A stretch of 64,000 bases of DNA from Gemmatimonadota bacterium (GTDB lineage: Bacteria; Gemmatimonadota; Gemmatimonadetes; Gemmatimonadales; Gemmatimonadaceae): the NCBI GenBank assembly GCA_003134685.1, contig PLCA01000003.1, positions 307,174 to 371,173 of the forward strand. The letters are read 5' to 3'. The position numbers and the translations under genes are program-made. The number at the start of each line of letters is the position of its first letter. Position 1 is the first letter of the stretch. The notes under the pieces were generated by a model that had not been told where the DNA came from, did not search any database, and saw only the letters and a list, made by a program, of their open reading frames with translations. This document shows, one piece after another, positions 1-64,000 of the stretch.

Positions 1-522
1 AAAGAGAGTCACGCCATAGGTATGGAACGCGACGATGCTTACCAGCATGGCCAGAAGCGCGACGGCAGTAGCGCCCAACAGGCCCATGAGTGCGCTTCGA
101 TACCGGTCCGCGGCTGCTTGATGGCCTGCGCTCGCGAGCTCCGCCGAGGGTGGCACGGATGGCAGCGTGGCGAACCATAGCATCAACGCATAATTCAGGA
201 TCGGCACGAAGAACCCTGCACACCAGGCGGGAGAGCGGCCCGCATCCACGGCGCGCCGCATCATCATCGTCACCCCGATCCAGATGAAAGGCAGCGCCCA
301 GAGAACCAGGGCAAAACCGAGCCAGCTCGGAATCGCCGTGACGTTCGCCGACTTTATCGAGAAGAGTGGGATCAGATAGTCCCAGGGCGTCCATACGACG
401 TGCGCGACAAGATAGATCGCGGTCGCATCCACGACGTACTTGAGCAGCATCAAGCTGATTCCCGCCACGAGGTAGACGCGACGGTTGACCCTGCCGTGCA
501 ATCCGAACAGGGTCCGCAGCAC
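1..522 (-). CDS. DUF805-like membrane protein, 3' end outside window
   Basis: A GTG-started frame stays open for 174 codons to the left edge, so the C-terminus is missing. The start overlaps the stop of the upstream lipoprotein gene as TAGTG, which suggests translational coupling. The protein begins with a short basic segment containing GRVNRR, followed by hydrophobic stretches at about residues 16-40, 60-80, 102-117 and 150-170. The GRxNRR start and the later RRAVDAGRSPAW segment resemble the DUF805 family of small inner-membrane proteins, whose function is unknown. Family assignment is by motif only; the membrane nature is clear. Confidence 0.6.
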   Translation of the reverse strand, partial: MLRTLFGLHGRVNRRVYLVAGISLMLLKYVVDATAIYLVAHVVWTPWDYLIPLFSIKSANVTAIPSWLGFALVLWALPFIWIGVTMMMRRAVDAGRSPAWCAGFFVPILNYALMLWFATLPSVPPSAELASAGHQAAADRYRSALMGLLGATAVALLAMLVSIVAFHTYGVTLF

Positions 523-1109
523 TAGCTACAGCCTTCGAGCCACTTTACCTCTGGAAGGCGTCCGCCGCGAAACATCGTCACGCGCTTGCCATCCGTCTCG
601 AAGACGAGCGCCTTTCCGGCGCGGGCGCTGTCGCCCAGCACGGTCATGTAGTGACCGCCCTCGATGTACTTGTGCGGCTCGACCTTCACTTCGTCCCCGT
701 AGATGCTCTTTATGCGGTCTTCGGTGTCGCCGACCTTCGCGCCATCCTCGGTGGTGACAGATCCGGTATCGACGTCGATGCGCGCGATCTTGCCCTTCAC
801 CACCATCACGCTCACTCCCTCGGGTATGCCCGCGCCCACCGCCGGGAATACGAAGTCGCACTGTGGATTCATGGTCGGGTTCTCGTTGAGAAGCCCCATG
901 TTGACCGCGTCGTCCAGGTTCATGCCGATCAGGATCTGTCCGAGTCCCTCTTCGCTGAGCGCGAGATCGCTGACGCTGTCGCGCGCGGCTCCGTTCGGTC
1001 CGCTTCGGCCCTTCACCGCCTTGTCGTCATTTCTGCTGCACGCAGACGCAAGCAAAGCGAGAACCGTGATGACCGCGATTGAGCCCAGTATCCGCCGCTG
1101 TCTGTTCAT
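522..1109 (-). CDS. Predicted lipoprotein of unknown function
   Basis: This 195-residue protein starts at an ATG preceded by a good Shine-Dalgarno (GGAGG about 7 bases upstream). An N-terminal basic and hydrophobic signal ends in a lipobox (LLASAC, Cys at about residue 24), so it should be lipidated and held in the envelope. The mature part has no motif I recognise. It includes a stretch around DVDTGSVTTEDGAKVGD and a segment reading RIKSIYGDEVKVEPHKY, a pattern seen in small periplasmic proteins of unknown role. The frame extends upstream to 1226, but the extra residues are basic and lack a signal sequence, so the inner ATG is preferred. Its stop overlaps the GTG of the next gene. Confidence 0.7.
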   Translation of the reverse strand: MNRQRRILGSIAVITVLALLASACSRNDDKAVKGRSGPNGAARDSVSDLALSEEGLGQILIGMNLDDAVNMGLLNENPTMNPQCDFVFPAVGAGIPEGVSVMVVKGKIARIDVDTGSVTTEDGAKVGDTEDRIKSIYGDEVKVEPHKYIEGGHYMTVLGDSARAGKALVFETDGKRVTMFRGGRLPEVKWLEGCS

Positions 1110-1152
1110 TATCGTCCTCCGCCGCCGGCCGCGTGGCCGAAGCGCCGAATAA

Positions 1153-1695
1153 TTAAGTACCCACCTGATGGAATTTCTCCTGATAGCGCTCGATCGATTC
1201 GTTGATGACCTTCGCGGCCACTTCACTCTTCTCCCAACCGACTATCTCCACGCGCTTCCCCTCGAGGTCCTTGTAGATATGGAAGAAATGCTCCACTTCC
1301 TTCAAATAGTGCTGAGAAAGATCGGCAATATCGAAATACTCGTGGTAGTACGGATCGTGGCACGGCACCGCGAGAATCTTGTCGTCGGGCTCACCGCGGT
1401 CCCGCATCCTGAGCACGCCCAGCGGGCGGCAGTCGATCTGGCACCCGGGAAAAGTGGGCTCGTTGATGCGGACGAGGATGTCCAGCGGGTCGCCATCCTC
1501 GTGCAACGTGCGGGGAATGAGTCCGTAGTCGCCAGGATAGTGAACCGCGGAATAAAGAACCCGGTCCAGACGAATCATTCCCGTCGCTTTGTCCAGCTCG
1601 TACTTGTTCCTGCTGCCGCGCGGAATTTCGATCACCGCCGTCACGTTGTCGGGTGGATGCAACCCGGCCGGCAGATCGTGCCATGGGTTGATCAC
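1153..1695 (-). CDS. ppa: Inorganic pyrophosphatase (family I)
   Basis: Soluble class I pyrophosphatase of 180 residues, the normal bacterial length. It hydrolyses pyrophosphate to two phosphates with Mg2+, pulling biosynthetic reactions forward. The signature is present: IEIPRGSRNKYELDK near the N-terminus, HYPGDYGLIPRT, and the metal-binding DGDPLDILV. The start is GTG, and its first four bases (GTGA) contain the stop of the upstream aldo/keto reductase gene, so the two are likely co-translated. No signal peptide is seen; it is a cytoplasmic enzyme. Confidence 0.96.
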   Translation of the reverse strand: MINPWHDLPAGLHPPDNVTAVIEIPRGSRNKYELDKATGMIRLDRVLYSAVHYPGDYGLIPRTLHEDGDPLDILVRINEPTFPGCQIDCRPLGVLRMRDRGEPDDKILAVPCHDPYYHEYFDIADLSQHYLKEVEHFFHIYKDLEGKRVEIVGWEKSEVAAKVINESIERYQEKFHQVGT

Positions 1696-2726
1696 GTGGT
1701 CACACGCTCCATGGTGCCCTTGTACTTCATCGGGTCTTCGTCAACGCCAAAATTGTGATCGGCCAGCTCGGCCACGCGCTCCATCTGGGCGGTCGAGAGG
1801 TCCGGCTTGTCCGACGCCGCGGCGAATTCCCGCAGCTGCTCCAGGTCGTAGATGTTGGGCAGCGTTGTAACCACTCGCGGCTCGGCGAGCAGCCATTTGA
1901 GCGCCGCCTGCCCCAGGGCCATCTCGGTTGTCAGAAAATCGAGCGTGCGAATCTTCTTCAGGCCATTGGTGAGCCAGGAGCGCGGACGGTGCCGCCGGTG
2001 GTCGTTGGCCGGGAACACGGTGTCTTCGGCGTATTTCCCCTCGAGCATTCCGGACGCGTGCGTGACGCGGATGTTGAAGCAGCAGTTGGGGGCGAATTCC
2101 CTGGCCGCTTCTATCATCGCGGTTCCGGGATGCTGCTCGAGCACGTTCCAGATCATTTGAATCGTCCCGATGTCGCTCTCCCGCTCGCACAGCTCCACCG
2201 CCTCGTACAGCCACCCTATCGCGGGGCCGAAGGCAGCACCCCAGACGCCGATCAGCCCTTCGTCCTTCATCTCGCGAAGCGCCCGCCAGATCGCAGGGTC
2301 GCGTACGTGCTCGATCTTGATGTTGTGAAGCTGGAGCACATCGACGTGGTCCGTCTCGAGTCGCTCGAGACACTTGTCGAGCGCGAAGCGCATGTAGTCG
2401 CGATCGAACTTTTGCGGCAGCTCGCTCTGTCCGCGGCGTGCCGACTGGGCGGCGGGATCATAGATGTCGTATCCGATCTTCGTCGAGTACAGCACGTCGC
2501 CCCGCTTTCCGCGGAACGCACGCGCCAACTGCTTCTCGCCGCGACCATTGCCGTAGGTGTCGGCGGTGTCGAAGAAGTTGATGCCGAAATCCGAGTGGGC
2601 CGCGCGCAGCATCTCGACCGCTTCGTCGTCGGTCTTCTCGCCCCACCAGCCGGTGGAGAGGGTCCAGGTGCCGAAGCCGACCTCGCTCGCCTTGAGGTCG
2701 GTCCCGGGGAACATCCTATAGCGCAT
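1692..2726 (-). CDS. Aldo/keto reductase
   Basis: A 344-residue NAD(P)H-dependent aldo/keto reductase with a TIM-barrel fold. Catalytic tetrad residues can be placed: Asp and Tyr in FFDTADTYG, Lys in STKIG and His in LQLHN. The first strand reads EVGFGTW, typical of the YajO/IolS-like branch, and the C-terminal LPNIYDLEQLREF resembles the cofactor-binding segment. Substrate cannot be told from sequence. It overlaps ppa by four bases and is probably first in that two-gene unit. Confidence 0.9.
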   Translation of the reverse strand: MRYRMFPGTDLKASEVGFGTWTLSTGWWGEKTDDEAVEMLRAAHSDFGINFFDTADTYGNGRGEKQLARAFRGKRGDVLYSTKIGYDIYDPAAQSARRGQSELPQKFDRDYMRFALDKCLERLETDHVDVLQLHNIKIEHVRDPAIWRALREMKDEGLIGVWGAAFGPAIGWLYEAVELCERESDIGTIQMIWNVLEQHPGTAMIEAAREFAPNCCFNIRVTHASGMLEGKYAEDTVFPANDHRRHRPRSWLTNGLKKIRTLDFLTTEMALGQAALKWLLAEPRVVTTLPNIYDLEQLREFAAASDKPDLSTAQMERVAELADHNFGVDEDPMKYKGTMERVTT

Positions 2727-2841
2727 TTTCAGGTAATTCGTGGGGAAGCGTACAACTTAACCGCGCGGGGACGAGCGCGCCCGCCGCTCCGGGCTGGGGA
2801 CTCCCTTCGCAGGCAAACAGCCAACTGCGTTCGCCAAACGA

Positions 2842-3903
2842 TTATTTCAGTTTGCCAATCCAGTCGACAATCGCGGGCGTCAGCTCGGGAACGACGGGAA
2901 TCGTCGGATCAACGTAAAGCTTCATCTGCACCATGCGGTCATCGGTGTTGGCCGCTCTGAAAACGTGGTTGGCGGCTGGAATCAGCACCAGTTTCGCTGC
3001 TGGCTGCGCCGCTTTGAGAGCGCGCGCGTCTGCCTCGCTGATTTGAATATCTCGTCCGCCCTGGACGATCAGCACCGGAACTTTGACTCTCGCGATCTCG
3101 GCGGCCGGATCGTACTTCACCCAGCTCTGCATGAATTTGCGATTCGTCGGCTGCAGCAACGACCTGAGGCCAGGGTGAACATCTCCCGGATCCTCGCCGC
3201 GCAGGTACCGGGCTGCTGCCGAGTCCCATTTTACGATTTCGGCGGGCGGAAGCTGCTTGGAGATTTGCTCCCGCAGTACCGGCATGATCGGCCTGCCCGC
3301 CCCCGCCATCATCACGATTCCAGCCGCGGGCGCGCCGCGATTCACCGCTTGAAGAACCAGCTCCGCGCCCTCGCTGTGTCCGATCAGAATGACTTTCGAG
3401 AACCTCCGGTCGGCGACAAGGTTTCTCGCGCCCGCGATTGCATCGGCGATGAAATCGTCGATCGAGGTAGAGGGCAGATCCACTTTCTGGAGATTGTCGC
3501 CGATCACTCGCTTGTCGTAGCGCACGGACGCGATGCCGGCGTTGGCCAGCTGCCAGGCGAGGATGGCGTAGAGATTCGAGTTATTCTGCGCCCTCAACGC
3601 GCCGGCGGAATTGCCATTCCGGTCCGTGGGTCCGGAGCCGGCCACGATCAACGCGACCGGGATCTTGCGGCTTTTCTTGACGGGGAGCGTAAGCGTGCCG
3701 GGCAGTGTCAGCGTCCCGCTTTGAATCGTGAACGGCGTCTCGATCACTGTTTTTGGCGGAACGGTGTCGATCGCTGCCGCCGTCGCGGCTTGAGGTCGAC
3801 CGCCGACTGCGCCCGCTGTCTGACCCCAGGCCGGGCCCACCGGGATCGAGCCGAGCGAAAGCACGGCAAATGACGAGAGCAAAAAGAAGCGGAGGGATTT
3901 CAT
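2842..3903 (-). CDS. Secreted alpha/beta hydrolase (S9/S33-like)
   Basis: The chosen ATG has AAAGG upstream and gives a 353-residue protein with a Sec signal peptide (basic start, hydrophobic core, cleavage near AWGQ). The mature protein has the alpha/beta-hydrolase layout: an oxyanion-hole region VAGSGPTDRNGNS, the nucleophile elbow GHSEGAE, an acidic residue in VQGGRDIQ and a late His in NHVFRA. The GPTDRNG segment is common in periplasmic dienelactone-hydrolase or serine-aminopeptidase-like esterases. The exact substrate is unknown. The frame extends to 3954, but that would mask the signal peptide. Confidence 0.85.
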   Translation of the reverse strand: MKSLRFFLLSSFAVLSLGSIPVGPAWGQTAGAVGGRPQAATAAAIDTVPPKTVIETPFTIQSGTLTLPGTLTLPVKKSRKIPVALIVAGSGPTDRNGNSAGALRAQNNSNLYAILAWQLANAGIASVRYDKRVIGDNLQKVDLPSTSIDDFIADAIAGARNLVADRRFSKVILIGHSEGAELVLQAVNRGAPAAGIVMMAGAGRPIMPVLREQISKQLPPAEIVKWDSAAARYLRGEDPGDVHPGLRSLLQPTNRKFMQSWVKYDPAAEIARVKVPVLIVQGGRDIQISEADARALKAAQPAAKLVLIPAANHVFRAANTDDRMVQMKLYVDPTIPVVPELTPAIVDWIGKLK

Positions 3904-3960
3904 GGACCTTTGAGAATGAGTTCGATTGTCGCGCGCACAAGCTCTACCTGACAAACTGCC

Positions 3961-4614
3961 TTAGCTGGCGGGGCTTGCCGTGGACTGCTCCCGTTTCCAT
4001 TCGACATAGGAGTAGACGAACACTGACGACGTGGCGATAAGCACGACTGCAATGAGGACTACGTGGACCCACTGTGCCCACAGCAACGCCGTTATGGTGA
4101 TGAGGAGCCCGCCTGCAACGAACACTCGTCCGCCAAAGCGGTGCGTTTTCTCCCAGACGCGGTCGCTCGAGAGCGTCCACGGAGTCCTGATCCCCACAAA
4201 CCAATTCGGCCGCGCGCGCGGAAGCAGATTCCCGATCACGATCAGGAGAATTCCAACCCCGAACGGAACGACACGCTGCATCGGAGCGGGATGACCCAGC
4301 GCCGCTCGAAGGAGAAGAATGTGCATTCCGAGCAGGAACAGCATCAGTGAGCCGATGATGGCCTCGAACGCGCCGCCGAACTTGGCGTAGTTCGCTCCCC
4401 GTGGATCGATCGCGGGCAGGATCCGCACGAGCGCCCACATTCCAAGGAGGATCACGGGGGTTAGCCACGCACCAAAGGCACGGCTGCTCCAGGAATCCGG
4501 CTGTGCGTCCATTCCGTTCCAGTGCGTTGGGACCATCTCGGGAAGCCTTGGATAGACGATCGCCGAAGCGACGAACGCGGCGACGACGATGAGCAATGGA
4601 ATCCATTTACGCAT
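3961..4614 (-). CDS. SdpI/DUF1648-family integral membrane protein
   Basis: A 217-residue polytopic membrane protein with about six hydrophobic segments. The N-terminus (YPRLPEMVPTHWNGMDAQPD) matches the DUF1648 motif 'P..vptHwn..G.pd', and a later NWFVGIRTPWTLSSDRVWEKTHR is the hallmark of SdpI family proteins. In Bacillus, SdpI is the immunity protein against the SdpC toxin and also signals to the SdpR repressor. Here it follows an ArsR-type repressor gene with an 8-base overlap, the same sdpR-sdpI order, but no SdpC-like toxin gene is visible. A stress-sensing or immunity role is inferred. Confidence 0.87.
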   Translation of the reverse strand: MRKWIPLLIVVAAFVASAIVYPRLPEMVPTHWNGMDAQPDSWSSRAFGAWLTPVILLGMWALVRILPAIDPRGANYAKFGGAFEAIIGSLMLFLLGMHILLLRAALGHPAPMQRVVPFGVGILLIVIGNLLPRARPNWFVGIRTPWTLSSDRVWEKTHRFGGRVFVAGGLLITITALLWAQWVHVVLIAVVLIATSSVFVYSYVEWKREQSTASPAS

Positions 4615-4879
4615 TCGATCTCCCCGGGCGAAGCCACTTGATGAGATTCTCGACCACTTCCTGAAACACAGTCGTGTTCAGCTCGTACACGATGTGTTGT
4701 CCGTTCCGCTCGGCCAGGATCAGCTCCGCGTCCTTGAGTACGCTCAGGTGACGCGAGATGGTCGCCCAGCTGGTGCTGAACTTTTCGGCGATCTCCCCGG
4801 ATGTGCGCGGTCCTGAGCGAAGCAGCTCGAGGATTTCCCGCCGGGTGGGATCAGATAGTGCGCGAAAAACGTCGCTCAT
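4607..4879 (-). CDS. ArsR-family repressor (SdpR-like)
   Basis: A 90-residue winged-helix regulator that starts MSDVFRALSDPTRREIL, the classic ArsR N-terminus. The recognition helix is TSWATISRHLSVLKDA and the wing is LILAERNGQHIVYEL. No metal-binding Cys pairs are present, consistent with the SdpR subgroup rather than metal sensors. It is first in a two-gene operon with the SdpI-like gene (8-base overlap). A perfect inverted repeat 12 bases upstream of the ATG is the likely self-operator, so autorepression is expected. Confidence 0.9.
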   Translation of the reverse strand: MSDVFRALSDPTRREILELLRSGPRTSGEIAEKFSTSWATISRHLSVLKDAELILAERNGQHIVYELNTTVFQEVVENLIKWLRPGRSNA

Positions 4880-4890
4880 GGTTAGTTAGT

Positions 4891-4912
4891 TAATTAGCCA
4901 AGCGTCTAATTA
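4891..4912. promoter_or_regulatory. Probable operator of the ArsR/SdpR-like repressor
   Basis: A perfect 7-bp inverted repeat, TAATTAG and CTAATTA, is separated by 8 bases and sits 12 bases upstream of the repressor ATG. ArsR dimers commonly bind AT-rich imperfect palindromes of this size, and the AT-rich sequence stands out in a GC-rich genome. Binding is inferred. Confidence 0.65.
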
Positions 4913-4948
4913 TACCAGGCCGTCGATTCCGTCAAGTATCATCCCGAG

Positions 4949-5920
4949 TCACAGCTTGCTGGCGGCTTCGGTCGCGAAGTAGGACACGATGAAATCCGCG
5001 CCAGCGCGGCGGATGCCGAGCAGCGATTCCATCATCACCCGCTCCTTTTCTATCCACCCGCGCTCGGCCGCGGCGCAGATCATCGCGTATTCGCCGCTCA
5101 CCTGGTAGGCGGCGACCGGATAGCCCGTCTCGGCCTTCACCCTCGAGACGATGTCGAGGTACGGACCGGCCGGCTTCACCATTACCGCGTCGGCGCCTTC
5201 CTGGATGTCGGCGAGGACCTCGCGCATGGCTTCCTGCGCGTTGCCGGGATCCATCTGGTAGCCGCGGCGGTCTCCGGTCTGAGGCGCGGACTCGGCGGCT
5301 TCGCGAAATGGACCGTAATACGCCGACGCGTACTTCGCCGCATAGCTGAGGATGGAGGTGTCGATAAACCCCGCAGCGTCGAGCGACGCACGAATAGCCC
5401 GGACGCGGCCATCCATCATGTCGCTGGGCGCAACGATGTCCGCTCCGGCGCGCGCGTGCGAGAGCGCGGCGCGCGACAGCAGCTCGAGCGTCGCGTCGTT
5501 GTCGACCTCGCCGTCCTTCAGAACTCCGCAGTGGCCATGGTCCGTGTACTCGCACATGCAGACGTCCGTGATGACGACCAGCTCGGGAATCTCCTTCTTG
5601 AGCGCGCGAACTCCCATCTGCACCGCGCCCTTCTCATCCCATGCTGTCGAGCCAGTCGCGTCTTTCGTCTCGGGCACGCCGAAGAGGATGATGCCGCCGA
5701 CCTTCGCCTTCGCCGCCGCTTCCGCGTCGCGAAGCATCTCGTCGACCGAGGTCTGGTTTACGCCGGGCATTGATCCAACCGGGCGGCGAATTTTTTTCCC
5801 ATCGCGCACGAAGACAGGGAGGACCAGCTGCGACGGCGCGAGGTGCGTCTCGCGGACGAGGTTTCGAAGGGCGGCGGTCCGGCGCAGGCGACGCGGACGA
5901 TACTGCGGAAAGCTGGACAC
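4949..5920 (-). CDS. hemB: Porphobilinogen synthase (delta-aminolevulinate dehydratase)
   Basis: A 323-residue enzyme that condenses two 5-aminolevulinate molecules to porphobilinogen. The zinc-type metal site is visible as [14 protein letters not shown] with three Cys. The two active-site lysines are in [13 protein letters not shown] and in [10 protein letters not shown]. The start is GTG, two bases after the TAA of hemC, so it is the last gene of the minus-strand hem/ccm cluster. The N-terminus ([18 protein letters not shown]) is typical. Cytoplasmic. Confidence 0.97.
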
Positions 5921-5922
5921 GC

Positions 5923-6900
5923 TTACTCTGGTTGCGGGGCGGGAAGTTTGGATAGTTGACGAAGCTCGACGAGGAGGCTGCTACCCCCGCGAGACCGGAT
6001 TTCGGCGGCGAGCGCCTCGCCGGTTGACTCGGGAGAGCGCAGGTCGAGCACACGGGAACCACGCACAATGTGCCTGCCGCTCAGGTCCGAGAGCATACCA
6101 TATAGTGTAGGTACGCCGCCAGCGTCGCTCACGAGGGCGCCGATCGGGACCTGGCACCCACCGTCGAGGGCCGCCAGGAAAGCGCGCTCGGCCCGCGTCG
6201 CCGTAGACGTCGGCTCGTGATTGAGCGGACGCAAAAGGTCTCCCATCCGGGCGTCCTCGAGCCGCGTCTGAATTGCGATTGCGCCCTGCCCAGCGGCGGG
6301 TAGCCAATCGGGCGGCTCGAGAAACGCGGTGATGCGTCGCTGTACCTCGAGCCGAATCAATCCGGCGGCGGCGAGAATTGCGGCGTGAACCGTACCGCTC
6401 TCGACCTTGCCCAGTCTGGTTGGAACGTTGCCGCGCAGCTCCGCGACCTCCAGATCGGGCCGGCGCGCCAGCAGCTGAGAGCGGCGGCGCAGGCTGGATG
6501 TCCCCACGCGAGAGCCGGCCGGCAGATCGTCCAGATTCTCGGCGCCCGTTTGCCGATTGACGACGAGCACGTCGCGCGGATCTTCCCGCTCGAGCTGCGC
6601 GATGATCTCGAGATCATCAACGGAATCCGTCGGCAGATCTTTCAGGGAATGCACCGCGCAATCGATCTTGTTCTTCGCCAGCGCGACTTCGAGCTCGCGG
6701 GTAAAAAGACCCTTCGCGCCGATCTCGCTGAGCGGTTGGTCGAGTTTCTTGTCGCCGGTGGTCTTGAACGTGATGATCTCCGACGCGATCCCACGCTCGA
6801 GCAGCGCGCTCTCGACGAGCCGCGCCTGCCGCATCGCAAGCTCGGAAGCCCTCGTGCCGATTCTCACGACGGCGGGATCTATCTCCCGCCTAGAAGGCAC
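5923..6900 (-). CDS. hemC: Hydroxymethylbilane synthase (porphobilinogen deaminase)
   Basis: A 325-residue enzyme that polymerises four porphobilinogens into hydroxymethylbilane. The start region [14 protein letters not shown], the substrate-binding VHSLKDLPT and [12 protein letters not shown], and the dipyrromethane-cofactor Cys in [10 protein letters not shown] are all present. The GTG start lies inside the end of the upstream cobA-hemD gene (11-base overlap) and the stop is two bases from the hemB start, so the three are translated as a unit. Confidence 0.97.
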
Positions 6901-8452
6901 TGGAGACCGATGATGCGAGACCGTCGAGCGTTGATTCCTTTGCTTCCACTTTCACCTCGATTCCTGCTTCGCGCAGCGCTTCGGATGTCCGCCCCCCTAT
7001 GGACGCCGCGGGAACGCGCATCGCCAGCTCTTCTCCGACGGCGTCAACATATCCCCTCACGGCAGAGGCCGAAGTGAAGGTGACGAGATCCACCTTTCCG
7101 GCTTCGATGGCTCGCGCAAGTTTTTCCGCGCCCTCGCCGTCCACGATCGAACGATACGCCTCAATCACCGTCACCTCGGCATTCATTTCCCGCAGGCCCT
7201 TCGGTAACACATCACGCGCGCCTTCGGCCGTTACATAGAGCACCTTGTTCCCAGCGACATCATCGCGCGCGCGCATCGTATCCAGCAATCCCTCGGCGAC
7301 GAAGCGATTCGGAATCACGTCCACAGTTATGCCGTGCTCGAGCAGAGCGCCCGCCGTCGCTGGACCGACCGCGGCAACCTTGAGCCCGGCGAGCGCGCGC
7401 GCATCCCTGCCCCCGCCGAGGAGCTGTTCCCAGAAAATCGAGATTGCATTCTGGCTGGTGAAGATGAGCCAGTCGTAGAGCGACAGGCGGCTGATCGCCG
7501 CGCGCAGGGGCTCGAGCTCCAGGCGCACGATCTGTGTCGCCGGCATCTCGATCACGTCGGCGCCGAGCTCACCGAGCTTTTCGCTCAGTGCCGGCGCCTG
7601 CTGCGTTGCGCGCGTGACGACGATCCGCTTTCCGAACAGCGGCCGCCGCTCGAACCAGTTCAGCTCTTCGCGCAGCACGACTGACCACCCGATCACGGTG
7701 ATCACCGGCGCGGTGATGTCTTGCTCCGCTGCTCTTGCCGCGAGGGTCTCGAGCGTGGCCACGACAGTGCGTTGTTTGGGATGCGTTCCCCACTGAATTG
7801 CGGCTGCGGGGATGTCGGATGGCATTCCACCCTTGATCAGCGTATCGGCGATGCTGGCGAGAGTCTTCACTCCCATGTACAAAACGAGCGTCCCGCCCGC
7901 TTTCGCGAGAGCTGTCCAGTTGGTCTGAGTGCTCGGCTTAGTGGGATCTTCGCTTCCCGTCACGAACGTCACCGATGTCGCCAGAGTGCGGTGCGTCACC
8001 GGAATTCCGGCGTAGGCAGGCGCGGCGATGCCAGCCGTTATTCCCGGAACCACCTCGAACGGAACCGAGGCGTCGTTCATAGCTTGCGCTTCCTCGCTGC
8101 CGCGGCCGAACACGAACGGGTCTCCGCCCTTGAGGCGCACGACGCGCTTTCCCTCGCGCGCGAGCTTCACGAGGAGCTCGTTGATCTCCTCCTGGGTTAC
8201 CGAGTCCTTCGCCCCGCCACGCTTGCCGACGTAATAGAGCTCAGGCCTTCCAGTGGTTTTCGCGCCCGGAGGGAGCAACGCGGAATTGGCGAGCGCGTCG
8301 TACACAACGGCATCAGCCGAGTCGATGAGCTGCTTCCCTCTTACGGTGATGAGACCAGGATCACCGGGACCGGCACCCACGAGAAAAACCTTCCCTGCCG
8401 TCACCCCTTCTCCGTTCTCGCCCTTGGTCACAAGCCTACGCGCTTTGCCCAC
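6890..8452 (-). CDS. cobA-hemD: Fused uroporphyrinogen-III C-methyltransferase / uroporphyrinogen-III synthase
   Basis: A 520-residue two-domain protein. Residues about 18-265 are a SUMT/CobA methyltransferase (VGAGPGDPGLIT, RLKGGDPFVFGRG, VVPGITAG, GIPVTHR), which converts uroporphyrinogen III to precorrin-2. Residues about 270-520 are HemD (GKRIVVTRATQQ, LIFTSQNA, AAVGPATA, VTFTSASAVRGY), which cyclises hydroxymethylbilane to uroporphyrinogen III. The CysG-type dehydrogenase/ferrochelatase domain is absent. Such fusions occur in several phyla. The GTG at 8452 overlaps ahbAB; a second GTG at 8404, with GGAGA upstream, begins directly at the methyltransferase core and may be the true start. 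Confidence 0.95.
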   Translation of the reverse strand: MGKARRLVTKGENGEGVTAGKVFLVGAGPGDPGLITVRGKQLIDSADAVVYDALANSALLPPGAKTTGRPELYYVGKRGGAKDSVTQEEINELLVKLAREGKRVVRLKGGDPFVFGRGSEEAQAMNDASVPFEVVPGITAGIAAPAYAGIPVTHRTLATSVTFVTGSEDPTKPSTQTNWTALAKAGGTLVLYMGVKTLASIADTLIKGGMPSDIPAAAIQWGTHPKQRTVVATLETLAARAAEQDITAPVITVIGWSVVLREELNWFERRPLFGKRIVVTRATQQAPALSEKLGELGADVIEMPATQIVRLELEPLRAAISRLSLYDWLIFTSQNAISIFWEQLLGGGRDARALAGLKVAAVGPATAGALLEHGITVDVIPNRFVAEGLLDTMRARDDVAGNKVLYVTAEGARDVLPKGLREMNAEVTVIEAYRSIVDGEGAEKLARAIEAGKVDLVTFTSASAVRGYVDAVGEELAMRVPAASIGGRTSEALREAGIEVKVEAKESTLDGLASSVSSAF

Positions 8453-9552
8453 GCCTCGTACTCAACGGGAGAGATCTCCGATGGCTTGATCTCGCTTCGT
8501 CCGCCCCAGAACACGTTCGTGTACGAGATCGGAATGCCAGCTTCCTCGAGATGCCTGTCGATCGCCGCCTTGTGCTCCAGCACCAGCTGCTTCTCGGTGC
8601 CGTGCGCCACCGCCATGACGTTCACGTTCGCGAACTCGGGTCCGCCTTCGCGCCAGTATGCGTGCGTGAGTATGTGATGGCGGCCGATCTCTTTGCCCGC
8701 CTCGATCTCTCTGCCGGCCGGTACTTTCCAATGGAAAAGCGCGTTGTACCTCGTTACACGCTCCCCGCCCGCCGATGGCTTAACGTGCTCGAGGAAGGTC
8801 GAAAATCTCCCGATCACTTCGCGAGCGCTCAATGAGTGGGCGATGCGAATGAAGTCGTCGGGCGACACTCCCGCCTCTGCCGCCCGGCCGCGCCATGGAT
8901 TGGGCGCGATCTCCTCGACTTTGAATTCGCGCTTGAGCGCGGTGAGCACGCGCCACTCCAGCGGGGACAGCTCCACGATGTTGGTGTCGAGGACGCGTCC
9001 CGGCTCATCGCTTCTCGACCCCGGCTCCATGCCGCGACGACGCACGTGCCCGACACCGAGCGCGAACAGGCGCTTGGCCGGCATCATTCGGAACGCGTCT
9101 GCGCCGACCTTCCCCGCCAGGAACTCGCAGTGCCGCCGCATCGAGAATCCCTGCGGCACTTTGAGCGTCGTCCACAACCTGTAGATCGAGCCCGGAGTCT
9201 CAGCATCGGTCGAGCGAATCACCACGTGCCCCGAGAATGGATCCTCTCTCACCATGTAGTTGAAGGCGGGGTCGAGATTGTCCGCGTCAACGCGCCACGC
9301 GACGAGCGCGCCGGGCGCAAGGTTCGTCGCCATTAGCGTCTGCCTGATACGCCTGACGACTCCGGCGGACAGCATTGCGCGCAAGCGCTCGATGACCAAG
9401 TCCTCGGAGAGATCGGTCGCCAGCCCAACAGCGGCGAACGGCTCCTCGACGAAGCCGGAGATGCGATCCTCCGATACCGCGAGGATGCGCGCGTTGACGG
9501 GATCTGAGATCTCCGTCGGAATCGGGGGTGATGCGAACAGGTTGGCCGACAT
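8428..9552 (-). CDS. ahbAB: Siroheme decarboxylase-like AhbA-AhbB fusion (AsnC/Lrp fold)
   Basis: A 374-residue protein with two AsnC/Lrp-like units in tandem. Each has an N-terminal winged-helix remnant and a ferredoxin-like half. The first half carries SIYRLWTTL followed by PAKRLFALGV, matching the AhbA/B pattern 'YnLWfTl...lP..rrFkiGV'. The second has HAYWREGGPEF...VNVMAVAHG and a terminal EIKPSEISPVEYEAW, matching 'HcY.R...P.....aM.Hg' and 'EfKk.r..yf'. AhbA and AhbB normally form a heterodimer that decarboxylates siroheme to didecarboxysiroheme. Its position between ccmD and cobA-hemD fits a tetrapyrrole enzyme rather than a transcription factor, though annotation pipelines will call it AsnC. 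AhbC and AhbD are not in this window. Confidence 0.8.
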   Translation of the reverse strand: MSANLFASPPIPTEISDPVNARILAVSEDRISGFVEEPFAAVGLATDLSEDLVIERLRAMLSAGVVRRIRQTLMATNLAPGALVAWRVDADNLDPAFNYMVREDPFSGHVVIRSTDAETPGSIYRLWTTLKVPQGFSMRRHCEFLAGKVGADAFRMMPAKRLFALGVGHVRRRGMEPGSRSDEPGRVLDTNIVELSPLEWRVLTALKREFKVEEIAPNPWRGRAAEAGVSPDDFIRIAHSLSAREVIGRFSTFLEHVKPSAGGERVTRYNALFHWKVPAGREIEAGKEIGRHHILTHAYWREGGPEFANVNVMAVAHGTEKQLVLEHKAAIDRHLEEAGIPISYTNVFWGGRSEIKPSEISPVEYEAWAKRVGL

Positions 9553-9662
9553 TATTTCCCTCGCACGCGCTTGCGCCGCAGATAGATGCTCAGCGCGTAT
9601 GCCGCGTAGATGCCGAGCGCGATCGTGTAGGCGGCGTGAAAGTAGGATGATGTCTCAGGCAT
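9552..9662 (-). CDS. ccmD: CcmD-like haem exporter subunit, 36 residues
   Basis: A very short gene encoding 36 residues with one transmembrane helix (about residues 10-28, HAAYTIALGIYAAYALSIYL) followed by a basic tail RRKRVRGK. This is the standard CcmD layout: one helix, N-terminus outside, positively charged C-terminus. The ATG lies inside the end of ccmC (11-base overlap) and the TAA overlaps the ATG of the next gene as TAATG. In the Ccm system CcmD helps release holo-CcmE from CcmABC. Position and topology support the call; sequence conservation in this family is low. Confidence 0.85.
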   Translation of the reverse strand: MPETSSYFHAAYTIALGIYAAYALSIYLRRKRVRGK

Positions 9663-10326
9663 CGTGTTCAGCTCTCGCGGCGGCTGCATCCCGCTCCACA
9701 GCATAGTTATAGCGCGCGCGCACGAAAGCGAAATAGAGGAGCGTGAACGACACCAGCGAAATCATCAGCGTTATCAGCATTCCAATCGGAAGCGACGGCG
9801 CGCTCGGCTTTCCGACGATCGGCATTGGGTGCATCGTGGCGAAGAGGTAAACGCTCAGGTGGATGAACGGAATGAGGAGCGCTCCAAGGATGCCGAGGAC
9901 CGCCGAATAGCGGGCGCGAAGCTCCGGCGATTCGATTGCGCCGCGCAGAACGATATATGAGACGTAGATGAACCACAGAAAGAGCGTCGAGACGAGGCGC
10001 ACGTCCCACCAGGCCCAGAAAGTCCCCCAGATCGGTTTCGCCCAAAGCGGCCCGGTGATCAGCACCACGGTGGTGAAGACTACACCGACTTCAGCGGAGC
10101 TTTCGGCGAAGCGGTCGAGGCGCGGGTCGCGGAGCCAGAGATAGACGCCGCTAGCGACCGCCACCAGGAAGAATGCGAGAAACGCGACCCACGCCGCCGG
10201 AACGTGAATGTAGAAAATCTTTTGCGCCGCTCCCTGCCTTGCCTCGAGCGTGGTGAAGAACACCGCCCGAATGAATGTGCCGATCACCGCCGCGCCGGCG
10301 AGGGTGGAAAGCCAGGAGATCTTCAT
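9655..10326 (-). CDS. ccmC: Haem-handling protein CcmC (cytochrome c maturation)
   Basis: A polytopic protein with about six helices that presents haem to the chaperone CcmE. The periplasmic WWD motif is visible as WGTFWAWWDVRLVSTLFLW, and flanking His residues occur in IHVPAAW and IHLSVYLF. The ATG at 10326 puts the first helix near the start (about 223 residues). A GTG at 10380 would add 18 basic residues; neither has a strong ribosome-binding site. It overlaps ccmD and is separated by about 120 bases from ccmB. Confidence 0.95.
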   Translation of the reverse strand: MKISWLSTLAGAAVIGTFIRAVFFTTLEARQGAAQKIFYIHVPAAWVAFLAFFLVAVASGVYLWLRDPRLDRFAESSAEVGVVFTTVVLITGPLWAKPIWGTFWAWWDVRLVSTLFLWFIYVSYIVLRGAIESPELRARYSAVLGILGALLIPFIHLSVYLFATMHPMPIVGKPSAPSLPIGMLITLMISLVSFTLLYFAFVRARYNYAVERDAAAARAEHDA

Positions 10327-10446
10327 GTCGATGTGAGGGGCATTTCGCGCGATTTGTCGGCGACGATATGCCACCGACACAACAATTTAAGCGACGCTTC
10401 AGACCTCTGCCTGCTGGCAACTTTCCTTGAAACTGCAGCAGTTGCT

Positions 10447-11127
10447 CTAGTCTTCAACCGTAAAAGGGTACGCCAGAGTGCATGCCGCCACGAACACAAT
10501 GTCGAACGCCAAAAGCAGCTTGAGCCACGCCCCCACCTCGATGACAGGCCGTCCGCTCAATAGCTTCGCCGTCGCCTGCGCCGCGGCGATCACGATCGGC
10601 ACGAAGAAAGGAAGCGCGAGCATCGGTAGCAGCAGCTCCGCGAGCCGCGTGTTGACGGCCATCGCGCTGAACAGCGTTCCGACGGCGACCAGGCCAATTG
10701 CGGCGAGAATGGCAATCGCGATCAGCGGGCCGGCTACGGCGCCCAACCGCAGATTGTAGAAGAGTGCCAGCGCCGGGATCGCGATCGCCTGCACCGCGCC
10801 CACGAAAATGAGATTCGCAATCGCTTTTCCGAGGAAAATCGCCTCCCTGCTCGCCGGCGACGCCAGCAATCCGTCGATGGCGTGATCCGCCGTCTCAACC
10901 CCGAACGAGCGATGCAGCCCGAGCAATCCGGAAAAGGTGAAGATGACCCACAGCACTCCGGGCGCGAGGTCCGTAGCGGTCACCGCCGTTGGATCCCACG
11001 CGTAGTAAAAAATGACGAGCCCGAGCAGCGCGAACACCACGGCCGAGAAGAACGCGGAGCGCGTACGGAATTCGATCGAGAGGTCCTTGCGGGCGATGAG
11101 CCACGCCGCGGAGAGAATGTCAGCCAT
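10447..11127 (-). CDS. ccmB: Haem exporter permease CcmB
   Basis: A 226-residue membrane permease with six hydrophobic segments. It starts MADILSAAWLIARKDLSIEFRT, the typical CcmB cytoplasmic N-terminus, and carries FSGLLGLHRSFGVE followed by DGLLASPASREAIFLGK, both characteristic. Together with the CcmA ATPase it drives release of holo-CcmE. The ATG overlaps the ccmA stop by 8 bases, showing a ccmA-ccmB operon. Confidence 0.95.
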   Translation of the reverse strand: MADILSAAWLIARKDLSIEFRTRSAFFSAVVFALLGLVIFYYAWDPTAVTATDLAPGVLWVIFTFSGLLGLHRSFGVETADHAIDGLLASPASREAIFLGKAIANLIFVGAVQAIAIPALALFYNLRLGAVAGPLIAIAILAAIGLVAVGTLFSAMAVNTRLAELLLPMLALPFFVPIVIAAAQATAKLLSGRPVIEVGAWLKLLLAFDIVFVAACTLAYPFTVED

Positions 11128-11860
11128 TCGCCGCCAGCGCCTCGCGGTATGTGGCTGCATAGGAGCCGGCGTCGATGCGGTCGGCGGAATCGTAGCGCAG
11201 GAACTTCCCGCGCTGCATCACCGCCGCGTGCGTCGCGAGCGAGAGCCCTTCGGCGAGATTGTGCGTCACCACAATGATCGCGGTCCCGGCCGAGCGCAGC
11301 TCACCGAGAAGCGCCGTGAGAGCGCGGGCGCCGCTTTCGTCGAGGCCGCTGTACGGCTCGTCGGCCAGCACGAGCTGCGGCGAATGCACCATCGCACGCG
11401 CGATCGACACCCGTTGCTGCATGCCGCGGCTCAGTGAGCGGATCGGAGTATCCGCCCGCTCCAGCATCGACATGCGTCGCAGCGAGTCCTCGACGCGAGC
11501 GCGGGAATCGCGGATACCATATAGTTGGGCGGTAAATGAGACGTTCTCGCGTGGCGAAAGGGCTTCGTAGAGCATGGTGTGGTGCGAGATGAGTCCGATC
11601 CGGGACCGGGCCAACGGTCCGCCGGGGAGCGGAATGCCCGCGACGCGCGCGCTCCCGGACGTCGGCTTGAGCAGTCCCGCAAGCACGCGAAGAAGCGTCG
11701 TCTTCCCCGCCCCGTTTGGTCCGAAAAGCGCCAGACACTTGCCCGGCGCGAGCGAAAACGTCACTCCGGCGACGGCTCGTCTGGATCCGAATTCGCGGGC
11801 GAGCTCCGCCACCTCGACTATCGGGGGGGCTGACGCGCCAGTAGAGATTGCAGAGGGCAT
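11120..11860 (-). CDS. ccmA: Haem exporter ATP-binding protein CcmA
   Basis: An ABC ATPase of about 246 residues. Walker A is GPNGAGKTTLL, the signature is SRGMQQRVSIARA, Walker B is LVLADEPYSGLD, and the switch His is in VVTHN. The signature variant SRGMQQR and the adjacent CcmB support CcmA rather than a generic ABC protein. It is the first gene of the minus-strand ccm/hem run and diverges from acs across about 90 bases. A GTG at 11878 is an alternative start. Confidence 0.94.
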   Translation of the reverse strand: MPSAISTGASAPPIVEVAELAREFGSRRAVAGVTFSLAPGKCLALFGPNGAGKTTLLRVLAGLLKPTSGSARVAGIPLPGGPLARSRIGLISHHTMLYEALSPRENVSFTAQLYGIRDSRARVEDSLRRMSMLERADTPIRSLSRGMQQRVSIARAMVHSPQLVLADEPYSGLDESGARALTALLGELRSAGTAIIVVTHNLAEGLSLATHAAVMQRGKFLRYDSADRIDAGSYAATYREALAANG

Positions 11861-11952
11861 TCGCCTAGAACTTGCCACTCTGGCGAGCGCGGCGCAAAAC
11901 GCTATATCCTTGCGACTCCGCCAACTCGGCGGCTAACAACCACTTCGCGCCA

Positions 11953-13917
11953 ATGACTGACATCGACGTCCTTCTAACGGAAACACGGAAGTTCGAGCCT
12001 CCCCCGGAGTTCAGGCTCGCGGCCAACGTCCCGTCGCCCGACATCTACGAGGAAGCCGCCCGTGACCCCGAGAAGTTCTGGGCCGAGCAGGCGCGACAGC
12101 TGGAGTGGATCAAGCCGTGGAAGACGGTTCTCGACTGGAAGCCTCCCCACGCGAAATGGTTTACCGGAGGAAAGCTCAACATCTCCGCCAACTGCATCGA
12201 CCGCCATATCCGGGGAGCACGGAGAAACAAGGCGGCGCTCATCTGGGAAGGAGAGCCGGGTGACAGGCGGACGCTCACGTACTGGGATCTTTACCGCGAA
12301 GTCTCGAAGTTCGCCAACGTCCTCAAGAAGCTGGGGGTGCGCAAAGGGGACCGCGTGGCGATCTACCTTCCCCTCATACCCGAGGCCGCGATCTCGATGC
12401 TCGCCTGCGCCCGCATCGGCGCCATCCACTCGGTCGTGTTCGGCGGGTTTTCCCCCGAGTCGCTGAGCGACCGAATCAACGATTCCAAGGTGAAGGTGCT
12501 CATCACCGCGGACGCCGGCTATCGCCGCGGCCAGGTAATTCCCCTGAAGCGCAATTCCGACAAGGCACTGGAGACGACGCCATCCATTGAGCATGTCGTG
12601 GTGGTGCAGCGCCGGCCCGGCAGCTCTGGAGACGAAGCGTTCGCGGAAATGCGGGAAGGTCGGGACCACTGGTGGCACCGTCTAATGCAGGACGCACCGC
12701 TCACCTGCGAGCCGGAGACGATGGACGCGGAAGATGTTTTGTTCATCCTCTACACGTCGGGGACTACCGGCAAGCCAAAGGGCATCGTGCACACGACCGG
12801 CGGCTATCTCACCGGAGTCGCCGCCACGACCAGAATGGTTTTCGATCTCAAGGACGAGGATGTCTTCTGGTGCACGGCCGACATCGGCTGGGTGACCGGC
12901 CACTCGTATCTCGTCTACGGCCCGCTCGCCAACGGCGCAACGTGCATGATGTACGAGGGCGCGCCGGACTGGCCCGAGAAAGATCGGTTCTGGGACATCT
13001 GCGAGCGGCACGCCGTCACGATCCTCTACACGGCACCGACGGCGATTCGCGCGTTCATGAAGTGGGGCGACGAATATCCCGCCAAGCACGATCTGTCGCG
13101 CCTTCGCCTCCTCGGCTCCGTCGGCGAGCCGATCAATCCGGAAGCGTGGATGTGGTACCGCGAGCACATCGGCGGCAATCGCTGTCCGATAGTGGATACA
13201 TGGTGGCAGACGGAGACGGGAGCAATCGTGATCTCGCCGCTGCCCGGAATCACATCCACGAAGCCAGGAAGCGCGACCAAGGCGCTGCCTGGTTACACCG
13301 CGGATCTTCTCGACTCCCTCGGTAAACGCATCGATGTCGGCGGAGGACTGCTCGCGCTCACAAAACCTTTTCCGTCGATGCTGCGCACCATCTGGGGCGA
13401 CGACGCCCGCTACGTCGAGACCTACTTCTCGAAGTGGCCGGGGCGTCCGGATCTGTATTTCCCGGGCGACGGCGCGAAGCGCGACAGCGATGGATATTTC
13501 TGGATCCTGGGCAGAGTGGACGATGTGCTGAACGTCGCGGGGCATCGTATCGGCACGATGGAGGTGGAGTCCGCCCTCGTCGAGCATCCGGCTGTTGCTG
13601 AAGCAGCAGTTGTGGGCAAGTCGCACGAGCTCAAGGGCCAGGCAATCGCCGCGTTCGTCACTCTTCGGGACAAGAGCAAACAGAGTCCGGCGCTGCGCGA
13701 CGAGCTTAAGGAATTCGTCGCAAAAAAGATCGGCGCCTTGGCACGCCCGGACGACATTTTATTCTCCGCCGATCTTCCAAAAACACGCTCAGGGAAAATC
13801 ATGCGGCGACTGTTGCGCGACATCGCCGAAGGACGCGCGCTAGGCGACGTGACGACGCTTGCGGATCCGAATGTCGTCGCCAGCCTGAAGGATCAGTACG
13901 AAGACAAGGAGGGGTGA
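11953..13917 (+). CDS. acs: Acetyl-CoA synthetase
   Basis: A 654-residue AMP-forming acetate-CoA ligase that activates acetate through acetyl-AMP to acetyl-CoA. The AMP-binding P-loop is [15 protein letters not shown]. Other signatures are [30 protein letters not shown], and the C-terminal [14 protein letters not shown], whose Lys is the regulatory acetylation site in characterised enzymes. The length matches the family. The frame is open upstream to 11872, but the ATG at 11953 begins the conserved region. No partner gene follows; the next 400 bases are non-coding. Confidence 0.96.
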
Positions 13918-14316
13918 TTCCCTATCAGCTTATCGGGAGGCAGGGCGACCGCCCAATCGTAATGGCCCACAGGGGTTTAGCCGCTGCACCCGAACAAATC
14001 CCGACGCACTTTTGACCTTGGCCAGAATGTAGAAATCATTTCAGTTGACTAGTTAAGCAATGGTCGTACATTGAGGGCTTGTAGACGGCCTCAAGTCGTT
14101 TGCAGAAGACAAAAGGATCGCGCAAAATCGCGCGTAAAAAAAAGAACGGATTTGCCTCTGAAATAAGGGTGAAAACCCCGTTACAGAGACGGTCCGTTTT
14201 CGTCTTATAGGTACAGCAATCAACTGCTATTTGCGTCATTCAACAGCATTGAGAGGACCGGTTTCAGCCCTCCGGCTGGGTCACCGGCACCATCAAATTT
14301 CTTGGAGATATCGAAC
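13918..14316. other. Intergenic leader upstream of pilin-like operon
   Basis: About 400 bases with no convincing gene. Several potential RNA structures lie in it: TTGAGG...CCTCAA at about 14071-14094 and the nested hairpin listed separately at 14145-14198. The last 16 bases before the pilin-like ATG hold a GGAG ribosome-binding site. I could not identify a known riboswitch class; the GEMM (c-di-GMP-I) consensus was looked for and is absent. Confidence 0.4.
14145..14198 (+). ncRNA. Nested hairpin in the 5' leader of the pilin-like operon
   Basis: Three stacked complementary pairs can be drawn: AACGGA (14145) with TCCGTT (14193), CTCTG (14156) with CAGAG (14184), and GGG (14167) with CCC, closing a TGAAAA loop. 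The transcript would form a three-segment stem about 120 bases upstream of the first pilin-like gene. It is followed by TTTTCGTCTT, so a weak terminator or attenuator is possible. Function is inferred only from structure and position. Confidence 0.4.
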
Positions 14317-14856
14317 ATGAGAGCGACCCGTACCCTGTTGGCCGCAATGGTGCTCGGAACCGCCATCGGCGCAAGCCAGGCCAGTGCACAGTGCAGCGGC
14401 AACGCCGGCACGTGTAACACCACGAATACCGCATCAGTCACCGTTGGCGCGCTGGTCAAGCTCGGAATGACCACGTCCGCGACGGCCCTGACCAATCCTA
14501 CCGCTGACGATGTCGATCTAGGCCACGTCCTTGCGGATGCAGGCCCGACCTTCACGATCAAGGCGAACAGAAGCTGGACGCTGAAGATCAAGTCGCAGAA
14601 CGCGGCGAGCTGGACGTACGTCGGCAGTGATGCCGGTGTGAAGCCGATCAGCGACCTTGCATGGTCGACCGCGGTTGGTGGAACCTTCGCAGCGATTACC
14701 GCAGCCGACGCGACGTTCACTTCGGGCGGGAGCTCGACGAACGGTACGGCAGCACAGGCCTTCTTCAGAACGAGCTGGACGTCTGACTTCACGAGCGCAA
14801 GCAATGCTCCAGGTACCTACAGCTTGCCGATCGTTTTCACCCTGACGGCTCCGTAA
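14317..14856 (+). CDS. Secreted pilin-like subunit A
   Basis: A 179-residue secreted protein with a clear Sec signal (MRATRTLLAAMVLGTAIG, cleavage near ASAQ). Two Cys sit at the mature N-terminus (QCSGNAGTC) and could form a disulphide. The rest is Ser/Thr/Ala/Gly-rich and predicted all-beta, ending GTYSLPIVFTLTAP. The same layout and the same C-terminal G-x-Y-S strand recur in the last gene of the operon (19571-20119). A terminal beta-strand of this type is expected for chaperone-usher fibre subunits. GGAG lies 11 bases before the ATG. First gene of a six-gene operon; no name can be assigned. Confidence 0.75.
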   Translation: MRATRTLLAAMVLGTAIGASQASAQCSGNAGTCNTTNTASVTVGALVKLGMTTSATALTNPTADDVDLGHVLADAGPTFTIKANRSWTLKIKSQNAASWTYVGSDAGVKPISDLAWSTAVGGTFAAITAADATFTSGGSSTNGTAAQAFFRTSWTSDFTSASNAPGTYSLPIVFTLTAP

Positions 14857-14859
14857 CTG

Positions 14860-15753
14860 ATGCTTAATTCTCGCTCGCGCTCGCCCGAAAGGGCGGGCGT
14901 TGAGCGCAGAGGGCGAGTACGGAGATCCGTACTCGCCCTTTGCGCTGTAATAGGGGTGGTGGTCTCGCAGCCCGCGTCCGCGCAGCTGCTGGTAGATCCG
15001 CTCGAGGTGACCATGGTCACCGCCGCCACGACCCGCGTGTCAGCCAGCTTCTCGCTGTCGAACACGTCCAACGAGGTCGTCCAGGCGTCGATCACGCGCT
15101 CGGACTGGGACCGCGTCGAGAACGGCGACAATCGCTTTCTGCCAGCTGGCTCGAGCGGCACGTCGTGCGGCTCCATGCTCACCGTCTCGCCTCTCTCGAT
15201 CCGCGTCGAGCCGCACACCTCCCGCATTGTCCGCCTCGCCGCTCAAACGGACGTGGCCGTGACGAAAGAGTGCTGGGATATCTTCTTCGTCGAGGAAGTG
15301 CCAAGGCGCGCTTCGGCAAAGGGCAACTCGCTCCAGTACATCTTCCGGACCGGCGTGAAAGTCTACGTCGCGCCTCCCGGGCTCTCGCGCGATGGAGCGG
15401 TCGAGAACATGGCCGTCGAAGACGTCCCGGTTACCCCGGCGACCTCGTCGACGACCCCAGTCACGACCGTTGCGCGTGCTCCAGTGGCAACCAAGCGCCA
15501 GATCTCCGTGCGCTTCCACAACACCGGCGGGATGCATCTGGTCGCCAAGGGACGTTTGGAGTTTCGACGTCTCGACAACTCGCTCGCGATGCAGGTCCCG
15601 ATCACGGAATTCCCGACACTACCTGGCGCGACCCGCAAAGTGATGGTCGATGTTCCGTCCGGGCTGGCTCCCGGAGATTACGTCGTACTCGCACTCATCG
15701 ATTTCGGCGGCGCGGAGCTCGTTGCCGGCCAGATCGATTTCCAGGCGAAGTAA
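14860..15753 (+). CDS. PapD-like periplasmic pilus chaperone
   Basis: A 297-residue secreted protein with a long basic n-region and signal core VLALCAVIGVVVSQPASAQ. The mature N-terminal Ig domain shows the fimbrial-chaperone pattern: LLVDPLEVTMVTAATTRVSASFSLSNTS, then LTVSPLSIRVEPHTSRIVRL, corresponding to the G1-strand region. A second beta domain follows after a proline/threonine-rich linker. Such chaperones stabilise pilin subunits in the periplasm by strand complementation. The ATG is three bases after the stop of subunit A. The n-region and part of the signal core are encoded inside a long RNA hairpin (14903-14946). Confidence 0.75.
   Translation: MLNSRSRSPERAGVERRGRVRRSVLALCAVIGVVVSQPASAQLLVDPLEVTMVTAATTRVSASFSLSNTSNEVVQASITRSDWDRVENGDNRFLPAGSSGTSCGSMLTVSPLSIRVEPHTSRIVRLAAQTDVAVTKECWDIFFVEEVPRRASAKGNSLQYIFRTGVKVYVAPPGLSRDGAVENMAVEDVPVTPATSSTTPVTTVARAPVATKRQISVRFHNTGGMHLVAKGRLEFRRLDNSLAMQVPITEFPTLPGATRKVMVDVPSGLAPGDYVVLALIDFGGAELVAGQIDFQAK
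14903..14946 (+). repeat. 21-bp-arm hairpin at the pilin/chaperone junction
   Basis: Two 21-base arms are complementary with a single G-U pair and a 2-base GA turn. The 5' arm begins AGCGCAGAGGGCGAG and the 3' arm ends CTCGCCCTTTGCGCT. A smaller CGCCC-GAAA-GGGCG hairpin precedes it at 14882-14895. The structure begins 46 bases after the pilin-like stop and lies within the chaperone coding sequence. Hairpins at this position in known fimbrial operons stabilise the major-subunit mRNA or attenuate downstream genes. Confidence 0.75.
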
Positions 15754-15754
15754 C

Positions 15755-16258
15755 GTGTCTACGCTCAAGCGGAAGCTATTCAGCGGCAGCACCAGCGCGG
15801 CGATCTCGCTGTCGCTGGCTCTGCTCGCGTCTCCGCTGGCGGCGCAGAACCCGGTTACGTCGCTCACTCTGGCCGGCCAGGTGATCACGTTCCCCGCGCC
15901 GACAGCCGCCGATTACATCGCCGGCTTCGTCAATTCGGCGACTGGCGTCACGTTCACTATCAACGCGACCAGCGGCAATCAGTCGCATACGACCACGGTC
16001 CTGATTCGGGCGACTTCGGCGAATCTGGGTGGCGGCAAGGTACTGGCCGATCTGCAGTGGCGCCGATCCGATCTGGCGACATGGAACAGCATCACTTCCG
16101 TCAATGCTGCGGTCGAGGCGCGCACAGTGGTCCGGAATGGAACGAACGATCCGTGGAATAACGTGATCTTCTTCCGCCTGATACTCCGTTGGGCCACCGA
16201 TCCGCCAGCTACCTACTCGGGGAACTACTCGATCACGCTCTCGCAGACGGTCCCGTGA
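15755..16258 (+). CDS. Secreted fibre subunit-like protein B
   Basis: A 167-residue protein read from a GTG one base after the chaperone stop. It has a signal peptide (LKRKLFSGSTSAAISLSLALLASPLAAQ). The mature part is Thr/Asn-rich and predicted all-beta, and ends SGNYSITLSQTVP, echoing the G-x-Y-S terminal strand of the two pilin-like proteins. It lacks their N-terminal Cys pair. The stop overlaps the next gene's start (GTGA). A minor subunit or adaptor role is inferred. Confidence 0.7.
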   Translation: MSTLKRKLFSGSTSAAISLSLALLASPLAAQNPVTSLTLAGQVITFPAPTAADYIAGFVNSATGVTFTINATSGNQSHTTTVLIRATSANLGGGKVLADLQWRRSDLATWNSITSVNAAVEARTVVRNGTNDPWNNVIFFRLILRWATDPPATYSGNYSITLSQTVP

Positions 16259-19119
16259 TCGCGCACGTCCGCGGCGTAGTTGTCGCTGCATTCGCTTTCG
16301 TCGTTTCGGGCGTCCTCTCGACGGTTACGGCGCAATCGGCTTCCGCTCCGGCGCCAGGGGTTGGAGTCCGTGCCACATCACTGATCATGGAGAATGGCTC
16401 AAGATCCGACTCGGCGAGCGACGTCGAGATCACGCTCCCGTCCGTCACAGCGTCTGGCGCGCCTCGCAGCTACCAGGTCGTTTCCATCCCAGTTCCAGAC
16501 GCTTTTGCACGCGTCATGAAACTGGACGTCGAGGTCATACCGCACGGAGACTTTGTCGTCCTTGGCCCCCGCACACGCTCGCTTGCCAGCACCAGCAGAG
16601 GCCGAGTGGGGGTAACGATCGGGATTCCGGCCAGCGCGCTGGCGGGACGGCTCGTGGCCGCGGAAGCACGCTTCTCCTCCCCAGCCTCGGCCACGCTCGT
16701 TGTGCCGATCGAGATAGATGTCAACCTCGTCCGCCAGATCCTTCTTCGTCCAGGATCTGCCGCGATCAACGCGCAGGCCGGCAACGACGTGATCCTGCCG
16801 TTCGAGATCGCCAACACTGGAAACGCCCTCGAGACTGTTCAGGCTGAGCTCACACTTCCGGTCGGATGGGCATTGCGAGAGGTGCATCAGGCGCCAATCA
16901 TGATCAGCCCGGGTCAAACGATAAAGCGCCGCGTCAGGCTCGCGATTCCCGCGCTCTCCAGCACCGGTTCGTCGTTCGTTCGCATCGACCTCAGCGAAAA
17001 GGGCGAGGCCCTGGACTCCAAGACAATGAGGGTGGAAGTGTTCAACTCGGGCTCGATTGGCAGCCAGGCGGGACCTCTCGTCACATCGGCATTCTCGCAC
17101 GCCGCCGACGAGAACCGACGCCCGAATAGTCTGTTCACACTGAGCGCCGTCGGCGCGCTTTACGATTCAGTCCGCATCGACGCCAGAATGTCGTCGGGTT
17201 CCGCGATCGGTGGTGCAGCCAGCAATGCTTTCGCTCGAATCGGGTCCTACCAGTCATCAGCGTCGGTCGTGCTGTCCGCTCCTTCTGGTCAGCTGAGCCT
17301 CGGCAATACCGGTACGTCGTTCTCCGATCTCACCGGCCTCTATCCATACGGCCAGGGTGCGCTCGTGCACGTGCAGAACGCGAAGTGGAATCTCACGAGC
17401 ATGGGCGCGCTGTCCATGGCGGCTCAGGGATCGACTGAGCGCAAGCCGATGCTCGGGTTGCGCGGCGAGCGGAGCTTCGGCGACTTACTTCTGAACAGCT
17501 CCATTACTCACCTCGCGGATGCCGGACTGTCGCCGCGCCGCCTGGACGCGTTCGGCGTCGGTGCCGCGGTGCCGACCCTCTTCGGCAGCACGCTCAAGGC
17601 TGAAGTCGCCGAGCGCCGGTTCCTTGGCGGAAGCGGAATCGGCTGGTCGAGCGAGCTGGTGCGGACGGACGCGGACAACACCGAGCAGCTGCGCCTGACT
17701 CATGCGCCTGGTGGAAGCGATGCTTACGCGCGCGCCACGAACGAGATGGTGGCCAACGTGTCGGAGCGGCTGACTTCGCGCGCGACGCTGAGCGGGAGTG
17801 CCTGGCGCACGACGGACGTGACTTCAGTATTCACCGGTATCAAGTCGAATGGGTTTTCAGTGCGACCGCAGTACGCGATCCGGGAAGCCACGACGATCGC
17901 GATCGAGATGCGCTCCTACCTCTTCGACGCGACCTCGCGTCCGGGAGTGTCCAACGCCGGCGGCGGGTTTGGAACCGAGGAACAGCAGCTTGGGATAAGC
18001 TTCAGCAGCTACCTGCGTCAGTATTACCTGAACAGCTCGGCGTATCTCGGCACCGTCACCCGCACGGTCACTCCGACGGGCGAGGCGACGCTGAGCAGCC
18101 GCACGCCGAGAAACTCCTGGGCGACCAATGCAGGGTGGTCGGGACCGGGTGGCCTCGTCGAGCTGCAGACACGCATCGAGCAAACGCGCGACGCAGGCGG
18201 CTTTGTCAATCAGCAGAGCATGATCGGCGTTCGGGGTCAGCAGGTGGTCCTCCCATGGTTTGGCGGCATCCGGGGCGAGGGTGAGCTGCAACGCGTCAAT
18301 GGATTCGGTGGTGACAACACCGCCATCATCCGGGCGGGGCTCGCCATTCCTCTGATCAACGGCTTTGCCCTCAAGATCGATGCCGAGCGCAACTCCATAT
18401 TCCACTCGGTCAGTGGCCGCGTGCCGTGGATTTTCGGCGCGCGCTTCGAGCATTCGATGACGATGCCAATGCTACGCACTCCTGGAACTTCGGGATACGT
18501 GTACGAGGATCTAAACGGGAATCAGCGTCGCGACAGCGGTGAGCCCGGCGTCGCCGGCGCAATGGTCAGACGTGGCTCCGAAACGGCGGTAGCCGACGCC
18601 AGCGGCAAGTATAGAGTGAGTGGCGATCAGACAAAACCGGTCACGATCGACGAAGCATCGCTTCCCGACGGATGGGCACCGAGTGGCCCGTCTATCGGTG
18701 ATCTAAGCGTGACGTTGTCAACGTCGGCCGAAGTCGAGCTAGTCGTCGCGCCACGGTCGGGCCTTTCGGCGGTGGTGGTCGATCTGAGCAAAGCGCACGT
18801 CGTCGCGCGCGACAGCGCAGGTCGCGAGTGGGCGGCCACAATGACGGGACCCACGACCGCCACGTTCGAGTCGCTACCGGTAGGAACTTACAAGCTCGAT
18901 TTCGATCTCTCGGAGTTGAGCGAGCCGCTCGTGCCGCGCACTCCACTGCCGTTGCTGGTTGTGAGCGGGAAAGATTCGAAGTCGATCACTGTCACGCTGG
19001 ATCCACGTCCGATTCGGATGTGGAACGGCACCGGCACGCAGGGCAGCGGCACACAGAAGAACAGCGCGCCGCCGAGCGACAAGAGCTCGAAGCCGACCGT
19101 CAATCCGAGTGGCTCATGA
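16255..19119 (+). CDS. Usher-like outer-membrane beta-barrel protein
   Basis: A 954-residue secreted protein starting at a GTG that overlaps the previous stop (GTGA). Regions are: signal peptide (to about residue 28); N-terminal Ig/NEW3-like beta domains with 'ILPFEIANTGNALETVQAEL' near residue 185; a long region (about 280-740) of alternating amphipathic strands, Ser/Gly/Arg-rich, as in outer-membrane barrels; then GYVYEDLNGNQRRDSGEPGV near residue 747, an SdrD-B/carboxypeptidase-regulatory-like module also found in some alpha-type ushers; and a low-complexity C-terminal tail. Length and operon position fit a fimbrial usher, but canonical usher motifs are not obvious. The assignment is structural inference. 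Confidence 0.6.
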   Translation: MIAHVRGVVVAAFAFVVSGVLSTVTAQSASAPAPGVGVRATSLIMENGSRSDSASDVEITLPSVTASGAPRSYQVVSIPVPDAFARVMKLDVEVIPHGDFVVLGPRTRSLASTSRGRVGVTIGIPASALAGRLVAAEARFSSPASATLVVPIEIDVNLVRQILLRPGSAAINAQAGNDVILPFEIANTGNALETVQAELTLPVGWALREVHQAPIMISPGQTIKRRVRLAIPALSSTGSSFVRIDLSEKGEALDSKTMRVEVFNSGSIGSQAGPLVTSAFSHAADENRRPNSLFTLSAVGALYDSVRIDARMSSGSAIGGAASNAFARIGSYQSSASVVLSAPSGQLSLGNTGTSFSDLTGLYPYGQGALVHVQNAKWNLTSMGALSMAAQGSTERKPMLGLRGERSFGDLLLNSSITHLADAGLSPRRLDAFGVGAAVPTLFGSTLKAEVAERRFLGGSGIGWSSELVRTDADNTEQLRLTHAPGGSDAYARATNEMVANVSERLTSRATLSGSAWRTTDVTSVFTGIKSNGFSVRPQYAIREATTIAIEMRSYLFDATSRPGVSNAGGGFGTEEQQLGISFSSYLRQYYLNSSAYLGTVTRTVTPTGEATLSSRTPRNSWATNAGWSGPGGLVELQTRIEQTRDAGGFVNQQSMIGVRGQQVVLPWFGGIRGEGELQRVNGFGGDNTAIIRAGLAIPLINGFALKIDAERNSIFHSVSGRVPWIFGARFEHSMTMPMLRTPGTSGYVYEDLNGNQRRDSGEPGVAGAMVRRGSETAVADASGKYRVSGDQTKPVTIDEASLPDGWAPSGPSIGDLSVTLSTSAEVELVVAPRSGLSAVVVDLSKAHVVARDSAGREWAATMTGPTTATFESLPVGTYKLDFDLSELSEPLVPRTPLPLLVVSGKDSKSITVTLDPRPIRMWNGTGTQGSGTQKNSAPPSDKSSKPTVNPSGS

Positions 19120-19574
19120 ACGGCGTGACGAGACCGTGGGCTCGGACGACTCTTGGAGCGCTCCTGTTCGCGAGCAGCTCGCTGCTCGCGGCGTGTCTCA
19201 AGTCCACTGAACCGCAAGCGTCGCTGCTGGATCTCAACGGTTCGTGGAACTACGCCGGAGTCCAGACGAGCCCCGTGCGCGAGACTCTCACCGGAACGCT
19301 GACGATCTCACGTGAATCGGGGATGAGCTTTCAAGGAAACCTCGTTCTTCAGAGCGTGGATGAACGAACCGGTCAGCCCAGAAGCCTTAATGGTGTCGTA
19401 AGTGGCACCGAGAGCGGAGTTGACGTCATCGACTTCGATGCGGACGTCGAGTCGCCTGCGCGCAGGCATGTGGGTCGGATCGTAGCGGACACAATTACCG
19501 GGACCTGGATCGGCTCCTCACCAGATGGGACCACGTCTTCCGGAACCTTTAGAGTTGAACGGGAGACGAAATGA
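19116..19574 (+). CDS. Predicted lipoprotein of the pilin-like operon
   Basis: A 152-residue protein with a lipoprotein signal (LGALLFASSSLLAACLKS, lipobox LLAAC). The mature part starts with LDLNGSWNYAG and contains repeated G-T-W/G-T-F turns (TGTWIGSSPDGTTSSGTF), predicted as a small beta-barrel or beta-sandwich. Both ends overlap neighbours by four bases (ATGA at each junction), so it is an integral member of the operon. An assembly or anchoring role in the outer membrane is inferred; the family is not recognised. Confidence 0.7.
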   Translation: MNGVTRPWARTTLGALLFASSSLLAACLKSTEPQASLLDLNGSWNYAGVQTSPVRETLTGTLTISRESGMSFQGNLVLQSVDERTGQPRSLNGVVSGTESGVDVIDFDADVESPARRHVGRIVADTITGTWIGSSPDGTTSSGTFRVERETK

Positions 19575-20119
19575 GAAGATCGGCTGGATTCGGCATAACG
19601 CTAATAGCCATGCTGATCGGTGCGTCGGCGCAGCCCGGCGCCGCAGGCGCTCAGTGCAATGCGTCTGGCGCCGGTGGCACCTGCAATCAGGCAGGCAGCG
19701 TAACCATGACTGCTGGTCGCGTGGTGAGACTCCAGATGACAGCGGCCTCGACCGCGCTCACACCACCGACGCCAACCGATTTCGATGCGGGCTTCAACGC
19801 CACAACGGGACCGACCCTGACCATCAGCTCCAACGCCGCTTGGACCCTCCACATTCGCTCCGCGGCGACGTTCTGGACCGCCACGAACACATCACCCGGC
19901 GCTCCGGCGCGCACGACAAAACCCGCGGCGGATCTCAAGTGGAGCACCGCGTCGAACGGGACGTTCAACGGGCTCACGACCAGCGACGTAAACCTCGTCA
20001 CGGGTGTTGCGACCGCGAGCAGCGTAACCACGCTGTTCTTCCAGACGCTTTACAGCTGGACGCTGGACACCCCCGGCAACTACAGCCTAGCGGTCGTTCT
20101 GACGCTGACATCCCCCTAG
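19571..20119 (+). CDS. Secreted pilin-like subunit A paralogue
   Basis: A 182-residue secreted protein with signal peptide (FGITLIAMLIGASAQPGAAGAQ) and the same mature layout as the first operon gene. It has a Cys pair near the start (QCNASGAGGTC), an S-V-T-(V/M)-x-(A)G-x-(L/V)-V-(K/R)-L motif, T-A-L-T-x-P-T, G-P-T-(F/L)-T-I, W-T-L-(K/H)-I and a terminal GNYSLAVVLTLTSP. The two are clear paralogues that bracket the operon, as a major and a tip or minor subunit might. The ATGA overlaps the lipoprotein stop. Confidence 0.75.
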   Translation: MRRSAGFGITLIAMLIGASAQPGAAGAQCNASGAGGTCNQAGSVTMTAGRVVRLQMTAASTALTPPTPTDFDAGFNATTGPTLTISSNAAWTLHIRSAATFWTATNTSPGAPARTTKPAADLKWSTASNGTFNGLTTSDVNLVTGVATASSVTTLFFQTLYSWTLDTPGNYSLAVVLTLTSP

Positions 20120-20383
20120 CGCAAGGCGACCAAGCGGTACCCCGCTCAATGGCGACGAAATCGCGCAACGCTGTGGACAGATTCCTTGGTGTCAAGCGCA
20201 CCCAAACGGCGTTAAGAGTCATGACGATAAAGTCACGTTGGGTTAACGAGAAAATCATGCAATACAGGCACTTACCGGAAACGGAGGGCGCTAGAACGGT
20301 TGCAGAAGGAGTCCTGCGGAGTCCTTCTTATGCAAGGGGCGATTGAGCCACTTGCATCATCCAACCGCTGCAGGAGAATACCG
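20120..20383. other. Intergenic region before the type IV pilin gene
   Basis: 264 bases without a gene. It contains a possible stem CCCAAACG...CGTTGGG (about 20208-20247) and a 6-bp-stem hairpin GAAGGA...TCCTTC (about 20306-20328) shortly before an AGGAG ribosome-binding site. A separate promoter for the pilin gene is likely, but none is unambiguous. Confidence 0.35.
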
Positions 20384-20752
20384 ATGTCACGCAACAAAAA
20401 GGGGTTTACCCTTATTGAGCTTTTGATCGTAGTCGTCATCATCGGCATTCTTGCCGCGATCGCGATTCCGAAGTTTGCGAACACGAAGGACAAGGCGTAC
20501 GTCGCCGCGATGAAGTCTGACCTTCGCAACATGGCTACCTACGAAGAGCAGTACGCCGCCGACAACAACGGCGCGTATTTCGGTGGAACCGCCACCAGCC
20601 TGGCTCCTCTGCAGGGTTTCAGCCCGTCGCAGAACGTGACGGTCGTCATCGTGAACGTCGCCGGCCCGCCGGGTTCATGGAGCGGCACTGCCACGCACTC
20701 GCAGTCCGCCAAGGTTTGCAGCATGGCCAACGGTGTGATCGCCTGCGTGTAA
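20384..20752 (+). CDS. Type IV pilin-like major prepilin
   Basis: A 122-residue prepilin. The leader MSRNKKG is followed by the class III signal G|FTLIELLIVVVIIGILAAIA, with processing after Gly and the conserved Glu at mature position 5, so PilD-type processing and methylation are expected. The globular domain is short and contains two Cys (KVCSMANGVIACV) at the C-terminus, typical of a pilin D-loop. The start has AGGAG 8 bases upstream. It is a single gene ended by a strong terminator. It could be the PilA-like major pilin or a T2SS-type pseudopilin; no assembly genes are in the window. Confidence 0.93.
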   Translation: MSRNKKGFTLIELLIVVVIIGILAAIAIPKFANTKDKAYVAAMKSDLRNMATYEEQYAADNNGAYFGGTATSLAPLQGFSPSQNVTVVIVNVAGPPGSWSGTATHSQSAKVCSMANGVIACV

Positions 20753-20797
20753 TGAATCTCTAGAGCTTCGGCGCAAGTCGTAGCTTCGCAGAAGGAA

Positions 20798-20826
20798 AGA
20801 GCCCGGGAGAATCCCGGGCTCTTTTT
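20798..20826 (+). terminator. Intrinsic terminator after the type IV pilin gene
   Basis: A perfect 11-bp stem (AGAGCCCGGGA / TCCCGGGCTCT) with a 3-base loop, followed by TTTTT, 46 bases after the pilin stop. Confidence 0.93.
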
Positions 20827-20896
20827 GCATCCCGGGCCTAGGAAAGAGAGAACCTGGATGTTCCCAGAACTCCCTTATTGCATTCTGAGGTGTGCT

Positions 20897-20970
20897 GATA
20901 GGTTTTGCGGCGCGGCCGGTTCTGATCAGGGCGCGCACAAGGCGCAATTGGCGGCCTGGCAAGACCTATC
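20897..20970. other. Long-range inverted repeat, possible structured RNA
   Basis: GATAGGTTTTGC at 20897 pairs with GCAAGACCTATC at 20959 (11 of 12), and an inner GGCCG/CGGCC pair can nest inside. It lies in the 273-base gap between the pilin terminator and a hypothetical gene. No known RNA family was recognised. Confidence 0.35.
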
Positions 20971-21025
20971 GTCTGGTACGCTCCGTGCCTAACATCAGGT
21001 GCATATCCAACCGACGGACAGCTAA

Positions 21026-21403
21026 ATGCCCCTTCGAAATCTGTTTCCTGAATCGATCTTCGGCCGCAAGCTGAATCCGAACGCCGAGAGGCGGCTGCGC
21101 CTGTCACAGGCCCGAGCCGAAGAGACGATTATTCGTGGTCACGTCGACAACGCGCTGATGTTCGTCGACACCCTGGCGGAAGATCTCTCGTTCGACCGGG
21201 CGATCGACACCTATATTCGCGTGATGGGGATCCCCGAGCCGCTGGCGAGCACGGTGGCGACTCGGGCGCTGGTGCATCTGGGCCGGGATCTGGTGCCATT
21301 CCGGCGTCGTATGCAACGCGAAGGTGAGGACGTCGCCGCCGAGAAGCCGCGGTTACGGCTCGATGAGGCGTCCCGCTCTCAAGACATCAAGAGAGGGGCG
21401 TAG
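21026..21403 (+). CDS. Conserved-looking hypothetical protein, 125 residues
   Basis: A 125-residue soluble protein rich in Arg, Glu and Leu (RLRLSQARAEETIIRGHVDNAL). A helical central part (FDRAIDTYIRVMGIPEPLASTVATRALVHLG) is followed by a basic tail. No signal peptide or known motif is seen. Base composition and third-position GC agree with neighbours, and no competing frame is better. The ribosome-binding site is weak. It stands alone between the pilin terminator and the convergent VKOR gene. Confidence 0.55.
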   Translation: MPLRNLFPESIFGRKLNPNAERRLRLSQARAEETIIRGHVDNALMFVDTLAEDLSFDRAIDTYIRVMGIPEPLASTVATRALVHLGRDLVPFRRRMQREGEDVAAEKPRLRLDEASRSQDIKRGA

Positions 21404-21467
21404 AGACATCGGCGGGGGCAGGGTTTTGGATTGCACTCACTTGACGGAGGCATAGCCCCGCTCGTTG

Positions 21468-21908
21468 TCAGCCGGTTTCCGGCCCTGCCCCTCGCGCCTC
21501 CCTCAAATCAGCGATGCTGGCGACAAGTATCAGCGTCACAATGCAGGCAGAAGTGACGCACCAGATGCAGATGGCGTGGATGACCCCGAGCTCCAGGTAC
21601 GTCAGCCACGCCGAGAACAGCACGCCTACAGCTGCTTCGGCCACGAGCACGAGCGAGATAGCGGGCTCGCCTTCAAAGCGAGGGAGTGTCCCGGCCAGCG
21701 CGACCAGGAAGACGTCGAGGTAGAAGAGCAGCCCCCAGACGGCGACCGGCAGCCCCAGAAATCTCGACCACTTGCTCGTGTTCACGGTTTCGCACGAGCC
21801 GATCGTGCAGCTCAGCTCTCCGATGACGCCAAGCTTGTAGAGAGTGAGGTAGAGACTGATGAAGATCCCGGCCAGCGCCAGCGCGGCCACGATCATCCGC
21901 TTCGTCAC
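21468..21908 (-). CDS. Vitamin K epoxide reductase-family protein (DsbB-like)
   Basis: A 146-residue four-helix membrane protein. The VKOR signature is complete: the outer Cys pair in LSCTIGSCETVNTSKWS and the active CxxC in AICIWCVTSA near the last helix. VKOR homologues re-oxidise periplasmic DsbA-like oxidases and pass electrons to quinone. The GTG start overlaps the stop of the upstream DsbA-like gene (GTGA), so the two form an oxidative-folding pair. An ATG four codons later (21896) is possible. Confidence 0.93.
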   Translation of the reverse strand: MTKRMIVAALALAGIFISLYLTLYKLGVIGELSCTIGSCETVNTSKWSRFLGLPVAVWGLLFYLDVFLVALAGTLPRFEGEPAISLVLVAEAAVGVLFSAWLTYLELGVIHAICIWCVTSACIVTLILVASIADLREARGAGPETG

Positions 21909-22696
21909 TTCTTCGTCGCTGGTGCCGCCGGGCCGCCCGTCGCGACCGGAGTGGTCGTGGTTCTCGCGGCCGAATCGACGATCTCTTTCATGTGATCGTA
22001 GGAGGGCATCCCGGGATACATCTTGTTCCCGATGAAGAACGTCGGTGTGGAGTACACGCCACGTCTCAGGCCTTCGGCGAGATTGGCGCTGATGCGCTTC
22101 TGGTATTTGCGCGCGTCGTAGCAGCTCTCCCACTTTGCGACGTCCAAGCCCACCTCGCCGGCGTAGCGCTTGAAGAATGGCTTCGGAGCGTCGGTCGCCT
22201 CGCCATTCCACTCGTCCTGCCCTTGAAAGATCCGGTCATGCATCGGCCAGAACTTTCCCTGCTCATCGGCGCACGCTGCGGCGTTTGACGCCGGCAGCGT
22301 GTTGCGGTGCTGGGTGATCGGAAAATCGTAATAAGTAAGGTTAGCGAGCCCTGGCTCGATAATCCTGGTCCGCACGTCAGGCTCCGTAATCGTCGCGAAG
22401 CCGCCACACGATGGGCACTCGAAATCGGCGAATTCGACAATCCTTACCGGGGCATCGACCTTGCCTATCAGGTAGCCCTGAGCGGGGCCGGCGTTGGTCG
22501 TGTCGACTACATCATTTGCGGCAACCGAGCTGGACTTGGGCTTACTCGCGACGTATCCGAGCGCGGCGACGCCGACGAGAGCGATGAGGCCGAGCACCCA
22601 GAGGAAGGGTTTTGGCCGACTTGATGCACGGGCCTCCCTGACGATCTTTTTCGGGGGTACGTTCCTGTCTCTGGGTGGTTCGTTGTTTGGAGGCAT
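21905..22696 (-). CDS. Membrane-anchored DsbA-like thiol oxidase
   Basis: A 263-residue protein with a basic cytoplasmic N-terminus, one transmembrane anchor (about residues 30-50, FLWVLGLIALVGVAALGYVA), and a DsbA/DsbG-like thioredoxin domain. The redox motif is FECPSCGG, and the cis-Pro loop is YSTPTFFIG. This BdbD-like arrangement catalyses disulphide formation outside the membrane. It is co-transcribed with the VKOR partner through a 4-base overlap. Confidence 0.93.
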   Translation of the reverse strand: MPPNNEPPRDRNVPPKKIVREARASSRPKPFLWVLGLIALVGVAALGYVASKPKSSSVAANDVVDTTNAGPAQGYLIGKVDAPVRIVEFADFECPSCGGFATITEPDVRTRIIEPGLANLTYYDFPITQHRNTLPASNAAACADEQGKFWPMHDRIFQGQDEWNGEATDAPKPFFKRYAGEVGLDVAKWESCYDARKYQKRISANLAEGLRRGVYSTPTFFIGNKMYPGMPSYDHMKEIVDSAARTTTTPVATGGPAAPATKK

Positions 22697-22760
22697 CTTC
22701 CGTGGTCGATTTCGTGCGTTGAGTGCGTTGTGACGCGAAAGCTAAGAGAGGGGTATAGAG

Positions 22761-23603
22761 ATGCAAGCTGATGTCCTGAGGGCTCCGGTCGGTCCGGGAG
22801 CGATGCACGTCGAGCGGTACGGGCATGGCGGCACCGCCGTCATTCTTCTGCACGGATTCGGAACGTGCAACTTTCTGTGGCGCGCCATCGCTCCCGCCAT
22901 CACCGCCGCGGGGCACACGGCGTACTCGGTGGATCTGCTCGGGCACGGACAGTCCGACCGGCCCCTGGACGCCGACTTCGGGATAGCGGCGCAGGCGGAG
23001 TATCTCGATGCCGCGATGACGGTGCTGCGCGTTTCGCGCGCGGTCGTCGTCGGCGTCGACCTCGGCGGTGACGTGGCCATGAAGCTGGCAGCGAATCGTC
23101 CCGACCGCGTCGAAAAGCTGGTTCTGATCAACACGCCCGCGTTCGAGGAGCTGCCCGCGAAGGAGATCACCCAGATGCAGCGGCGCACGGCGCGCTTCGC
23201 GTTCAGTCTCACGCGCGGTGTGATGGGCGCTGCCCCGCTCCTCGAGGGAGTGCTCAAGGGGAGTGTGGCTGATCAGGAGCACATGCCGATGAAGCTCATC
23301 GCCCGATATCTCGCTCCTTTCGTCGGAAAGGATGGCGCGAAGCACCTGCTGACCCTGGCGAGCGCGGTCAACAAGGCTGATCTGGACGAGGACGAATACG
23401 GGGAGATCAAGGCGCCGACGCTCATCATCTGGGGCGACGAGGACAAATGGGTCGAGCCAAAGCTGGCGGACAGGCTGGTCAACGCCATCCCGGAAGCCAG
23501 GCTGGTGAGGCTCGCGGGAGTCGCGCGGCTCGTTCCCGAGGAAAACCCCGAGCATCTCTCGGAATTGTTGCTCGATTTCATCAAAAGACGGGCTGCCGCA
23601 TGA
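22761..23603 (+). CDS. Alpha/beta-hydrolase fold protein with atypical catalytic residues
   Basis: A 280-residue cytoplasmic protein of the alpha/beta-hydrolase superfamily (ILLHGFGTCNFLW, DLLGHGQSD). The nucleophile-elbow position reads GVDLGG, with Asp instead of Ser, as in epoxide hydrolases and haloalkane dehalogenases. An acid lies in WGDEDKW. At the usual C-terminal GHxxxxExP position the sequence is GVARLVPEENPEHL, so the catalytic His appears replaced (Arg at the aligned site). It may be a non-hydrolytic or divergent member. AGAGAGGGG precedes the ATG. It diverges from the DsbA-like gene. Confidence 0.85.
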   Translation: MQADVLRAPVGPGAMHVERYGHGGTAVILLHGFGTCNFLWRAIAPAITAAGHTAYSVDLLGHGQSDRPLDADFGIAAQAEYLDAAMTVLRVSRAVVVGVDLGGDVAMKLAANRPDRVEKLVLINTPAFEELPAKEITQMQRRTARFAFSLTRGVMGAAPLLEGVLKGSVADQEHMPMKLIARYLAPFVGKDGAKHLLTLASAVNKADLDEDEYGEIKAPTLIIWGDEDKWVEPKLADRLVNAIPEARLVRLAGVARLVPEENPEHLSELLLDFIKRRAAA

Positions 23604-23660
23604 ATCGTTCATAGTTGCTGCTCGGTTTCATCAAGAAAAGGGCTGCTGCATGAACCTTTC
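23561..23660 (+). repeat. 50-bp tandem duplication of the hydrolase gene's 3' end
   Basis: Two adjacent 50-base units (23561-23610 and 23611-23660) align without gaps at about 78 % identity. The first contains the last codons and TGA of the hydrolase gene; the second is an untranslated copy that also keeps an in-place CATGAA. It looks like an old tandem duplication across the stop codon. Confidence 0.8.
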
Positions 23661-23734
23661 TTCTATGAAATGGTGTCTAAGAGAAGTAGATTGAAGCTTA
23701 CGATTTCATAGACGTTTTTACTCCAACCGAATTG

Positions 23735-23995
23735 ATGAACACTCAGAAAAACAGATTCCGGAAGGAGCCCGTCCGAGCGGCAACTCCATTTGCGGAGGCC
23801 CGGGACGAGCTGTTCCAGCAGATCATGCGCTGTGGCGTAGTCGGCTCGGCGCCCGAGGATCAGAAGGATTGGTTCGACAACACGATGGATTACCTGGCGG
23901 AGCGGTACCATGAGCTGACGCCAGCGGAAGTAGGGGAACTTCGGGTGCTGGGAGAGCGATTCGCTCAGCCTCCGAAGGTTAGACAGGCCGTTTGA
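23735..23995 (+). CDS. Small hypothetical protein, 86 residues
   Basis: An 86-residue acidic/basic soluble protein. After a basic N-terminus it has a helical core (FAEARDELFQQIMRCGVVG) followed by WFDNTMDYLAERYHELTPAEVGELRVLGERF. No signal or membrane segment. The TTG three bases upstream is an alternative start. A strong terminator follows within a few bases, and codon use matches neighbours, so it is likely a real gene. The family is not recognised. Confidence 0.7.
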   Translation: MNTQKNRFRKEPVRAATPFAEARDELFQQIMRCGVVGSAPEDQKDWFDNTMDYLAERYHELTPAEVGELRVLGERFAQPPKVRQAV

Positions 23996-23998
23996 TCG

Positions 23999-24030
23999 AA
24001 GGGCGCCCGCTGGGCGCCCTTTCTTTTTTT
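23999..24030 (+). terminator. Intrinsic terminator
   Basis: A perfect 10-bp stem AAGGGCGCCC / GGGCGCCCTT with loop GCT, followed by TCTTTTTTT. It ends the small hypothetical gene immediately after its stop codon. Confidence 0.95.
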
Positions 24031-24060
24031 GCGGCAGACTCAACTGCACTGGTAGTCGGC

Positions 24061-24555
24061 TCACCTTCGAGCGGTGATCCCCCGTCGCAGTACTACAGCT
24101 AACCGCACCCCGCCGCCAAGCCCGACCTCGAACGCCGGGACGATGCCTGACGTCTGGCCGAATGGGAGCGGGCCCTCAACCCCCAGGACGACCAGCAGGT
24201 AGGCACGCGAGCCTCCGTCGAGCCTTGAGCGGTACCGCCCCGATACGCCGGCTCCGCCGTACGGAGCCCACCGACTCTGACGGAACGGGTCGAGGCTGAA
24301 TCTCGTGATCAGATCGGTCCGGCCTTCGACCCCGTGGCGGCCCACGCCGATTCCAGCGACGAGGCCGGACCGTACGTAGATCCCGGAGGGGACGCTCACT
24401 CCGAGTCCAGCCTCAACGCCGGTGGTGCGGGCGATAATGGCATCGAGCCTTCCTTCGATCTGGACCGGCTGCTGGGGGGTCTGCGAGCGTGCAGCCGCAG
24501 ACACCAGGAACGTCAGGCCGAGCGTCATGTGAAGGAGCGACCGCGGGGTTGGCAT
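24061..24555 (-). CDS. Secreted small beta-barrel-like protein
   Basis: A 164-residue protein with a signal peptide (LLHMTLGLTFLVSAAARSQ). The mature chain is rich in Gly and alternates polar and hydrophobic residues in short strands (GIYVRSGLVAGIGVG, RAYLLVVLGVEGPL, FEVGLGGGVRLAVVL), as in small outer-membrane barrels. It sits 9 bases downstream of the CDP-alcohol phosphatidyltransferase gene and is probably co-transcribed. Family unknown. Confidence 0.65.
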   Translation of the reverse strand: MPTPRSLLHMTLGLTFLVSAAARSQTPQQPVQIEGRLDAIIARTTGVEAGLGVSVPSGIYVRSGLVAGIGVGRHGVEGRTDLITRFSLDPFRQSRWAPYGGAGVSGRYRSRLDGGSRAYLLVVLGVEGPLPFGQTSGIVPAFEVGLGGGVRLAVVLRRGITARR

Positions 24556-24564
24556 CGATCGGCG

Positions 24565-25101
24565 TCAGGCGGCGCTCGAGCGGGTGCGTCCCCGCCAGAG
24601 CGCGATGGTGTAGTCGACGATCGATGCAGCAGAGACGACCCCGATCGCCAGGATCAGGACCCGGGTCAGCTCCGGCACGAGGATGATCGCCACCAGCGTG
24701 ATCATTTGCAGGACGGTGACAATCTTGCCTAGCATTCTCGCCCTGAACACGGCAGGCCGCAGTGCTGGAATAATTTTGGCGACCAGGAACCCAACAGCCG
24801 TGGCCAAGTCGCGCGTGAGGAAGATGAAATACTGCGCGGTGGAAAGTTGGCCTTCAACGAGGTAGGTCGAAATCGCGACGAACACGAAGATCCGATCGGC
24901 GATTGGATCGAGGAGCGCACCCGCGGTGCTCTCCGATTTTTTGTGGCGGGCGATCCAGCCGTCCATGAAATCCGTCAATCCCGCGACCGCGATGAGGGCG
25001 ATGCGATCCCACGGTTCCGACACGAGGACGAATGCGAGCGCCAGGATCACTCGCGACAGCGACATCGTATTTGGAAGATTGAACAGAGCGCGACGACCCA
25101 T
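24565..25101 (-). CDS. CDP-alcohol phosphatidyltransferase
   Basis: A 178-residue membrane enzyme (MGRRALFNLPNTMSLSRVIL start). The catalytic motif D-x2-D-G-x2-A-R-x8-G-x3-D-x3-D is complete within residues about 51-76 (DFMDGWIAR ... GALLDPIAD). Five to six helices are predicted. Members include PgsA (phosphatidylglycerophosphate synthase) and cardiolipin synthase-type enzymes; the NLPNTMSLSR start is PgsA-like but the product cannot be fixed. The frame is open to 25179, which would overlap the divergent gene, so the inner ATG is chosen. Confidence 0.88.
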   Translation of the reverse strand: MGRRALFNLPNTMSLSRVILALAFVLVSEPWDRIALIAVAGLTDFMDGWIARHKKSESTAGALLDPIADRIFVFVAISTYLVEGQLSTAQYFIFLTRDLATAVGFLVAKIIPALRPAVFRARMLGKIVTVLQMITLVAIILVPELTRVLILAIGVVSAASIVDYTIALWRGRTRSSAA

Positions 25102-25167
25102 GCGAGCCAAAAGTACGACCGCGCCCGAGTGCTTGCCAGCGCGCGCAAGCGTGTCTAGCTTCGCTCG

Positions 25168-26694
25168 ATGACCTCGCACAGGCTGCTCGGGGCGATCTAC
25201 CTCGCCCTCTCGGTCGCGATGATCGCGTGGGACATCCTGATGGCGGGCAGAATCGCGAAGCTGCGGCGCATCCCGCGCGGCTTTCAGACGATTACGGGCA
25301 TTGCCGGCCTGCTGATCGTTCCCGCGCTCGTCGTTGCTTACACGTCGGAATCGCTTCTGTACGGCCGCGCGATCATTCTGGTGTCATGGCTGTGGCCGTT
25401 CACCGCGCTGCTGTTCGTGGTGCAGGCAGTATACGCGCTGGGCCGGCGGCTGGTGACTCCGCTGCTCGGATTCCCCCTTCTCGTTTACAACATCATCATC
25501 GCCACTGTGGCGGTGACAAAGTTCGCCATCATGCGTGGTCATTCGCCCACGGAATTCGGTCTCGCTCTCAACGCTGCGCAGGCGAGCATGCTCGGAACGT
25601 TCTTCGGGACGCCCGCGCTCTGGAATCCCATCTACATCCAGGTTCCGATATTCGCGCCCTCGCTTCCCGCGCGGTGGGGCTTCACGCGTCTCGCCCGCGT
25701 CGCGCTGGCGGGAGCGGCGATCGCGATGACGGCGCTCGTAGTCGTGGAGCTGCCCGGCGCGTACGCAAGCATCAGAAGCTACGCGTCACACGCGAACGAC
25801 CAGCTTCAGGAGCATCCCGACGGGGATTTCCGGATCGGACTCAAGATCTTTCCCGACTTGAGGAGCGGGCCGCCGCCGCTTGCGATCAAGTACGATCTCG
25901 AGCTCGCCGACACACTGGACGTCGATGCGATCAGCGTCGTCGTAGATCCGGAAGCAGCGCGCGGTGTCGCGCTGGATTCCCTGGCGCGCTCAATCGAGCA
26001 GGCGCGAGCCGACAGTACGCTCCTCATCGTCGCGCTCGGCTATCCGAAGAAGGGAGAGGAGGAATTCAAGCAGTCGCGCGAGGCCTACACGGTCGCGCGC
26101 CTCAAGGACGTCGATCGAATCGCGAGACGGCTCAAGCCGGACTATCTGATCCCCGCCGTCGATCCACTGGAGGAAGGCACGCGCATTCTCGGCGAAGCTT
26201 CTCCACAGTACTGGATCGATTACTTCACGCGAGCGTCGCGCATCGCGCACTACATATATCCGCGCATCAAGGTCAGCGTCCCGATTAGCAGCTACGGGAC
26301 TCGCGACAGCACGCTGTACGTATGGGCGGCGCGACCGGGCTCGCCGATCGACGCGGTAGGGTTCTCGCTGCACGCGGGATTCGACGGCGCCACGTCTCTC
26401 GACACGCATCTTCGGGTCGCGCAGCGCTGGATGCAGCAGTTCCCCAAGCCAAAGGAACATTGGGTCTTTGCCGCCGGCGGATATCCGCTCGTGCACGGTG
26501 AGGAGAATCAGCTGCGTACGATATGGGGAGTGCTGGCGTGGGCGACCGCCCAGCTGCCGATCAAGGGGCTCGTCGTGTACGAGGGCGGGGATTACAACTC
26601 GGTTCGTGGGCTGCGGGCGGCGGGCGGGCGACTTCGGCCCGCGACCGATGCGATTCTCCGGGCGGAGAAGGGGTTGAGGCCCGGTACGCAGTAG
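25168..26694 (+). CDS. Polytopic membrane protein with extracytoplasmic TIM-barrel-like domain
   Basis: A 508-residue protein. Residues 1-200 hold about six hydrophobic helices (for example LLGAIYLALSVAMIAWDILM and FAIMRGHSP region). Residues about 210-500 form a soluble domain with strands IGLKIFPDL, VDAISVVVDPEA, LIVALGYPK, YLIPAVDP, IKVSVPISSYG, IDAVGFSLH, WVFAAGGYP and LVVYEGGDY, which read like the eight strands of a TIM barrel of glycosidase type. Acidic residues (VDPLEEG, YEGGD) may be catalytic. No family was recognised. It diverges from the phosphatidyltransferase gene. Confidence 0.7.
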   Translation: MTSHRLLGAIYLALSVAMIAWDILMAGRIAKLRRIPRGFQTITGIAGLLIVPALVVAYTSESLLYGRAIILVSWLWPFTALLFVVQAVYALGRRLVTPLLGFPLLVYNIIIATVAVTKFAIMRGHSPTEFGLALNAAQASMLGTFFGTPALWNPIYIQVPIFAPSLPARWGFTRLARVALAGAAIAMTALVVVELPGAYASIRSYASHANDQLQEHPDGDFRIGLKIFPDLRSGPPPLAIKYDLELADTLDVDAISVVVDPEAARGVALDSLARSIEQARADSTLLIVALGYPKKGEEEFKQSREAYTVARLKDVDRIARRLKPDYLIPAVDPLEEGTRILGEASPQYWIDYFTRASRIAHYIYPRIKVSVPISSYGTRDSTLYVWAARPGSPIDAVGFSLHAGFDGATSLDTHLRVAQRWMQQFPKPKEHWVFAAGGYPLVHGEENQLRTIWGVLAWATAQLPIKGLVVYEGGDYNSVRGLRAAGGRLRPATDAILRAEKGLRPGTQ

Positions 26695-26720
26695 GCCGGC
26701 AGATCGGCGCTACTAGAACA

Positions 26721-26948
26721 GAACGGGATCCGAGATCTCAGAGGGCGGAGATACCGGGTTGAAAAGCACTGAACGGGATCCGAGATGTCAGAGAGCGCAG
26801 ATACCGGTTGGGAGTCACTGCGCGCTGACCTCTCTCTTTGGCATAACCAGCGTTGGATTGTTGCTGGACGGTGCCCGGTTAGGTCAGAGCGTTCTTACTA
26901 TCCTCCGAGATCTCTGCTTCTCAGATCTCGGATCTCGTTCAGTTCTTT
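26721..26948. repeat. Long-inverted-repeat element C (divergent), convergent 3' ends
   Basis: The left part holds two tandem 50-base copies of a sequence beginning GAACGGGATCCGAGAT (26721 and 26771). The right part (about 26905-26942) is its inverted copy, ending TCTCGTTCAGTTC. Between them lies a GACC...GGTC inner stem. A perfect 9-bp hairpin CCGAGATCT/AGATCTCGG (26905-26931) precedes a T-rich stretch and may terminate the plus-strand gene. Outer ends (AACTGAACG) and layout resemble elements A and B. Confidence 0.65.
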
Positions 26949-26959
26949 TTCTTCCGGGG

Positions 26960-29569
26960 CTACACCGTCCGCCCCACCCCGCGGACTATTCCCTCCACCC
27001 GTCTTTCCGGATCGAAGTACTCGCGCGCTACATCGCGCATCTGGTCGGCGGTCACTGCGCGCATTCGCGCGTCGTACTCCAGCAGCTCGTGCAATCCCTG
27101 GCCGAACATCCAGGCCTCGAGCATTTCGCCCAGCTGAGCGCCGCCGCTCTCCTGGCTGATCGCGTGCGATCCCACCACGTATTCCTTCGCGCGGCTCATC
27201 TCATCTTCCGATACCAGCTCGTCGCGCAGCTTCGCGAATTCGCCGAGCAGACCCGCGCGCGCGACGCCTTCCTTTTCGGGTGAGGTCGCAATGTACGATA
27301 GAAACATCCCGGCCAACCTTCTCTCGCTCACCGACGCCTGCACCGTGTAGGCGAGCGACTGCTTGTCGCGCAGCTCTTCGAAAAAGCGGCCGCCGAGTCC
27401 GCTCGCGACGGTCGCGATGAGATTGGCGGCGAAACGGGCATCGTCGTCACGCGCGGGCGCCGGAAACGCCAGCGCAATCGCCGTCTGCGCCTTGTCGCGC
27501 GACTCGGCCGCAATTTTCACGCTCTTGGGCCAACGCGGCTTGCCAATCTTTGGAGCTTTTTCCAGGTGGAGGGCGCCGAGCTCCCGCGCCACCATGTCGG
27601 CGACTTCCTTCGCATCCACGTCCGCGACGATTCCGATCACTGCCGCGGATTCGAGGACCCGTGACTTGTGCCACTCTCTCGCCTGCTCTGCCGAGATTGC
27701 GCGCAGCGACTCCTCGGTTCCCATCGCGGGAGTCCCATAGGGATGCTTGGCAAACGCCACCGAGCTAGCGAGCCTCATCGGGTAGCGGTACATGTCGTCG
27801 CGCAGCATCGCGACATTTGAAAGCGCGACCGTTCGTTCTGTCTCGAATGCATCGTCGGGAATGGTCGGACGCAGTATCACGTCTCCGAGCAGCTCCAGCG
27901 CCTCGGCCAGCCGAGCCGCGGGCACCGACAACGACCACCCGAAGCTGTCGGCCCCGGCGCTCGCCGAAATCGATCCGCCGAGCATCTCGGCGTCCTCCGC
28001 GATCTGCGCAGCGCTGCGCGTGGTGGTTCCCTTGAGCATCGCGCGCGCGGTGAGGAGGGTGAGCCCCGCCTGCCCGGTCTCTTCCTCGACTGCTCCGCCG
28101 ACGATGTAGACGCCGATGCTGGCCATCGGCGTGCCGGGCTTTCTCCGCACGAGCACTGGAACTTTCTCCGCCGTTCGAAAAACGGAAACGCCGGCTTCCT
28201 CCTTCTCCAGCTCCGGGCTCTTCGTCTCCGGTGACGTGGTCACGGCGCGACGCGGAATCGACGGGAGGCGGTCCGACCCACCCTCACCGAGAATCCGCTT
28301 CATGTCCGCCGCGTCCTGCGCGACTACGGGCGCGCTCTCCGGACGATAGACGAGAGCGGCTGCCCGCTCCTCTGACAGATACCTCCGCACGACGCGCTGA
28401 ATGTCGTCGGCCGAAGCGGACATGTAGCGCTTGAAGTATTCGTCGCCCAGCTGCCAGCCCCCCAACGCTTCCCATTCGGCGAGGTAATTGGCGCGACCTT
28501 CAGCCGTCTCAAGGCGTCGAACCCAGCGCGCCTCGAAGATGCGATGCACCCGAGTGAGCTCGTCGTCATCGATTGCACCGACGCGCAGCTGGTGCAGCTG
28601 ATCCCAGATCACCCGCGCCGCCTCGGCGGTGTTCTCGGGCTCCGTCTCGGCGTGAACCACGAACACACCCAGCTCGGTCGGCGTGTAATTGTAGGCGGTG
28701 ATGGACGACGCGAGCTTCTTCTCGCGAACGGCGCGATACAGCCGGGATGCGCGTCCCGTCGCCAGCACGGATGCCGCGAGATCGAGGATCGCGGTGTCCG
28801 GGTCCAGAGTGCCGGGAGTCCGCCATCCAATGACGAGCTGGCTCTGCGCGATGTCGCCTGAAATCTCGCGATAGCGGAAGTCATCGTGCTTCGGCTCCGG
28901 CGGGCCCGGATGACGCACCGGATCGCCGGACTCCAGGTCTCCGTACAGCTCCTTTGCGCGGCGGAGTGCGTCCGCGTGATCGACGTCGCCCGAGATGCTC
29001 AGGATCGTGTTGCCGGGCCGATAGAAGTTGCGATAGAAGCCGTTCATCAGGTCACGCGTGAAAGCGCGAAGGCCCGGCTCCCGCCCGATGCGCCAGCGTC
29101 TCATTCGGTGCGCATCATGAAGGAGCTCAAACAGCGTCTCGGTGGCGACGGCGGATGGATTGTCGGACTTCCTCTTCGCCTCCTGGATGATGACTTCCAT
29201 CTCCTTCGCGAGCTCGCCGGCGTTGATGACCGAATTCGCGTACGCGTCAGCCTGAATCTCGAGCCCCTTCGCGAATCCGGTCGACGGAAGCACCGTGTAG
29301 TACGCCGTCGTGTCGTAGATCGTCTGGGCGTTCAGATATCCGCCGCTAGCCTTGGTCTCCTTGGCGATATCACCTACGCCGCGCTTTCCGGTGCCCTTGA
29401 AGTACATGTGCTCGAGGGCGTGAGAGAGCCCGTTCTCCTCGTCGGTCTCGTCGAAGTACCCGGCTTTGACGTGGGTCACGATCGCGACGACGGGCGCGGA
29501 CCGCTCCTCTTGAACAAGGACGGTCAGGCCATTGGGGAGGACCGTGCGATGAATACTGCTTGAGTCCAT
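26960..29569 (-). CDS. Fused two-module M16 metallopeptidase (pitrilysin family)
   Basis: An 869-residue protein with two consecutive M16 units. The N-terminal unit has the inverted zinc motif HALEHMYF and downstream Glu in EMEVIIQEAKRK, so it is catalytic. The C-terminal unit (from about residue 455) lacks HxxEH but keeps M16 features such as GGRFFEELRDKQSLAYTV, the R/Y pair used in substrate binding. No signal peptide is found, so a cytoplasmic or non-classically exported peptidase is expected. Closest known types are PqqL/YhjJ-like or processing peptidases. The gene converges with 25168-26694 across element C. Confidence 0.93.
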   Translation of the reverse strand: MDSSSIHRTVLPNGLTVLVQEERSAPVVAIVTHVKAGYFDETDEENGLSHALEHMYFKGTGKRGVGDIAKETKASGGYLNAQTIYDTTAYYTVLPSTGFAKGLEIQADAYANSVINAGELAKEMEVIIQEAKRKSDNPSAVATETLFELLHDAHRMRRWRIGREPGLRAFTRDLMNGFYRNFYRPGNTILSISGDVDHADALRRAKELYGDLESGDPVRHPGPPEPKHDDFRYREISGDIAQSQLVIGWRTPGTLDPDTAILDLAASVLATGRASRLYRAVREKKLASSITAYNYTPTELGVFVVHAETEPENTAEAARVIWDQLHQLRVGAIDDDELTRVHRIFEARWVRRLETAEGRANYLAEWEALGGWQLGDEYFKRYMSASADDIQRVVRRYLSEERAAALVYRPESAPVVAQDAADMKRILGEGGSDRLPSIPRRAVTTSPETKSPELEKEEAGVSVFRTAEKVPVLVRRKPGTPMASIGVYIVGGAVEEETGQAGLTLLTARAMLKGTTTRSAAQIAEDAEMLGGSISASAGADSFGWSLSVPAARLAEALELLGDVILRPTIPDDAFETERTVALSNVAMLRDDMYRYPMRLASSVAFAKHPYGTPAMGTEESLRAISAEQAREWHKSRVLESAAVIGIVADVDAKEVADMVARELGALHLEKAPKIGKPRWPKSVKIAAESRDKAQTAIALAFPAPARDDDARFAANLIATVASGLGGRFFEELRDKQSLAYTVQASVSERRLAGMFLSYIATSPEKEGVARAGLLGEFAKLRDELVSEDEMSRAKEYVVGSHAISQESGGAQLGEMLEAWMFGQGLHELLEYDARMRAVTADQMRDVAREYFDPERRVEGIVRGVGRTV

Positions 29570-29611
29570 TGCAATCGCGGTGCGGGGTGAGACGATAAGA
29601 GCAAAAGAAGA

Positions 29612-29791
29612 GGCGGGAGGCCTCAGAAGCGTAGGTGCCCGTTGTCAGTTCACGACGCCCGGACTTGTCGCTGTGGCGAACTGGGATAAAGCATCGCTTG
29701 TACCCTGACCCGAGGTGAGAAAAGTCCAGGCGTCGTGAACTGGCAAACTCTCAACTTACCTACTGGCGCCTCCCGCTCGTTCAGTTGCTTT
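29612..29791. repeat. Long-inverted-repeat element A
   Basis: A 180-bp intergenic element whose halves are inverted copies. The outer arms carry GGCGGGAGGC and GCGCCTCCCGC. The inner arms carry CAGTTCACGACGCC...GGACTT and its complement, with one mismatch in 21. The loop contains CGCTTGTACCCTGA. Element B at 62.9 kb is the same sequence in opposite orientation, including the loop. It fills the gap between the M16 gene start and the ABC permease stop. Confidence 0.85.
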
Positions 29792-29814
29792 TAAAACCGG
29801 AAGCGACTGAGGGG

Positions 29815-30549
29815 TCAGTCAGCCAATGATCCCCAGCGTAGCGCGACAAGCCCCAATGCAAAGAATAACGCGCCGTAACCGAACAGCCACAGTACATCGG
29901 TCGCGTGCGCGGTTCCTGTCCCGATCAGGGAGTTTGCCACCGCATCGAGCTTGTGAACGGGCGGCAGCACCTCTACGAGCTTGCTGCGCCAGTCGTTCCT
30001 CGGACCGTAGAGACCGCGTAGCATCCGCGCACCCAGCCACACCGCCGCGAGCGTCAGCCAGTCGTAACGCGTCGCCACCGAAAGAAAGAAACCGATGCCA
30101 CCCATCGCTACGTAGACGAGGACGGTGTAGAGCAGAAAATTCGGAATACTGAAGGTCGGGAGAACCGTGTGCAACAAGAGAGAGAGCACGAGCATCGACG
30201 CGACAACGCCAACCATGTAGACGAAAAAGAGCTGGGTGTAATACAGAACATGATTTACCGGCTTCGAGAAGAAAAACCGGTAGTAACCCAACTTGCGATC
30301 GGAGGAGACAATACCGTGCAGCGCGATGAGAACCGAAAGTGACACGATCGCGCTCGAGACCTGGAGGGCGATGCCAAACACGGTCGTCCCCTGGGGGCCA
30401 TTCCATGCCGGACCCATTGAGCGCCGCAGCGGTTCGATCAATACGTATCCCCACAGGAAGCCGATGATGAGGATCGCAACTCCGCGCTCGAACACAAAAT
30501 CGCGGAATTGCCAGAGCGAGTATCTCGCCAGGCTGCTAACGCGGCTCAC
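29815..30549 (-). CDS. ABC-2 type transporter permease
   Basis: A 244-residue integral membrane protein with six hydrophobic segments (first at about residues 25-42; others in VSSAIVSLSVLIALHGIV, LFFVYMVGVVASMLVL, LLYTVLVYVAMGGIGFF). The cytoplasmic loop SSDRKLGYYRFFFSKPVNHVLYY is typical of ABC-2 permeases. Its GTG start overlaps the stop of the ATPase gene (GTGA), so the two form one exporter. Substrate is unknown. Element A follows its stop. Confidence 0.88.
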   Translation of the reverse strand: MSRVSSLARYSLWQFRDFVFERGVAILIIGFLWGYVLIEPLRRSMGPAWNGPQGTTVFGIALQVSSAIVSLSVLIALHGIVSSDRKLGYYRFFFSKPVNHVLYYTQLFFVYMVGVVASMLVLSLLLHTVLPTFSIPNFLLYTVLVYVAMGGIGFFLSVATRYDWLTLAAVWLGARMLRGLYGPRNDWRSKLVEVLPPVHKLDAVANSLIGTGTAHATDVLWLFGYGALFFALGLVALRWGSLAD

Positions 30550-31460
30550 TGCGACTCTCCCACGGCTTCCCTGAATTGCTGCTCCAGCACCGATCTCTCG
30601 GGAACGACGCTCGCGACGAGCGCGCCCCTGCCGATCAGATCAGCGAGCGCCGCGTTGAGGTCCTCGATGCTGCGCACCGTCACGTCGTATTCGCCGCGGC
30701 CGGCATCTTCCGCCTGGGGAAATACGGCGCGTACGAGATCGTGCCCGCTGGCGAGAGTCACTCTGTATCGAGTCCCCGCCGCCGGGGCTGTGTTCTCGTA
30801 CCCCGTGCTTACAACGCGCTGAAGCCGCCCGCGATCGATGATCGCGACGCGATCCGCCAGGCGTTGAAGCTCGTCGAGATTGTGCGAGGCGATGAGTATC
30901 GTGCGGTCGGGGCGCCGCAGCTCCTCGACGACGTCCCTGAAGCGCTGCGTCCACACCGGGTCCAGACCATGTGTCGGCTCGTCGAGAACGAGGATCCGCT
31001 CGTCGCGGAGAAGCGCCTGCGCCAGGCCGAGGCGCTGAAGGTTCCCCTTCGACAGTGCTTTCACCTTCTTGTTGCGGTGCTCATCGAGGCCCAATAGGTC
31101 GATGACGTAGCCCACCCGTTGCCGAATCTCCGAGCGGGAGATTCCCGCAAGCGTCGCGAAGCGCACCAGCGCGGTCTCGGCGTGCCATTTCGGGTTGATG
31201 GCGATCAGCTCCGACAGGTATCCGATTCCGTTTCGCTCGACGTACTGGCGCGCGGGCAATCCGTTGATCTCGACGGTCCCGGCCGTCGGACGGAGGTAGC
31301 CGAGCATCATCGCGATGAGCGTGGTCTTGCCGGCGCCATTCGGTCCAGCGATGCCGAGTATCTCGCCATCGATGACCGTCAACGAAAACTCCTCGACCGC
31401 TTTAACTGAGTTGCCGAGGAGTGATTTGTAAATCTTCCCGACGTTCCTGAATTCGATCAC
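30546..31460 (-). CDS. ABC transporter ATP-binding protein
   Basis: A 304-residue ATPase. Walker A is GPNGAGKTTLIAM, signature SKGNLQRLGLAQAL, Walker B ILVLDEPTHGLD, switch His in ASHN. A C-terminal extension of about 90 residues after the core resembles the regulatory tail of DrrA-like multidrug or polysaccharide exporters. The GTG start overlaps the preceding TPR gene's stop (GTGA); the frame is open to 31538 but that stretch overlaps coding sequence and lacks ABC features. Confidence 0.92.
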   Translation of the reverse strand: MIEFRNVGKIYKSLLGNSVKAVEEFSLTVIDGEILGIAGPNGAGKTTLIAMMLGYLRPTAGTVEINGLPARQYVERNGIGYLSELIAINPKWHAETALVRFATLAGISRSEIRQRVGYVIDLLGLDEHRNKKVKALSKGNLQRLGLAQALLRDERILVLDEPTHGLDPVWTQRFRDVVEELRRPDRTILIASHNLDELQRLADRVAIIDRGRLQRVVSTGYENTAPAAGTRYRVTLASGHDLVRAVFPQAEDAGRGEYDVTVRSIEDLNAALADLIGRGALVASVVPERSVLEQQFREAVGESQ

Positions 31461-32722
31461 AAGGGCGGCGGTGCGGTAGTAGGCGTCGTCGGTTGCAGGC
31501 ATGCCTGCCATGGGCCGGTGCCGGCACCGCTGATCCACTTTGTTCCTTCCGGTACGCGATTGAGCCGCATCATGGAGCAGCCGAGGTATCCTTGCGAGCG
31601 GAGATCCTTGGGATCGGCAGTCACCGCTCGCACTAAGAATCGGCGGGCAAGATCGTACTGGCGGCTCGCGAAGAGCACGAGTCCCATCTCGCGCAGGGCG
31701 ATCGCATTCTTCGGATCGAGTCTCAACGCGGTGTCGAGCTGCGCTCGGGCGGTCGCGAGGTCGCCCTCTCCACGCGCGAGCCTGGCGAGGAAGATGTGGG
31801 GCGTCGGCGCCGCGGGATTGTCGTTCACCGCCTTGGCGAATATGCCGCGCGCTACTTCACGCTGGCCATTCTGCATAGCGTCGATGCCGGCGGTCAATCC
31901 GCCGCTGCTCGTGCCGCGGCCGAAAAAGAAATATCCCCCGCCCGCGAGGAGCACGATGACCACGATCCCGATCCACACCGGCATCGGCAACCATGGAAAC
32001 CCTCGGCCGCCCGAGTCCGCCGCAGCCAGCGCATGCTGGACCATAGTGCGCCCAATCCCGCCGCTTGCACCTCCGCTGGTACTACCGCCTCTGCCAGTAC
32101 TACCGCCTTTGCCAGTACTCCCGCCTCCACCTGTCGATGCCTCTGAGGAGGAGGAGAAGGAGCCCGGCATTTCTATCGTGGGAGGCCCAGCCATGCTGCG
32201 GGCCGCATAGGCTGGTGGCTGTCGGTAGCCGCCACCCGCGGACGGTGGTGCGTATGGTGACGCCGGCTGGGGTGGCGGCGGCGGTTTTGATGGCTGCGCC
32301 GGACGCGAATGACGCGGAGTGTAAGCAACCGGAGATGGACTCGCCGGCGCCGCGGCTTTCACCGGCGCGGAGCTCGTGAGCCCCAACTCGAGCGCCTTGA
32401 ATCCATCGACCGCGGCGTCCCCGTCGGCCTGCGTCGGTTTGTAGCTGGTGCGATTGGCGCGGTCGCGCGCGGCGAGAAACTCCAGCAGCGAGTGCGCCTG
32501 GTCGATCGTGATCACTTCGGCCTGACGCGCTGCGCGAACAAGCTGTTGTCCGGCGAGCGAGGAATTGCCGACGAGCGTCTGGAGCGCGCTTTCGGCGCCC
32601 GCCCAGAGATCGATGATATCGGCGGCAAGATCTTCCGCCGTGCGTGGTTTTTCGAAGTGACTGAGAACGGGGCGAACCCCATTCAATGCTGCAAGCGCCG
32701 CCTGCGAGTTCTGTGGACTCAT
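31457..32722 (-). CDS. TPR protein with proline/glycine-rich linker and membrane anchor
   Basis: A 421-residue protein. Residues 1-110 are helical, then a Pro-rich segment (about 125-185) and a Gly/Ser/Thr tract containing GGGGSTGKGGSTGRGGSTSG, one transmembrane helix (about residues 250-270, WIGIVVIVLLAGGGYFFF) and two to three TPR repeats at the C-terminus (ARGIFAKAVNDNPAAPTPHIFLA; ARAQLDTALRLDPKNAIAL). TPR units mediate protein contacts. It overlaps both neighbours by four bases and so belongs to the ABC exporter operon. The low-complexity linker DNA has a 15-base repeat that could vary in copy number. Confidence 0.8.
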   Translation of the reverse strand: MSPQNSQAALAALNGVRPVLSHFEKPRTAEDLAADIIDLWAGAESALQTLVGNSSLAGQQLVRAARQAEVITIDQAHSLLEFLAARDRANRTSYKPTQADGDAAVDGFKALELGLTSSAPVKAAAPASPSPVAYTPRHSRPAQPSKPPPPPQPASPYAPPSAGGGYRQPPAYAARSMAGPPTIEMPGSFSSSSEASTGGGGSTGKGGSTGRGGSTSGGASGGIGRTMVQHALAAADSGGRGFPWLPMPVWIGIVVIVLLAGGGYFFFGRGTSSGGLTAGIDAMQNGQREVARGIFAKAVNDNPAAPTPHIFLARLARGEGDLATARAQLDTALRLDPKNAIALREMGLVLFASRQYDLARRFLVRAVTADPKDLRSQGYLGCSMMRLNRVPEGTKWISGAGTGPWQACLQPTTPTTAPPPL

Positions 32723-33771
32723 CTCAGAATGCGCAAAAGCCCTGCATCCGCGCTACGTCGAATGAAGCTCTCTGCATCCTGCTCCGGTTTTGGCGTCTCC
32801 TTGAGGCACTTGGCATCGCGCATCTTTTCCACGATCTCCTCCCATGTGCCTTCGAACGTGTTGCCATTTTCGAGGGTGATGCTGTGGGATTCGGGCGTCG
32901 ACTTGACGTCGACGAAGCTGGAAAGGAGCGCGCCGAACAGCTCGAGCTGGCCCTTCGCCTCGGATTGAGCCGCGTCGACGAACTTCGCCTCGATCTCCGC
33001 CAGCATCTCGTCGATGTCGTCGAGGTCGCCCGCCAGATCGCGCAGCCTGCCCTCCCACGGACGCAGCTCCGGATCGTTGTCGCGCAGGCGATAGATCATC
33101 TTCTTCAGCTCGATCAGTCTCCAGATGCCCAGCTCGTCCCAGTGGTCCTCGGGTGTCGAGCGGTCGAGATGATAGAGCGCAGCCTCGTAGTCGCCGCGAT
33201 CGTAAAAAATGTTGCCGAGGTAGATCCGCGCTTCGGTGTGGTCGGGATCCATCTGCAGGGCGCGACGGAGCGTCGAAATCGCCGTCTCGTCATTGCCCAG
33301 CCTGTGCTCGGCGTAGCCGATGCAGGACACGGCCTCCGCCGCATCGGGCGTCTGCTGCGCCGCGATCTCGAAGAACTGCTTGGATTCATCGATCAGACCC
33401 TCGCGGAAAAGCGCGCGGCCGATCTGGAGCATCAGCTCGACATCATCCTGGTATCCTAATTCCAAGGTATGGCGGAAGCTCTTGAGCGCAAAATCCTGCT
33501 GGCCGAACTTCAGGAGGGTCTCGCCTAGCCCGGCGAGCGCGTCCTCATGATCCGGATCGAGAACGAGCGCTTCCTCGAAGCTGCGTCGCGCCCACGCATA
33601 GTCCTCGCGGGCGTGGTGGGCATAGCCAACCCCAATATGGAGCTCCACCGAATTCGGATAGAGACCGAGTCCTTCTCGAAGTACGTCCAGAGCTTCGTCA
33701 TACTGTCCTTCGTTGTACAGTTGATGCGCTCTCTCGTCGTACTCTTCAGAACTCAAAAAAGGTGTTGGCAT
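32719..33771 (-). CDS. TPR-repeat protein
   Basis: A 350-residue soluble protein with about six TPR units from residue 8 onward (YNEGQYDEALDVLREGLGLY, ARRSFEEALVLDPDHEDALA, ALKSFRHTLELG, AISTLRRALQMDPDHTEARI, AALYHLDRS). The C-terminal 120 residues are helical and acidic with FVDVKSTPESHSITLENG. No signal peptide. It is the first gene of the four-gene run TPR-TPR/TM-ABC ATPase-permease. A scaffold or adaptor role is inferred. Confidence 0.88.
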   Translation of the reverse strand: MPTPFLSSEEYDERAHQLYNEGQYDEALDVLREGLGLYPNSVELHIGVGYAHHAREDYAWARRSFEEALVLDPDHEDALAGLGETLLKFGQQDFALKSFRHTLELGYQDDVELMLQIGRALFREGLIDESKQFFEIAAQQTPDAAEAVSCIGYAEHRLGNDETAISTLRRALQMDPDHTEARIYLGNIFYDRGDYEAALYHLDRSTPEDHWDELGIWRLIELKKMIYRLRDNDPELRPWEGRLRDLAGDLDDIDEMLAEIEAKFVDAAQSEAKGQLELFGALLSSFVDVKSTPESHSITLENGNTFEGTWEEIVEKMRDAKCLKETPKPEQDAESFIRRSADAGLLRILR

Positions 33772-33862
33772 GACTACGCACCCTCCGAGGAGTCGAGTAT
33801 AGGTCTATTGTACTCTTTAGACACTGCATTGTTCAAGGTAGTAACATCCAAGGCAGAACGGC

Positions 33863-35074
33863 TCAGGTGACGACCGCGATTTTTTCCGAGAAGCGTTGCC
33901 AGCTCCCGGTCTCGAGAGCTTTGTCGATCTCCGAAACGGCTTCCTCCAGCTCGTCCTCCCTGGTAAAGAAGTGAGGGGCAATCCTGATACCAGCACCTAC
34001 GCGGTAGTCCACGAGAACGTTTTGCGACAGCAGGTGCTGCGTGACCTCGTACCCGTGGGGAACATCGAGGGCAACGGTTCCACCGCGACGCGCGGGGTCG
34101 CGAGGCGCATTCACGGTATAGCCACGGGCGTCGGCTAGCTCGATCAACCGTGAGGTGAGGCGAACGCTCTTCTCCCTGATGGCCGCGACTCCGGCGCGAC
34201 GCAGAATCTTTGGCCCCTCCGCCGCGGCGTAAAGCGCCGGAATCACCGGTGTTCCGTTCAGCCATCGGAAGGCGCCGGTCGTGTACTCCATGGAATCTTC
34301 GAAGGCGAACGGCCGCGAGTGCGCCTGCCAGCCGGTCAATGCCGGCTTGAGCTGATCGCGGACAGTCGGGCTCACGTAAAGGAAGCACGCGCCGGGTCCG
34401 CCGCAGAGCCACTTGAGCGCGCCACCAGTAAGAAAATCGGGCTTGCTCCGTTTCACGTCAACCTGCACGATCCCGACGGCGTGAAAGGAATCGAGCGAGA
34501 CAAGCGCGCCGACCTCGTGCGCGCGAGCGCAAATCGCGTCCGCATCCATGAGGTACGCGCTCCGAAACAACACGTGCGAGACTGCCACGAGGCGAGTGCG
34601 TCCGTCGATCGCGGCCAACAACCTGTCGCGATCGATCGTCAGTCCGTCGTCAGACCTCACGACCACGACGCGGGCGCCTAGCCGCTGCGCCATTTCGGAG
34701 TACGCGTAGCGGACGGATGGGAAGTCGAGCTCGGTCATCACGACCGTATCGCGCTCTTTCGAGAAGTCGATGGACGACAGCACGGCGGTTTGCGCGATGG
34801 TGGCGTTGGGCATCATCACGATCTCGCCGTCATCGGCGTTAATGAGGGGCGCGATCTCGTTTCCGACTTCGACGGGAAGCTCCCACCAGCCGCGGTTCCA
34901 CGCCTTTACCCCGAGGTCGCCCCAGTCACGCGCGTACTCGGCCAGTTTCTCGGGGACCGTGCGGGGCATCGGCCCGAGAGAATTGGAGACGAGGTACGTC
35001 GTCTTCTCGAGGATCGGAAACTCCTCACGGAAGGCGAGCAAAGGGTCCGGCCGCTGACCCTGGGTCGATTTCAT
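33863..35074 (-). CDS. PLP-dependent class V aminotransferase, kynureninase-like
   Basis: A 403-residue fold-type I PLP enzyme. The PLP Lys is in GGALKWLCGGPGACFLYVS, and LVSLDSFHAVGIVQVDVKRSKPDFL contains the Asp and His of the cofactor pocket. This 'GGxxKWLxGGPGxxFLY' pattern is close to kynureninase (KynU), which cleaves kynurenine to anthranilate and alanine, but other class V members share it. No other tryptophan-degradation genes are present. It starts 22 bases after the M28 peptidase stop. The frame extends upstream to 35191, overlapping that gene, so the inner ATG is chosen. Confidence 0.82.
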   Translation of the reverse strand: MKSTQGQRPDPLLAFREEFPILEKTTYLVSNSLGPMPRTVPEKLAEYARDWGDLGVKAWNRGWWELPVEVGNEIAPLINADDGEIVMMPNATIAQTAVLSSIDFSKERDTVVMTELDFPSVRYAYSEMAQRLGARVVVVRSDDGLTIDRDRLLAAIDGRTRLVAVSHVLFRSAYLMDADAICARAHEVGALVSLDSFHAVGIVQVDVKRSKPDFLTGGALKWLCGGPGACFLYVSPTVRDQLKPALTGWQAHSRPFAFEDSMEYTTGAFRWLNGTPVIPALYAAAEGPKILRRAGVAAIREKSVRLTSRLIELADARGYTVNAPRDPARRGGTVALDVPHGYEVTQHLLSQNVLVDYRVGAGIRIAPHFFTREDELEEAVSEIDKALETGSWQRFSEKIAVVT

Positions 35075-35096
35075 TTTCAAACTCGGTTGTCCCGGC

Positions 35097-36752
35097 TCAC
35101 TGACCCTTTCGAGAAGCGTCGCGCATCGCGCGGAATTCCGCATCGGCGTTCCAGGTGGGAATAGTGCGCGTGTTGCCGAGGGCGACGCCAAACCGATAGA
35201 CGATGTCGGCCAGCTGCGTGGCGCCGCTCAGATCAAAATTGGGCCGATACTCGTCGGACGGCTGATGGTAGCGGTGGGCGGTGTAGTCATCCGATTGCGC
35301 GAGACCCCATTCCGCCGGATGGCCTACGATGTCGTCGCCACCTCCGATGGAGACCGAAGGAATTCCGGCTTTGGCGAAGGAAAAGTGGTCGGAACGATAG
35401 AAGTGTCCCTGCTCCGGATGGGCGTCGGGCGAGATGCGAATGCCTTCGGACTTCACCAGCTGTGCGAGTGTCGGTCCGAGTGAGCTCTTGTTGTCACCCG
35501 CGACGGTGAGATTCCGTACGCGACCAAAGAGCGGGACTATGTCCATGTTGAGAGCCGCGATGATCTTCGAAGCGGGCACGGTTGGATGCTCGCCGAAGTA
35601 GGCAGAGCCGAGGAGGCCCGATTCTTCGGCCGTGACGAGGATGAAGAGCTGAGACCGCCGCGTCTTCACTCCTTCGGCCGCGGCGTGCGCGATTGCGAGG
35701 ATCGACGCGACACCGGATGCGTTATCGGCCGCGCCATTATAGATAGAATCGCCATTTACCACGGGCCCAATTCCCAGGTGATCCCAGTGGGCGCTGTAGG
35801 CGACGTACTCGTCACGGACCACTGGGTCTATTCCACGCACCAGTCCGACGACGTTGTTCGACGACATGTGCTGGACGCTGTTGCGCATCGAGGCGTCGAT
35901 AATGATTCCGGTTGGAACCGGGCGGAAATCGCGGGACTCGGCGCGTTTGCGCAGATCGGCCATGTTGAGACCGGCCTGCGAAAGAATTACCGTCGCGGCG
36001 CTGTCGGTGATCCAGCCGCGCACCGCGATCGGAGGCGGCGCCGCCGCAGCGCGCGGGAGGAGGCGGTGCTCGACTGAATTGGAGCCGACGACCACTTGCC
36101 ACGGATAGCCGGCACGCTCGGTGGTGTGCACGATCAGCATTCCCGCCGCGCCCCGGCGCTCGGCTTCCTCGAACTTGTATGTCCAGCGTCCGTAGTAGGT
36201 CATCGCCTTCGCGCCGAAGAGATTCGGCTCGGCGGCGGTCGCAGGCGGATCGTTCACCAGGACGAGAAGAATCTTTCCGCGGACGTCTGTGCCCTTGAAG
36301 TCGTCCCACTTGTACTCTGGCGCGGTGGCGCCGTAGCCGATGAACACGAGCTCTCCGTGCGCGCTGCTGGCATCGGTAGCTGAGCCTGGCCAGACGACAA
36401 CGTCATCGGTGAAACGGAGATTGGCGTTGGCCTTGCCAGATGCTGTGACTTTGATGGTACTCGGATCCGCTTTTACGACATCGATCGGAACGCGTTGGAA
36501 GTACGAGCTGTCTCCAACGCCTGGCTTTACGCCGAACCCCTGGAGCTGGGTCGCGATGTATTCTTCGGCGATTCGTCCGCCGCGCGTCGCCGGTGCCCGG
36601 CCCTCGAGAAGGTCGGACGAGAGAAAGCGGAGGTGTGCGTCGATTTCCTGGGCAGTGATGCGGCTGGGTTCGCGGTCCGTTTGCGCACTCGCCATCGAGG
36701 CCGAGACAATAGTGAGGAGGGTGGCCGTGAGCAGAACAGTGGAACGAATCAT
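35097..36752 (-). CDS. Secreted M28 aminopeptidase with PA domain
   Basis: A 551-residue zinc peptidase with a signal peptide (LLTATLLTIVSASMASAQ). A PA domain (about residues 120-260, with AEPNLFGAKAMTYYGRWTYKF) is inserted before the catalytic part. The M28 ligands are visible: His-Asp in SAHWDHLG, Asp in GAADNASGV, the catalytic Glu pair in VTAEESG, Asp in LNMDIVP, and His in YHQPSDEY. It resembles periplasmic aminopeptidases that trim peptides outside the cell. It precedes the kynureninase-like gene. Confidence 0.92.
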   Translation of the reverse strand: MIRSTVLLTATLLTIVSASMASAQTDREPSRITAQEIDAHLRFLSSDLLEGRAPATRGGRIAEEYIATQLQGFGVKPGVGDSSYFQRVPIDVVKADPSTIKVTASGKANANLRFTDDVVVWPGSATDASSAHGELVFIGYGATAPEYKWDDFKGTDVRGKILLVLVNDPPATAAEPNLFGAKAMTYYGRWTYKFEEAERRGAAGMLIVHTTERAGYPWQVVVGSNSVEHRLLPRAAAAPPPIAVRGWITDSAATVILSQAGLNMADLRKRAESRDFRPVPTGIIIDASMRNSVQHMSSNNVVGLVRGIDPVVRDEYVAYSAHWDHLGIGPVVNGDSIYNGAADNASGVASILAIAHAAAEGVKTRRSQLFILVTAEESGLLGSAYFGEHPTVPASKIIAALNMDIVPLFGRVRNLTVAGDNKSSLGPTLAQLVKSEGIRISPDAHPEQGHFYRSDHFSFAKAGIPSVSIGGGDDIVGHPAEWGLAQSDDYTAHRYHQPSDEYRPNFDLSGATQLADIVYRFGVALGNTRTIPTWNADAEFRAMRDASRKGQ

Positions 36753-36796
36753 CGATTTACTCAGTGTGTGTGATGGACGTCACTACATTATACCTT

Positions 36797-36940
36797 CGCA
36801 CACTCAACCTTAGCATCCCAGCCAGACAACATTCCACACTCAACCTTAGCATCCCAGCCAGACAACGTTCCGCAACCAACCTTAGCATACCCGGAAATCG
36901 CGTCCCGCACCCAACGTTAGCATGGCCCGCCAGACACCAC
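36797..36940. repeat. Four 35-36-bp tandem repeats overlapping a start codon
   Basis: Units are marked by TTAGCAT at 36810, 36846, 36882 and 36917 (spacing 36, 36, 35). The unit reads ACTCAACCTTAGCATCCCAG then CCAGACAACATTC. Units 1 and 2 are almost identical; 3 and 4 are more divergent. The fourth supplies the ATG of the patatin gene and its first codons. It fills most of the divergent promoter gap with the M28 peptidase gene. Confidence 0.85.
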
Positions 36941-38088
36941 GAAGCGTGAAACGAGCAACTCCCTCCAAGCCGCGACGCAAGACACGCAAGATAGCCCTTG
37001 TCCTCGGCGGCGGCGGGCTCAAGGGATTCGCGCATATCGGGGTTTTTCGCGCCCTCGAGGAACTGGGAATCGAGCCGACCGTGGTCGCGGGCACGAGCAT
37101 CGGCGCGCTTATCGGAGCGGCGTATGCCCGTGGGATGTCGGTGTCGGAGATGGCTGATCGCGCCCGCGCACTCAAACGACGCGATCTGTTCCGTCTCAAC
37201 CGGATGGGGATGATCCTGGAGCGGCAGCACTCTCCCGCGATCTACCTCGAGGAGCCACTCAGAAACATCGCGAAATTGATTGCGACCGAGAAGAGGTTCG
37301 ATCAGCTGAAAAGGACGCTCCTCGTCAACACCGTCGACATCCAGCGCGGCTCACAGGTCGTGTGGGGATTGCCGGGCCTGCGCGACGTGAGCGTCGCCGA
37401 TGCTGTCTATGCATCGTGCGCGCTGCCGGGGTTTTATCCTCCCGGCGCGATCAGTGGGAGGATGTGCGTCGATGGCGGTGTGCTCGACAACCTTCCCGTG
37501 TCGATCGCAGGCCGGGGAATGGATGCCGTGATCGCGGTAGACACTGGGTCGAGCGACCTCGAGCCGGAAAACGACATCGCGACCGCCGGGTTCGCCTCCA
37601 TTTATGTCCGCGCGGCGACGACGATGATGCACGCGCTCCAACTGGCGCCATTCGCCACGTGGACGCGCCCTCCGATGATTCTGATCAGGCCCAAGGTCAA
37701 TCACATCGGCTGGTTCAGCTTCTCGCACACCGACGAGCTGCTCGAAGCGGGCTACACGGCGGCGATGGAGGCCTGCAAGCATTATGAGGAGTGCATCACC
37801 TGGGGTCTCGGCGTCTTTCCCCGGAGGCCGATGCAGATCGCGGTCGACCGCGAGAAGTGCATCGGGTGCACCCTCTGCACCGCGCTCGCGCCCGACGTGA
37901 TGGCGATGGACGCGCACGGGAAAGCATACCCGCTCACGCCGGTAGTGGAGTGGTCGCCGGCGGATGGCGACTTCGTGCACCACTGCCCTACGTACGCCAT
38001 CGAAGCGACGCGCCTCGAGATGGGTGGCTCCCACGAGGACAAGACAACGGTCGACCCTACTAGTGAGCCGACCACCAAGGCTGGCTAG
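36922..38088 (+). CDS. Patatin-like phospholipase fused to a C-terminal ferredoxin domain
   Basis: A 388-residue protein. After a basic tail, residues about 22-310 form a patatin/RssA-like acyl hydrolase: oxyanion GGGGLKGFAHIG, nucleophile Ser in GTSIGAL, catalytic Asp in VDGGVLDNLP. Residues about 310-370 form a small ferredoxin-like module: DREKCIGCTLCTALAPDVM plus a distant Cys in HHCPTYAIEA, four Cys suited to one Fe4S4 cluster. I do not know a characterised enzyme with this fusion. The domains are in one uninterrupted frame. Start ATG lies in the fourth tandem repeat. Stands alone upstream of aconitase. Confidence 0.88.
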   Translation: MARQTPRSVKRATPSKPRRKTRKIALVLGGGGLKGFAHIGVFRALEELGIEPTVVAGTSIGALIGAAYARGMSVSEMADRARALKRRDLFRLNRMGMILERQHSPAIYLEEPLRNIAKLIATEKRFDQLKRTLLVNTVDIQRGSQVVWGLPGLRDVSVADAVYASCALPGFYPPGAISGRMCVDGGVLDNLPVSIAGRGMDAVIAVDTGSSDLEPENDIATAGFASIYVRAATTMMHALQLAPFATWTRPPMILIRPKVNHIGWFSFSHTDELLEAGYTAAMEACKHYEECITWGLGVFPRRPMQIAVDREKCIGCTLCTALAPDVMAMDAHGKAYPLTPVVEWSPADGDFVHHCPTYAIEATRLEMGGSHEDKTTVDPTSEPTTKAG

Positions 38089-38239
38089 ACGCGGGACGAC
38101 TGATAACTGCAGTCAATGTTCAGTTAATTGTTCCCTTGTATTAGATTCAGTGTAGCCTGACGAGCTGCGAAGTCGGTTCGCCAGTGGCTCCGCGCCTACG
38201 GCCAGCGCACTGACGCGGCCAAGTTCGGAAAAAATCAAA

Positions 38240-41041
38240 ATGACACACCCGAATTCCTTCGGTAGCCGATCAACGCTGGACGTTGCGGGTCGGCAGTACA
38301 CGATCTTTCGGCTGGATTCCCTGTCCAAGCTCGCGGACGGGAACGCAGGCAGACTCCCCGTCAGCCTCAAGATCCTCCTCGAAAACCTGCTCAGAAACGA
38401 AGACGGCAAGTTCGTCAAACCAGACGACGTGCGCGCCCTCGCGACCTGGGACATGAAGGGGAGAGTCGAAAAAGAGATCGCCTTCCGCACCGCGCGAGTG
38501 CTGCTTCAGGATTTCACCGGAGTTCCTGCCGTCGTCGATCTCGCCGCGATGCGCGACGCGCTGGCACGCCTGGGCGGCGACGCGCGCCTGATCAATCCGC
38601 TTCAGCCGGTGGATCTCGTCATCGACCACTCGGTGCAGGTCGACGAGTATGGATCCGAGGCGGCGCTTCTTATCAATGCCGACTTCGAGTTCGCCCGCAA
38701 TCAGGAGCGCTACGCGTTCCTCCGTTGGGGACAGAAGGCACTGCACAACTTTCGCGTCGTTCCGCCCGACACCGGGATCGTGCACCAGATCAATCTCGAG
38801 TATCTGGCGCAGGGAGTTTTCACGGAGGTCGTGGGCAAGGTGACGTACGCGTACCCCGACTCGCTGGTCGGCACCGATTCCCACACCACCATGATCAACG
38901 GACTCGGTGTACTCGGCTGGGGCGTCGGCGGAATCGAAGCCGAGGCGGCCATGCTCGGACAGCCGGTATCGATGCTCATCCCGGAGGTCGTCGGATTCAA
39001 AATGCACGGCCGCTTGCAACCTGGTTCCACTGCGACTGATCTCGTGTTGACCGTGACGGAAATGCTCCGGAAGAAGAAAGTGGTTGGGAAATTCGTTGAA
39101 TTCTATGGCGTGGGGTTGTCGAGTCTTTCGCTGGCCGATCGCGCGACCATCGGCAACATGGCGCCCGAGTACGGGGCGACGATGGGTTTCTTCCCGATCG
39201 ACGCCGAGACGATCAACTACCTGAGATTCACGGGACGGGACGAAGCGCAGGTGCAGCTCGTCGAAGCGTACACAAAGGCGCAGGGGATCTTCCGCACGGA
39301 CGACACTCCCGATCCACTGTTCAGCGATACCATCGAGCTGGACCTTGCGACCGTAGAGCCGAGTCTGGCGGGTCCCAAGCGTCCGCAGGACAGGGTGCCG
39401 CTCAAGCTCTCGAAGAAAATGTTCAAGGAAGCGCTGGCGGCGGATCTCGAGCGCACAGGAACCGTCGCCGCGGTTGCGGTTGCAAAGCAGGCGATGTCCG
39501 TGGCGGCGTCGCCACAGCTTTCACCGTCGGTGGTGGCGACCGATCCGGACGAGCAGGCCGCGGAGAATTCGAGCGTTCCGGTCGAGATGAATGGCGAGAA
39601 GTTCTCGATTCGCCACGGATCAGTGGTGATCGCAGCAATCACGAGCTGCACCAACACGTCCAATCCAAGCGTGATGTTGGCCGCGGGATTACTCGCGCGC
39701 AACGCTGTCGCGAAGGGGCTCAGTTCGAAGCCCTGGGTAAAGACTAGTCTCGCGCCGGGCTCAAAGGTCGTCACCGACTATTTCAAGAAAGCTGGTGTGA
39801 TGGACTCCCTTCAGCGGCTGCGCTTCAACGTCGTCGGATTCGGATGCACGACGTGCATCGGGAACTCCGGTCCCCTGCCCCAGCCGGTCGCGGACGCCAT
39901 CGAGGCCAACAAGCTCGTTGTGGCCGCGGTGTTGTCGGGCAACCGAAATTTCGAAGGGCGCATAAATCCACTTACGCGATTCAATTATCTGGCGTCGCCA
40001 CCGCTCGTCGTCGCGTACGCGCTCGCCGGCAGGATGGACATCGACTTCGCCACCGAGCCGATCGGCGTCGGCAAGAGCGGACCTGTTTTCCTGCGCGACA
40101 TCTGGCCCGCGCCCAAGGAAGTCGAGGAGGAAATACTGCGCTCGGTGAAGGCCGAGATGTTCAAGGCGCAGTACTCGAACGTCTTTCACGGCGACGACAA
40201 CTGGAGGAGCCTGCCGGTACCGCAGGGCGATCTCTACGCGTGGGATCCTGACTCGACGTACGTGAAAAACCCTCCCTTCTTCGATGGGATGACGCTCACC
40301 CCGCCCGGCATCCGGCCGATCAGCGGCGCGCGGGTGCTCGGGATGTTCGGCGATTCAATCACGACCGATCACATCTCACCGGCGGGCTCGATTCCCGCTG
40401 CGAGTCCGGCCGGCAAGTGGCTGATCGAGCACGGCGTGAAGACCGCCGACTTCAACTCGTACGGAGCCCGCAGAGGAAATCACGAGGTGATGATGCGAGG
40501 CACGTTCGCCAACATCCGCCTCCGCAACGAGCTCGCGCCCGGAACCGAGGGAGGCTGGGCCACGCGTGTCCCGGGTGAGAAGCCAGTCTCGATTTATGAT
40601 GCGGCCATGGAGTACCAGAAAATCGGAACTCCGCTCGTGATTATCGCTGGCAAGGAGTATGGCACCGGATCGTCGCGCGACTGGGCGGCCAAGGGAACGC
40701 TGCTACTCGGTGTTCGCGCCGTGATCGCCGAGTCGTTCGAGCGGATCCATCGCTCGAATCTCGTGGGCATGGGAGTGCTGCCGCTCGAGTTCGTGAACGG
40801 AGAGACGCGACAGACTCACGGCCTCACGGGATTCGAGACGTACACGATCGAAGGAATGTCGGAGGATCTCAAGCCCCGCGCCGCGCTTACAGTGCGGGCC
40901 CGCGTGGCGGACGGAAGCGAGAAGAAATTCCGAGCGGTCTCCCGCATCGATACCCCTGAGGAGATGAGCTACTACCGTCACGGAGGGATACTTCCGTACG
41001 TACTCAGGCAACTGGTTGGGAAGGATCGCCCGAAGGCTTAG
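38240..41041 (+). CDS. acnA: Aconitate hydratase (AcnA/IRP1 family)
   Basis: A 933-residue aconitase of normal family length. It interconverts citrate and isocitrate in the TCA cycle. Cluster ligands are the Cys in [13 protein letters not shown] and the CxxC in [14 protein letters not shown]. Other landmarks are [21 protein letters not shown] and the C-terminal ARGWAAKG-type segment ([23 protein letters not shown]). Single gene, with about 150 bases of leader after the patatin-ferredoxin gene. Confidence 0.97.
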
Positions 41042-41084
41042 GCATCCATCGGGACGCTGGAGGCGGCACTGCACCGCGTTCTCG

Positions 41085-41708
41085 TCAGACGCTTGGGCGA
41101 GTAGACGTGGTCGTGCCGCTCTTCCGCTTTCTCAACTGGAGCTCGGGCATCGAAGCACTGATTTGCTCGGCCAGATCGGCCTCCATCTTCTTCGGATCGA
41201 GCGGCTCCAGCATCGCCCTCAGCTCGGGATCGTCCGCCAGCGTGAGATTCAGACGGGAGTAGAGACCGGCGACCAGGTGCAGCGTCTTGGTGATCTCCTC
41301 TTCCATCCTGAGATTCACTTGTAGCGTCAGCTCCTCCCGCAGCTCGCCGATGCGCGACTCGCGGCTCTGCGTCATCAGCACGAAGATCGAAAGGAAGATC
41401 GCCTCCAGCGAGACGACCATCGTGAGCATCCCATAGGGGTACGGATCGAACTTCCGGAAGCCGGTGAACGGCAGGTTCCAGTAGATCCACCCGATGAAGA
41501 TGAGCGCGTGAATGACGAGAAACGGCGTCGCGCTCGCGACTCCAATCATCCTGTCTGCCAGGACTTCCATCGGCGAGCGGTTTGATGCGTGCTCCGCCTT
41601 GATCGCGCGGAATGCCGTGTTGATGCCGGCGCTGCGACGGACGCGACGCTCCGCGGTGGACGTCAATTTCGCTGGTACGGTCGGAGGTGCGGTCTCGTCT
41701 GACTGCAT
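41085..41708 (-). CDS. DUF1003 membrane protein
   Basis: A 207-residue protein with two close transmembrane helices (about residues 62-82 and 95-112). It matches the DUF1003 pattern: ADRMIGVASATPFLVIHALIFIGWIYWN followed by FDPYPYGMLTMVVSLEAIFLS and VLMTQSRES. The C-terminal half is helical and charged. Function unknown across the family. It converges with acnA and diverges from aguB. Confidence 0.9.
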   Translation of the reverse strand: MQSDETAPPTVPAKLTSTAERRVRRSAGINTAFRAIKAEHASNRSPMEVLADRMIGVASATPFLVIHALIFIGWIYWNLPFTGFRKFDPYPYGMLTMVVSLEAIFLSIFVLMTQSRESRIGELREELTLQVNLRMEEEITKTLHLVAGLYSRLNLTLADDPELRAMLEPLDPKKMEADLAEQISASMPELQLRKRKSGTTTSTRPSV

Positions 41709-41791
41709 ATCTCCACTGGTGGGAGTGCAATTAAGCTAACGCAATCGCTCTGCCACTTCCTGTGCACGCGCAAGAGGTTAACGTTCCACCC

Positions 41792-42712
41792 ATGGCTACA
41801 TCGCCTTCGTTCACCGTCGGAATCATCCAGGAATCCGTCACCACCGACGTCAGGAAAAACGTCGACCGAGCCGAGACTCGCATCCGCGAAGCGGCGGAGA
41901 AAGGGGCGCAGATCGTCTGCCTCCAGGAGCTGTTCAACGCGCCGTACTTCTGCAAATCGCAGAAGCACGAGCGCTTCGATCTGGCCGAGCCGATCGACGG
42001 GCCAACGATCGCGCGCATGCAGAAGCTGGCAAAAGCGATGGAGCTGGTCATCATCGTTCCGATCTTCGAGCGTCAGGCGGCGGGAGTCTATCGCAATTCC
42101 GCCGCGGTGATCGATGCCGACGGCTCGGTCCTCGGCGCGTATCGCAAGATGCACATTCCGGACGATCCGCTTTTTAACGAAAAGTTTTACTTCACGCCGG
42201 GCGATTCCCACATCTCCGACGACGGCGATCACAAGGGCGCCAGCGGATTCCGCGTCTGGAAGACCCGCTACGCCGACATCGGCGTGCTGATCTGCTGGGA
42301 CCAGTGGTACCCGGAGGCCGCGCGCATCACGAGCCTGCTCGGCGCCGAAATCCTTTTCTATCCGACGGCGATCGGCTGGCATCCGTCGGAGAAGGCGGAG
42401 CACGGCGAAGCGCAGGTCGAAGCGTGGCGCACCGCGCAGCGCGCGCACGCGATCGCGAATGGGGTGTACGTCGCGGCGCCAAATCGTGTCGGGCACGAGG
42501 ACGAGCCCGGCACCGATGGCATCGAGTTCTTCGGACACTCGTTCATCTGCGATCCGTTCGGCCGGATTCTGGTCGAGACGGGGACGGAGCCGGCGTTGCT
42601 CGTCGCGAAGTGCGACAGGGCGCTGATCGAGAGCACCCGCCGCAACTGGCCGTTCCTGAGGGACCGTCGCATTGACGCTTACGCGCCGATTCTGAACCGA
42701 TACATCGGGTGA
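41792..42712 (+). CDS. aguB: N-carbamoylputrescine amidase
   Basis: A 306-residue nitrilase-superfamily amidase. The Glu-Lys-Cys triad is visible in CLQELFNAPYFC, YRKMHIPDDP and LICWDQWYPEAAR. The LQELFNAPYFC and FYFTPGD segments are typical of AguB, which hydrolyses N-carbamoylputrescine to putrescine, CO2 and ammonia. Agmatine deiminase (aguA) lies two genes downstream, supporting the role. The frame extends 10 codons upstream (GTG 41762); the ATG is preferred. Confidence 0.92.
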   Translation: MATSPSFTVGIIQESVTTDVRKNVDRAETRIREAAEKGAQIVCLQELFNAPYFCKSQKHERFDLAEPIDGPTIARMQKLAKAMELVIIVPIFERQAAGVYRNSAAVIDADGSVLGAYRKMHIPDDPLFNEKFYFTPGDSHISDDGDHKGASGFRVWKTRYADIGVLICWDQWYPEAARITSLLGAEILFYPTAIGWHPSEKAEHGEAQVEAWRTAQRAHAIANGVYVAAPNRVGHEDEPGTDGIEFFGHSFICDPFGRILVETGTEPALLVAKCDRALIESTRRNWPFLRDRRIDAYAPILNRYIG

Positions 42713-42840
42713 TGCGCTACCGAACGGAACTTGATACGGCAACTGAACGAGAGGAAAGCTGTAAGCTTTCAAGCTTAAAGCTCAAAGCATTACCACGTCG
42801 GGACGTTACAGGGCGCGACTCGGGACACAATCAGCGCGCG

Positions 42841-43917
42841 GTGACGATCCGTCTTACCCGCACGCTGGTTGTCGCAGCGCTCATCGGATCGGCCACGGGC
42901 CTTGGGGCGCAGGAAGCAACGCACACCCTGATGCCTACGCCAACCACCGTTGCGTGGGGCTACTACGACGCAGCGGCGCCGCCGGTCATGCACATACGGT
43001 CGGGAGATGTGGTCGTGGTCGGAACCCTGATTACATCAACGCCCGAGCGTCTCGAGGGAGCTGGCGTCGCGCCGGCCCAGGTCGAGCAGTCGCTTCGCGA
43101 CATCACGACGACTGTCACCAACAAGGGACCGGGCGGACACATCCTCACCGGTCCCATCTACGTCGACGGAGCCGATTCGGGCGATGTTCTCGAGATTCAG
43201 ATCCAGAAAATCGATCTCGCGATTCCGTACGCATACAACGCCTTTGGCGTGAATCGCGGATTCCTGCCGGAAGATTTTGCGTACTCGAAGATGCGGATCA
43301 TTCCGCTCGACGCGAAGCGCATGGTGGCGCACTTCGCTCCGGGAATCGACATCCCGCTGCATCCATTCTTCGGCAGCATCGGAGTTGCTCCGCCGGCATC
43401 GCGGGGACGCGTGAGCAGCGCGCCACCAGACATCCACGGGGGCAACCTCGACAACAAGGAGCTGGTAGAGGGTACCACGCTCTACATTCCCGTGCATACT
43501 CCGGGCGCGCTGCTCGAGATAGGAGACGGCCACGCCGGCCAGGGGAATGGCGAGGTCGACATCACCGCTCTCGAGACCTCACTCCGCGGCCGATTCAAGG
43601 TGACGGTCAGAAAGGATTTCCACCTCGCGTGGCCGCGCGCGGAAACGCCCACGCACTGGATCGCGATGGGGATGGACAAGGATCTCGTGCAGGCAACGAA
43701 GATCGCTGTTCGCCAGGCCGTCGACTTCCTGATGACCGTTCAGGGATTGTCGCACGATGACGCCTACATGCTGACGAGCGTGTCGTGCGACGTGGACATC
43801 ACCGAGCTGGTCGACGGAAACGTCGGCGTGCACGTAATGATCCCCAAATCGATATTTCCGCGCGGCGCCGGCGAGCGCATGATACCCGCCAACCACATGA
43901 TTCCCGTCAAACAATAG
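42841..43917 (+). CDS. Secreted acetamidase/formamidase-family protein
   Basis: A 358-residue protein read from GTG, with a signal peptide (LTRTLVVAALIGSATGLGAQ). The mature part matches the FmdA/AmdA family: GPGGHILTGPIYVDGADSGD, FFGSIGVAPP, PPDIHGGNLDNKEL, GDGHAGQGNGEV and the CDVDITELVDGNVGVHV end. Members hydrolyse short amides such as formamide or acetamide. The signal peptide suggests a periplasmic enzyme, unlike most characterised cytoplasmic members. It is inserted between aguB and aguA. Confidence 0.9.
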   Translation: MTIRLTRTLVVAALIGSATGLGAQEATHTLMPTPTTVAWGYYDAAAPPVMHIRSGDVVVVGTLITSTPERLEGAGVAPAQVEQSLRDITTTVTNKGPGGHILTGPIYVDGADSGDVLEIQIQKIDLAIPYAYNAFGVNRGFLPEDFAYSKMRIIPLDAKRMVAHFAPGIDIPLHPFFGSIGVAPPASRGRVSSAPPDIHGGNLDNKELVEGTTLYIPVHTPGALLEIGDGHAGQGNGEVDITALETSLRGRFKVTVRKDFHLAWPRAETPTHWIAMGMDKDLVQATKIAVRQAVDFLMTVQGLSHDDAYMLTSVSCDVDITELVDGNVGVHVMIPKSIFPRGAGERMIPANHMIPVKQ

Positions 43918-43934
43918 TGGCGCCCAGGGACAAG

Positions 43935-43963
43935 AGCGCCGCTTCTGCCGGAAGCGGCGCTTT
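43935..43963 (+). terminator. Hairpin between acetamidase gene and aguA
   Basis: A perfect 11-bp stem AGCGCCGCTTC / GAAGCGGCGCT with loop TGCCG and a short T run. It lies 18 bases after the acetamidase stop and 4 bases before the aguA ATG. It may be a weak terminator or may restrict aguA translation, as no ribosome-binding site is left between it and the ATG. Confidence 0.7.
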
Positions 43964-43967
43964 GACT

Positions 43968-45029
43968 ATGGAGCTCTCGCTCGGCCGGCGCATGCCGGCG
44001 GAGTGGGAGAAGCACGACGCGACGTGGATCGCGTGGCCGCACCACGAGCCAGACTGGCCCGGCAAGCTGGCGCCGATTCCGTGGGTCTACGCGGAGATCG
44101 TGCGGGCGCTCAGTGATTACGAGATGGTCGAAATTCTTTGTCATGACGCGACGGTGGCGGAGAACGCGCGAATGCTGTTGCGCGCGCACGGAGTGAACGA
44201 GCGCCGCTATCGCCTGCACACGGTCATGAACGATCGGGTCTGGCTCCGCGATTCCGCTCCGACTGGCGTCATTCGCGGCGACGGTCGCGTTGAGCTGATC
44301 AACTGGGGATTCAACGGCTGGGCCAAGTACGACAACTACAAGAAGGACACTGAGATCGGCGCCGAGATCGAGCGTCTGACCGGGCTGCCGCGGATCGTAC
44401 CGCGGCGACCGGACAATGGAGAGCGTCTCATACTCGAGGGCGGCGGGATCGAGGTGAATGGCGCGGGCCGCATGCTCGTGACCGAGGAGTGGCTGCTCAG
44501 CGATGTGCAGGTGCGCAATCCGCTGATGATGGCCGGCGATTACGAGAAAGCATTCCTCGAGTATCTGGGCGTGACCGATACCATATGGCTGGGCGAGGGC
44601 GCGGTGGGCGACGACACGCACGGGCACATCGACGACATCGCGCGCTTCAGCTCGCGCGACACGGTGATCCTGGCGTACGAGCACGACCCAGCCGACGGGA
44701 ACCACGCCCGGTCGGCCGACAACCTGCGCCGGCTCCAGGCCGTCGCGAAGAAAGACCCGCTCAAGATTGTAATGATCCCGTTCCCGCGCCCGGTGATCAT
44801 GAACGGCCAGAGGCTCCCCGCGAGCTACGCCAATTTCTACATCGCCAACGGCGCCGTTCTGGTGCCGACATTCAATGACCCCAACGATCGCGTGGCGCTC
44901 AACGGAATCGCCGAGGCATTTCCGGGGCGCGCGGTGATCGGGATTCACGCGGTGGATCTGGTGTGGGGATTGGGCACGCTCCATTGTCTGACACAGCAGC
45001 AGCCTGCGGGAAAGGCTCCATCGAAATGA
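43968..45029 (+). CDS. aguA: Agmatine deiminase
   Basis: A 353-residue enzyme of the peptidylarginine-deiminase-like family. It begins RRMPAEWEKHDATWIAWPH, the family's hallmark, and has NDRVWLRDSAPT, LEGGGIEVNG and GHIDDIARF; the catalytic Cys lies in the C-terminal GTLHCLTQQQP. It converts agmatine to N-carbamoylputrescine, the substrate of AguB. The start codon follows a strong hairpin; a GTG at 43918 would extend the frame into the preceding gap. It overlaps the next gene (ATGA). Confidence 0.94.
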   Translation: MELSLGRRMPAEWEKHDATWIAWPHHEPDWPGKLAPIPWVYAEIVRALSDYEMVEILCHDATVAENARMLLRAHGVNERRYRLHTVMNDRVWLRDSAPTGVIRGDGRVELINWGFNGWAKYDNYKKDTEIGAEIERLTGLPRIVPRRPDNGERLILEGGGIEVNGAGRMLVTEEWLLSDVQVRNPLMMAGDYEKAFLEYLGVTDTIWLGEGAVGDDTHGHIDDIARFSSRDTVILAYEHDPADGNHARSADNLRRLQAVAKKDPLKIVMIPFPRPVIMNGQRLPASYANFYIANGAVLVPTFNDPNDRVALNGIAEAFPGRAVIGIHAVDLVWGLGTLHCLTQQQPAGKAPSK

Positions 45030-45502
45030 AGATCGCGCCGACGGGTGAAAAGACGCACGAGGCTGCCCGGGCGAAGAGTGGCGATCGCGTCCGGCGTTAC
45101 ACTGTGGTTTACGATGGCGACTGCAAGGTGTGTGGTCGGATGGTGAGGCTGCTTCTCAAGTGGGATCGCGAACACGAGCTCGAGATAATTCCTTCGCAGA
45201 CGTCAAGAGTGCGCGCGAGGTTCCCGTGGATTCCGCCGCGCGCGTATGCGGAATCGATGCAGGTGATCCGGTCGAGTGACGGGAAGACGTGGCAGGCCGC
45301 TGCTGGGCTCGAAGAATTATTGAAGGTGTTGCCGAAGGGCGGGCTGGTATCGTGGCTTTTCAAGATCCCGTTCGCGCGACCGATTGCCGACAAGTTTTAT
45401 GGATGGTTTGCGCGCAACCGGTACAGGATGGGTTGCGGCGAGCACTGCGCGGTTCGGCCAGCCGATCCGGATCACCGGGATGGCAACGCGGGGACAAGGT
45501 GA
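45026..45502 (+). CDS. DCC-family thiol-disulphide oxidoreductase-like protein (DUF393)
   Basis: A 158-residue protein with the DUF393/DCC motif YTVVYDGDCKVCGRMVRLL near residue 25, where the C-x-x-C gives the family its name. It continues with QVIRSSDGKTWQAAAGLEELL and FKIPFARPIADKFYGWFARNRYR, the conserved C-terminal segment. Role in redox or unknown. It overlaps aguA (ATGA) and the following gene (GTGA). Confidence 0.88.
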   Translation: MKIAPTGEKTHEAARAKSGDRVRRYTVVYDGDCKVCGRMVRLLLKWDREHELEIIPSQTSRVRARFPWIPPRAYAESMQVIRSSDGKTWQAAAGLEELLKVLPKGGLVSWLFKIPFARPIADKFYGWFARNRYRMGCGEHCAVRPADPDHRDGNAGTR

Positions 45503-45741
45503 AGGAGCTTTCGAGCTGGTCTCCGCGTCGCGTGATAGTCGCGTGTGTGCTGTGGCTCCTCGGCGCGCCTGTGCTCGCGGCGATCGGACTAGCGCTCGGC
45601 GGACTCGTGCTCGCTGCACTTTCCGGCCGTCAGAGGATTGGGTTCACGGTGAATCTCAGCAACTGGTCGTGGGCGTGGCTGTATCTTCCGCCGATTGCGT
45701 TGATTGGCGCGTGGATCTGGTCGCGGCGACGGGCCGATTGA
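45499..45741 (+). CDS. Small two-helix membrane protein
   Basis: An 80-residue protein read from GTG overlapping the DCC stop (GTGA). Two hydrophobic stretches (about residues 12-37, VIVACVLWLLGAPVLAAIGL, and 54-73, AWLYLPPIALIGAWIW) are separated by a basic loop. It ends with RRRAD. No family recognised; co-transcription with aguA and the DCC gene is likely. Confidence 0.65.
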   Translation: MKELSSWSPRRVIVACVLWLLGAPVLAAIGLALGGLVLAALSGRQRIGFTVNLSNWSWAWLYLPPIALIGAWIWSRRRAD

Positions 45742-45883
45742 TGTGTTTCTGCGGCAAATGCGGCGAGGGAATGTTACGCAGCTATTCTTGCAGCCTATCA
45801 CCGAGCACTATTGTGAGTGCCCCTCCACTAAATTCGCGCGGGGCGGAGACTTTGCTTCCGCGCTCGGTATCGTTAGAGTGGGG

Positions 45884-45914
45884 AAAGGCCGCGAGCTACG
45901 CGGCCTTTTAATTT
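45884..45914 (+). terminator. Intrinsic terminator at the edge of the cassette-like region
   Basis: A perfect 10-bp stem AAAGGCCGCG / CGCGGCCTTT with loop AGCTA, followed by TAATTT. Shortly after it comes GGCGTTAGC (45931), which resembles an attC/attI core and marks where the cassette-like genes begin. Confidence 0.88.
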
Positions 45915-45964
45915 CGTTTGCAACGTAATAGGCGTTAGCGCGCAAACAACGTGGAGGCGACGAA

Positions 45965-46237
45965 ATGCCCACGGATCTTATCCCTACATTCCCGCCGCCG
46001 TCGGGGCCGCCCGCTACGACAGCGGCCTTACGGCGGCAGGTGTGGTTGTTCGCCCTGTTCCTCTCTTGGGGCGCGTTCGAGTTGGGTCGGTGGACAGAAG
46101 CCGCCCAACCATGGCTGTTCTCGCCTGCCTTCAGCGGCTCACTCGGCGTCTTGATGGTGGTGGCATCAGTATTCGGGCTCCGCAGCGCGCTCCGCAAAGC
46201 GGGCGGGCGTTCCGACGTCGACGCGCCTGCGCGCTAA
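45965..46237 (+). CDS. Cassette-like gene: small membrane protein
   Basis: A 90-residue protein with two hydrophobic segments (VWLFALFLSWGAFELG; GSLGVLMVVASVFGL) and a basic C-terminus. GGAGG lies 8 bases upstream. Its TAA stop is part of CTAACG, the left core of the attC-like site at 46231-46322, exactly as in integron cassettes. Family not recognised. Confidence 0.7.
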   Translation: MPTDLIPTFPPPSGPPATTAALRRQVWLFALFLSWGAFELGRWTEAAQPWLFSPAFSGSLGVLMVVASVFGLRSALRKAGGRSDVDAPAR

Positions 46238-46322
46238 CGAAGTTGCAGCGGACAAGCACTTTTCGGATGCGGCTGCGCCGCGATGGTGGTAGTGTGCTTG
46301 CAGCTGAACTTGGGCGTTAGAC
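46231..46322 (+). other. attC-like integron recombination site
   Basis: An 92-base imperfect inverted repeat. The outer cores are CTAACG (46234) and CGTTAGAC (46315). Next inward AAGTT pairs with AACTT. Then GCAGCGGACAAGCAC faces GTGCTTGCAGC, with unpaired bases as in attC, and a GCGGC-TGC-GCCGC hairpin sits in the centre. The left core contains the preceding gene's stop. This order (R'', L'', L', R') is that of integron 59-base elements. Confidence 0.8.
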
Positions 46323-46351
46323 GGACCAATCCAGTTCACGTAAAGGGAGCT

Positions 46352-46648
46352 ATGTCACAGCGCGAATATCCGGCGGACAGGTGGCTGATTAAGGGCCGAT
46401 GGGCGTTCGTGTGGCGCACAGCCGCTCTGTTTGCGGCAATCATGACGACGTTCTGGGTAATTGGTCTCGGTTTCGTGCACGTCGGTTGGCACAATCCCGC
46501 ATGGAACTGGGTGGTTCCCGATCCGCACCCCATCACCGTGACGATTCTCCTACAGCACCTCGGAAAATTCGCGGTGATGGGATTCCTGTATGGCTGGTTC
46601 ATGTCCTACCAGATACGGCCACCGAATCGAGCTAAGCCGGCCGTCTAA
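46352..46648 (+). CDS. Cassette-like gene: small membrane protein
   Basis: A 98-residue protein read from the ATG with AAAGGGAG upstream. It has two hydrophobic segments (TAALFAAIMTTFWVIGLGFV and FAVMGFLYGWFMSYQI) with a WHNPAWNWVVPDPHP loop between. The TAA stop again lies within CTAACG, followed by GTTGCAGCAGACAAGCAC, matching the left half of the neighbouring attC. Family not recognised. Confidence 0.7.
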   Translation: MSQREYPADRWLIKGRWAFVWRTAALFAAIMTTFWVIGLGFVHVGWHNPAWNWVVPDPHPITVTILLQHLGKFAVMGFLYGWFMSYQIRPPNRAKPAV

Positions 46649-46916
46649 CGAACGTTGCAGCAGACAAGCACTTCTGGATTGCGCGCTACGCTGCAGCTTG
46701 CCGGCGCTTCAGGAGGAGATTGTGCTCGATAACACATCCGGATAGGCGTATTATCGCGCGCAACTGCTCGACAATGTCACCTAGGGCGGAGTTACGCTGC
46801 GCTCACGCGTCCTTTCCCCAATCGTAGTTTGAGCCAAGGTGAATCCAAGCAGGTGCTTCCGACGTATGGTGCGCGCTGTTATCACGCATGCCAGCCACTG
46901 AACACATAGTTAGCCA
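46643..46916 (+). other. Disrupted attC-like site and non-coding spacer
   Basis: The left half (CTAACGAACGTTGCAGCAG then ACAAGCACTT) closely copies the site at 46231. The expected right half is not adjacent; a degenerate version ending in CACATAGTTAGCC lies 240 bases further at about 46890-46916. The spacer holds no convincing gene. It looks like an expanded or damaged site. Confidence 0.5.
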
Positions 46917-46935
46917 CAACCAGCGATCTGCCGAT

Positions 46936-47541
46936 ATGATCCCCAGATTTCTCTTTCCGTTTCTTCCGTACCGCTCGCTTTTCTTTCCGTTTCTTGTCCT
47001 GAGTGCGATTACCGTTCCCTGTTGGTTGGTCTTTCGGCTGTACCGCCTTCGGACTCACGGGCACCGCCTTTCGTTCCACCGCGAAATCCTGCTCCTGATC
47101 TTCGTCGTCTATCTCTCCGGCCTTGCCGGTGCTACGCTCCTCCCCAACCATAATTCGCGCTTGGCTGCCGAGGCTGCGGTGGGAATTGACCTCCATCCCA
47201 ATCTGGCATCGCTGACCTGTTCTTCCGCGACCCTGCCCAGCGGTTCCACGGCCCAAGCGTTCTGCGTGCGGAACGCAAGGGGTAATGTTATGCTCTTTTT
47301 CCCGCTCGGCATCCTGCTCCCTCTGGTGTGGAGGCGTCTTCGCTTCTGGAGGGGGTTGCAAATCGCGATTGCTCTTTCATCCAGCATCGAACTCGTTCAA
47401 TACCTTTCGAGGACATGGATCAATCGAACTGCAGACGTCAACGATGTTATCCTGAACGTTTTGGGGGCAGGTCTTGGCTTGGCACTTGTGTTTCTGCTGC
47501 GGTTGCGCCGCGGTACCCGTCCCGCGGTTCCGCGCGCCTAA
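46936..47541 (+). CDS. VanZ-family membrane protein
   Basis: A 201-residue polytopic protein. The VanZ signature is NVMLFFPLGILLPLVWRRLRFW followed by LSSSIELVQYLSRTWINRTADVNDVILNVLGAGLG. VanZ-like proteins confer low-level teicoplanin tolerance in some hosts, but most homologues have unknown roles. The frame is open from 46888; the ATG at 46936 starts closer to the first helix. The stop is within GCCTAACCC, again resembling an attC left core. Confidence 0.88.
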   Translation: MIPRFLFPFLPYRSLFFPFLVLSAITVPCWLVFRLYRLRTHGHRLSFHREILLLIFVVYLSGLAGATLLPNHNSRLAAEAAVGIDLHPNLASLTCSSATLPSGSTAQAFCVRNARGNVMLFFPLGILLPLVWRRLRFWRGLQIAIALSSSIELVQYLSRTWINRTADVNDVILNVLGAGLGLALVFLLRLRRGTRPAVPRA

Positions 47542-47695
47542 CCCTGCATGCAGGGATGCCTGGGCGAGATCGGCGGCAATGGCGCGTACGCCGGAGGCTG
47601 GCACCAAACTGTTCTTCCGCTTAGGCTGTCTAATTGTGGCCCGCACTTTTGTGAATAGAGTTAGTGGACCGCAACCGACTTACGTAGACAGTCGA

Positions 47696-50209
47696 ATGAC
47701 ATGTGTTCTTAGCGGAAAGCATCGCGCGCAGCCGAGATGGCAGACTGCAGTCGCTTTGGGATTCGTTCTGCTTTTTGGTCTCACCTCGGCGACGTGGGCG
47801 CAATCAACCTCCGACTCCACGAAGCAGGCCGCGACAGACAAGGGGGAGATCCGCGGCCGCATCGTTGCGATCGGGACTGGGCAGGCGATCACGACCAGCT
47901 CAATCAGTGTCCGCCGCGCCACCGATACGAGCTTCGTCGTTGGCGCGCTGGCCGATTCCGACGGCTCTTTTCACGTTACCGGCCTTGAGCCCGGTCGGTA
48001 CGCCATCCGCGTTCGGGCGCTGGGATTCGCGCCACTCGTGCGATCCGATGTGACTATCTCGCGCGAACATCCGCTTGCCGACCTCGGCACGCTCACGCTG
48101 TCGGCATTCGCGGTCAAGCTCGAGAGTCAGGTCATAACGGGCGAGCGTCAGGACGTAGCACTTTCACCCGATCGGAATAGCTACAGCACGAAAAACATGA
48201 CCACCGCGAGCGGTGGAACCGCGGTCGATGTACTGCGCAACGTTCCATCCGTCGAGATCGACGGCAACAACAACGTGACGCTCCGCGGCAATGCCAATGT
48301 CGTCGTCCAGATCAATGGACGAGCATCAACACTCAGCGGCGAACAGCTCGCTCAATTCCTGGCACAGATTCCGGCGAGCACGGTCACGCGTGTTGAAGTA
48401 GCAACCAATCCGTCGGCAAAGAACGACCCGGAGGGCACCGCTGGAATCATCAACATTGTCCTCAACCAGCAAGCCGACATCGGGCTGAGTGGTGGGCTCA
48501 ACGCCGGTACGGGTACCACGCGACAGGCCAACCTCTCGGGCAACATCGGTCGCCAATCGGGGCCGCTCACGCTCTACCTCTCCGCAAGCTTGTACCGCGA
48601 CCACCGCGTCATCAGCGGGTCGTCGGATCGGACGAATCTTGCAATTCCAATCCCGGCTTTTGTCGAGTCGCACTCTGATGGACACGCGCAGCCGCGCTTT
48701 CAGAGCATGACGTTTCGTTTCCAATACAAGCTCACCGAGAACGACGCGCTCTCCGCCGACGCAATGCTTTCCGGAGGTCGATTCGCGCGCCAAAACACCG
48801 CTTTCTATAGCGATCTGGACGCCGAGCGCGGGGTGATCGGGCTGTTCAATCAGGGGAACGACCAGGTTTGGCGAAGCTTGTCGCAGAACTACACGGTGGC
48901 GTACCATCGCACCGCTGGCCCATCGACAACCATACTCTCGACTGAGCTGCGCTATTCGAGCGACAATAATTCGAGCGACAACAATCTGTTCGGAGTGCTC
49001 TTGGAGGCGGACACATCCACCGGATCGGAGATGCCGCCGCGCGAGCGCGATGCATCACACGATCGTGTGCCGGCGTGGAACCTCCAGACCGACTACACGC
49101 ATCCCTTCGGGAGCGGTACAAAGCTCGAGACGGGATTCAAGGGAACCATGCGGTCGACCGCGGACAACTCCACCGTCGCGTTCCTCGATTCCTTGAGCGG
49201 AGTCTACACGGCCGACCCGAGTCGCGCGAATACGTTCGACTATCACGAGCGGATCGGCGCCGTCTATGGCGTGCTCTCACAACAAATAGGCAAAGTCCAG
49301 ACACAGGGCGGACTGCGGCTCGAGGAAGCGGCGACACGATTCACGCTGCCGACCGTGGGTCAGGCGTACGACAATCGTTATTCGAGCGCGTTCCCGAGCG
49401 CGATACTCTCTTACAATTTCACCGACATGCGGCAGGTGAAACTGAGTTACTCGCGACGGATTAGTCGTCCGAGTCCGTGGCAGCTGAGCCCGATCGTGAA
49501 TCGGAACGATGCGCGCCACGAATTCCATGGCAATCCGTCGCTTCGCCCGGAATACACCGACGCGATGGAGCTCGCATTCCAGGACACGCGCTCGTGGGGA
49601 TCCGTGCAGGTCAATCCATATCTGCGGAAGACCGCGCACGCCGTCCGCTACATCCAGACGATCGATTCCACCGGTATTTCAGTTGCCACCTTCGACAACG
49701 TGGCCAGCACGCTTGTAACCGGTACCGATCTCAACGTGACCTACCGCCACGCGGCACTCACCCTCTTCGGCGGAGGCAGCATCTACCACTATAGCAGTGA
49801 CGCGTCAAACCTTGCCGGCAATCTTTCGACACATTCCGTCGTCTGGAACACCCGGGTGAACGCGACAGTAAAATTGTCCCCCGTGACGGACCTGCAGGCC
49901 TTCGCCAACTATCGCGCGCCTTCGGCAACAGAAGGCGGGTCACAGACCGCGTTCGTATATATGAATTTCGCGCTGCGCCGCAAGCTTTGGGGCGACAAGG
50001 GCAGTGTGACGCTCCGCCTCGCGGATCCATTCAATCTGATGTCTTATGGCTTTCGAACGGCCGACGGTCGAGTCATCGAATTGAACCAGCAGCACTTCGG
50101 ACAGCGGGGGCTATTCGTCACGATGTCTCGAACTTTCGGTCAAGCGCTCAAGCTCCGGCCGCAGCAGCAGGACGAACCCCAGGGCGCGCCCCAACAAGGG
50201 CCACCGTGA
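47696..50209 (+). CDS. TonB-dependent receptor-like outer-membrane protein with carboxypeptidase-regulatory domain
   Basis: An 837-residue protein with a signal peptide (VALGFVLLFGLTSATWAQ). A CarboxypepD-regulatory-like domain (about residues 45-125, GEIRGRIVAIGTG) is followed by a plug-like domain (VDVLRNVPSVEIDGNNNVTLRG, NPSAKNDPEGTAGIINIVL), then a long barrel. It matches the 'outer membrane beta-barrel family protein' group rather than classic siderophore receptors, and no clear TonB box is seen. At 2.5 kb it is large for a cassette; it may have been present before cassettes inserted. A CCCTGCATGCAGGG palindrome lies upstream (47542). Confidence 0.88.
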   Translation: MTCVLSGKHRAQPRWQTAVALGFVLLFGLTSATWAQSTSDSTKQAATDKGEIRGRIVAIGTGQAITTSSISVRRATDTSFVVGALADSDGSFHVTGLEPGRYAIRVRALGFAPLVRSDVTISREHPLADLGTLTLSAFAVKLESQVITGERQDVALSPDRNSYSTKNMTTASGGTAVDVLRNVPSVEIDGNNNVTLRGNANVVVQINGRASTLSGEQLAQFLAQIPASTVTRVEVATNPSAKNDPEGTAGIINIVLNQQADIGLSGGLNAGTGTTRQANLSGNIGRQSGPLTLYLSASLYRDHRVISGSSDRTNLAIPIPAFVESHSDGHAQPRFQSMTFRFQYKLTENDALSADAMLSGGRFARQNTAFYSDLDAERGVIGLFNQGNDQVWRSLSQNYTVAYHRTAGPSTTILSTELRYSSDNNSSDNNLFGVLLEADTSTGSEMPPRERDASHDRVPAWNLQTDYTHPFGSGTKLETGFKGTMRSTADNSTVAFLDSLSGVYTADPSRANTFDYHERIGAVYGVLSQQIGKVQTQGGLRLEEAATRFTLPTVGQAYDNRYSSAFPSAILSYNFTDMRQVKLSYSRRISRPSPWQLSPIVNRNDARHEFHGNPSLRPEYTDAMELAFQDTRSWGSVQVNPYLRKTAHAVRYIQTIDSTGISVATFDNVASTLVTGTDLNVTYRHAALTLFGGGSIYHYSSDASNLAGNLSTHSVVWNTRVNATVKLSPVTDLQAFANYRAPSATEGGSQTAFVYMNFALRRKLWGDKGSVTLRLADPFNLMSYGFRTADGRVIELNQQHFGQRGLFVTMSRTFGQALKLRPQQQDEPQGAPQQGPP

Positions 50210-50316
50210 TTCGCTGCGTCGTTAAGTCCTGGCCCTGGCCGGACCGCCACCGCCATTGCCCGCGCTCTTCATAGGGCTTACCAATAGGTGACCCCCAACC
50301 ATTCCGGTAACGCCCG

Positions 50317-50700
50317 ATGAAGCACAACGTCATGCTGATCGTCGCGTCATTGCTCTCACTTCTCCTCACGATCATTCACCTGACGCAAGACGTCATGCGC
50401 CAGGCCGATGGAACGAACATGATCCCTATCCCGGTCGTGGTCTTTGCCGTGTGGCTGTATGGGACGCTCATGCTCTCCGATCGGATCTGGGGATACATTA
50501 TCATGCTCTTCGGGGGACTGATCGGGGCGGGCATGATCATTATCCATTCGAGGGCAGGCGTGATCAGCAATTCCGGGGGGTTCTTCTTCGTCTGGACGCT
50601 GTTCGCGCTCAGCACAACGGGATGGTTCACGGCGATCCTGTCAGTCCGCGGCATCTGGACGACGCTTCGCTCCCGTCGCCCGACACTGCCCGCCCAGTGA
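50317..50700 (+). CDS. Small four-helix membrane protein
   Basis: A 127-residue protein with four hydrophobic segments (MLIVASLLSLLLTIIHL; IPVVVFAVWLYGTLML; WGYIIMLFGGLIGAGMIII; FFFVWTLFALSTTGWFTAIL) and a basic tail. It contains LTQDVMRQADG in the first loop. Not recognised as a known family. An attC-like relic follows its stop. Confidence 0.7.
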   Translation: MKHNVMLIVASLLSLLLTIIHLTQDVMRQADGTNMIPIPVVVFAVWLYGTLMLSDRIWGYIIMLFGGLIGAGMIIIHSRAGVISNSGGFFFVWTLFALSTTGWFTAILSVRGIWTTLRSRRPTLPAQ

Positions 50701-50724
50701 CGGCAACATCCAAGCACTATTGGA

Positions 50725-50800
50725 TTAGAACGTTGCAGGTCACAAGCACATTTCGGATGCAGCTTGGTCGCAATGGTAACGAGCTTGCAGCACGAAACGC
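50725..50800 (+). other. Decayed attC-like site
   Basis: GAACGTTGCAGGTCACAAGCA followed by CATTTCGGATGCAGCTTGG and GAGCTTGCAGC aligns over about 70 bases with the intact site at 46239-46300. Outer cores have decayed (ATTAGAACG on the left, GAAACGCC on the right). Confidence 0.55.
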
Positions 50801-50876
50801 CTTGCGATCGATGAACAGGCGGTGACGAGCGGCTCAATTCTGTCCCGCAGATGGAAACCACAACAAGGAGATAGCA

Positions 50877-51029
50877 ATGGCACAAGCCACACTTCAGAAC
50901 CAAAAGAGGATCATCGCAAATCAGAACGCTATCGTCACGAACCAGAAGAAGATCTTGAGCAACCAGCAGGCGATTTTGAGCAATCAGAAGAAGATCATTT
51001 CGAATCAGCGCAAGATTCTCAGGAAGTAA
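50877..51029 (+). CDS. 50-residue heptad-repeat protein
   Basis: A short gene with an excellent ribosome-binding site (AAGGAG, 6 bases before ATG). After MAQATLQ the protein is six consecutive heptads of the form N-Q-[KNQR]-x-I-[ILV]-x, with Asn, Gln and Ile invariant (for example NQKRIIA, NQNAIVT, NQKKILS, NQQAILS), ending LRK. Such exact spacing of Ile and a hydrophobic partner predicts a parallel coiled coil with a ladder of Asn at one core-flanking position. The DNA has 21-base near-repeats. No signal peptide. No family is known to me. It sits between a decayed attC and a TfoX-N gene. Confidence 0.85.
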   Translation: MAQATLQNQKRIIANQNAIVTNQKKILSNQQAILSNQKKIISNQRKILRK

Positions 51030-51058
51030 TCGCAAATCGACTTTCGCATTCATGCTCC

Positions 51059-51418
51059 GTGGCAGTCAGCTCGAGCTTTCAGGTACTCGTCCTCGATCAG
51101 TTGAGTAGAGCCATAACAAGAATCCGCGCGCGGCCGATGTTCGGCGGCGTAGGGATCTACTCCGGCGACCTGTTCTTCGCCCTGATCGCGGACGACACGG
51201 TTTACTTCAAGGCCGACGAATCGACGCGCCCCGAGTTCGAAGCCCGGGGTATGGGACCGTTTCGCCCGTTCGGGGAGGAGGGCGGAACGATGCAGTACTA
51301 TCAGCTGCCGGAGGATCTGCTCGAGGATCCCGACGCCCTGCGTCCCTGGGCTGAGAAGGCAGTCGCCATCGCGCGCCGATCCAAGGCCAAGCGACCGTCC
51401 CGCCGCCGAGGCGCCTAA
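51059..51418 (+). CDS. TfoX N-terminal domain protein
   Basis: A 119-residue protein starting at GTG (VAVSSSFQVLVLDQL), the usual TfoX/Sxy N-terminal beginning. It continues RARPMFGGVGIYSGDLFFALIADDTVYFKAD and MQYYQLPEDLLEDPDALRPWAEKAVAIARR, all characteristic of the domain. Stand-alone TfoX-N proteins are common and of uncertain role. The frame is open upstream to 50822, but that part is an out-of-frame reading of the heptad gene. The stop TAA lies in CCTAACG. Confidence 0.9.
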   Translation: MAVSSSFQVLVLDQLSRAITRIRARPMFGGVGIYSGDLFFALIADDTVYFKADESTRPEFEARGMGPFRPFGEEGGTMQYYQLPEDLLEDPDALRPWAEKAVAIARRSKAKRPSRRRGA

Positions 51419-51441
51419 CGAAAATTGGAACGGACAAGCAC
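51413..51441 (+). other. attC-like half site
   Basis: CGCCTAACGAAAATTGG then AACGGACAAGCAC matches the left half (R''-L'') of the attC at 46231, with the stop codon of the TfoX gene in the core. No right half follows; the next gene's ATG is 10 bases away, suggesting deletion. Confidence 0.55.
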
Positions 51442-51450
51442 ATTTTCACA

Positions 51451-51924
51451 ATGAAGAAACAATCAGGACGATCGGCGGCAAAACGATCGACCAAGCGAAC
51501 GACAAAACGGGCGACGAAGCGGTCTTCAGGTAAGTCTTCGTCTCGCCCGCGTCACGTTCACACGCCCGGGCTCAACGGCTGGATCACGCACACCGAGCTC
51601 GCCAGCTCCAACCCGGAAGCAACGAAGGCCTGGTGCGCCAAGGTACTGGGCTGGACTTTCAAGCCGAGCGTACCGATGCCAGACGGCGATTACCACCTTT
51701 TTGCCTACTCCGACAAAGGCGGCGGCGGCATTCGCGCGACCAAACCGTCCGAAACGCCGGGCAGCACCTTCACCGTTCACGTCGCGGACGCGCGGGCATC
51801 CTTCGAAAAAGCGCTGCGCGAAGGAGCCGAAGCGGTGCTCGCGCCTGTGCGAGTGATGGAGGGCGTGACCATCGCAGTCGTGCGCGCACCTGGAGGAGTT
51901 CCGGTTGGTCTCTCGGGCCCATAG
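51451..51924 (+). CDS. VOC-superfamily protein with basic N-terminal tail
   Basis: A 157-residue protein. Residues 1-36 are Lys/Arg/Ser/Thr-rich (AAKRSTKRTTKRATKRSSGK), like a histone-tail or DNA-binding extension. Residues 38-157 form a glyoxalase/bleomycin-resistance (VOC) domain: WITHTELASSNPEATKAWCAKVLGW, DYHLFAYS, FTVHVADARASFEKALREG, PVRVMEGVTIAVVRAPGG. Metal ligands cannot be assigned confidently. The tail is unusual for VOC proteins. Confidence 0.87.
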   Translation: MKKQSGRSAAKRSTKRTTKRATKRSSGKSSSRPRHVHTPGLNGWITHTELASSNPEATKAWCAKVLGWTFKPSVPMPDGDYHLFAYSDKGGGGIRATKPSETPGSTFTVHVADARASFEKALREGAEAVLAPVRVMEGVTIAVVRAPGGVPVGLSGP

Positions 51925-51956
51925 TCGAGCCAACCGAGTTGAGCTTGGTCGCTAAC

Positions 51957-52775
51957 GTGAAACCGGCTGTCGTCGCGTTCTTCGCTTTGTTCGCGCTCGT
52001 CGCGTGTGCCGATCAGTCGCCATCGCAGACTCCTGTGTGGAGCGACGAATTCTACGGACCCGCGGGCGCGTCGTTCGACCGCGCGAAGTGGGTCGCAGAC
52101 ACCGGCGGAAATGGCTTCGGCAACCAGGAGCGCGAGTTCTACACGACGCGTGCCGAGAACGTCGCGCTGGACGGCAACGGCCACCTCGTGATCACGGCGC
52201 GCGCCGAGCCGTCGTCGTCCACATACCAATGTTGGTACGGACGATGTCTTTACACGTCGACGCGGCTAAAGACCTCGGGTCTGTTCGCGCAGACGTACGG
52301 TCGCATCGAGGCACGCATCAAAATCCCGCGCGGACAGGGAATCTGGCCTGCCTTCTGGATGCTCGGCGGGGACATCGGTTCGGTCGGTTGGCCGCAGAGC
52401 GGCGAGATCGACATCATGGAGAACATCGGACGCGAGCCGGCCATCGTGCACGGCACACTCCACGGCCCGGGCTATTCAGGCGCCGGCGGCATCGGCCGGG
52501 CCGACACGTTGTCGACTGGTGCCTACGCGGACGACTTTCATGTCTTCGCCGTCGAGTGGCGGCCGAACGAGATCCGCTGGTACATGGATGGACGGCAGTA
52601 TCATCGCATGACGCCGGCCGATCTGCCGAGCGGGACGAAGTGGGTGTACGATCATCCCTTCTTTCTGTTGCTCAACGTCGCGGTGGGCGGAGGCTGGCCC
52701 GGCGATCCCGACGCCTCGTCGACCTTCCCGCAGCAGATGATCGTGGACTACGTGCGCGTGTATCGCAATCCATAG
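51957..52775 (+). CDS. GH16-family glucanase-like lipoprotein
   Basis: A 272-residue protein read from GTG, with a lipoprotein signal (VVAFFALFALVACADQ, lipobox LVAC). The domain is glycoside hydrolase family 16: WSDEFYGPAGASFDRAKW, NQEREFYTTRAENV, GRIEARIKIPRGQGIWPAFWMLG, and the catalytic signature GEIDIMENIG with the ExDxxE triad. The LLNVAVGGGWPG end is typical of laminarinase-type beta-1,3-glucanases. It should act on beta-glucans at the cell surface. Confidence 0.93.
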   Translation: MKPAVVAFFALFALVACADQSPSQTPVWSDEFYGPAGASFDRAKWVADTGGNGFGNQEREFYTTRAENVALDGNGHLVITARAEPSSSTYQCWYGRCLYTSTRLKTSGLFAQTYGRIEARIKIPRGQGIWPAFWMLGGDIGSVGWPQSGEIDIMENIGREPAIVHGTLHGPGYSGAGGIGRADTLSTGAYADDFHVFAVEWRPNEIRWYMDGRQYHRMTPADLPSGTKWVYDHPFFLLLNVAVGGGWPGDPDASSTFPQQMIVDYVRVYRNP

Positions 52776-52829
52776 CGTGTTGCTCGCTTAGCTCGACAAC
52801 AGGTTCACTTCACGCGGGATGTTTTGCCG

Positions 52830-55037
52830 ATGCTCAAACGAATCGGTGTCGCACTCGGCCTCCTCCTCTTATCGGCGGCATCGATTCTCCGTGTCGCGCG
52901 GCCTCCGAGTGCCGTTCCGGGGACGGCCCCCGATACGGTGTTCTCCGCCGAGCGGGCGATGCGACACGTCGAGCAGATCGCGCAGCGGCCGCATCCGATG
53001 GGCACAGCGGATCACGATCGAGTGCGCGATTACATCGTCGGCCGGCTCTCCGCGCTGGGGCTCAGCCCGCAAATCCAGCAAGCGACCGCGATCGGCACGC
53101 GTTATCGGGAATCCGGGCGCGTTCAGAACATTCTCGCCCGGCTTCCGGGCACCGATCCGAACGGCAAGGCGGTGCTCATCATGGCGCACTACGACGGCGT
53201 CGAGGCTGGACCGGCGGCGTCTGACGACGGCGCAGGATCCGCCGCGCTGCTAGAAACGCTCCGCGCTCTACGCGCGCGCAAGCAGCCATTGGCGCACGAC
53301 GTCATCGCGCTGTTTACCGACGGAGAGGAATCGGGGCTCCTCGGAGCCGCCGCGTTCGTGCGAGAGCATCCGTTGGCGAAGGACGTCGGCGTCGTGCTCA
53401 ACTTCGAGGCACGCGGCACCAGCGGGCGTTCGTTCATGTTCGAGACAGGCCCGGGCAACCTCGACGCTGCTCGAGCGCTGCGCAGCGCGCGCGACGCAAC
53501 GGCTGGATCAGTCTACGCGGCGATCTATCGCACACTGCCCAACGACACCGACCTCTCAGAAGTCGCCGTGCTCGACCTGCCCGCGCTCAACTTTGCGTTT
53601 GCCGACGGGGTCGAGCGTTACCACACGAGTCACGACGACGTCGCGCATCTGAATCCGGGCAGCCTGCAGCATCACGGTTCGCAGATGCTCGCGATGACGC
53701 GCACATTTGGCACGGAGCCGTTGCCGCGCGCGCGCACCGGCGATGGCGTGTTCTTCGACCTGCCGATCGTCGGCCTTGTCGTTTATCCGCAGGGACTCGA
53801 GCTCCCCCTCGTGATTCTTGCGTTGGTGCTCGTCGTAACGCTCGTTGTTCGCGACCGAAAGGGAGTGGGCACAGGCGTGCTCGCGGCGGTCGTCGCAATC
53901 GTGATGTCCGGCGCCGTCGGCTTTGTCGTCGGTAGAATGCTCCACGGTTCCGCGGTGTGGAGTGGGTTGTTTGCGACCGCCATCGCGCTGCTCGCCTTAT
54001 CGGTGACGGCTGTGTGCTATGCGCTTGCCAAGCGATGGTCCACGCCTCGCGGGCTCCACATCGGCGCTCTGATCGTGTGGCTCGTCCTCGCGTTTGCGCT
54101 CGCCATACATGTGCCTGGTGTCAGCTACCTTTTTGCCTGGCCTCTGCTGTTCGCCGCGGGCGCGGCGCTTCTCGCTCGCGGACGCGACGTAGCCGAGTGG
54201 GCGGCTGCCATCTTTACGTTGCTCATTCTCGTCGGTTTCATCTACGGTGTTTCGGTGGTGATGCTCGGCGTCGCTGGTGCAGGCGCGATTGCGCTGTGCG
54301 TCGTGGCTTCACTTGTCACCCTTCTGCTCGCGCCGCAGATCGAGCTCATTGCCGGCGAGGCGCGCTGGTCGGGCGCGCCATGGCTCGCCGGCGCGGGTGT
54401 GGTGTGTCTCCTGATCGCCGCGCTCACGGTGCATCCGAGCGCCGACCATCCTCTGCGTAGCGCGCTGGTGTACGCCGAGAACGCCGACTCGAGCGACGCC
54501 TGGCTCGGCACGCTCGGCGGATCGACGAATGCGTGGACGCGCGACGCGATCGGGCAAGGGATCGCCGGGCCCGCTCCGGCGTGGACAGCGCGACTGTCGG
54601 ACGCAGGCCGCTTCATCGGTCGAAAGGTCCAACGCATTCCGCTCGGCGCACCAAACGCCACGCTGGTTCTCGATTCGGTGACCAACGGTGCGAGGCGCGT
54701 CGTGCTCCGTGTCAACGCGCCCGCGGGAACCACCGGGCTGGTGATGCGCGCGCGCGGCGCCAAGGTGCTCGCGTCGTCAATCGACGGACGCGTCGTCGAC
54801 ACGACGCGATACCGGATTCGCTCGGGCGACTGGACGATGCAATACTGGGCCGTTCCAGACACCGGCGCGATCGTCGCGCTCTCAATTCCCGCAGGGGGCC
54901 ACATAGACTTCGACCTTGCTGCGCGTCGGCCCGGCATTCCGCCAGTTCCCGGCGTGACGGTTGCCCCGCGTCCGCCGTACGTCGTGCCGAGTCAGACGGG
55001 GGACGTGAGCATTGTATATCGTCAGTGGCGCTTTTGA
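52830..55037 (+). CDS. Membrane-anchored M28 peptidase (ERMP1/Fxna-like)
   Basis: A 735-residue protein. After an N-terminal hydrophobic anchor, residues about 40-310 form an M28 zinc peptidase: IMAHYDGVEAGPAASDDGAGSAALLE, LFTDGEESGLLGA, LNFEARG and the late YHTSHDDVAHLN. Residues about 315-560 hold eight or more transmembrane helices (LPLVILALVLVVTLVV and following), and the last 170 residues are extracytoplasmic. This N-peptidase plus membrane bundle is the architecture of ERMP1-like proteins. The ATG is preferred to the TTG two codons earlier. Confidence 0.9.
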   Translation: MLKRIGVALGLLLLSAASILRVARPPSAVPGTAPDTVFSAERAMRHVEQIAQRPHPMGTADHDRVRDYIVGRLSALGLSPQIQQATAIGTRYRESGRVQNILARLPGTDPNGKAVLIMAHYDGVEAGPAASDDGAGSAALLETLRALRARKQPLAHDVIALFTDGEESGLLGAAAFVREHPLAKDVGVVLNFEARGTSGRSFMFETGPGNLDAARALRSARDATAGSVYAAIYRTLPNDTDLSEVAVLDLPALNFAFADGVERYHTSHDDVAHLNPGSLQHHGSQMLAMTRTFGTEPLPRARTGDGVFFDLPIVGLVVYPQGLELPLVILALVLVVTLVVRDRKGVGTGVLAAVVAIVMSGAVGFVVGRMLHGSAVWSGLFATAIALLALSVTAVCYALAKRWSTPRGLHIGALIVWLVLAFALAIHVPGVSYLFAWPLLFAAGAALLARGRDVAEWAAAIFTLLILVGFIYGVSVVMLGVAGAGAIALCVVASLVTLLLAPQIELIAGEARWSGAPWLAGAGVVCLLIAALTVHPSADHPLRSALVYAENADSSDAWLGTLGGSTNAWTRDAIGQGIAGPAPAWTARLSDAGRFIGRKVQRIPLGAPNATLVLDSVTNGARRVVLRVNAPAGTTGLVMRARGAKVLASSIDGRVVDTTRYRIRSGDWTMQYWAVPDTGAIVALSIPAGGHIDFDLAARRPGIPPVPGVTVAPRPPYVVPSQTGDVSIVYRQWRF

Positions 55038-55131
55038 CGGATGACAGATCGATGATCAATCCGGCGGATCCCGGAGCAACCAAGAGCGCGGGTAGCCGCG
55101 CACAGCGTTCCCCGCGTTAGGAGGCAACTCA

Positions 55132-55410
55132 ATGCAGCATACTATTAAGGTGATTGCCGGCGGCTTCGTGCTCCTCGCGTTATGCCTGGTGGTTGGGCGC
55201 CTAATGGGAGAAGCCGGTCAGTTCGCGGTCGTGGCGCGAGCCGCGCTGGTGTTCGTCCCGCTCTGGCTCGTTGGCGCGGGAATCAATATGTGGGTCGGCG
55301 TTTCCAAGGCAGGGTATTCGGTGAAAGAGGAAGCCCCCATTTTCCTCGCGGTGTTTCTTATCCCCGCAGTGGTCGCGCTGTTAGTGTGGCGGAGGTATTC
55401 GCGGGGCTGA
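55132..55410 (+). CDS. Small three-helix membrane protein
   Basis: A 92-residue protein with three hydrophobic segments (VIAGGFVLLALCLVVGRLM, AALVFVPLWLVGAGINMWVGV, IFLAVFLIPAVVALLVW). AGGAGG stands 7 bases before the ATG. WLVGAGINMWVGV and SVKEEAPIFLAVF are memorable segments seen in uncharacterised proteins. GCGTTAGG just upstream resembles an attC core but has no partner. Function unknown. Confidence 0.72.
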   Translation: MQHTIKVIAGGFVLLALCLVVGRLMGEAGQFAVVARAALVFVPLWLVGAGINMWVGVSKAGYSVKEEAPIFLAVFLIPAVVALLVWRRYSRG

Positions 55411-55568
55411 GTTTCCTCCATGGCACACCGACGCTCATCCGGCGAGTCCTCATCAATGCCGATCCGCGTGAAGTTCTTGCGGCCACGCTTCCCAATAGTC
55501 CGGCGTGTCGATTTCGCCGGTTCTCGTTCGACGTATAGGTGGAGCCGAGGACCAGCCGGGCGATTGAT

Positions 55569-56195
55569 CTAGCGCGCCGCCGGCTGCCGGTTGTTCTCCA
55601 CCATCAGATCCACGACTTGCACGAGATGTTCACCGATCTGCCTCATCCCGACACACGTTCCGCACGAGTGGGCGCCCTCCAGCAGCATGGAGAACAGGTC
55701 CGCGGAGAAGGCGGGATCCGGGAATCCCGCGGATTTGCAAAGGCGAACGACGCGCTTGTGCTCCCGAAGCTTGTGCTCCTTCATGACGTGGCGCGCCGGA
55801 TGGTTCGGATCGGGCAGCTCGGCGAAGGCGTTGCCGAGAGCCGACCCGCGCTCTTCCATCGCTCGGAGCTTCGCGGCCATGCGCCGGCTCCAATCCTGAA
55901 GCTGGCCCTGCGGATCTCCGCGATGCCTGGCGTTGAGATCCTTCCAGTCTTCCTCCTTGTGGGCGACGATCCCGCGCACCCATTCCGTGATTAGCTCATC
56001 CTTGGAGGCGAAGTATCGGTACAGCGTCATCTTGTTCGTCTGCGCGGCTTCGGCGATCGCTTCGACGCCGACCCCGCGGATGCCCTGTTTATGAAAGAGA
56101 TCACCCGCTGCCACGAGAATCCGCTCGCGAATAGGGATCGTGGAGCGACCTTTTTTCTTCCTTTTAAGCCCGTTGTTGTGAATATCTGTTTGCAC
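55569..56195 (-). CDS. TetR-family repressor of the adjacent efflux operon
   Basis: A 208-residue regulator. The N-terminal helix-turn-helix is RERILVAAGDLFHKQGIRGVGVEAIAEAAQTNKMTLYRYFASKDEL, the full TetR signature. The C-terminal ligand domain is family-variable and contains CGTC. The GTG start has AAGGAGGGG upstream. It diverges from the MFP-RND-OMF operon, and two copies of TGTTACCG-xx-CGGTAACA lie in between, so it most likely represses both itself and the pump until a ligand binds. Confidence 0.93.
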   Translation of the reverse strand: MQTDIHNNGLKRKKKGRSTIPIRERILVAAGDLFHKQGIRGVGVEAIAEAAQTNKMTLYRYFASKDELITEWVRGIVAHKEEDWKDLNARHRGDPQGQLQDWSRRMAAKLRAMEERGSALGNAFAELPDPNHPARHVMKEHKLREHKRVVRLCKSAGFPDPAFSADLFSMLLEGAHSCGTCVGMRQIGEHLVQVVDLMVENNRQPAAR

Positions 56196-56213
56196 GATTG
56201 TTTGTACCCCTCC

Positions 56214-56242
56214 TTGACTAAAATGTTACCGACCGGTAACAT
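56214..56242 (+). promoter_or_regulatory. Efflux operon promoter
   Basis: TTGACT (-35, 56214-56219) and TAACAT (-10, 56237-56242) are separated by exactly 17 bases. The first TetR operator occupies the spacer and the -10, so repressor binding would block RNA polymerase. Confidence 0.7.
56224..56241. promoter_or_regulatory. TetR operator O1
   Basis: An 18-bp palindrome TGTTACCGACCGGTAACA with 8-bp perfect arms. It overlaps the putative promoter spacer and -10. Confidence 0.8.
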
Positions 56243-56258
56243 AGGGGGAATTACGGAA

Positions 56259-56276
56259 TGTTACCGCTCGGTAACA
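56259..56276. promoter_or_regulatory. TetR operator O2
   Basis: TGTTACCGCTCGGTAACA, the same 18-bp palindrome as O1 apart from the two central bases. Centres are 35 bp apart, so the two sites lie on a similar face of the helix. Confidence 0.8.
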
Positions 56277-56344
56277 AACTACACGTCGATACGTAGTGCC
56301 ACAATGGTTCGTTGTAGCGGTCCCCTGTTCCGGAGTCGTGCAAC

Positions 56345-57526
56345 ATGAGTTCCACTTTCTCTCGCGCCAAGTCCGTTTCCCTCAGAGCTCACGCCGGCGG
56401 TTGGGCCGCCGCTGGTATTTTCGCGGTCACCGCATCGGGCTGCAGCAAAGGCGCGCCGCCGATGCAGGTTCCCCAGGTCACCGTCGCGCCGGCGATCGAG
56501 CGCGTGGTTGCCGATTGGGATGAGTTCACCGGTCATTTCGACGCCGTCAACTCGGTCGAGGTGCGGCCGCGCGTTGGCGGATTCCTCCAGCGGGTCGGGT
56601 TCGTCGAGGGCGCGATTGTCCATCAGGGCGACGTCCTGTTCGTGATCGATCAGCGTCCGTACGAAGCGGAAGTCGCAAGGGCTGAGGCGGTGCTCGCTCA
56701 GGCGCGCACTCGCAATCAGCTCGCCGGCATGGAAGTCGAGCGCGCGCAGAAGCTCGTGAACACCCAGGCGATCTCGCGCGAGGAGCTGGACGCCCGGACG
56801 AGCGGTCGCGCCGAAGGGGACGCGGGGGTCAAGGGCGCCGAGGCGGCTGTGCTAGTGGCACGATTGAATCTGGAGTGGACCGTTGTGCGAGCGCCGATTT
56901 CCGGGCGCGTCGGTCGCGCCGAAGTCACCCCCGGCAATGTCGTCCAGGCGGGGGCGCCGTCGCCGACGCTGTTGACCACCATTGTCTCGATCGACCCCAT
57001 CTACGTGTATTTCGACACGGACGAGCAGGCGTACCTGAAATACATGGGCGCGCAGGCCACCGGTCCGAAGGGACGGGAGGTGCTGGTCGGTCTCGCCAAC
57101 GAGACGGGATTCCCGCATGAGGGGAGACTCAATTTCGTTGACAATCGCGTCGATGGGACCTCGGGAACGATTCGCGCTCGGGCGCTGTTGGCGAACCCCA
57201 ATGGGCTCTTCACACCGGGATTGTTCGCGCGTGTGCGACTCCTCGGCAGCCAGCGCCACCCCGCGACGCTGGTTCAGGATCAGGCGATCGGCACCGATCA
57301 GGATCGCAAGTTCGTGCTCGTATTGAAGAGCGACAACACCGTCGAGTATCGTCCCGTCGTCACTGGCCGCGTCGTAGATGGTCTGCGCACGGTTGAATCC
57401 GGGCTCAAGCCCGGAGAGCGCGTAGTCATCAACGGCCTGATGCGGGTTCGCCCCGGAATGAAGGTCGCCGCCACAAATGCTGCCATGGTCGCCGAGAGTG
57501 CCGCACCGGCACCCGCGGCGCGGTAG
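56345..57526 (+). CDS. RND efflux membrane-fusion lipoprotein
   Basis: A 393-residue periplasmic adaptor (AcrA/MexA type). A lipoprotein signal ends in TASGC. It continues with EFTGHFDAVNSVEVRPRVGGFLQRVGFVEGA (lipoyl half), a coiled hairpin (ARAEAVLAQARTRNQLAGMEVERAQKLV), the second lipoyl half (VRAPISGRVGRAEVTPGNVV) and beta-barrel domains. It bridges the inner-membrane pump and the outer-membrane channel. First gene of the operon, 68 bases downstream of operator O2. Confidence 0.95.
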   Translation: MSSTFSRAKSVSLRAHAGGWAAAGIFAVTASGCSKGAPPMQVPQVTVAPAIERVVADWDEFTGHFDAVNSVEVRPRVGGFLQRVGFVEGAIVHQGDVLFVIDQRPYEAEVARAEAVLAQARTRNQLAGMEVERAQKLVNTQAISREELDARTSGRAEGDAGVKGAEAAVLVARLNLEWTVVRAPISGRVGRAEVTPGNVVQAGAPSPTLLTTIVSIDPIYVYFDTDEQAYLKYMGAQATGPKGREVLVGLANETGFPHEGRLNFVDNRVDGTSGTIRARALLANPNGLFTPGLFARVRLLGSQRHPATLVQDQAIGTDQDRKFVLVLKSDNTVEYRPVVTGRVVDGLRTVESGLKPGERVVINGLMRVRPGMKVAATNAAMVAESAAPAPAAR

Positions 57527-57550
57527 CGCAACTTTTCCGGAGTCGCTCCC

Positions 57551-60500
57551 GTGCGTTTCTCACGCTTCTTCATCGACCGCCCGATCTTCGCGATCGTCCT
57601 GTCGCTCGTCATTCTTGCCGGTGGCTTGATCGCTGTCACCCGGCTGCCAATCAGCGAGTATCCTGAAGTCACGCCCCCGACCATCACGGTTAGCGCGATA
57701 TACCCTGGCGCGAATCCGACGGTGCTCGCACAGACGGTCGGCACGCCGCTGGAGGACGCGATCAACGGCGTCGAGCGGATGCTCTACATGACATCGTCCG
57801 CCTCGGCCGACGGCACGTTCAATCTCACTGTCACCTTCGAGATCGGCACGGACGTCGACCTCGCGCAGGTACAGGTGCAGAACCGCGTGTCGCAGGCGCT
57901 GGCGCGACTGCCGGAGGAGGTGCGCGCTCTCGGTGTGACCACCCAGAAGCGCTCCCCGGACATCACGATGGTAGTGCATCTCTTCTCTCCCGATGGCCGG
58001 TATGACCCGGTCTACCTCCGGAATTATGCGCTGCTGAATGTCAAAAACGAGCTGTCGAGAATTCCCGGCGCTGGTCAGGTGATCGTGTTTGGCGCGGGCG
58101 ACTATGCGATGCGCGTCTGGCTCGATCCGAACAAAGTCGCATCGCACGGGTTGTCGGCGGGCGACGTCGTCCAGGCGATTCGCGAGCAGAACCTCCAGGT
58201 CGCCGCAGGCACCGTCGGGGCTCCGCCGATGAACGATCCGGTCGCATATCAGCTGACGGTCACCGCGCATGGGCGGCTCACGGACGAGAAAGAGTTCGGC
58301 AACATCATCGTCAAGACCGGCGCGGATGGAGCGGTCACTCGTCTGCGCGATGTTGCGCGCATCGAGCTCGCTGCCGGAACGTTTGGCCTGCGCGCGCTGC
58401 TTGACAACAAGCCGGCCGTCGCCATCGTGGTGTTTCAGTCTCCGGGCTCGAACGCGCTGGCTCTTTCCAGTGCCATTCGCGCGAGGATGGCCGACCTTAA
58501 GACGCGCTTTCCACAGGGCGTAGACTGGTCCTCCGTGTACGATCCGACACTGTTCGTGCGCGACTCGATCCGCGAGGTGATCTACACGCTGCTCCTCGCC
58601 ACGCTGATGGTCGTCATCGTTGTGGTTCTCTTCCTGCAGACGTGGCGTGCCTCGATCATCCCGCTCGCCGCGGTACCGATATCCATCGTCGGCACTTTTG
58701 CCGTGATGCTCGCGACGGGGTTCTCGATCAACACGCTGTCGCTGTTCGGGCTAGTGCTGGCCATTGGTATAGTCGTCGACGACGCTATCGTCGTGGTCGA
58801 GAACGTCGAGCGACACATCGAGGAGGGCCTGTCGCCTCTTGATGCGAGCCACCGCGCGATGGAGGAAGTCAGCGGGCCGATCATCGCCATTGCGTTGGTC
58901 TTGTGCGCGGTGTTCGTCCCGGTGGCGTTCATCAGTGGTCTGACCGGACAGTTCTACCGCCAGTTCGCTCTTACAATCGCATTCTCGACGCTGATCTCGG
59001 CGTTCAATTCGCTGACGCTGTCGCCGGCTCTCGCCGCCGTGCTCCTTCGCCCGCGCGGAGTTCCTGATGATGCGCCGACGCGCATCATGCATCGCCTCTT
59101 TGGCTGGGCGTTCGATCCGTTCAACCGCTTCTTCGGGCGCGCGTCCAAGCGCTACGGGACCATCGTACAGCGGGTGACACACCGCTCCGTGGTCGCGCTC
59201 GCGGCCTATGGAATACTCGTTGTGATCGGCATCATCGGATTTGCGAGAGTGCCGAAGGGATTCGTACCGAGTCAGGACAAGCGGTTCCTCGTGGCGATCG
59301 CGCAGCTGCCCGACGCCGCTTCGCTCGACCGCACCGAAGCCGTGGTGAGACGGATGTCGGACATCGCCCTCAAGACGCCGGGCGTCGAGCACGCCGTCGA
59401 GTTCCCGGGCCTTTCCATTACCAGCTTCGGCCCCAAATCGAACGCCGGCGTCATTTTCATAGGACTCAAGCCGTTCGAGGAGAGAAAGTCGAAGGATCTC
59501 AAGAGCAGCGCTATCCTGATGGCGCTCAATCAGAAGTTCTCGGCGATCCAGGACGGCTTCGTCGCCGTATTTCCTCCGCCCGCGGTGAACGGGTTGGGCT
59601 CGATCGGTGGCTTCAAGATGATGTTGGAGGACAAGGCAGGACTTGGCGATTCGACACTCTATGCAACGACGCAGGCGGTGCTCGGTCAGGCGTATCAGAC
59701 GCCTGGACTTGCCGGTCAGTTCTCGAGCTTCCAGATCAACGTGCCTCAGCTCTTCGCCGATGTCGATCGCGACAAGGTGAAACAGCTGGGCATCCCGCTG
59801 AATGACCTTTTCTCGACGCTCCAGATATATCTCGGCTCCCAGTACGTCAACGACTTCAACAAATTCGGTCGCACCTATCAGGTGATCGCGCAGGCAGACG
59901 CGCCCTATCGCGCGAACGCGGACAACATCGCTCAGCTCAAGGTTCGAAATGTGCGCGGCGAAATGGTGCCGCTCGGCTCGGTGCTGACGATGAAGCAGTC
60001 ATACGGTCCGGACCAGGTCACACACTACAACGGTTATCCCGCCGCAGACATCAGCGGCAGCGCGGCCCCGGGGGTGAGCGCCGGAGCAGCGGTGCAAACA
60101 ATGGAACGGCTTGCCAACCAGACGTTGCCGAACGGCATCGGCTACGAGTGGACTGAGCTCACCTATCAGCAGAAGCTGGCTGGCAACACCGCCGTACTGG
60201 TCTTTCCGCTCTGTATTCTGCTCGTGTTCCTCGTTCTTGCGGCGCAGTACGAGAGTTGGTCACTGCCGCTTGTAATAGTGCTGATCGTGCCGATGTCCCT
60301 GGTTTCCGCGATCGCGGGTGTGTGGCTGACTGGCGGCGACAATAATGTCTTCACCCAGATCGGTCTCCTCGTGCTCGTGGGTCTCGCGTGCAAGAACGCG
60401 ATTCTTATAGTCGAGTTCGCGCGTGACCTCGAGCGGCAGGGGCGCGACCGCTTCACGGCCGCGCTCGAGGCCGCCCGCATCAGACTGCGTCCGATTCTGA

Positions 60501-60775
60501 TGACTTCCTTCGCGTTCATCGCGGGCGTCATCCCACTCATTATTGCGAGTGGGGCGGGCGCGGAGATGCGGAAGGTGATGGGCATCGCGGTGTTCTCCGG
60601 CATGCTTGGCGTCACCTTCCTTGGGCTTCTCTTCACACCACTCTTCTACGTGCTCGTCCGCGGCGCCGTCGATCGGCGCACCGGGAAGCCCGTGCCGGAA
60701 CCAGAAGGCATACAACCTCTCCATACGTGGCGGCCATCGCTGGCGGTGGGGACTGAGGGTAGCAGTCATGCGTAA
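57551..60775 (+). CDS. RND multidrug efflux transporter (HAE1 family)
   Basis: A 1074-residue pump of AcrB/MexB size. It starts with GTG (RFSRFFIDRPIFAIVLS), the standard HAE1 opening. Landmarks are YPEVTPPTITVSAIYPGA, the docking and porter domains, and the proton-relay Asp pair in helix 4 (IGIVVDDAIVVVENVER). Twelve helices and two large periplasmic loops are predicted. It uses the proton gradient to expel drugs or solvents. The last 8 bases overlap the OMF gene start. Confidence 0.96.
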   Translation: MRFSRFFIDRPIFAIVLSLVILAGGLIAVTRLPISEYPEVTPPTITVSAIYPGANPTVLAQTVGTPLEDAINGVERMLYMTSSASADGTFNLTVTFEIGTDVDLAQVQVQNRVSQALARLPEEVRALGVTTQKRSPDITMVVHLFSPDGRYDPVYLRNYALLNVKNELSRIPGAGQVIVFGAGDYAMRVWLDPNKVASHGLSAGDVVQAIREQNLQVAAGTVGAPPMNDPVAYQLTVTAHGRLTDEKEFGNIIVKTGADGAVTRLRDVARIELAAGTFGLRALLDNKPAVAIVVFQSPGSNALALSSAIRARMADLKTRFPQGVDWSSVYDPTLFVRDSIREVIYTLLLATLMVVIVVVLFLQTWRASIIPLAAVPISIVGTFAVMLATGFSINTLSLFGLVLAIGIVVDDAIVVVENVERHIEEGLSPLDASHRAMEEVSGPIIAIALVLCAVFVPVAFISGLTGQFYRQFALTIAFSTLISAFNSLTLSPALAAVLLRPRGVPDDAPTRIMHRLFGWAFDPFNRFFGRASKRYGTIVQRVTHRSVVALAAYGILVVIGIIGFARVPKGFVPSQDKRFLVAIAQLPDAASLDRTEAVVRRMSDIALKTPGVEHAVEFPGLSITSFGPKSNAGVIFIGLKPFEERKSKDLKSSAILMALNQKFSAIQDGFVAVFPPPAVNGLGSIGGFKMMLEDKAGLGDSTLYATTQAVLGQAYQTPGLAGQFSSFQINVPQLFADVDRDKVKQLGIPLNDLFSTLQIYLGSQYVNDFNKFGRTYQVIAQADAPYRANADNIAQLKVRNVRGEMVPLGSVLTMKQSYGPDQVTHYNGYPAADISGSAAPGVSAGAAVQTMERLANQTLPNGIGYEWTELTYQQKLAGNTAVLVFPLCILLVFLVLAAQYESWSLPLVIVLIVPMSLVSAIAGVWLTGGDNNVFTQIGLLVLVGLACKNAILIVEFARDLERQGRDRFTAALEAARIRLRPILMTSFAFIAGVIPLIIASGAGAEMRKVMGIAVFSGMLGVTFLGLLFTPLFYVLVRGAVDRRTGKPVPEPEGIQPLHTWRPSLAVGTEGSSHA

Positions 60776-62216
60776 GATTCTGACGGGGCTCAGCGGGCTG
60801 CTAGCCGCTTGCTCAACGCCGGCGTACCGTGCACCCGAAGTGCCGGTTCCTTCTACATACAGTGTCAGCCGCATCACGCCCGTGTCCGCCGACGCGCGCG
60901 GTGCTTCCGAGGACATCCCGACGAGCGCGATCCACGTGAGCACGGCGCTCGCGTCGGCTCCGTTCTGGAGCGATCTCGGCGACAGTACTCTGACGATGCT
61001 GATTCGTGAAGCCCAGCGCGCGAACACGGATGTTCGCATCGCTCAGTCGCGTCTCACGAGTGCCCGCGCGGCACGGCGCCTCGCGGCGTACGATCTCGTG
61101 CCGACGATAACGGGGACGGGTAGCACATCGCGTCAGCAATTCTCGGTGGCGCAGACACCGGGACTCGCGACTCAGCTTCCGACGTCGCAATTGTGGGACG
61201 TGGGTTTCGACGCGTCGTGGGAGGTCGACATGTTCGGCCGCGTCGGGCGAACGGTGAAAGCGCAGGGTGCGCTGGCCGAGTCGTCGCAGTACGGTCTCGA
61301 GGACGTTCAGGTGAGTGTCGCGGCCGAGGTCGCGCGCACTTACTTCGATCTGAGAGGCGCTCAACGGCAGCTTGCGGTGTCCGCGCGGAACGCGGTGAAT
61401 CAGCGCAAGGTCGTCAAGCTCACTGAAGATCGTCTGGCGGCGGGTCGCGGAACGGCGTTCGATACCGAGCGCGCGAAATCCGTGCTGTATCTGACACTCG
61501 CGACAACACCGCTACTCGAATCGCAGATAGCGCTGGACGGAAACAGACTGGCTGTGTTGCTCGGGCGTGTTCCGAGCGCGCTTCCAGCAGCGGTGCTCGA
61601 CACGGGACCGCTACTCCGTCTTCCGGACACTTTGTTTGTGGGCTCTCCCGACCAACTCGTTCATCGTCGGCCCGACGTGCTACGCGCGGAACGACAACTC
61701 GCGGCGCGGTCGTTGTTCGTCGGGGCAGCGCGAGCGGAATATCTGCCGCGCGTTACGCTGGCGGCGCGTGCCGGCTACGCAGCGACGGCGGCCGATTCCC
61801 TGTTCAAGCGCGGCACTTCGAGGCTGTTGGTTGGACCGGTCGTGAGTTTCCCGCTGTTCGATGTGGGGCGAGTGCGAGAGAGAGTGGAGGTAGCGCAAGC
61901 CGGACAGGAAGAGGCACAGGCCACGTACAACGCGACTGTCCTTCAAGCGCTCGAAGAGAGCGAGGGATCGCTCGTGACTTACGATCGGGCGCATGCGCGT
62001 CTGGCGATCCTCGGGAGTGCCGTGCGTTCGAGCGCTCGCGCCGCGGATCTGGCGCAGCAGCGGTTCGAAGCGGGGCTCACGGATTTCCTCCAGGTGCTGG
62101 ATGCGGAGCGGACGCTGCTCGATGCAGAGAGCCAGCTGACACAGGGATATACGTCGGCCGCGACCGCGCTCGTTGTGGTTTACAAGGCGGTCGGAGGGAC
62201 CTGGCCGATCAGGTAG
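60768..62216 (+). CDS. Outer-membrane efflux channel lipoprotein (OprM/TolC family)
   Basis: A 482-residue outer-membrane factor with a lipoprotein signal (LTGLSGLLAACSTP). Two tandem OEP repeats are present; the first reads FWSDLGDSTLTMLIREAQRANTDVRIAQSRL, the second VHRRPDVLRAERQLAARSLFVGAARAEYLPRV. Both are typical of the NodT/OprM branch. It forms the exit duct for the adjacent RND pump. The ATG overlaps the pump stop by 8 bases. Confidence 0.95.
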   Translation: MRKILTGLSGLLAACSTPAYRAPEVPVPSTYSVSRITPVSADARGASEDIPTSAIHVSTALASAPFWSDLGDSTLTMLIREAQRANTDVRIAQSRLTSARAARRLAAYDLVPTITGTGSTSRQQFSVAQTPGLATQLPTSQLWDVGFDASWEVDMFGRVGRTVKAQGALAESSQYGLEDVQVSVAAEVARTYFDLRGAQRQLAVSARNAVNQRKVVKLTEDRLAAGRGTAFDTERAKSVLYLTLATTPLLESQIALDGNRLAVLLGRVPSALPAAVLDTGPLLRLPDTLFVGSPDQLVHRRPDVLRAERQLAARSLFVGAARAEYLPRVTLAARAGYAATAADSLFKRGTSRLLVGPVVSFPLFDVGRVRERVEVAQAGQEEAQATYNATVLQALEESEGSLVTYDRAHARLAILGSAVRSSARAADLAQQRFEAGLTDFLQVLDAERTLLDAESQLTQGYTSAATALVVVYKAVGGTWPIR

Positions 62217-62243
62217 CCATGATCGACCTCGAAACCCACTCGC

Positions 62244-62804
62244 TCAAGAAGGCGGTGGAGGGGTTCCTTCCCCGGTCGGCGGCGGGGGCTTCAGCGTTAC
62301 AGTCACGTACGTAACCGTGTCCCAGGCGTTGTGGATGCCGACGAAGAGGAGAATCAGGGCAAACAGAGCAACTCCAAAAAGTGCGGGCACGTGCCAGAAC
62401 GTGAGCGCAACACCGGCGGCGAGGAGCGTTGCATACGCCACCAGCGGAAGCACGCAGTGAAAGATCCAGTCTTCCAATTCCGGTTTGTAAACCATTACGC
62501 GTCGCGCTCGACGCACGACGATCAGGCTATAGATCACGCCCGCTGTTCCACAAATTCCGATGGCGGCGGCAGCTTGCGAGAGCGCGGGCCACGGCGCGCT
62601 GAGGAGCGAGGAAACCAGCAACACGGCGCAGAAGTGAACGACGGTCGGGGTTCCAAAAGTGTCGATCGTGCCCGAATCGGTTCGCGCCGGCGAGTCCGCC
62701 ACGAGCGCCATGACCACGAATTGCAGCCCCGTGAGCGCGCCCGCAGACGATCCCACGACGATGTAGAAATTTTCCCACTGTAGCAGCGTGTCTTGCGTCG
62801 GCAT
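62244..62804 (-). CDS. Four-helix membrane protein of unknown function
   Basis: A 186-residue protein with four to five hydrophobic segments (FYIVVGSSAGALTGLQFVVMAL, VVHFCAVLLVSSLLSAPW, AAAAIGICGTAGVIYSLIVV, CVLPLVAYATLLAAGVALTF, ALFALILLFVGIHNAWDTV). The start YIVVGSSAGALTGLQFV recurs in uncharacterised soil-bacterial proteins. The C-terminus is Pro-rich (LKPPPPTGEGTPPPPS). No function can be given. It converges with the efflux operon. Confidence 0.7.
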   Translation of the reverse strand: MPTQDTLLQWENFYIVVGSSAGALTGLQFVVMALVADSPARTDSGTIDTFGTPTVVHFCAVLLVSSLLSAPWPALSQAAAAIGICGTAGVIYSLIVVRRARRVMVYKPELEDWIFHCVLPLVAYATLLAAGVALTFWHVPALFGVALFALILLFVGIHNAWDTVTYVTVTLKPPPPTGEGTPPPPS

Positions 62805-62870
62805 GACCCGGGAATATTGACGATTCCTGCCTGCCTCGCGCCAGAGCGCGCGCCGGGCTCAAAAACTTCA

Positions 62871-63068
62871 ACTGCAAATGAACGGGGCGGGAGGCGTCAG
62901 AAGCATAGATGCCAGGTACCGGGTCACTACGCCCGGACTTCACCGTCGCGCTTCAGGGTACAAGCAACTGACTGTGCCCGGAACGCCACCTGGTGAAGTC
63001 CGGGCGTCGTGACCTGACAACTGGCATCTATGCTTCTGACGCCTCCCACCCCGTTCAGTTCGCAGTTG
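62871..63068. repeat. Long-inverted-repeat element B
   Basis: Two arms of about 75 bases are inverted copies at roughly 90 % identity: GGCGGGAGGCGTCAGAAGC on the left and its complement on the right, then ATAGATGCCAG, then GGTCAC(T/G)ACGCCCGG and ACTTCACC. The loop, read on the minus strand, includes TTGCTTGTACCCTGA, as in element A. It lies between two minus-strand genes and includes the stop codon of the upstream one. Confidence 0.88.
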
Positions 63069-63795
63069 GAAGCGTTCGGGTTACAGCCGAACCAGCCGGC
63101 ACTACGGGTCGGCGCAGCAACCGCCACGGGAAGTAGTACACGGCGTAAACCACCGCGAACACCGCGAAATTCTCCAGCTTCGCGAAATGCGCGAGGAAGA
63201 AGAAGAAAATCAGGAAGTGCATCCGCATGACGTTCCGGTATGGCTCGATCGTTAAATCGCGGATTTTGTTGCCGCCGGAGAAGGAAGCGAGGGACAGATC
63301 CCGATCGAGCGAGAACGGTTTGCGCAGAAAAGCGGCCCGGTGCGCGAGAAAGGCCGAGGGAAGCGCTGGCCAATAGCGGCGCGCAATCTCCACGTAAGTG
63401 GACATTCCCGCGTCCATCCCGTGCGCCGTACCGATCGGAAAAAACGAGATCAGGAACTGTGAATGGCCGTAGTGGAACCCCACGAAGTGAATCGTGAAGA
63501 ACGCGAGCACGAATAACGCGCCGGCCAGTAACACCGCCCAGAGCACGATGAGGGGCCGAAGATTCGAACCCACCAGCGCGCGGTCCTTCCATGAGGCACG
63601 GGCGATCTCGAAGGTCGGCTGACCGATCATCCACACTATCGTCGAATAGCCGACCACGAGGCTCGACAGCCACAAGCTCCACACGAGATCGCCCGCGTTC
63701 CAGCTCGCCCACCACGCTACGGCGAGGACGGCCACGAACGCCACCGCGTCGGGCCAGGACGAGAGCCAGTTATCCAGCGTGTTGTCTGTTTCCAT
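63055..63795 (-). CDS. Multi-helix membrane protein (DUF6498-like)
   Basis: A 246-residue polytopic protein with about six helices (AVAFVAVLAVAWWASW, VWSLWLSSLVVGYSTIVWMI, LIVLWAVLLAGALFVLAFFTIHFVGF, FLIFFFFLAHFAKL, FAVFAVVYAVYYFPW). The WSLWLSSLVVGY and FFTIHFVGFHYGHS segments resemble the DUF6498 group, whose role is unknown; that link is tentative. The ATG at 63795 fits a METDNTLDNW start; the frame extends to 63969 with unlikely residues. Its 3' end lies within element B. Confidence 0.68.
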   Translation of the reverse strand: METDNTLDNWLSSWPDAVAFVAVLAVAWWASWNAGDLVWSLWLSSLVVGYSTIVWMIGQPTFEIARASWKDRALVGSNLRPLIVLWAVLLAGALFVLAFFTIHFVGFHYGHSQFLISFFPIGTAHGMDAGMSTYVEIARRYWPALPSAFLAHRAAFLRKPFSLDRDLSLASFSGGNKIRDLTIEPYRNVMRMHFLIFFFFLAHFAKLENFAVFAVVYAVYYFPWRLLRRPVVPAGSAVTRTLPTAN

Positions 63796-64000
63796 CTCGA
63801 GGGGGGCGAAGGAATCCGGTCGGAGCTTCGGCGAGCGCTCCGGCTCCACTCTCGACGCCCGTGCCTCCCCCTCGTAACACCGCCAGCAGCGCGCAAAACG
63901 GAGCCCCGCCGGCTGGGCCCTGAAGCGGTCACTAATCCCGTGGCCAGCAGCCCGACACGCGCCCCGCAACCGGATGCCGGCAAACTCCCAGCACGATTGC
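63796..64000. other. Right-edge non-coding stretch
   Basis: About 205 bases with no supported gene. Open frames here read as low-quality Arg/Pro-rich peptides. It is probably the upstream region of the minus-strand membrane protein gene. Confidence 0.3.

Follow-up and report, generated by a model that had tools for sequence, protein, structure and literature searches.

A six-gene operon of Gemmatimonadota with the features of a probable, divergent chaperone-usher pathway

The window analysed here is a stretch of 64,000 nucleotides from the genome of a soil bacterium of the Gemmatimonadota. Six intact genes lie at positions 14317-20119 of this window, and their lengths and junctions agree to the base with those given in the original prediction, which had read them as a jointly expressed operon for a surface fibre of the chaperone-usher kind (Table 1). 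When the six proteins are compared with Pfam, the chaperone matches PapD_N (E 2.3e-8) and the 954-residue protein matches NPCBM_assoc and SdrD_B, in agreement with the Ig-like and SdrD-B-like modules anticipated for the latter. Among the profiles proposed as a check, PapD_N is therefore recovered in the chaperone, while Usher, SCPU and DUF4402 are found in none of the six proteins; the same is true of PapC_N. Pfam gives no significant match for the subunits or the lipoprotein. On the same strand, 267 bases past the operon (window positions 20387-20752), lies a gene for a type IV pilin or pseudopilin (N_methyl, E 8e-11), a pilus protein of a different kind from the operon subunits.

Table 1. 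Genes, protein regions and RNA features of the operon (window positions).
Feature	Position	Strand	Description
A1	14317..14856	+	Secreted subunit of 179 aa, pilin-like, its N-terminus bearing a donor-strand-like extension; probably the major subunit
Hairpin pair	14877-14900 and 14903-14946	+	Downstream of A1, in the 5' part of the chaperone gene; probably an attenuator or a stabiliser of the mRNA
Chaperone	14860..15753	+	PapD-like, two-domain, periplasmic, 297 aa; 3-base gap after A1
B	15755..16258	+	GTG start, 167 aa, A1/A2 family, without N-terminal extension; 1-base gap; probable tip or initiator
954-aa usher-like protein	16255..19119	+	GTGA overlap with B; conserved in Gemmatimonadota and Deinococcus
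954-aa protein, residues 57-264	16423..17046	+	Two Ig-like domains (AlphaFold, structure matches, NPCBM_assoc)
954-aa protein, residues 265-745	17047..18489	+	Probable outer-membrane beta-barrel (strand count, composition)
954-aa protein, residues 746-925	18490..19029	+	Two beta-sandwich domains at the C-terminus, the first SdrD_B-like and the second CarboxypepD_reg-like
Small lipoprotein	19116..19574	+	152 aa, lipobox LLAAC, ATGA overlap; putative accessory factor
A2	19571..20119	+	A1 paralogue with N-terminal extension, 182 aa, ATGA overlap; probable minor or basal subunit

Of 200 Gemmatimonadota genomes searched with the usher-like protein, about 16 contain full-length relatives. These are distributed over several families of the phylum, and the closest ones to be found come from MAGs of Gemmatimonadaceae. 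The original prediction had proposed to look for the same gene order in other members of the phylum, and a comparison of neighbourhoods indeed finds the order A-chaperone-B-usher-lipoprotein-A2 in close relatives as well as in distant ones, in which the usher-like protein is 22-30% identical and some loci contain additional pilin genes. Since this order is shared by many genomes at identities of 22-96%, the operon is conserved far beyond chance. Homologues of the lipoprotein account for 19 ORFs in related loci; in two of these loci (L042 and L047) the gene is inverted yet still adjacent. At the level of the class (L050 and L051) only the core A-chaperone-B-usher is left, and this four-gene core extends to other families of the class and to Deinococcus plasmids. 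Additional copies of the N-terminal Ig-like domain are found in the usher-like protein of L044, L045 and L051.

In the Deinococcus plasmid clusters (L083, 3139-8885; L084, 3282-8855) all four genes are annotated as 'hypothetical protein'. As in the window, a subunit, a chaperone, a second subunit and an usher-like protein of about 1000 residues follow one another in that order, and homology is clear for both the chaperones (E 4e-37 and 1.5e-33) and the usher-like proteins (E 1e-25 and 2e-21). The plasmid clusters differ from the window in having a bigger first subunit, in lacking the lipoprotein and A2, and in the loss of the chaperone anchoring lysine. Gemmatimonadota also possess clusters of another kind, here called type II (L063-L080 and L082), which comprise a chaperone, DUF4402 subunits and an usher of 850-1150 residues and occur in about 40 of 200 genomes. 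These type II clusters are commoner in the phylum than the system of the window and are likewise devoid of clear Pfam annotation. A canonical archaic cluster with SCPU and Usher proteins was found in one of 150 genomes (G068; L064, G068:C1:3702000-3716000).

The three secreted subunits postulated originally are all present, and their predicted G-x-Y-S endings appear as PGTYS, GNYS and PGNYS. The distinction of B as a separate kind of subunit did not hold: in iterated profile searches A1, B and A2 come together as one homologous family (A versus B, E 9e-17), which makes B a relative of the other two. The original prediction had seen no classic Csu or FimA pattern in the subunits; their profiles have no significant match to FimA, SCPU or DUF4402 and no relative among PDB sequences; SCPU subunits are also absent from the source genome. 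The AlphaFold model of A1 has a pLDDT of about 80 across residues 44-179. Its best structure matches are TLP-1a/b (PDB 9IKJ/9IKK; Z 8.8 and 8.6), Csu (8.1) and CS20 (8.0), followed by FimA and FimG (Z 7.6), and chaperone-usher pilins fill nearly all of the best 50 matches listed. Values of Z near 8 are middling and prove nothing alone, the telling feature being the uniformity of the list, and A1 is thus predicted by modelling to adopt the fold of a chaperone-usher pilin. In A1 and A2 the signal peptide is followed by a segment of about 20 residues that contains two cysteines and an alternating strand, which in A1 reads NTASVTVGAL. No such extension is present in B in a comparison from which some empty rows were left out. 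In known pili, a subunit devoid of a donor strand is possible only at the tip. By analogy, and because B has no donor-strand extension, B is probably the tip or the initiator of the fibre. A1 is the probable major subunit, to which the very strong hairpin following its gene would be well suited, and A2 a probable minor or basal one.

The two hairpins downstream of A1 have an energy of -64 kcal/mol (z -8). Six relatives retain them, and 96% of the pair cells are formed as against 34-53% when the pairing is slid; covariation is weak, the stems being nearly invariant among these close relatives. Within the operon, no near-perfect stem of at least 11 bp exists apart from that of the 20-bp hairpin. 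At the corresponding junction, L044, L045 and the Deinococcus locus L084 have strong hairpins of unrelated sequence, in a comparison that leaves out L031, L032, L034, L035 and L039. A search for promoters above shuffle level and for Rfam families returned none. The hairpin likely raises the A1 message above that of the downstream genes, acting either as an attenuator or as a stabiliser of the mRNA.

The PapD-like nature of the chaperone, already proposed in the original prediction, is supported both by the PapD_N match and by profile alignments across its two domains. Against PDB sequences it retrieves the CupB2 chaperone (E 3e-4), and alignments of its family that span the two domains are obtained with archaic (E 6e-13), type II (E 3e-11) and classical chaperones (E 2.7e-6). 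EcpB was undetected in this profile test; as EcpB is a genuine chaperone, its absence is uninformative. In the alignment the classical anchoring lysine is retained, as is the DYG-type motif of domain 2, while the position of the classical anchoring arginine is occupied by Glu in the window chaperone and its family, with Asp or Ile in a few members. Archaic and alternative chaperones are marked by an arginine in strand F1 (CsuC Arg89, EcpB Arg89; PMC4654587). In the corresponding column, EcpB and two archaic chaperones have Arg, the window chaperone has Asp, and most relatives have Asp, Ser, Ala or Asn. The domain 1 proline named as invariant (PMC4654587) is found within VEP in the window chaperone and at the same column in most relatives. 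Cysteines 103 and 138 are conserved in the Gemmatimonadota chaperones. Judged by its sequence, the chaperone is a member of the PapD-like superfamily, as the profile matches indicate, but one that the anchor residues set apart from the described classes.

These data bear on the possibility that the whole system belongs, as a divergent representative, to one of two known classes, archaic (sigma) or alternative (alpha). The chaperone profile is indeed nearest to that of archaic chaperones, the best structure matches of A1 include Csu, and archaic systems have already been reported in Deinococcus-Thermus (PMC4654587). Nonetheless, the marker arginine is replaced and the classical lysine retained, and neither SCPU in the subunits nor Usher in the usher-like protein is detected, whereas the archaic cluster of G068 matches both families well. 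Membership in the archaic or alternative class is therefore regarded as unlikely.

Ushers consist of a 24-strand outer-membrane barrel with a plug domain inside and two C-terminal domains. The Pfam families Usher and PapC_N match no member of the 954-residue family, and profile comparison detects nothing between the whole protein or its barrel region and the K-12 ushers, EcpC or the G068 usher; EcpC, a genuine usher, fails the same test of usher homology. NPCBM_assoc is found in 15 of 21 relatives. The AlphaFold model has a mean pLDDT of 41, and residues 57-264, at about 80, are its only usable part. Structure searches with this model return mostly Ig-like proteins, and the absence of ushers among the matches listed means nothing, because the confidence of the model is too low. 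At the C-terminus, the two domains in residues 738-919 each have a homologous counterpart at the end of type II ushers (hhalign E 4e-20).

Between these parts, residues 265-745 contain 25 candidate amphipathic strands, compared with 13.9 ± 2.7 in shuffled sequences and, by the same measure, 27 for barrel and plug together in four K-12 ushers; strand alternation is also present in the protein's own Ig domains and does not separate barrels from sandwiches by itself. Relative to these Ig domains, the region is poorer in aliphatics (0.25 vs 0.31) and proline and richer in aromatics (0.074 vs 0.035) and in G/S/T/N/Q/A/Y, a shift in the same direction as that of K-12 usher barrels. Its length is near-constant (464-503 residues in 19 Gemmatimonadota members). 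There is no evident space for a plug of 85 residues, although the strand method does not distinguish plug strands from barrel strands. On this sequence evidence, residues 265-745 probably form an outer-membrane beta-barrel. The 954-residue protein would then be the usher, to judge from the strand pattern, the composition, the position of the gene and the C-terminal domains held in common with type II ushers.

It could be argued instead that the protein is a secreted array of beta-sandwiches, such as a large fibre or adhesin, and that the chaperone serves another export route. Every recognised domain of the protein is a beta-sandwich, AlphaFold gave no usable barrel, and strand alternation is not specific to barrels. 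However, residues 265-745 contain no recognised Ig-type family in any of 21 relatives, and the same shallow alignment that yielded a pLDDT of about 80 for the Ig domains failed to do so for this region. In the low-confidence model, residues 544-735 resemble an autotransporter barrel (Z 9.7, rmsd 5.3), which, like the usher-like composition, the steady length and the usher position of the gene in the operon, argues against a non-barrel protein, and the array is considered improbable.

The six genes probably work together as a divergent chaperone-usher pathway that assembles a thin surface fibre. The machine would be a far-diverged form of the one found in E. coli pili. A1, B and A2 would reach the periplasm by means of their signal peptides, where a strand of the chaperone would complete their unfinished Ig fold while holding the subunit C-terminus. 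The 954-residue protein would form a barrel in the outer membrane, with Ig-like domains N-terminal and two beta-sandwich domains C-terminal to it, and would take the chaperone-subunit pairs and export the growing fibre, which by analogy would polymerise through donor-strand exchange. B, having no donor strand of its own, would initiate the fibre and occupy its tip; A1, overproduced owing to the strong hairpin after its gene, would be the major repeating unit, and A2 a minor or basal one. The lipoprotein may be an accessory factor of the outer membrane.

A relationship with WxL-type surface complexes, in which the chaperone would be a relative of WxL-interacting proteins and the subunits would coat the cell surface, is very improbable: the Deinococcus chaperones match WxLIP_PGBD weakly, below the cut-off, and have distant relatives in Streptomyces plasmids, but the window chaperone is above the PapD_N cut-off with no WxLIP match, and the subunits have a modelled pilin-like fold and N-terminal extensions. 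The distant relatives of the Deinococcus chaperones in Gram-positives come from Streptomyces and Nonomuraea records (H11-H15) and are perhaps WxL-interacting-like.

Most known chaperone-usher pili come from proteobacteria, and a few other phyla possess archaic forms. The pathway proposed for the window most likely represents a new divergent lineage, possibly with a plug-less usher. A more detailed version, offered tentatively and with some doubt, is that of a further lineage in Gemmatimonadota and Deinococcota in which the usher has no plug and is gated, or recruits its substrates, via the two N-terminal Ig-like domains, and in which the anchoring of the chaperone is neither classical nor archaic. 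The top literature matches contain no paper on DUF4402 together with chaperone-usher systems, or on chaperone-usher systems of Gemmatimonadota, and a described relative may exist. If the interpretation is correct, such a sequence-divergent lineage, its chaperone being a hybrid and its usher possibly plug-less, would be informative about the origin of the pathway and about which parts of an usher are indispensable. Fibres on the surface of soil bacteria, now annotated as hypothetical, would also gain a function.

Compared with archaic pili (Csu, CupE; SCPU subunits), the system has the same gene set of subunit, chaperone and, probably, usher, as well as the nearest chaperone profile and the Csu match of A1. 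It differs from them in the missing SCPU and Usher matches, in a chaperone without the archaic Arg and with the classical Lys, in the additional N-terminal Ig-like domains of the usher-like protein, and in the presence of a lipoprotein gene in the operon. With the classical Fim and Pap pili it shares the anchoring Lys and DYG motif of the chaperone and the FimA and FimG matches of the A1 model, whereas the anchoring Arg is changed to Glu and there is no match to PapC_N, Usher or a fimbrial subunit family. The type II clusters resemble it in their occurrence in Gemmatimonadota, in their homologous chaperone and in the homologous tandem domains at the usher C-terminus; they differ in their DUF4402 subunits, in another N-terminus of the usher, and in a plug-like usher region that is in register with that of K-12 ushers (hhalign E 0.0016). 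The match of type II ushers to Usher is itself weak (best E 0.0015, in 2 of 16 members). Through the homologies shared with these type II systems, the operon of the window is placed, at the level of sequence, in the wider chaperone-usher world, which does not amount to membership of a described class.
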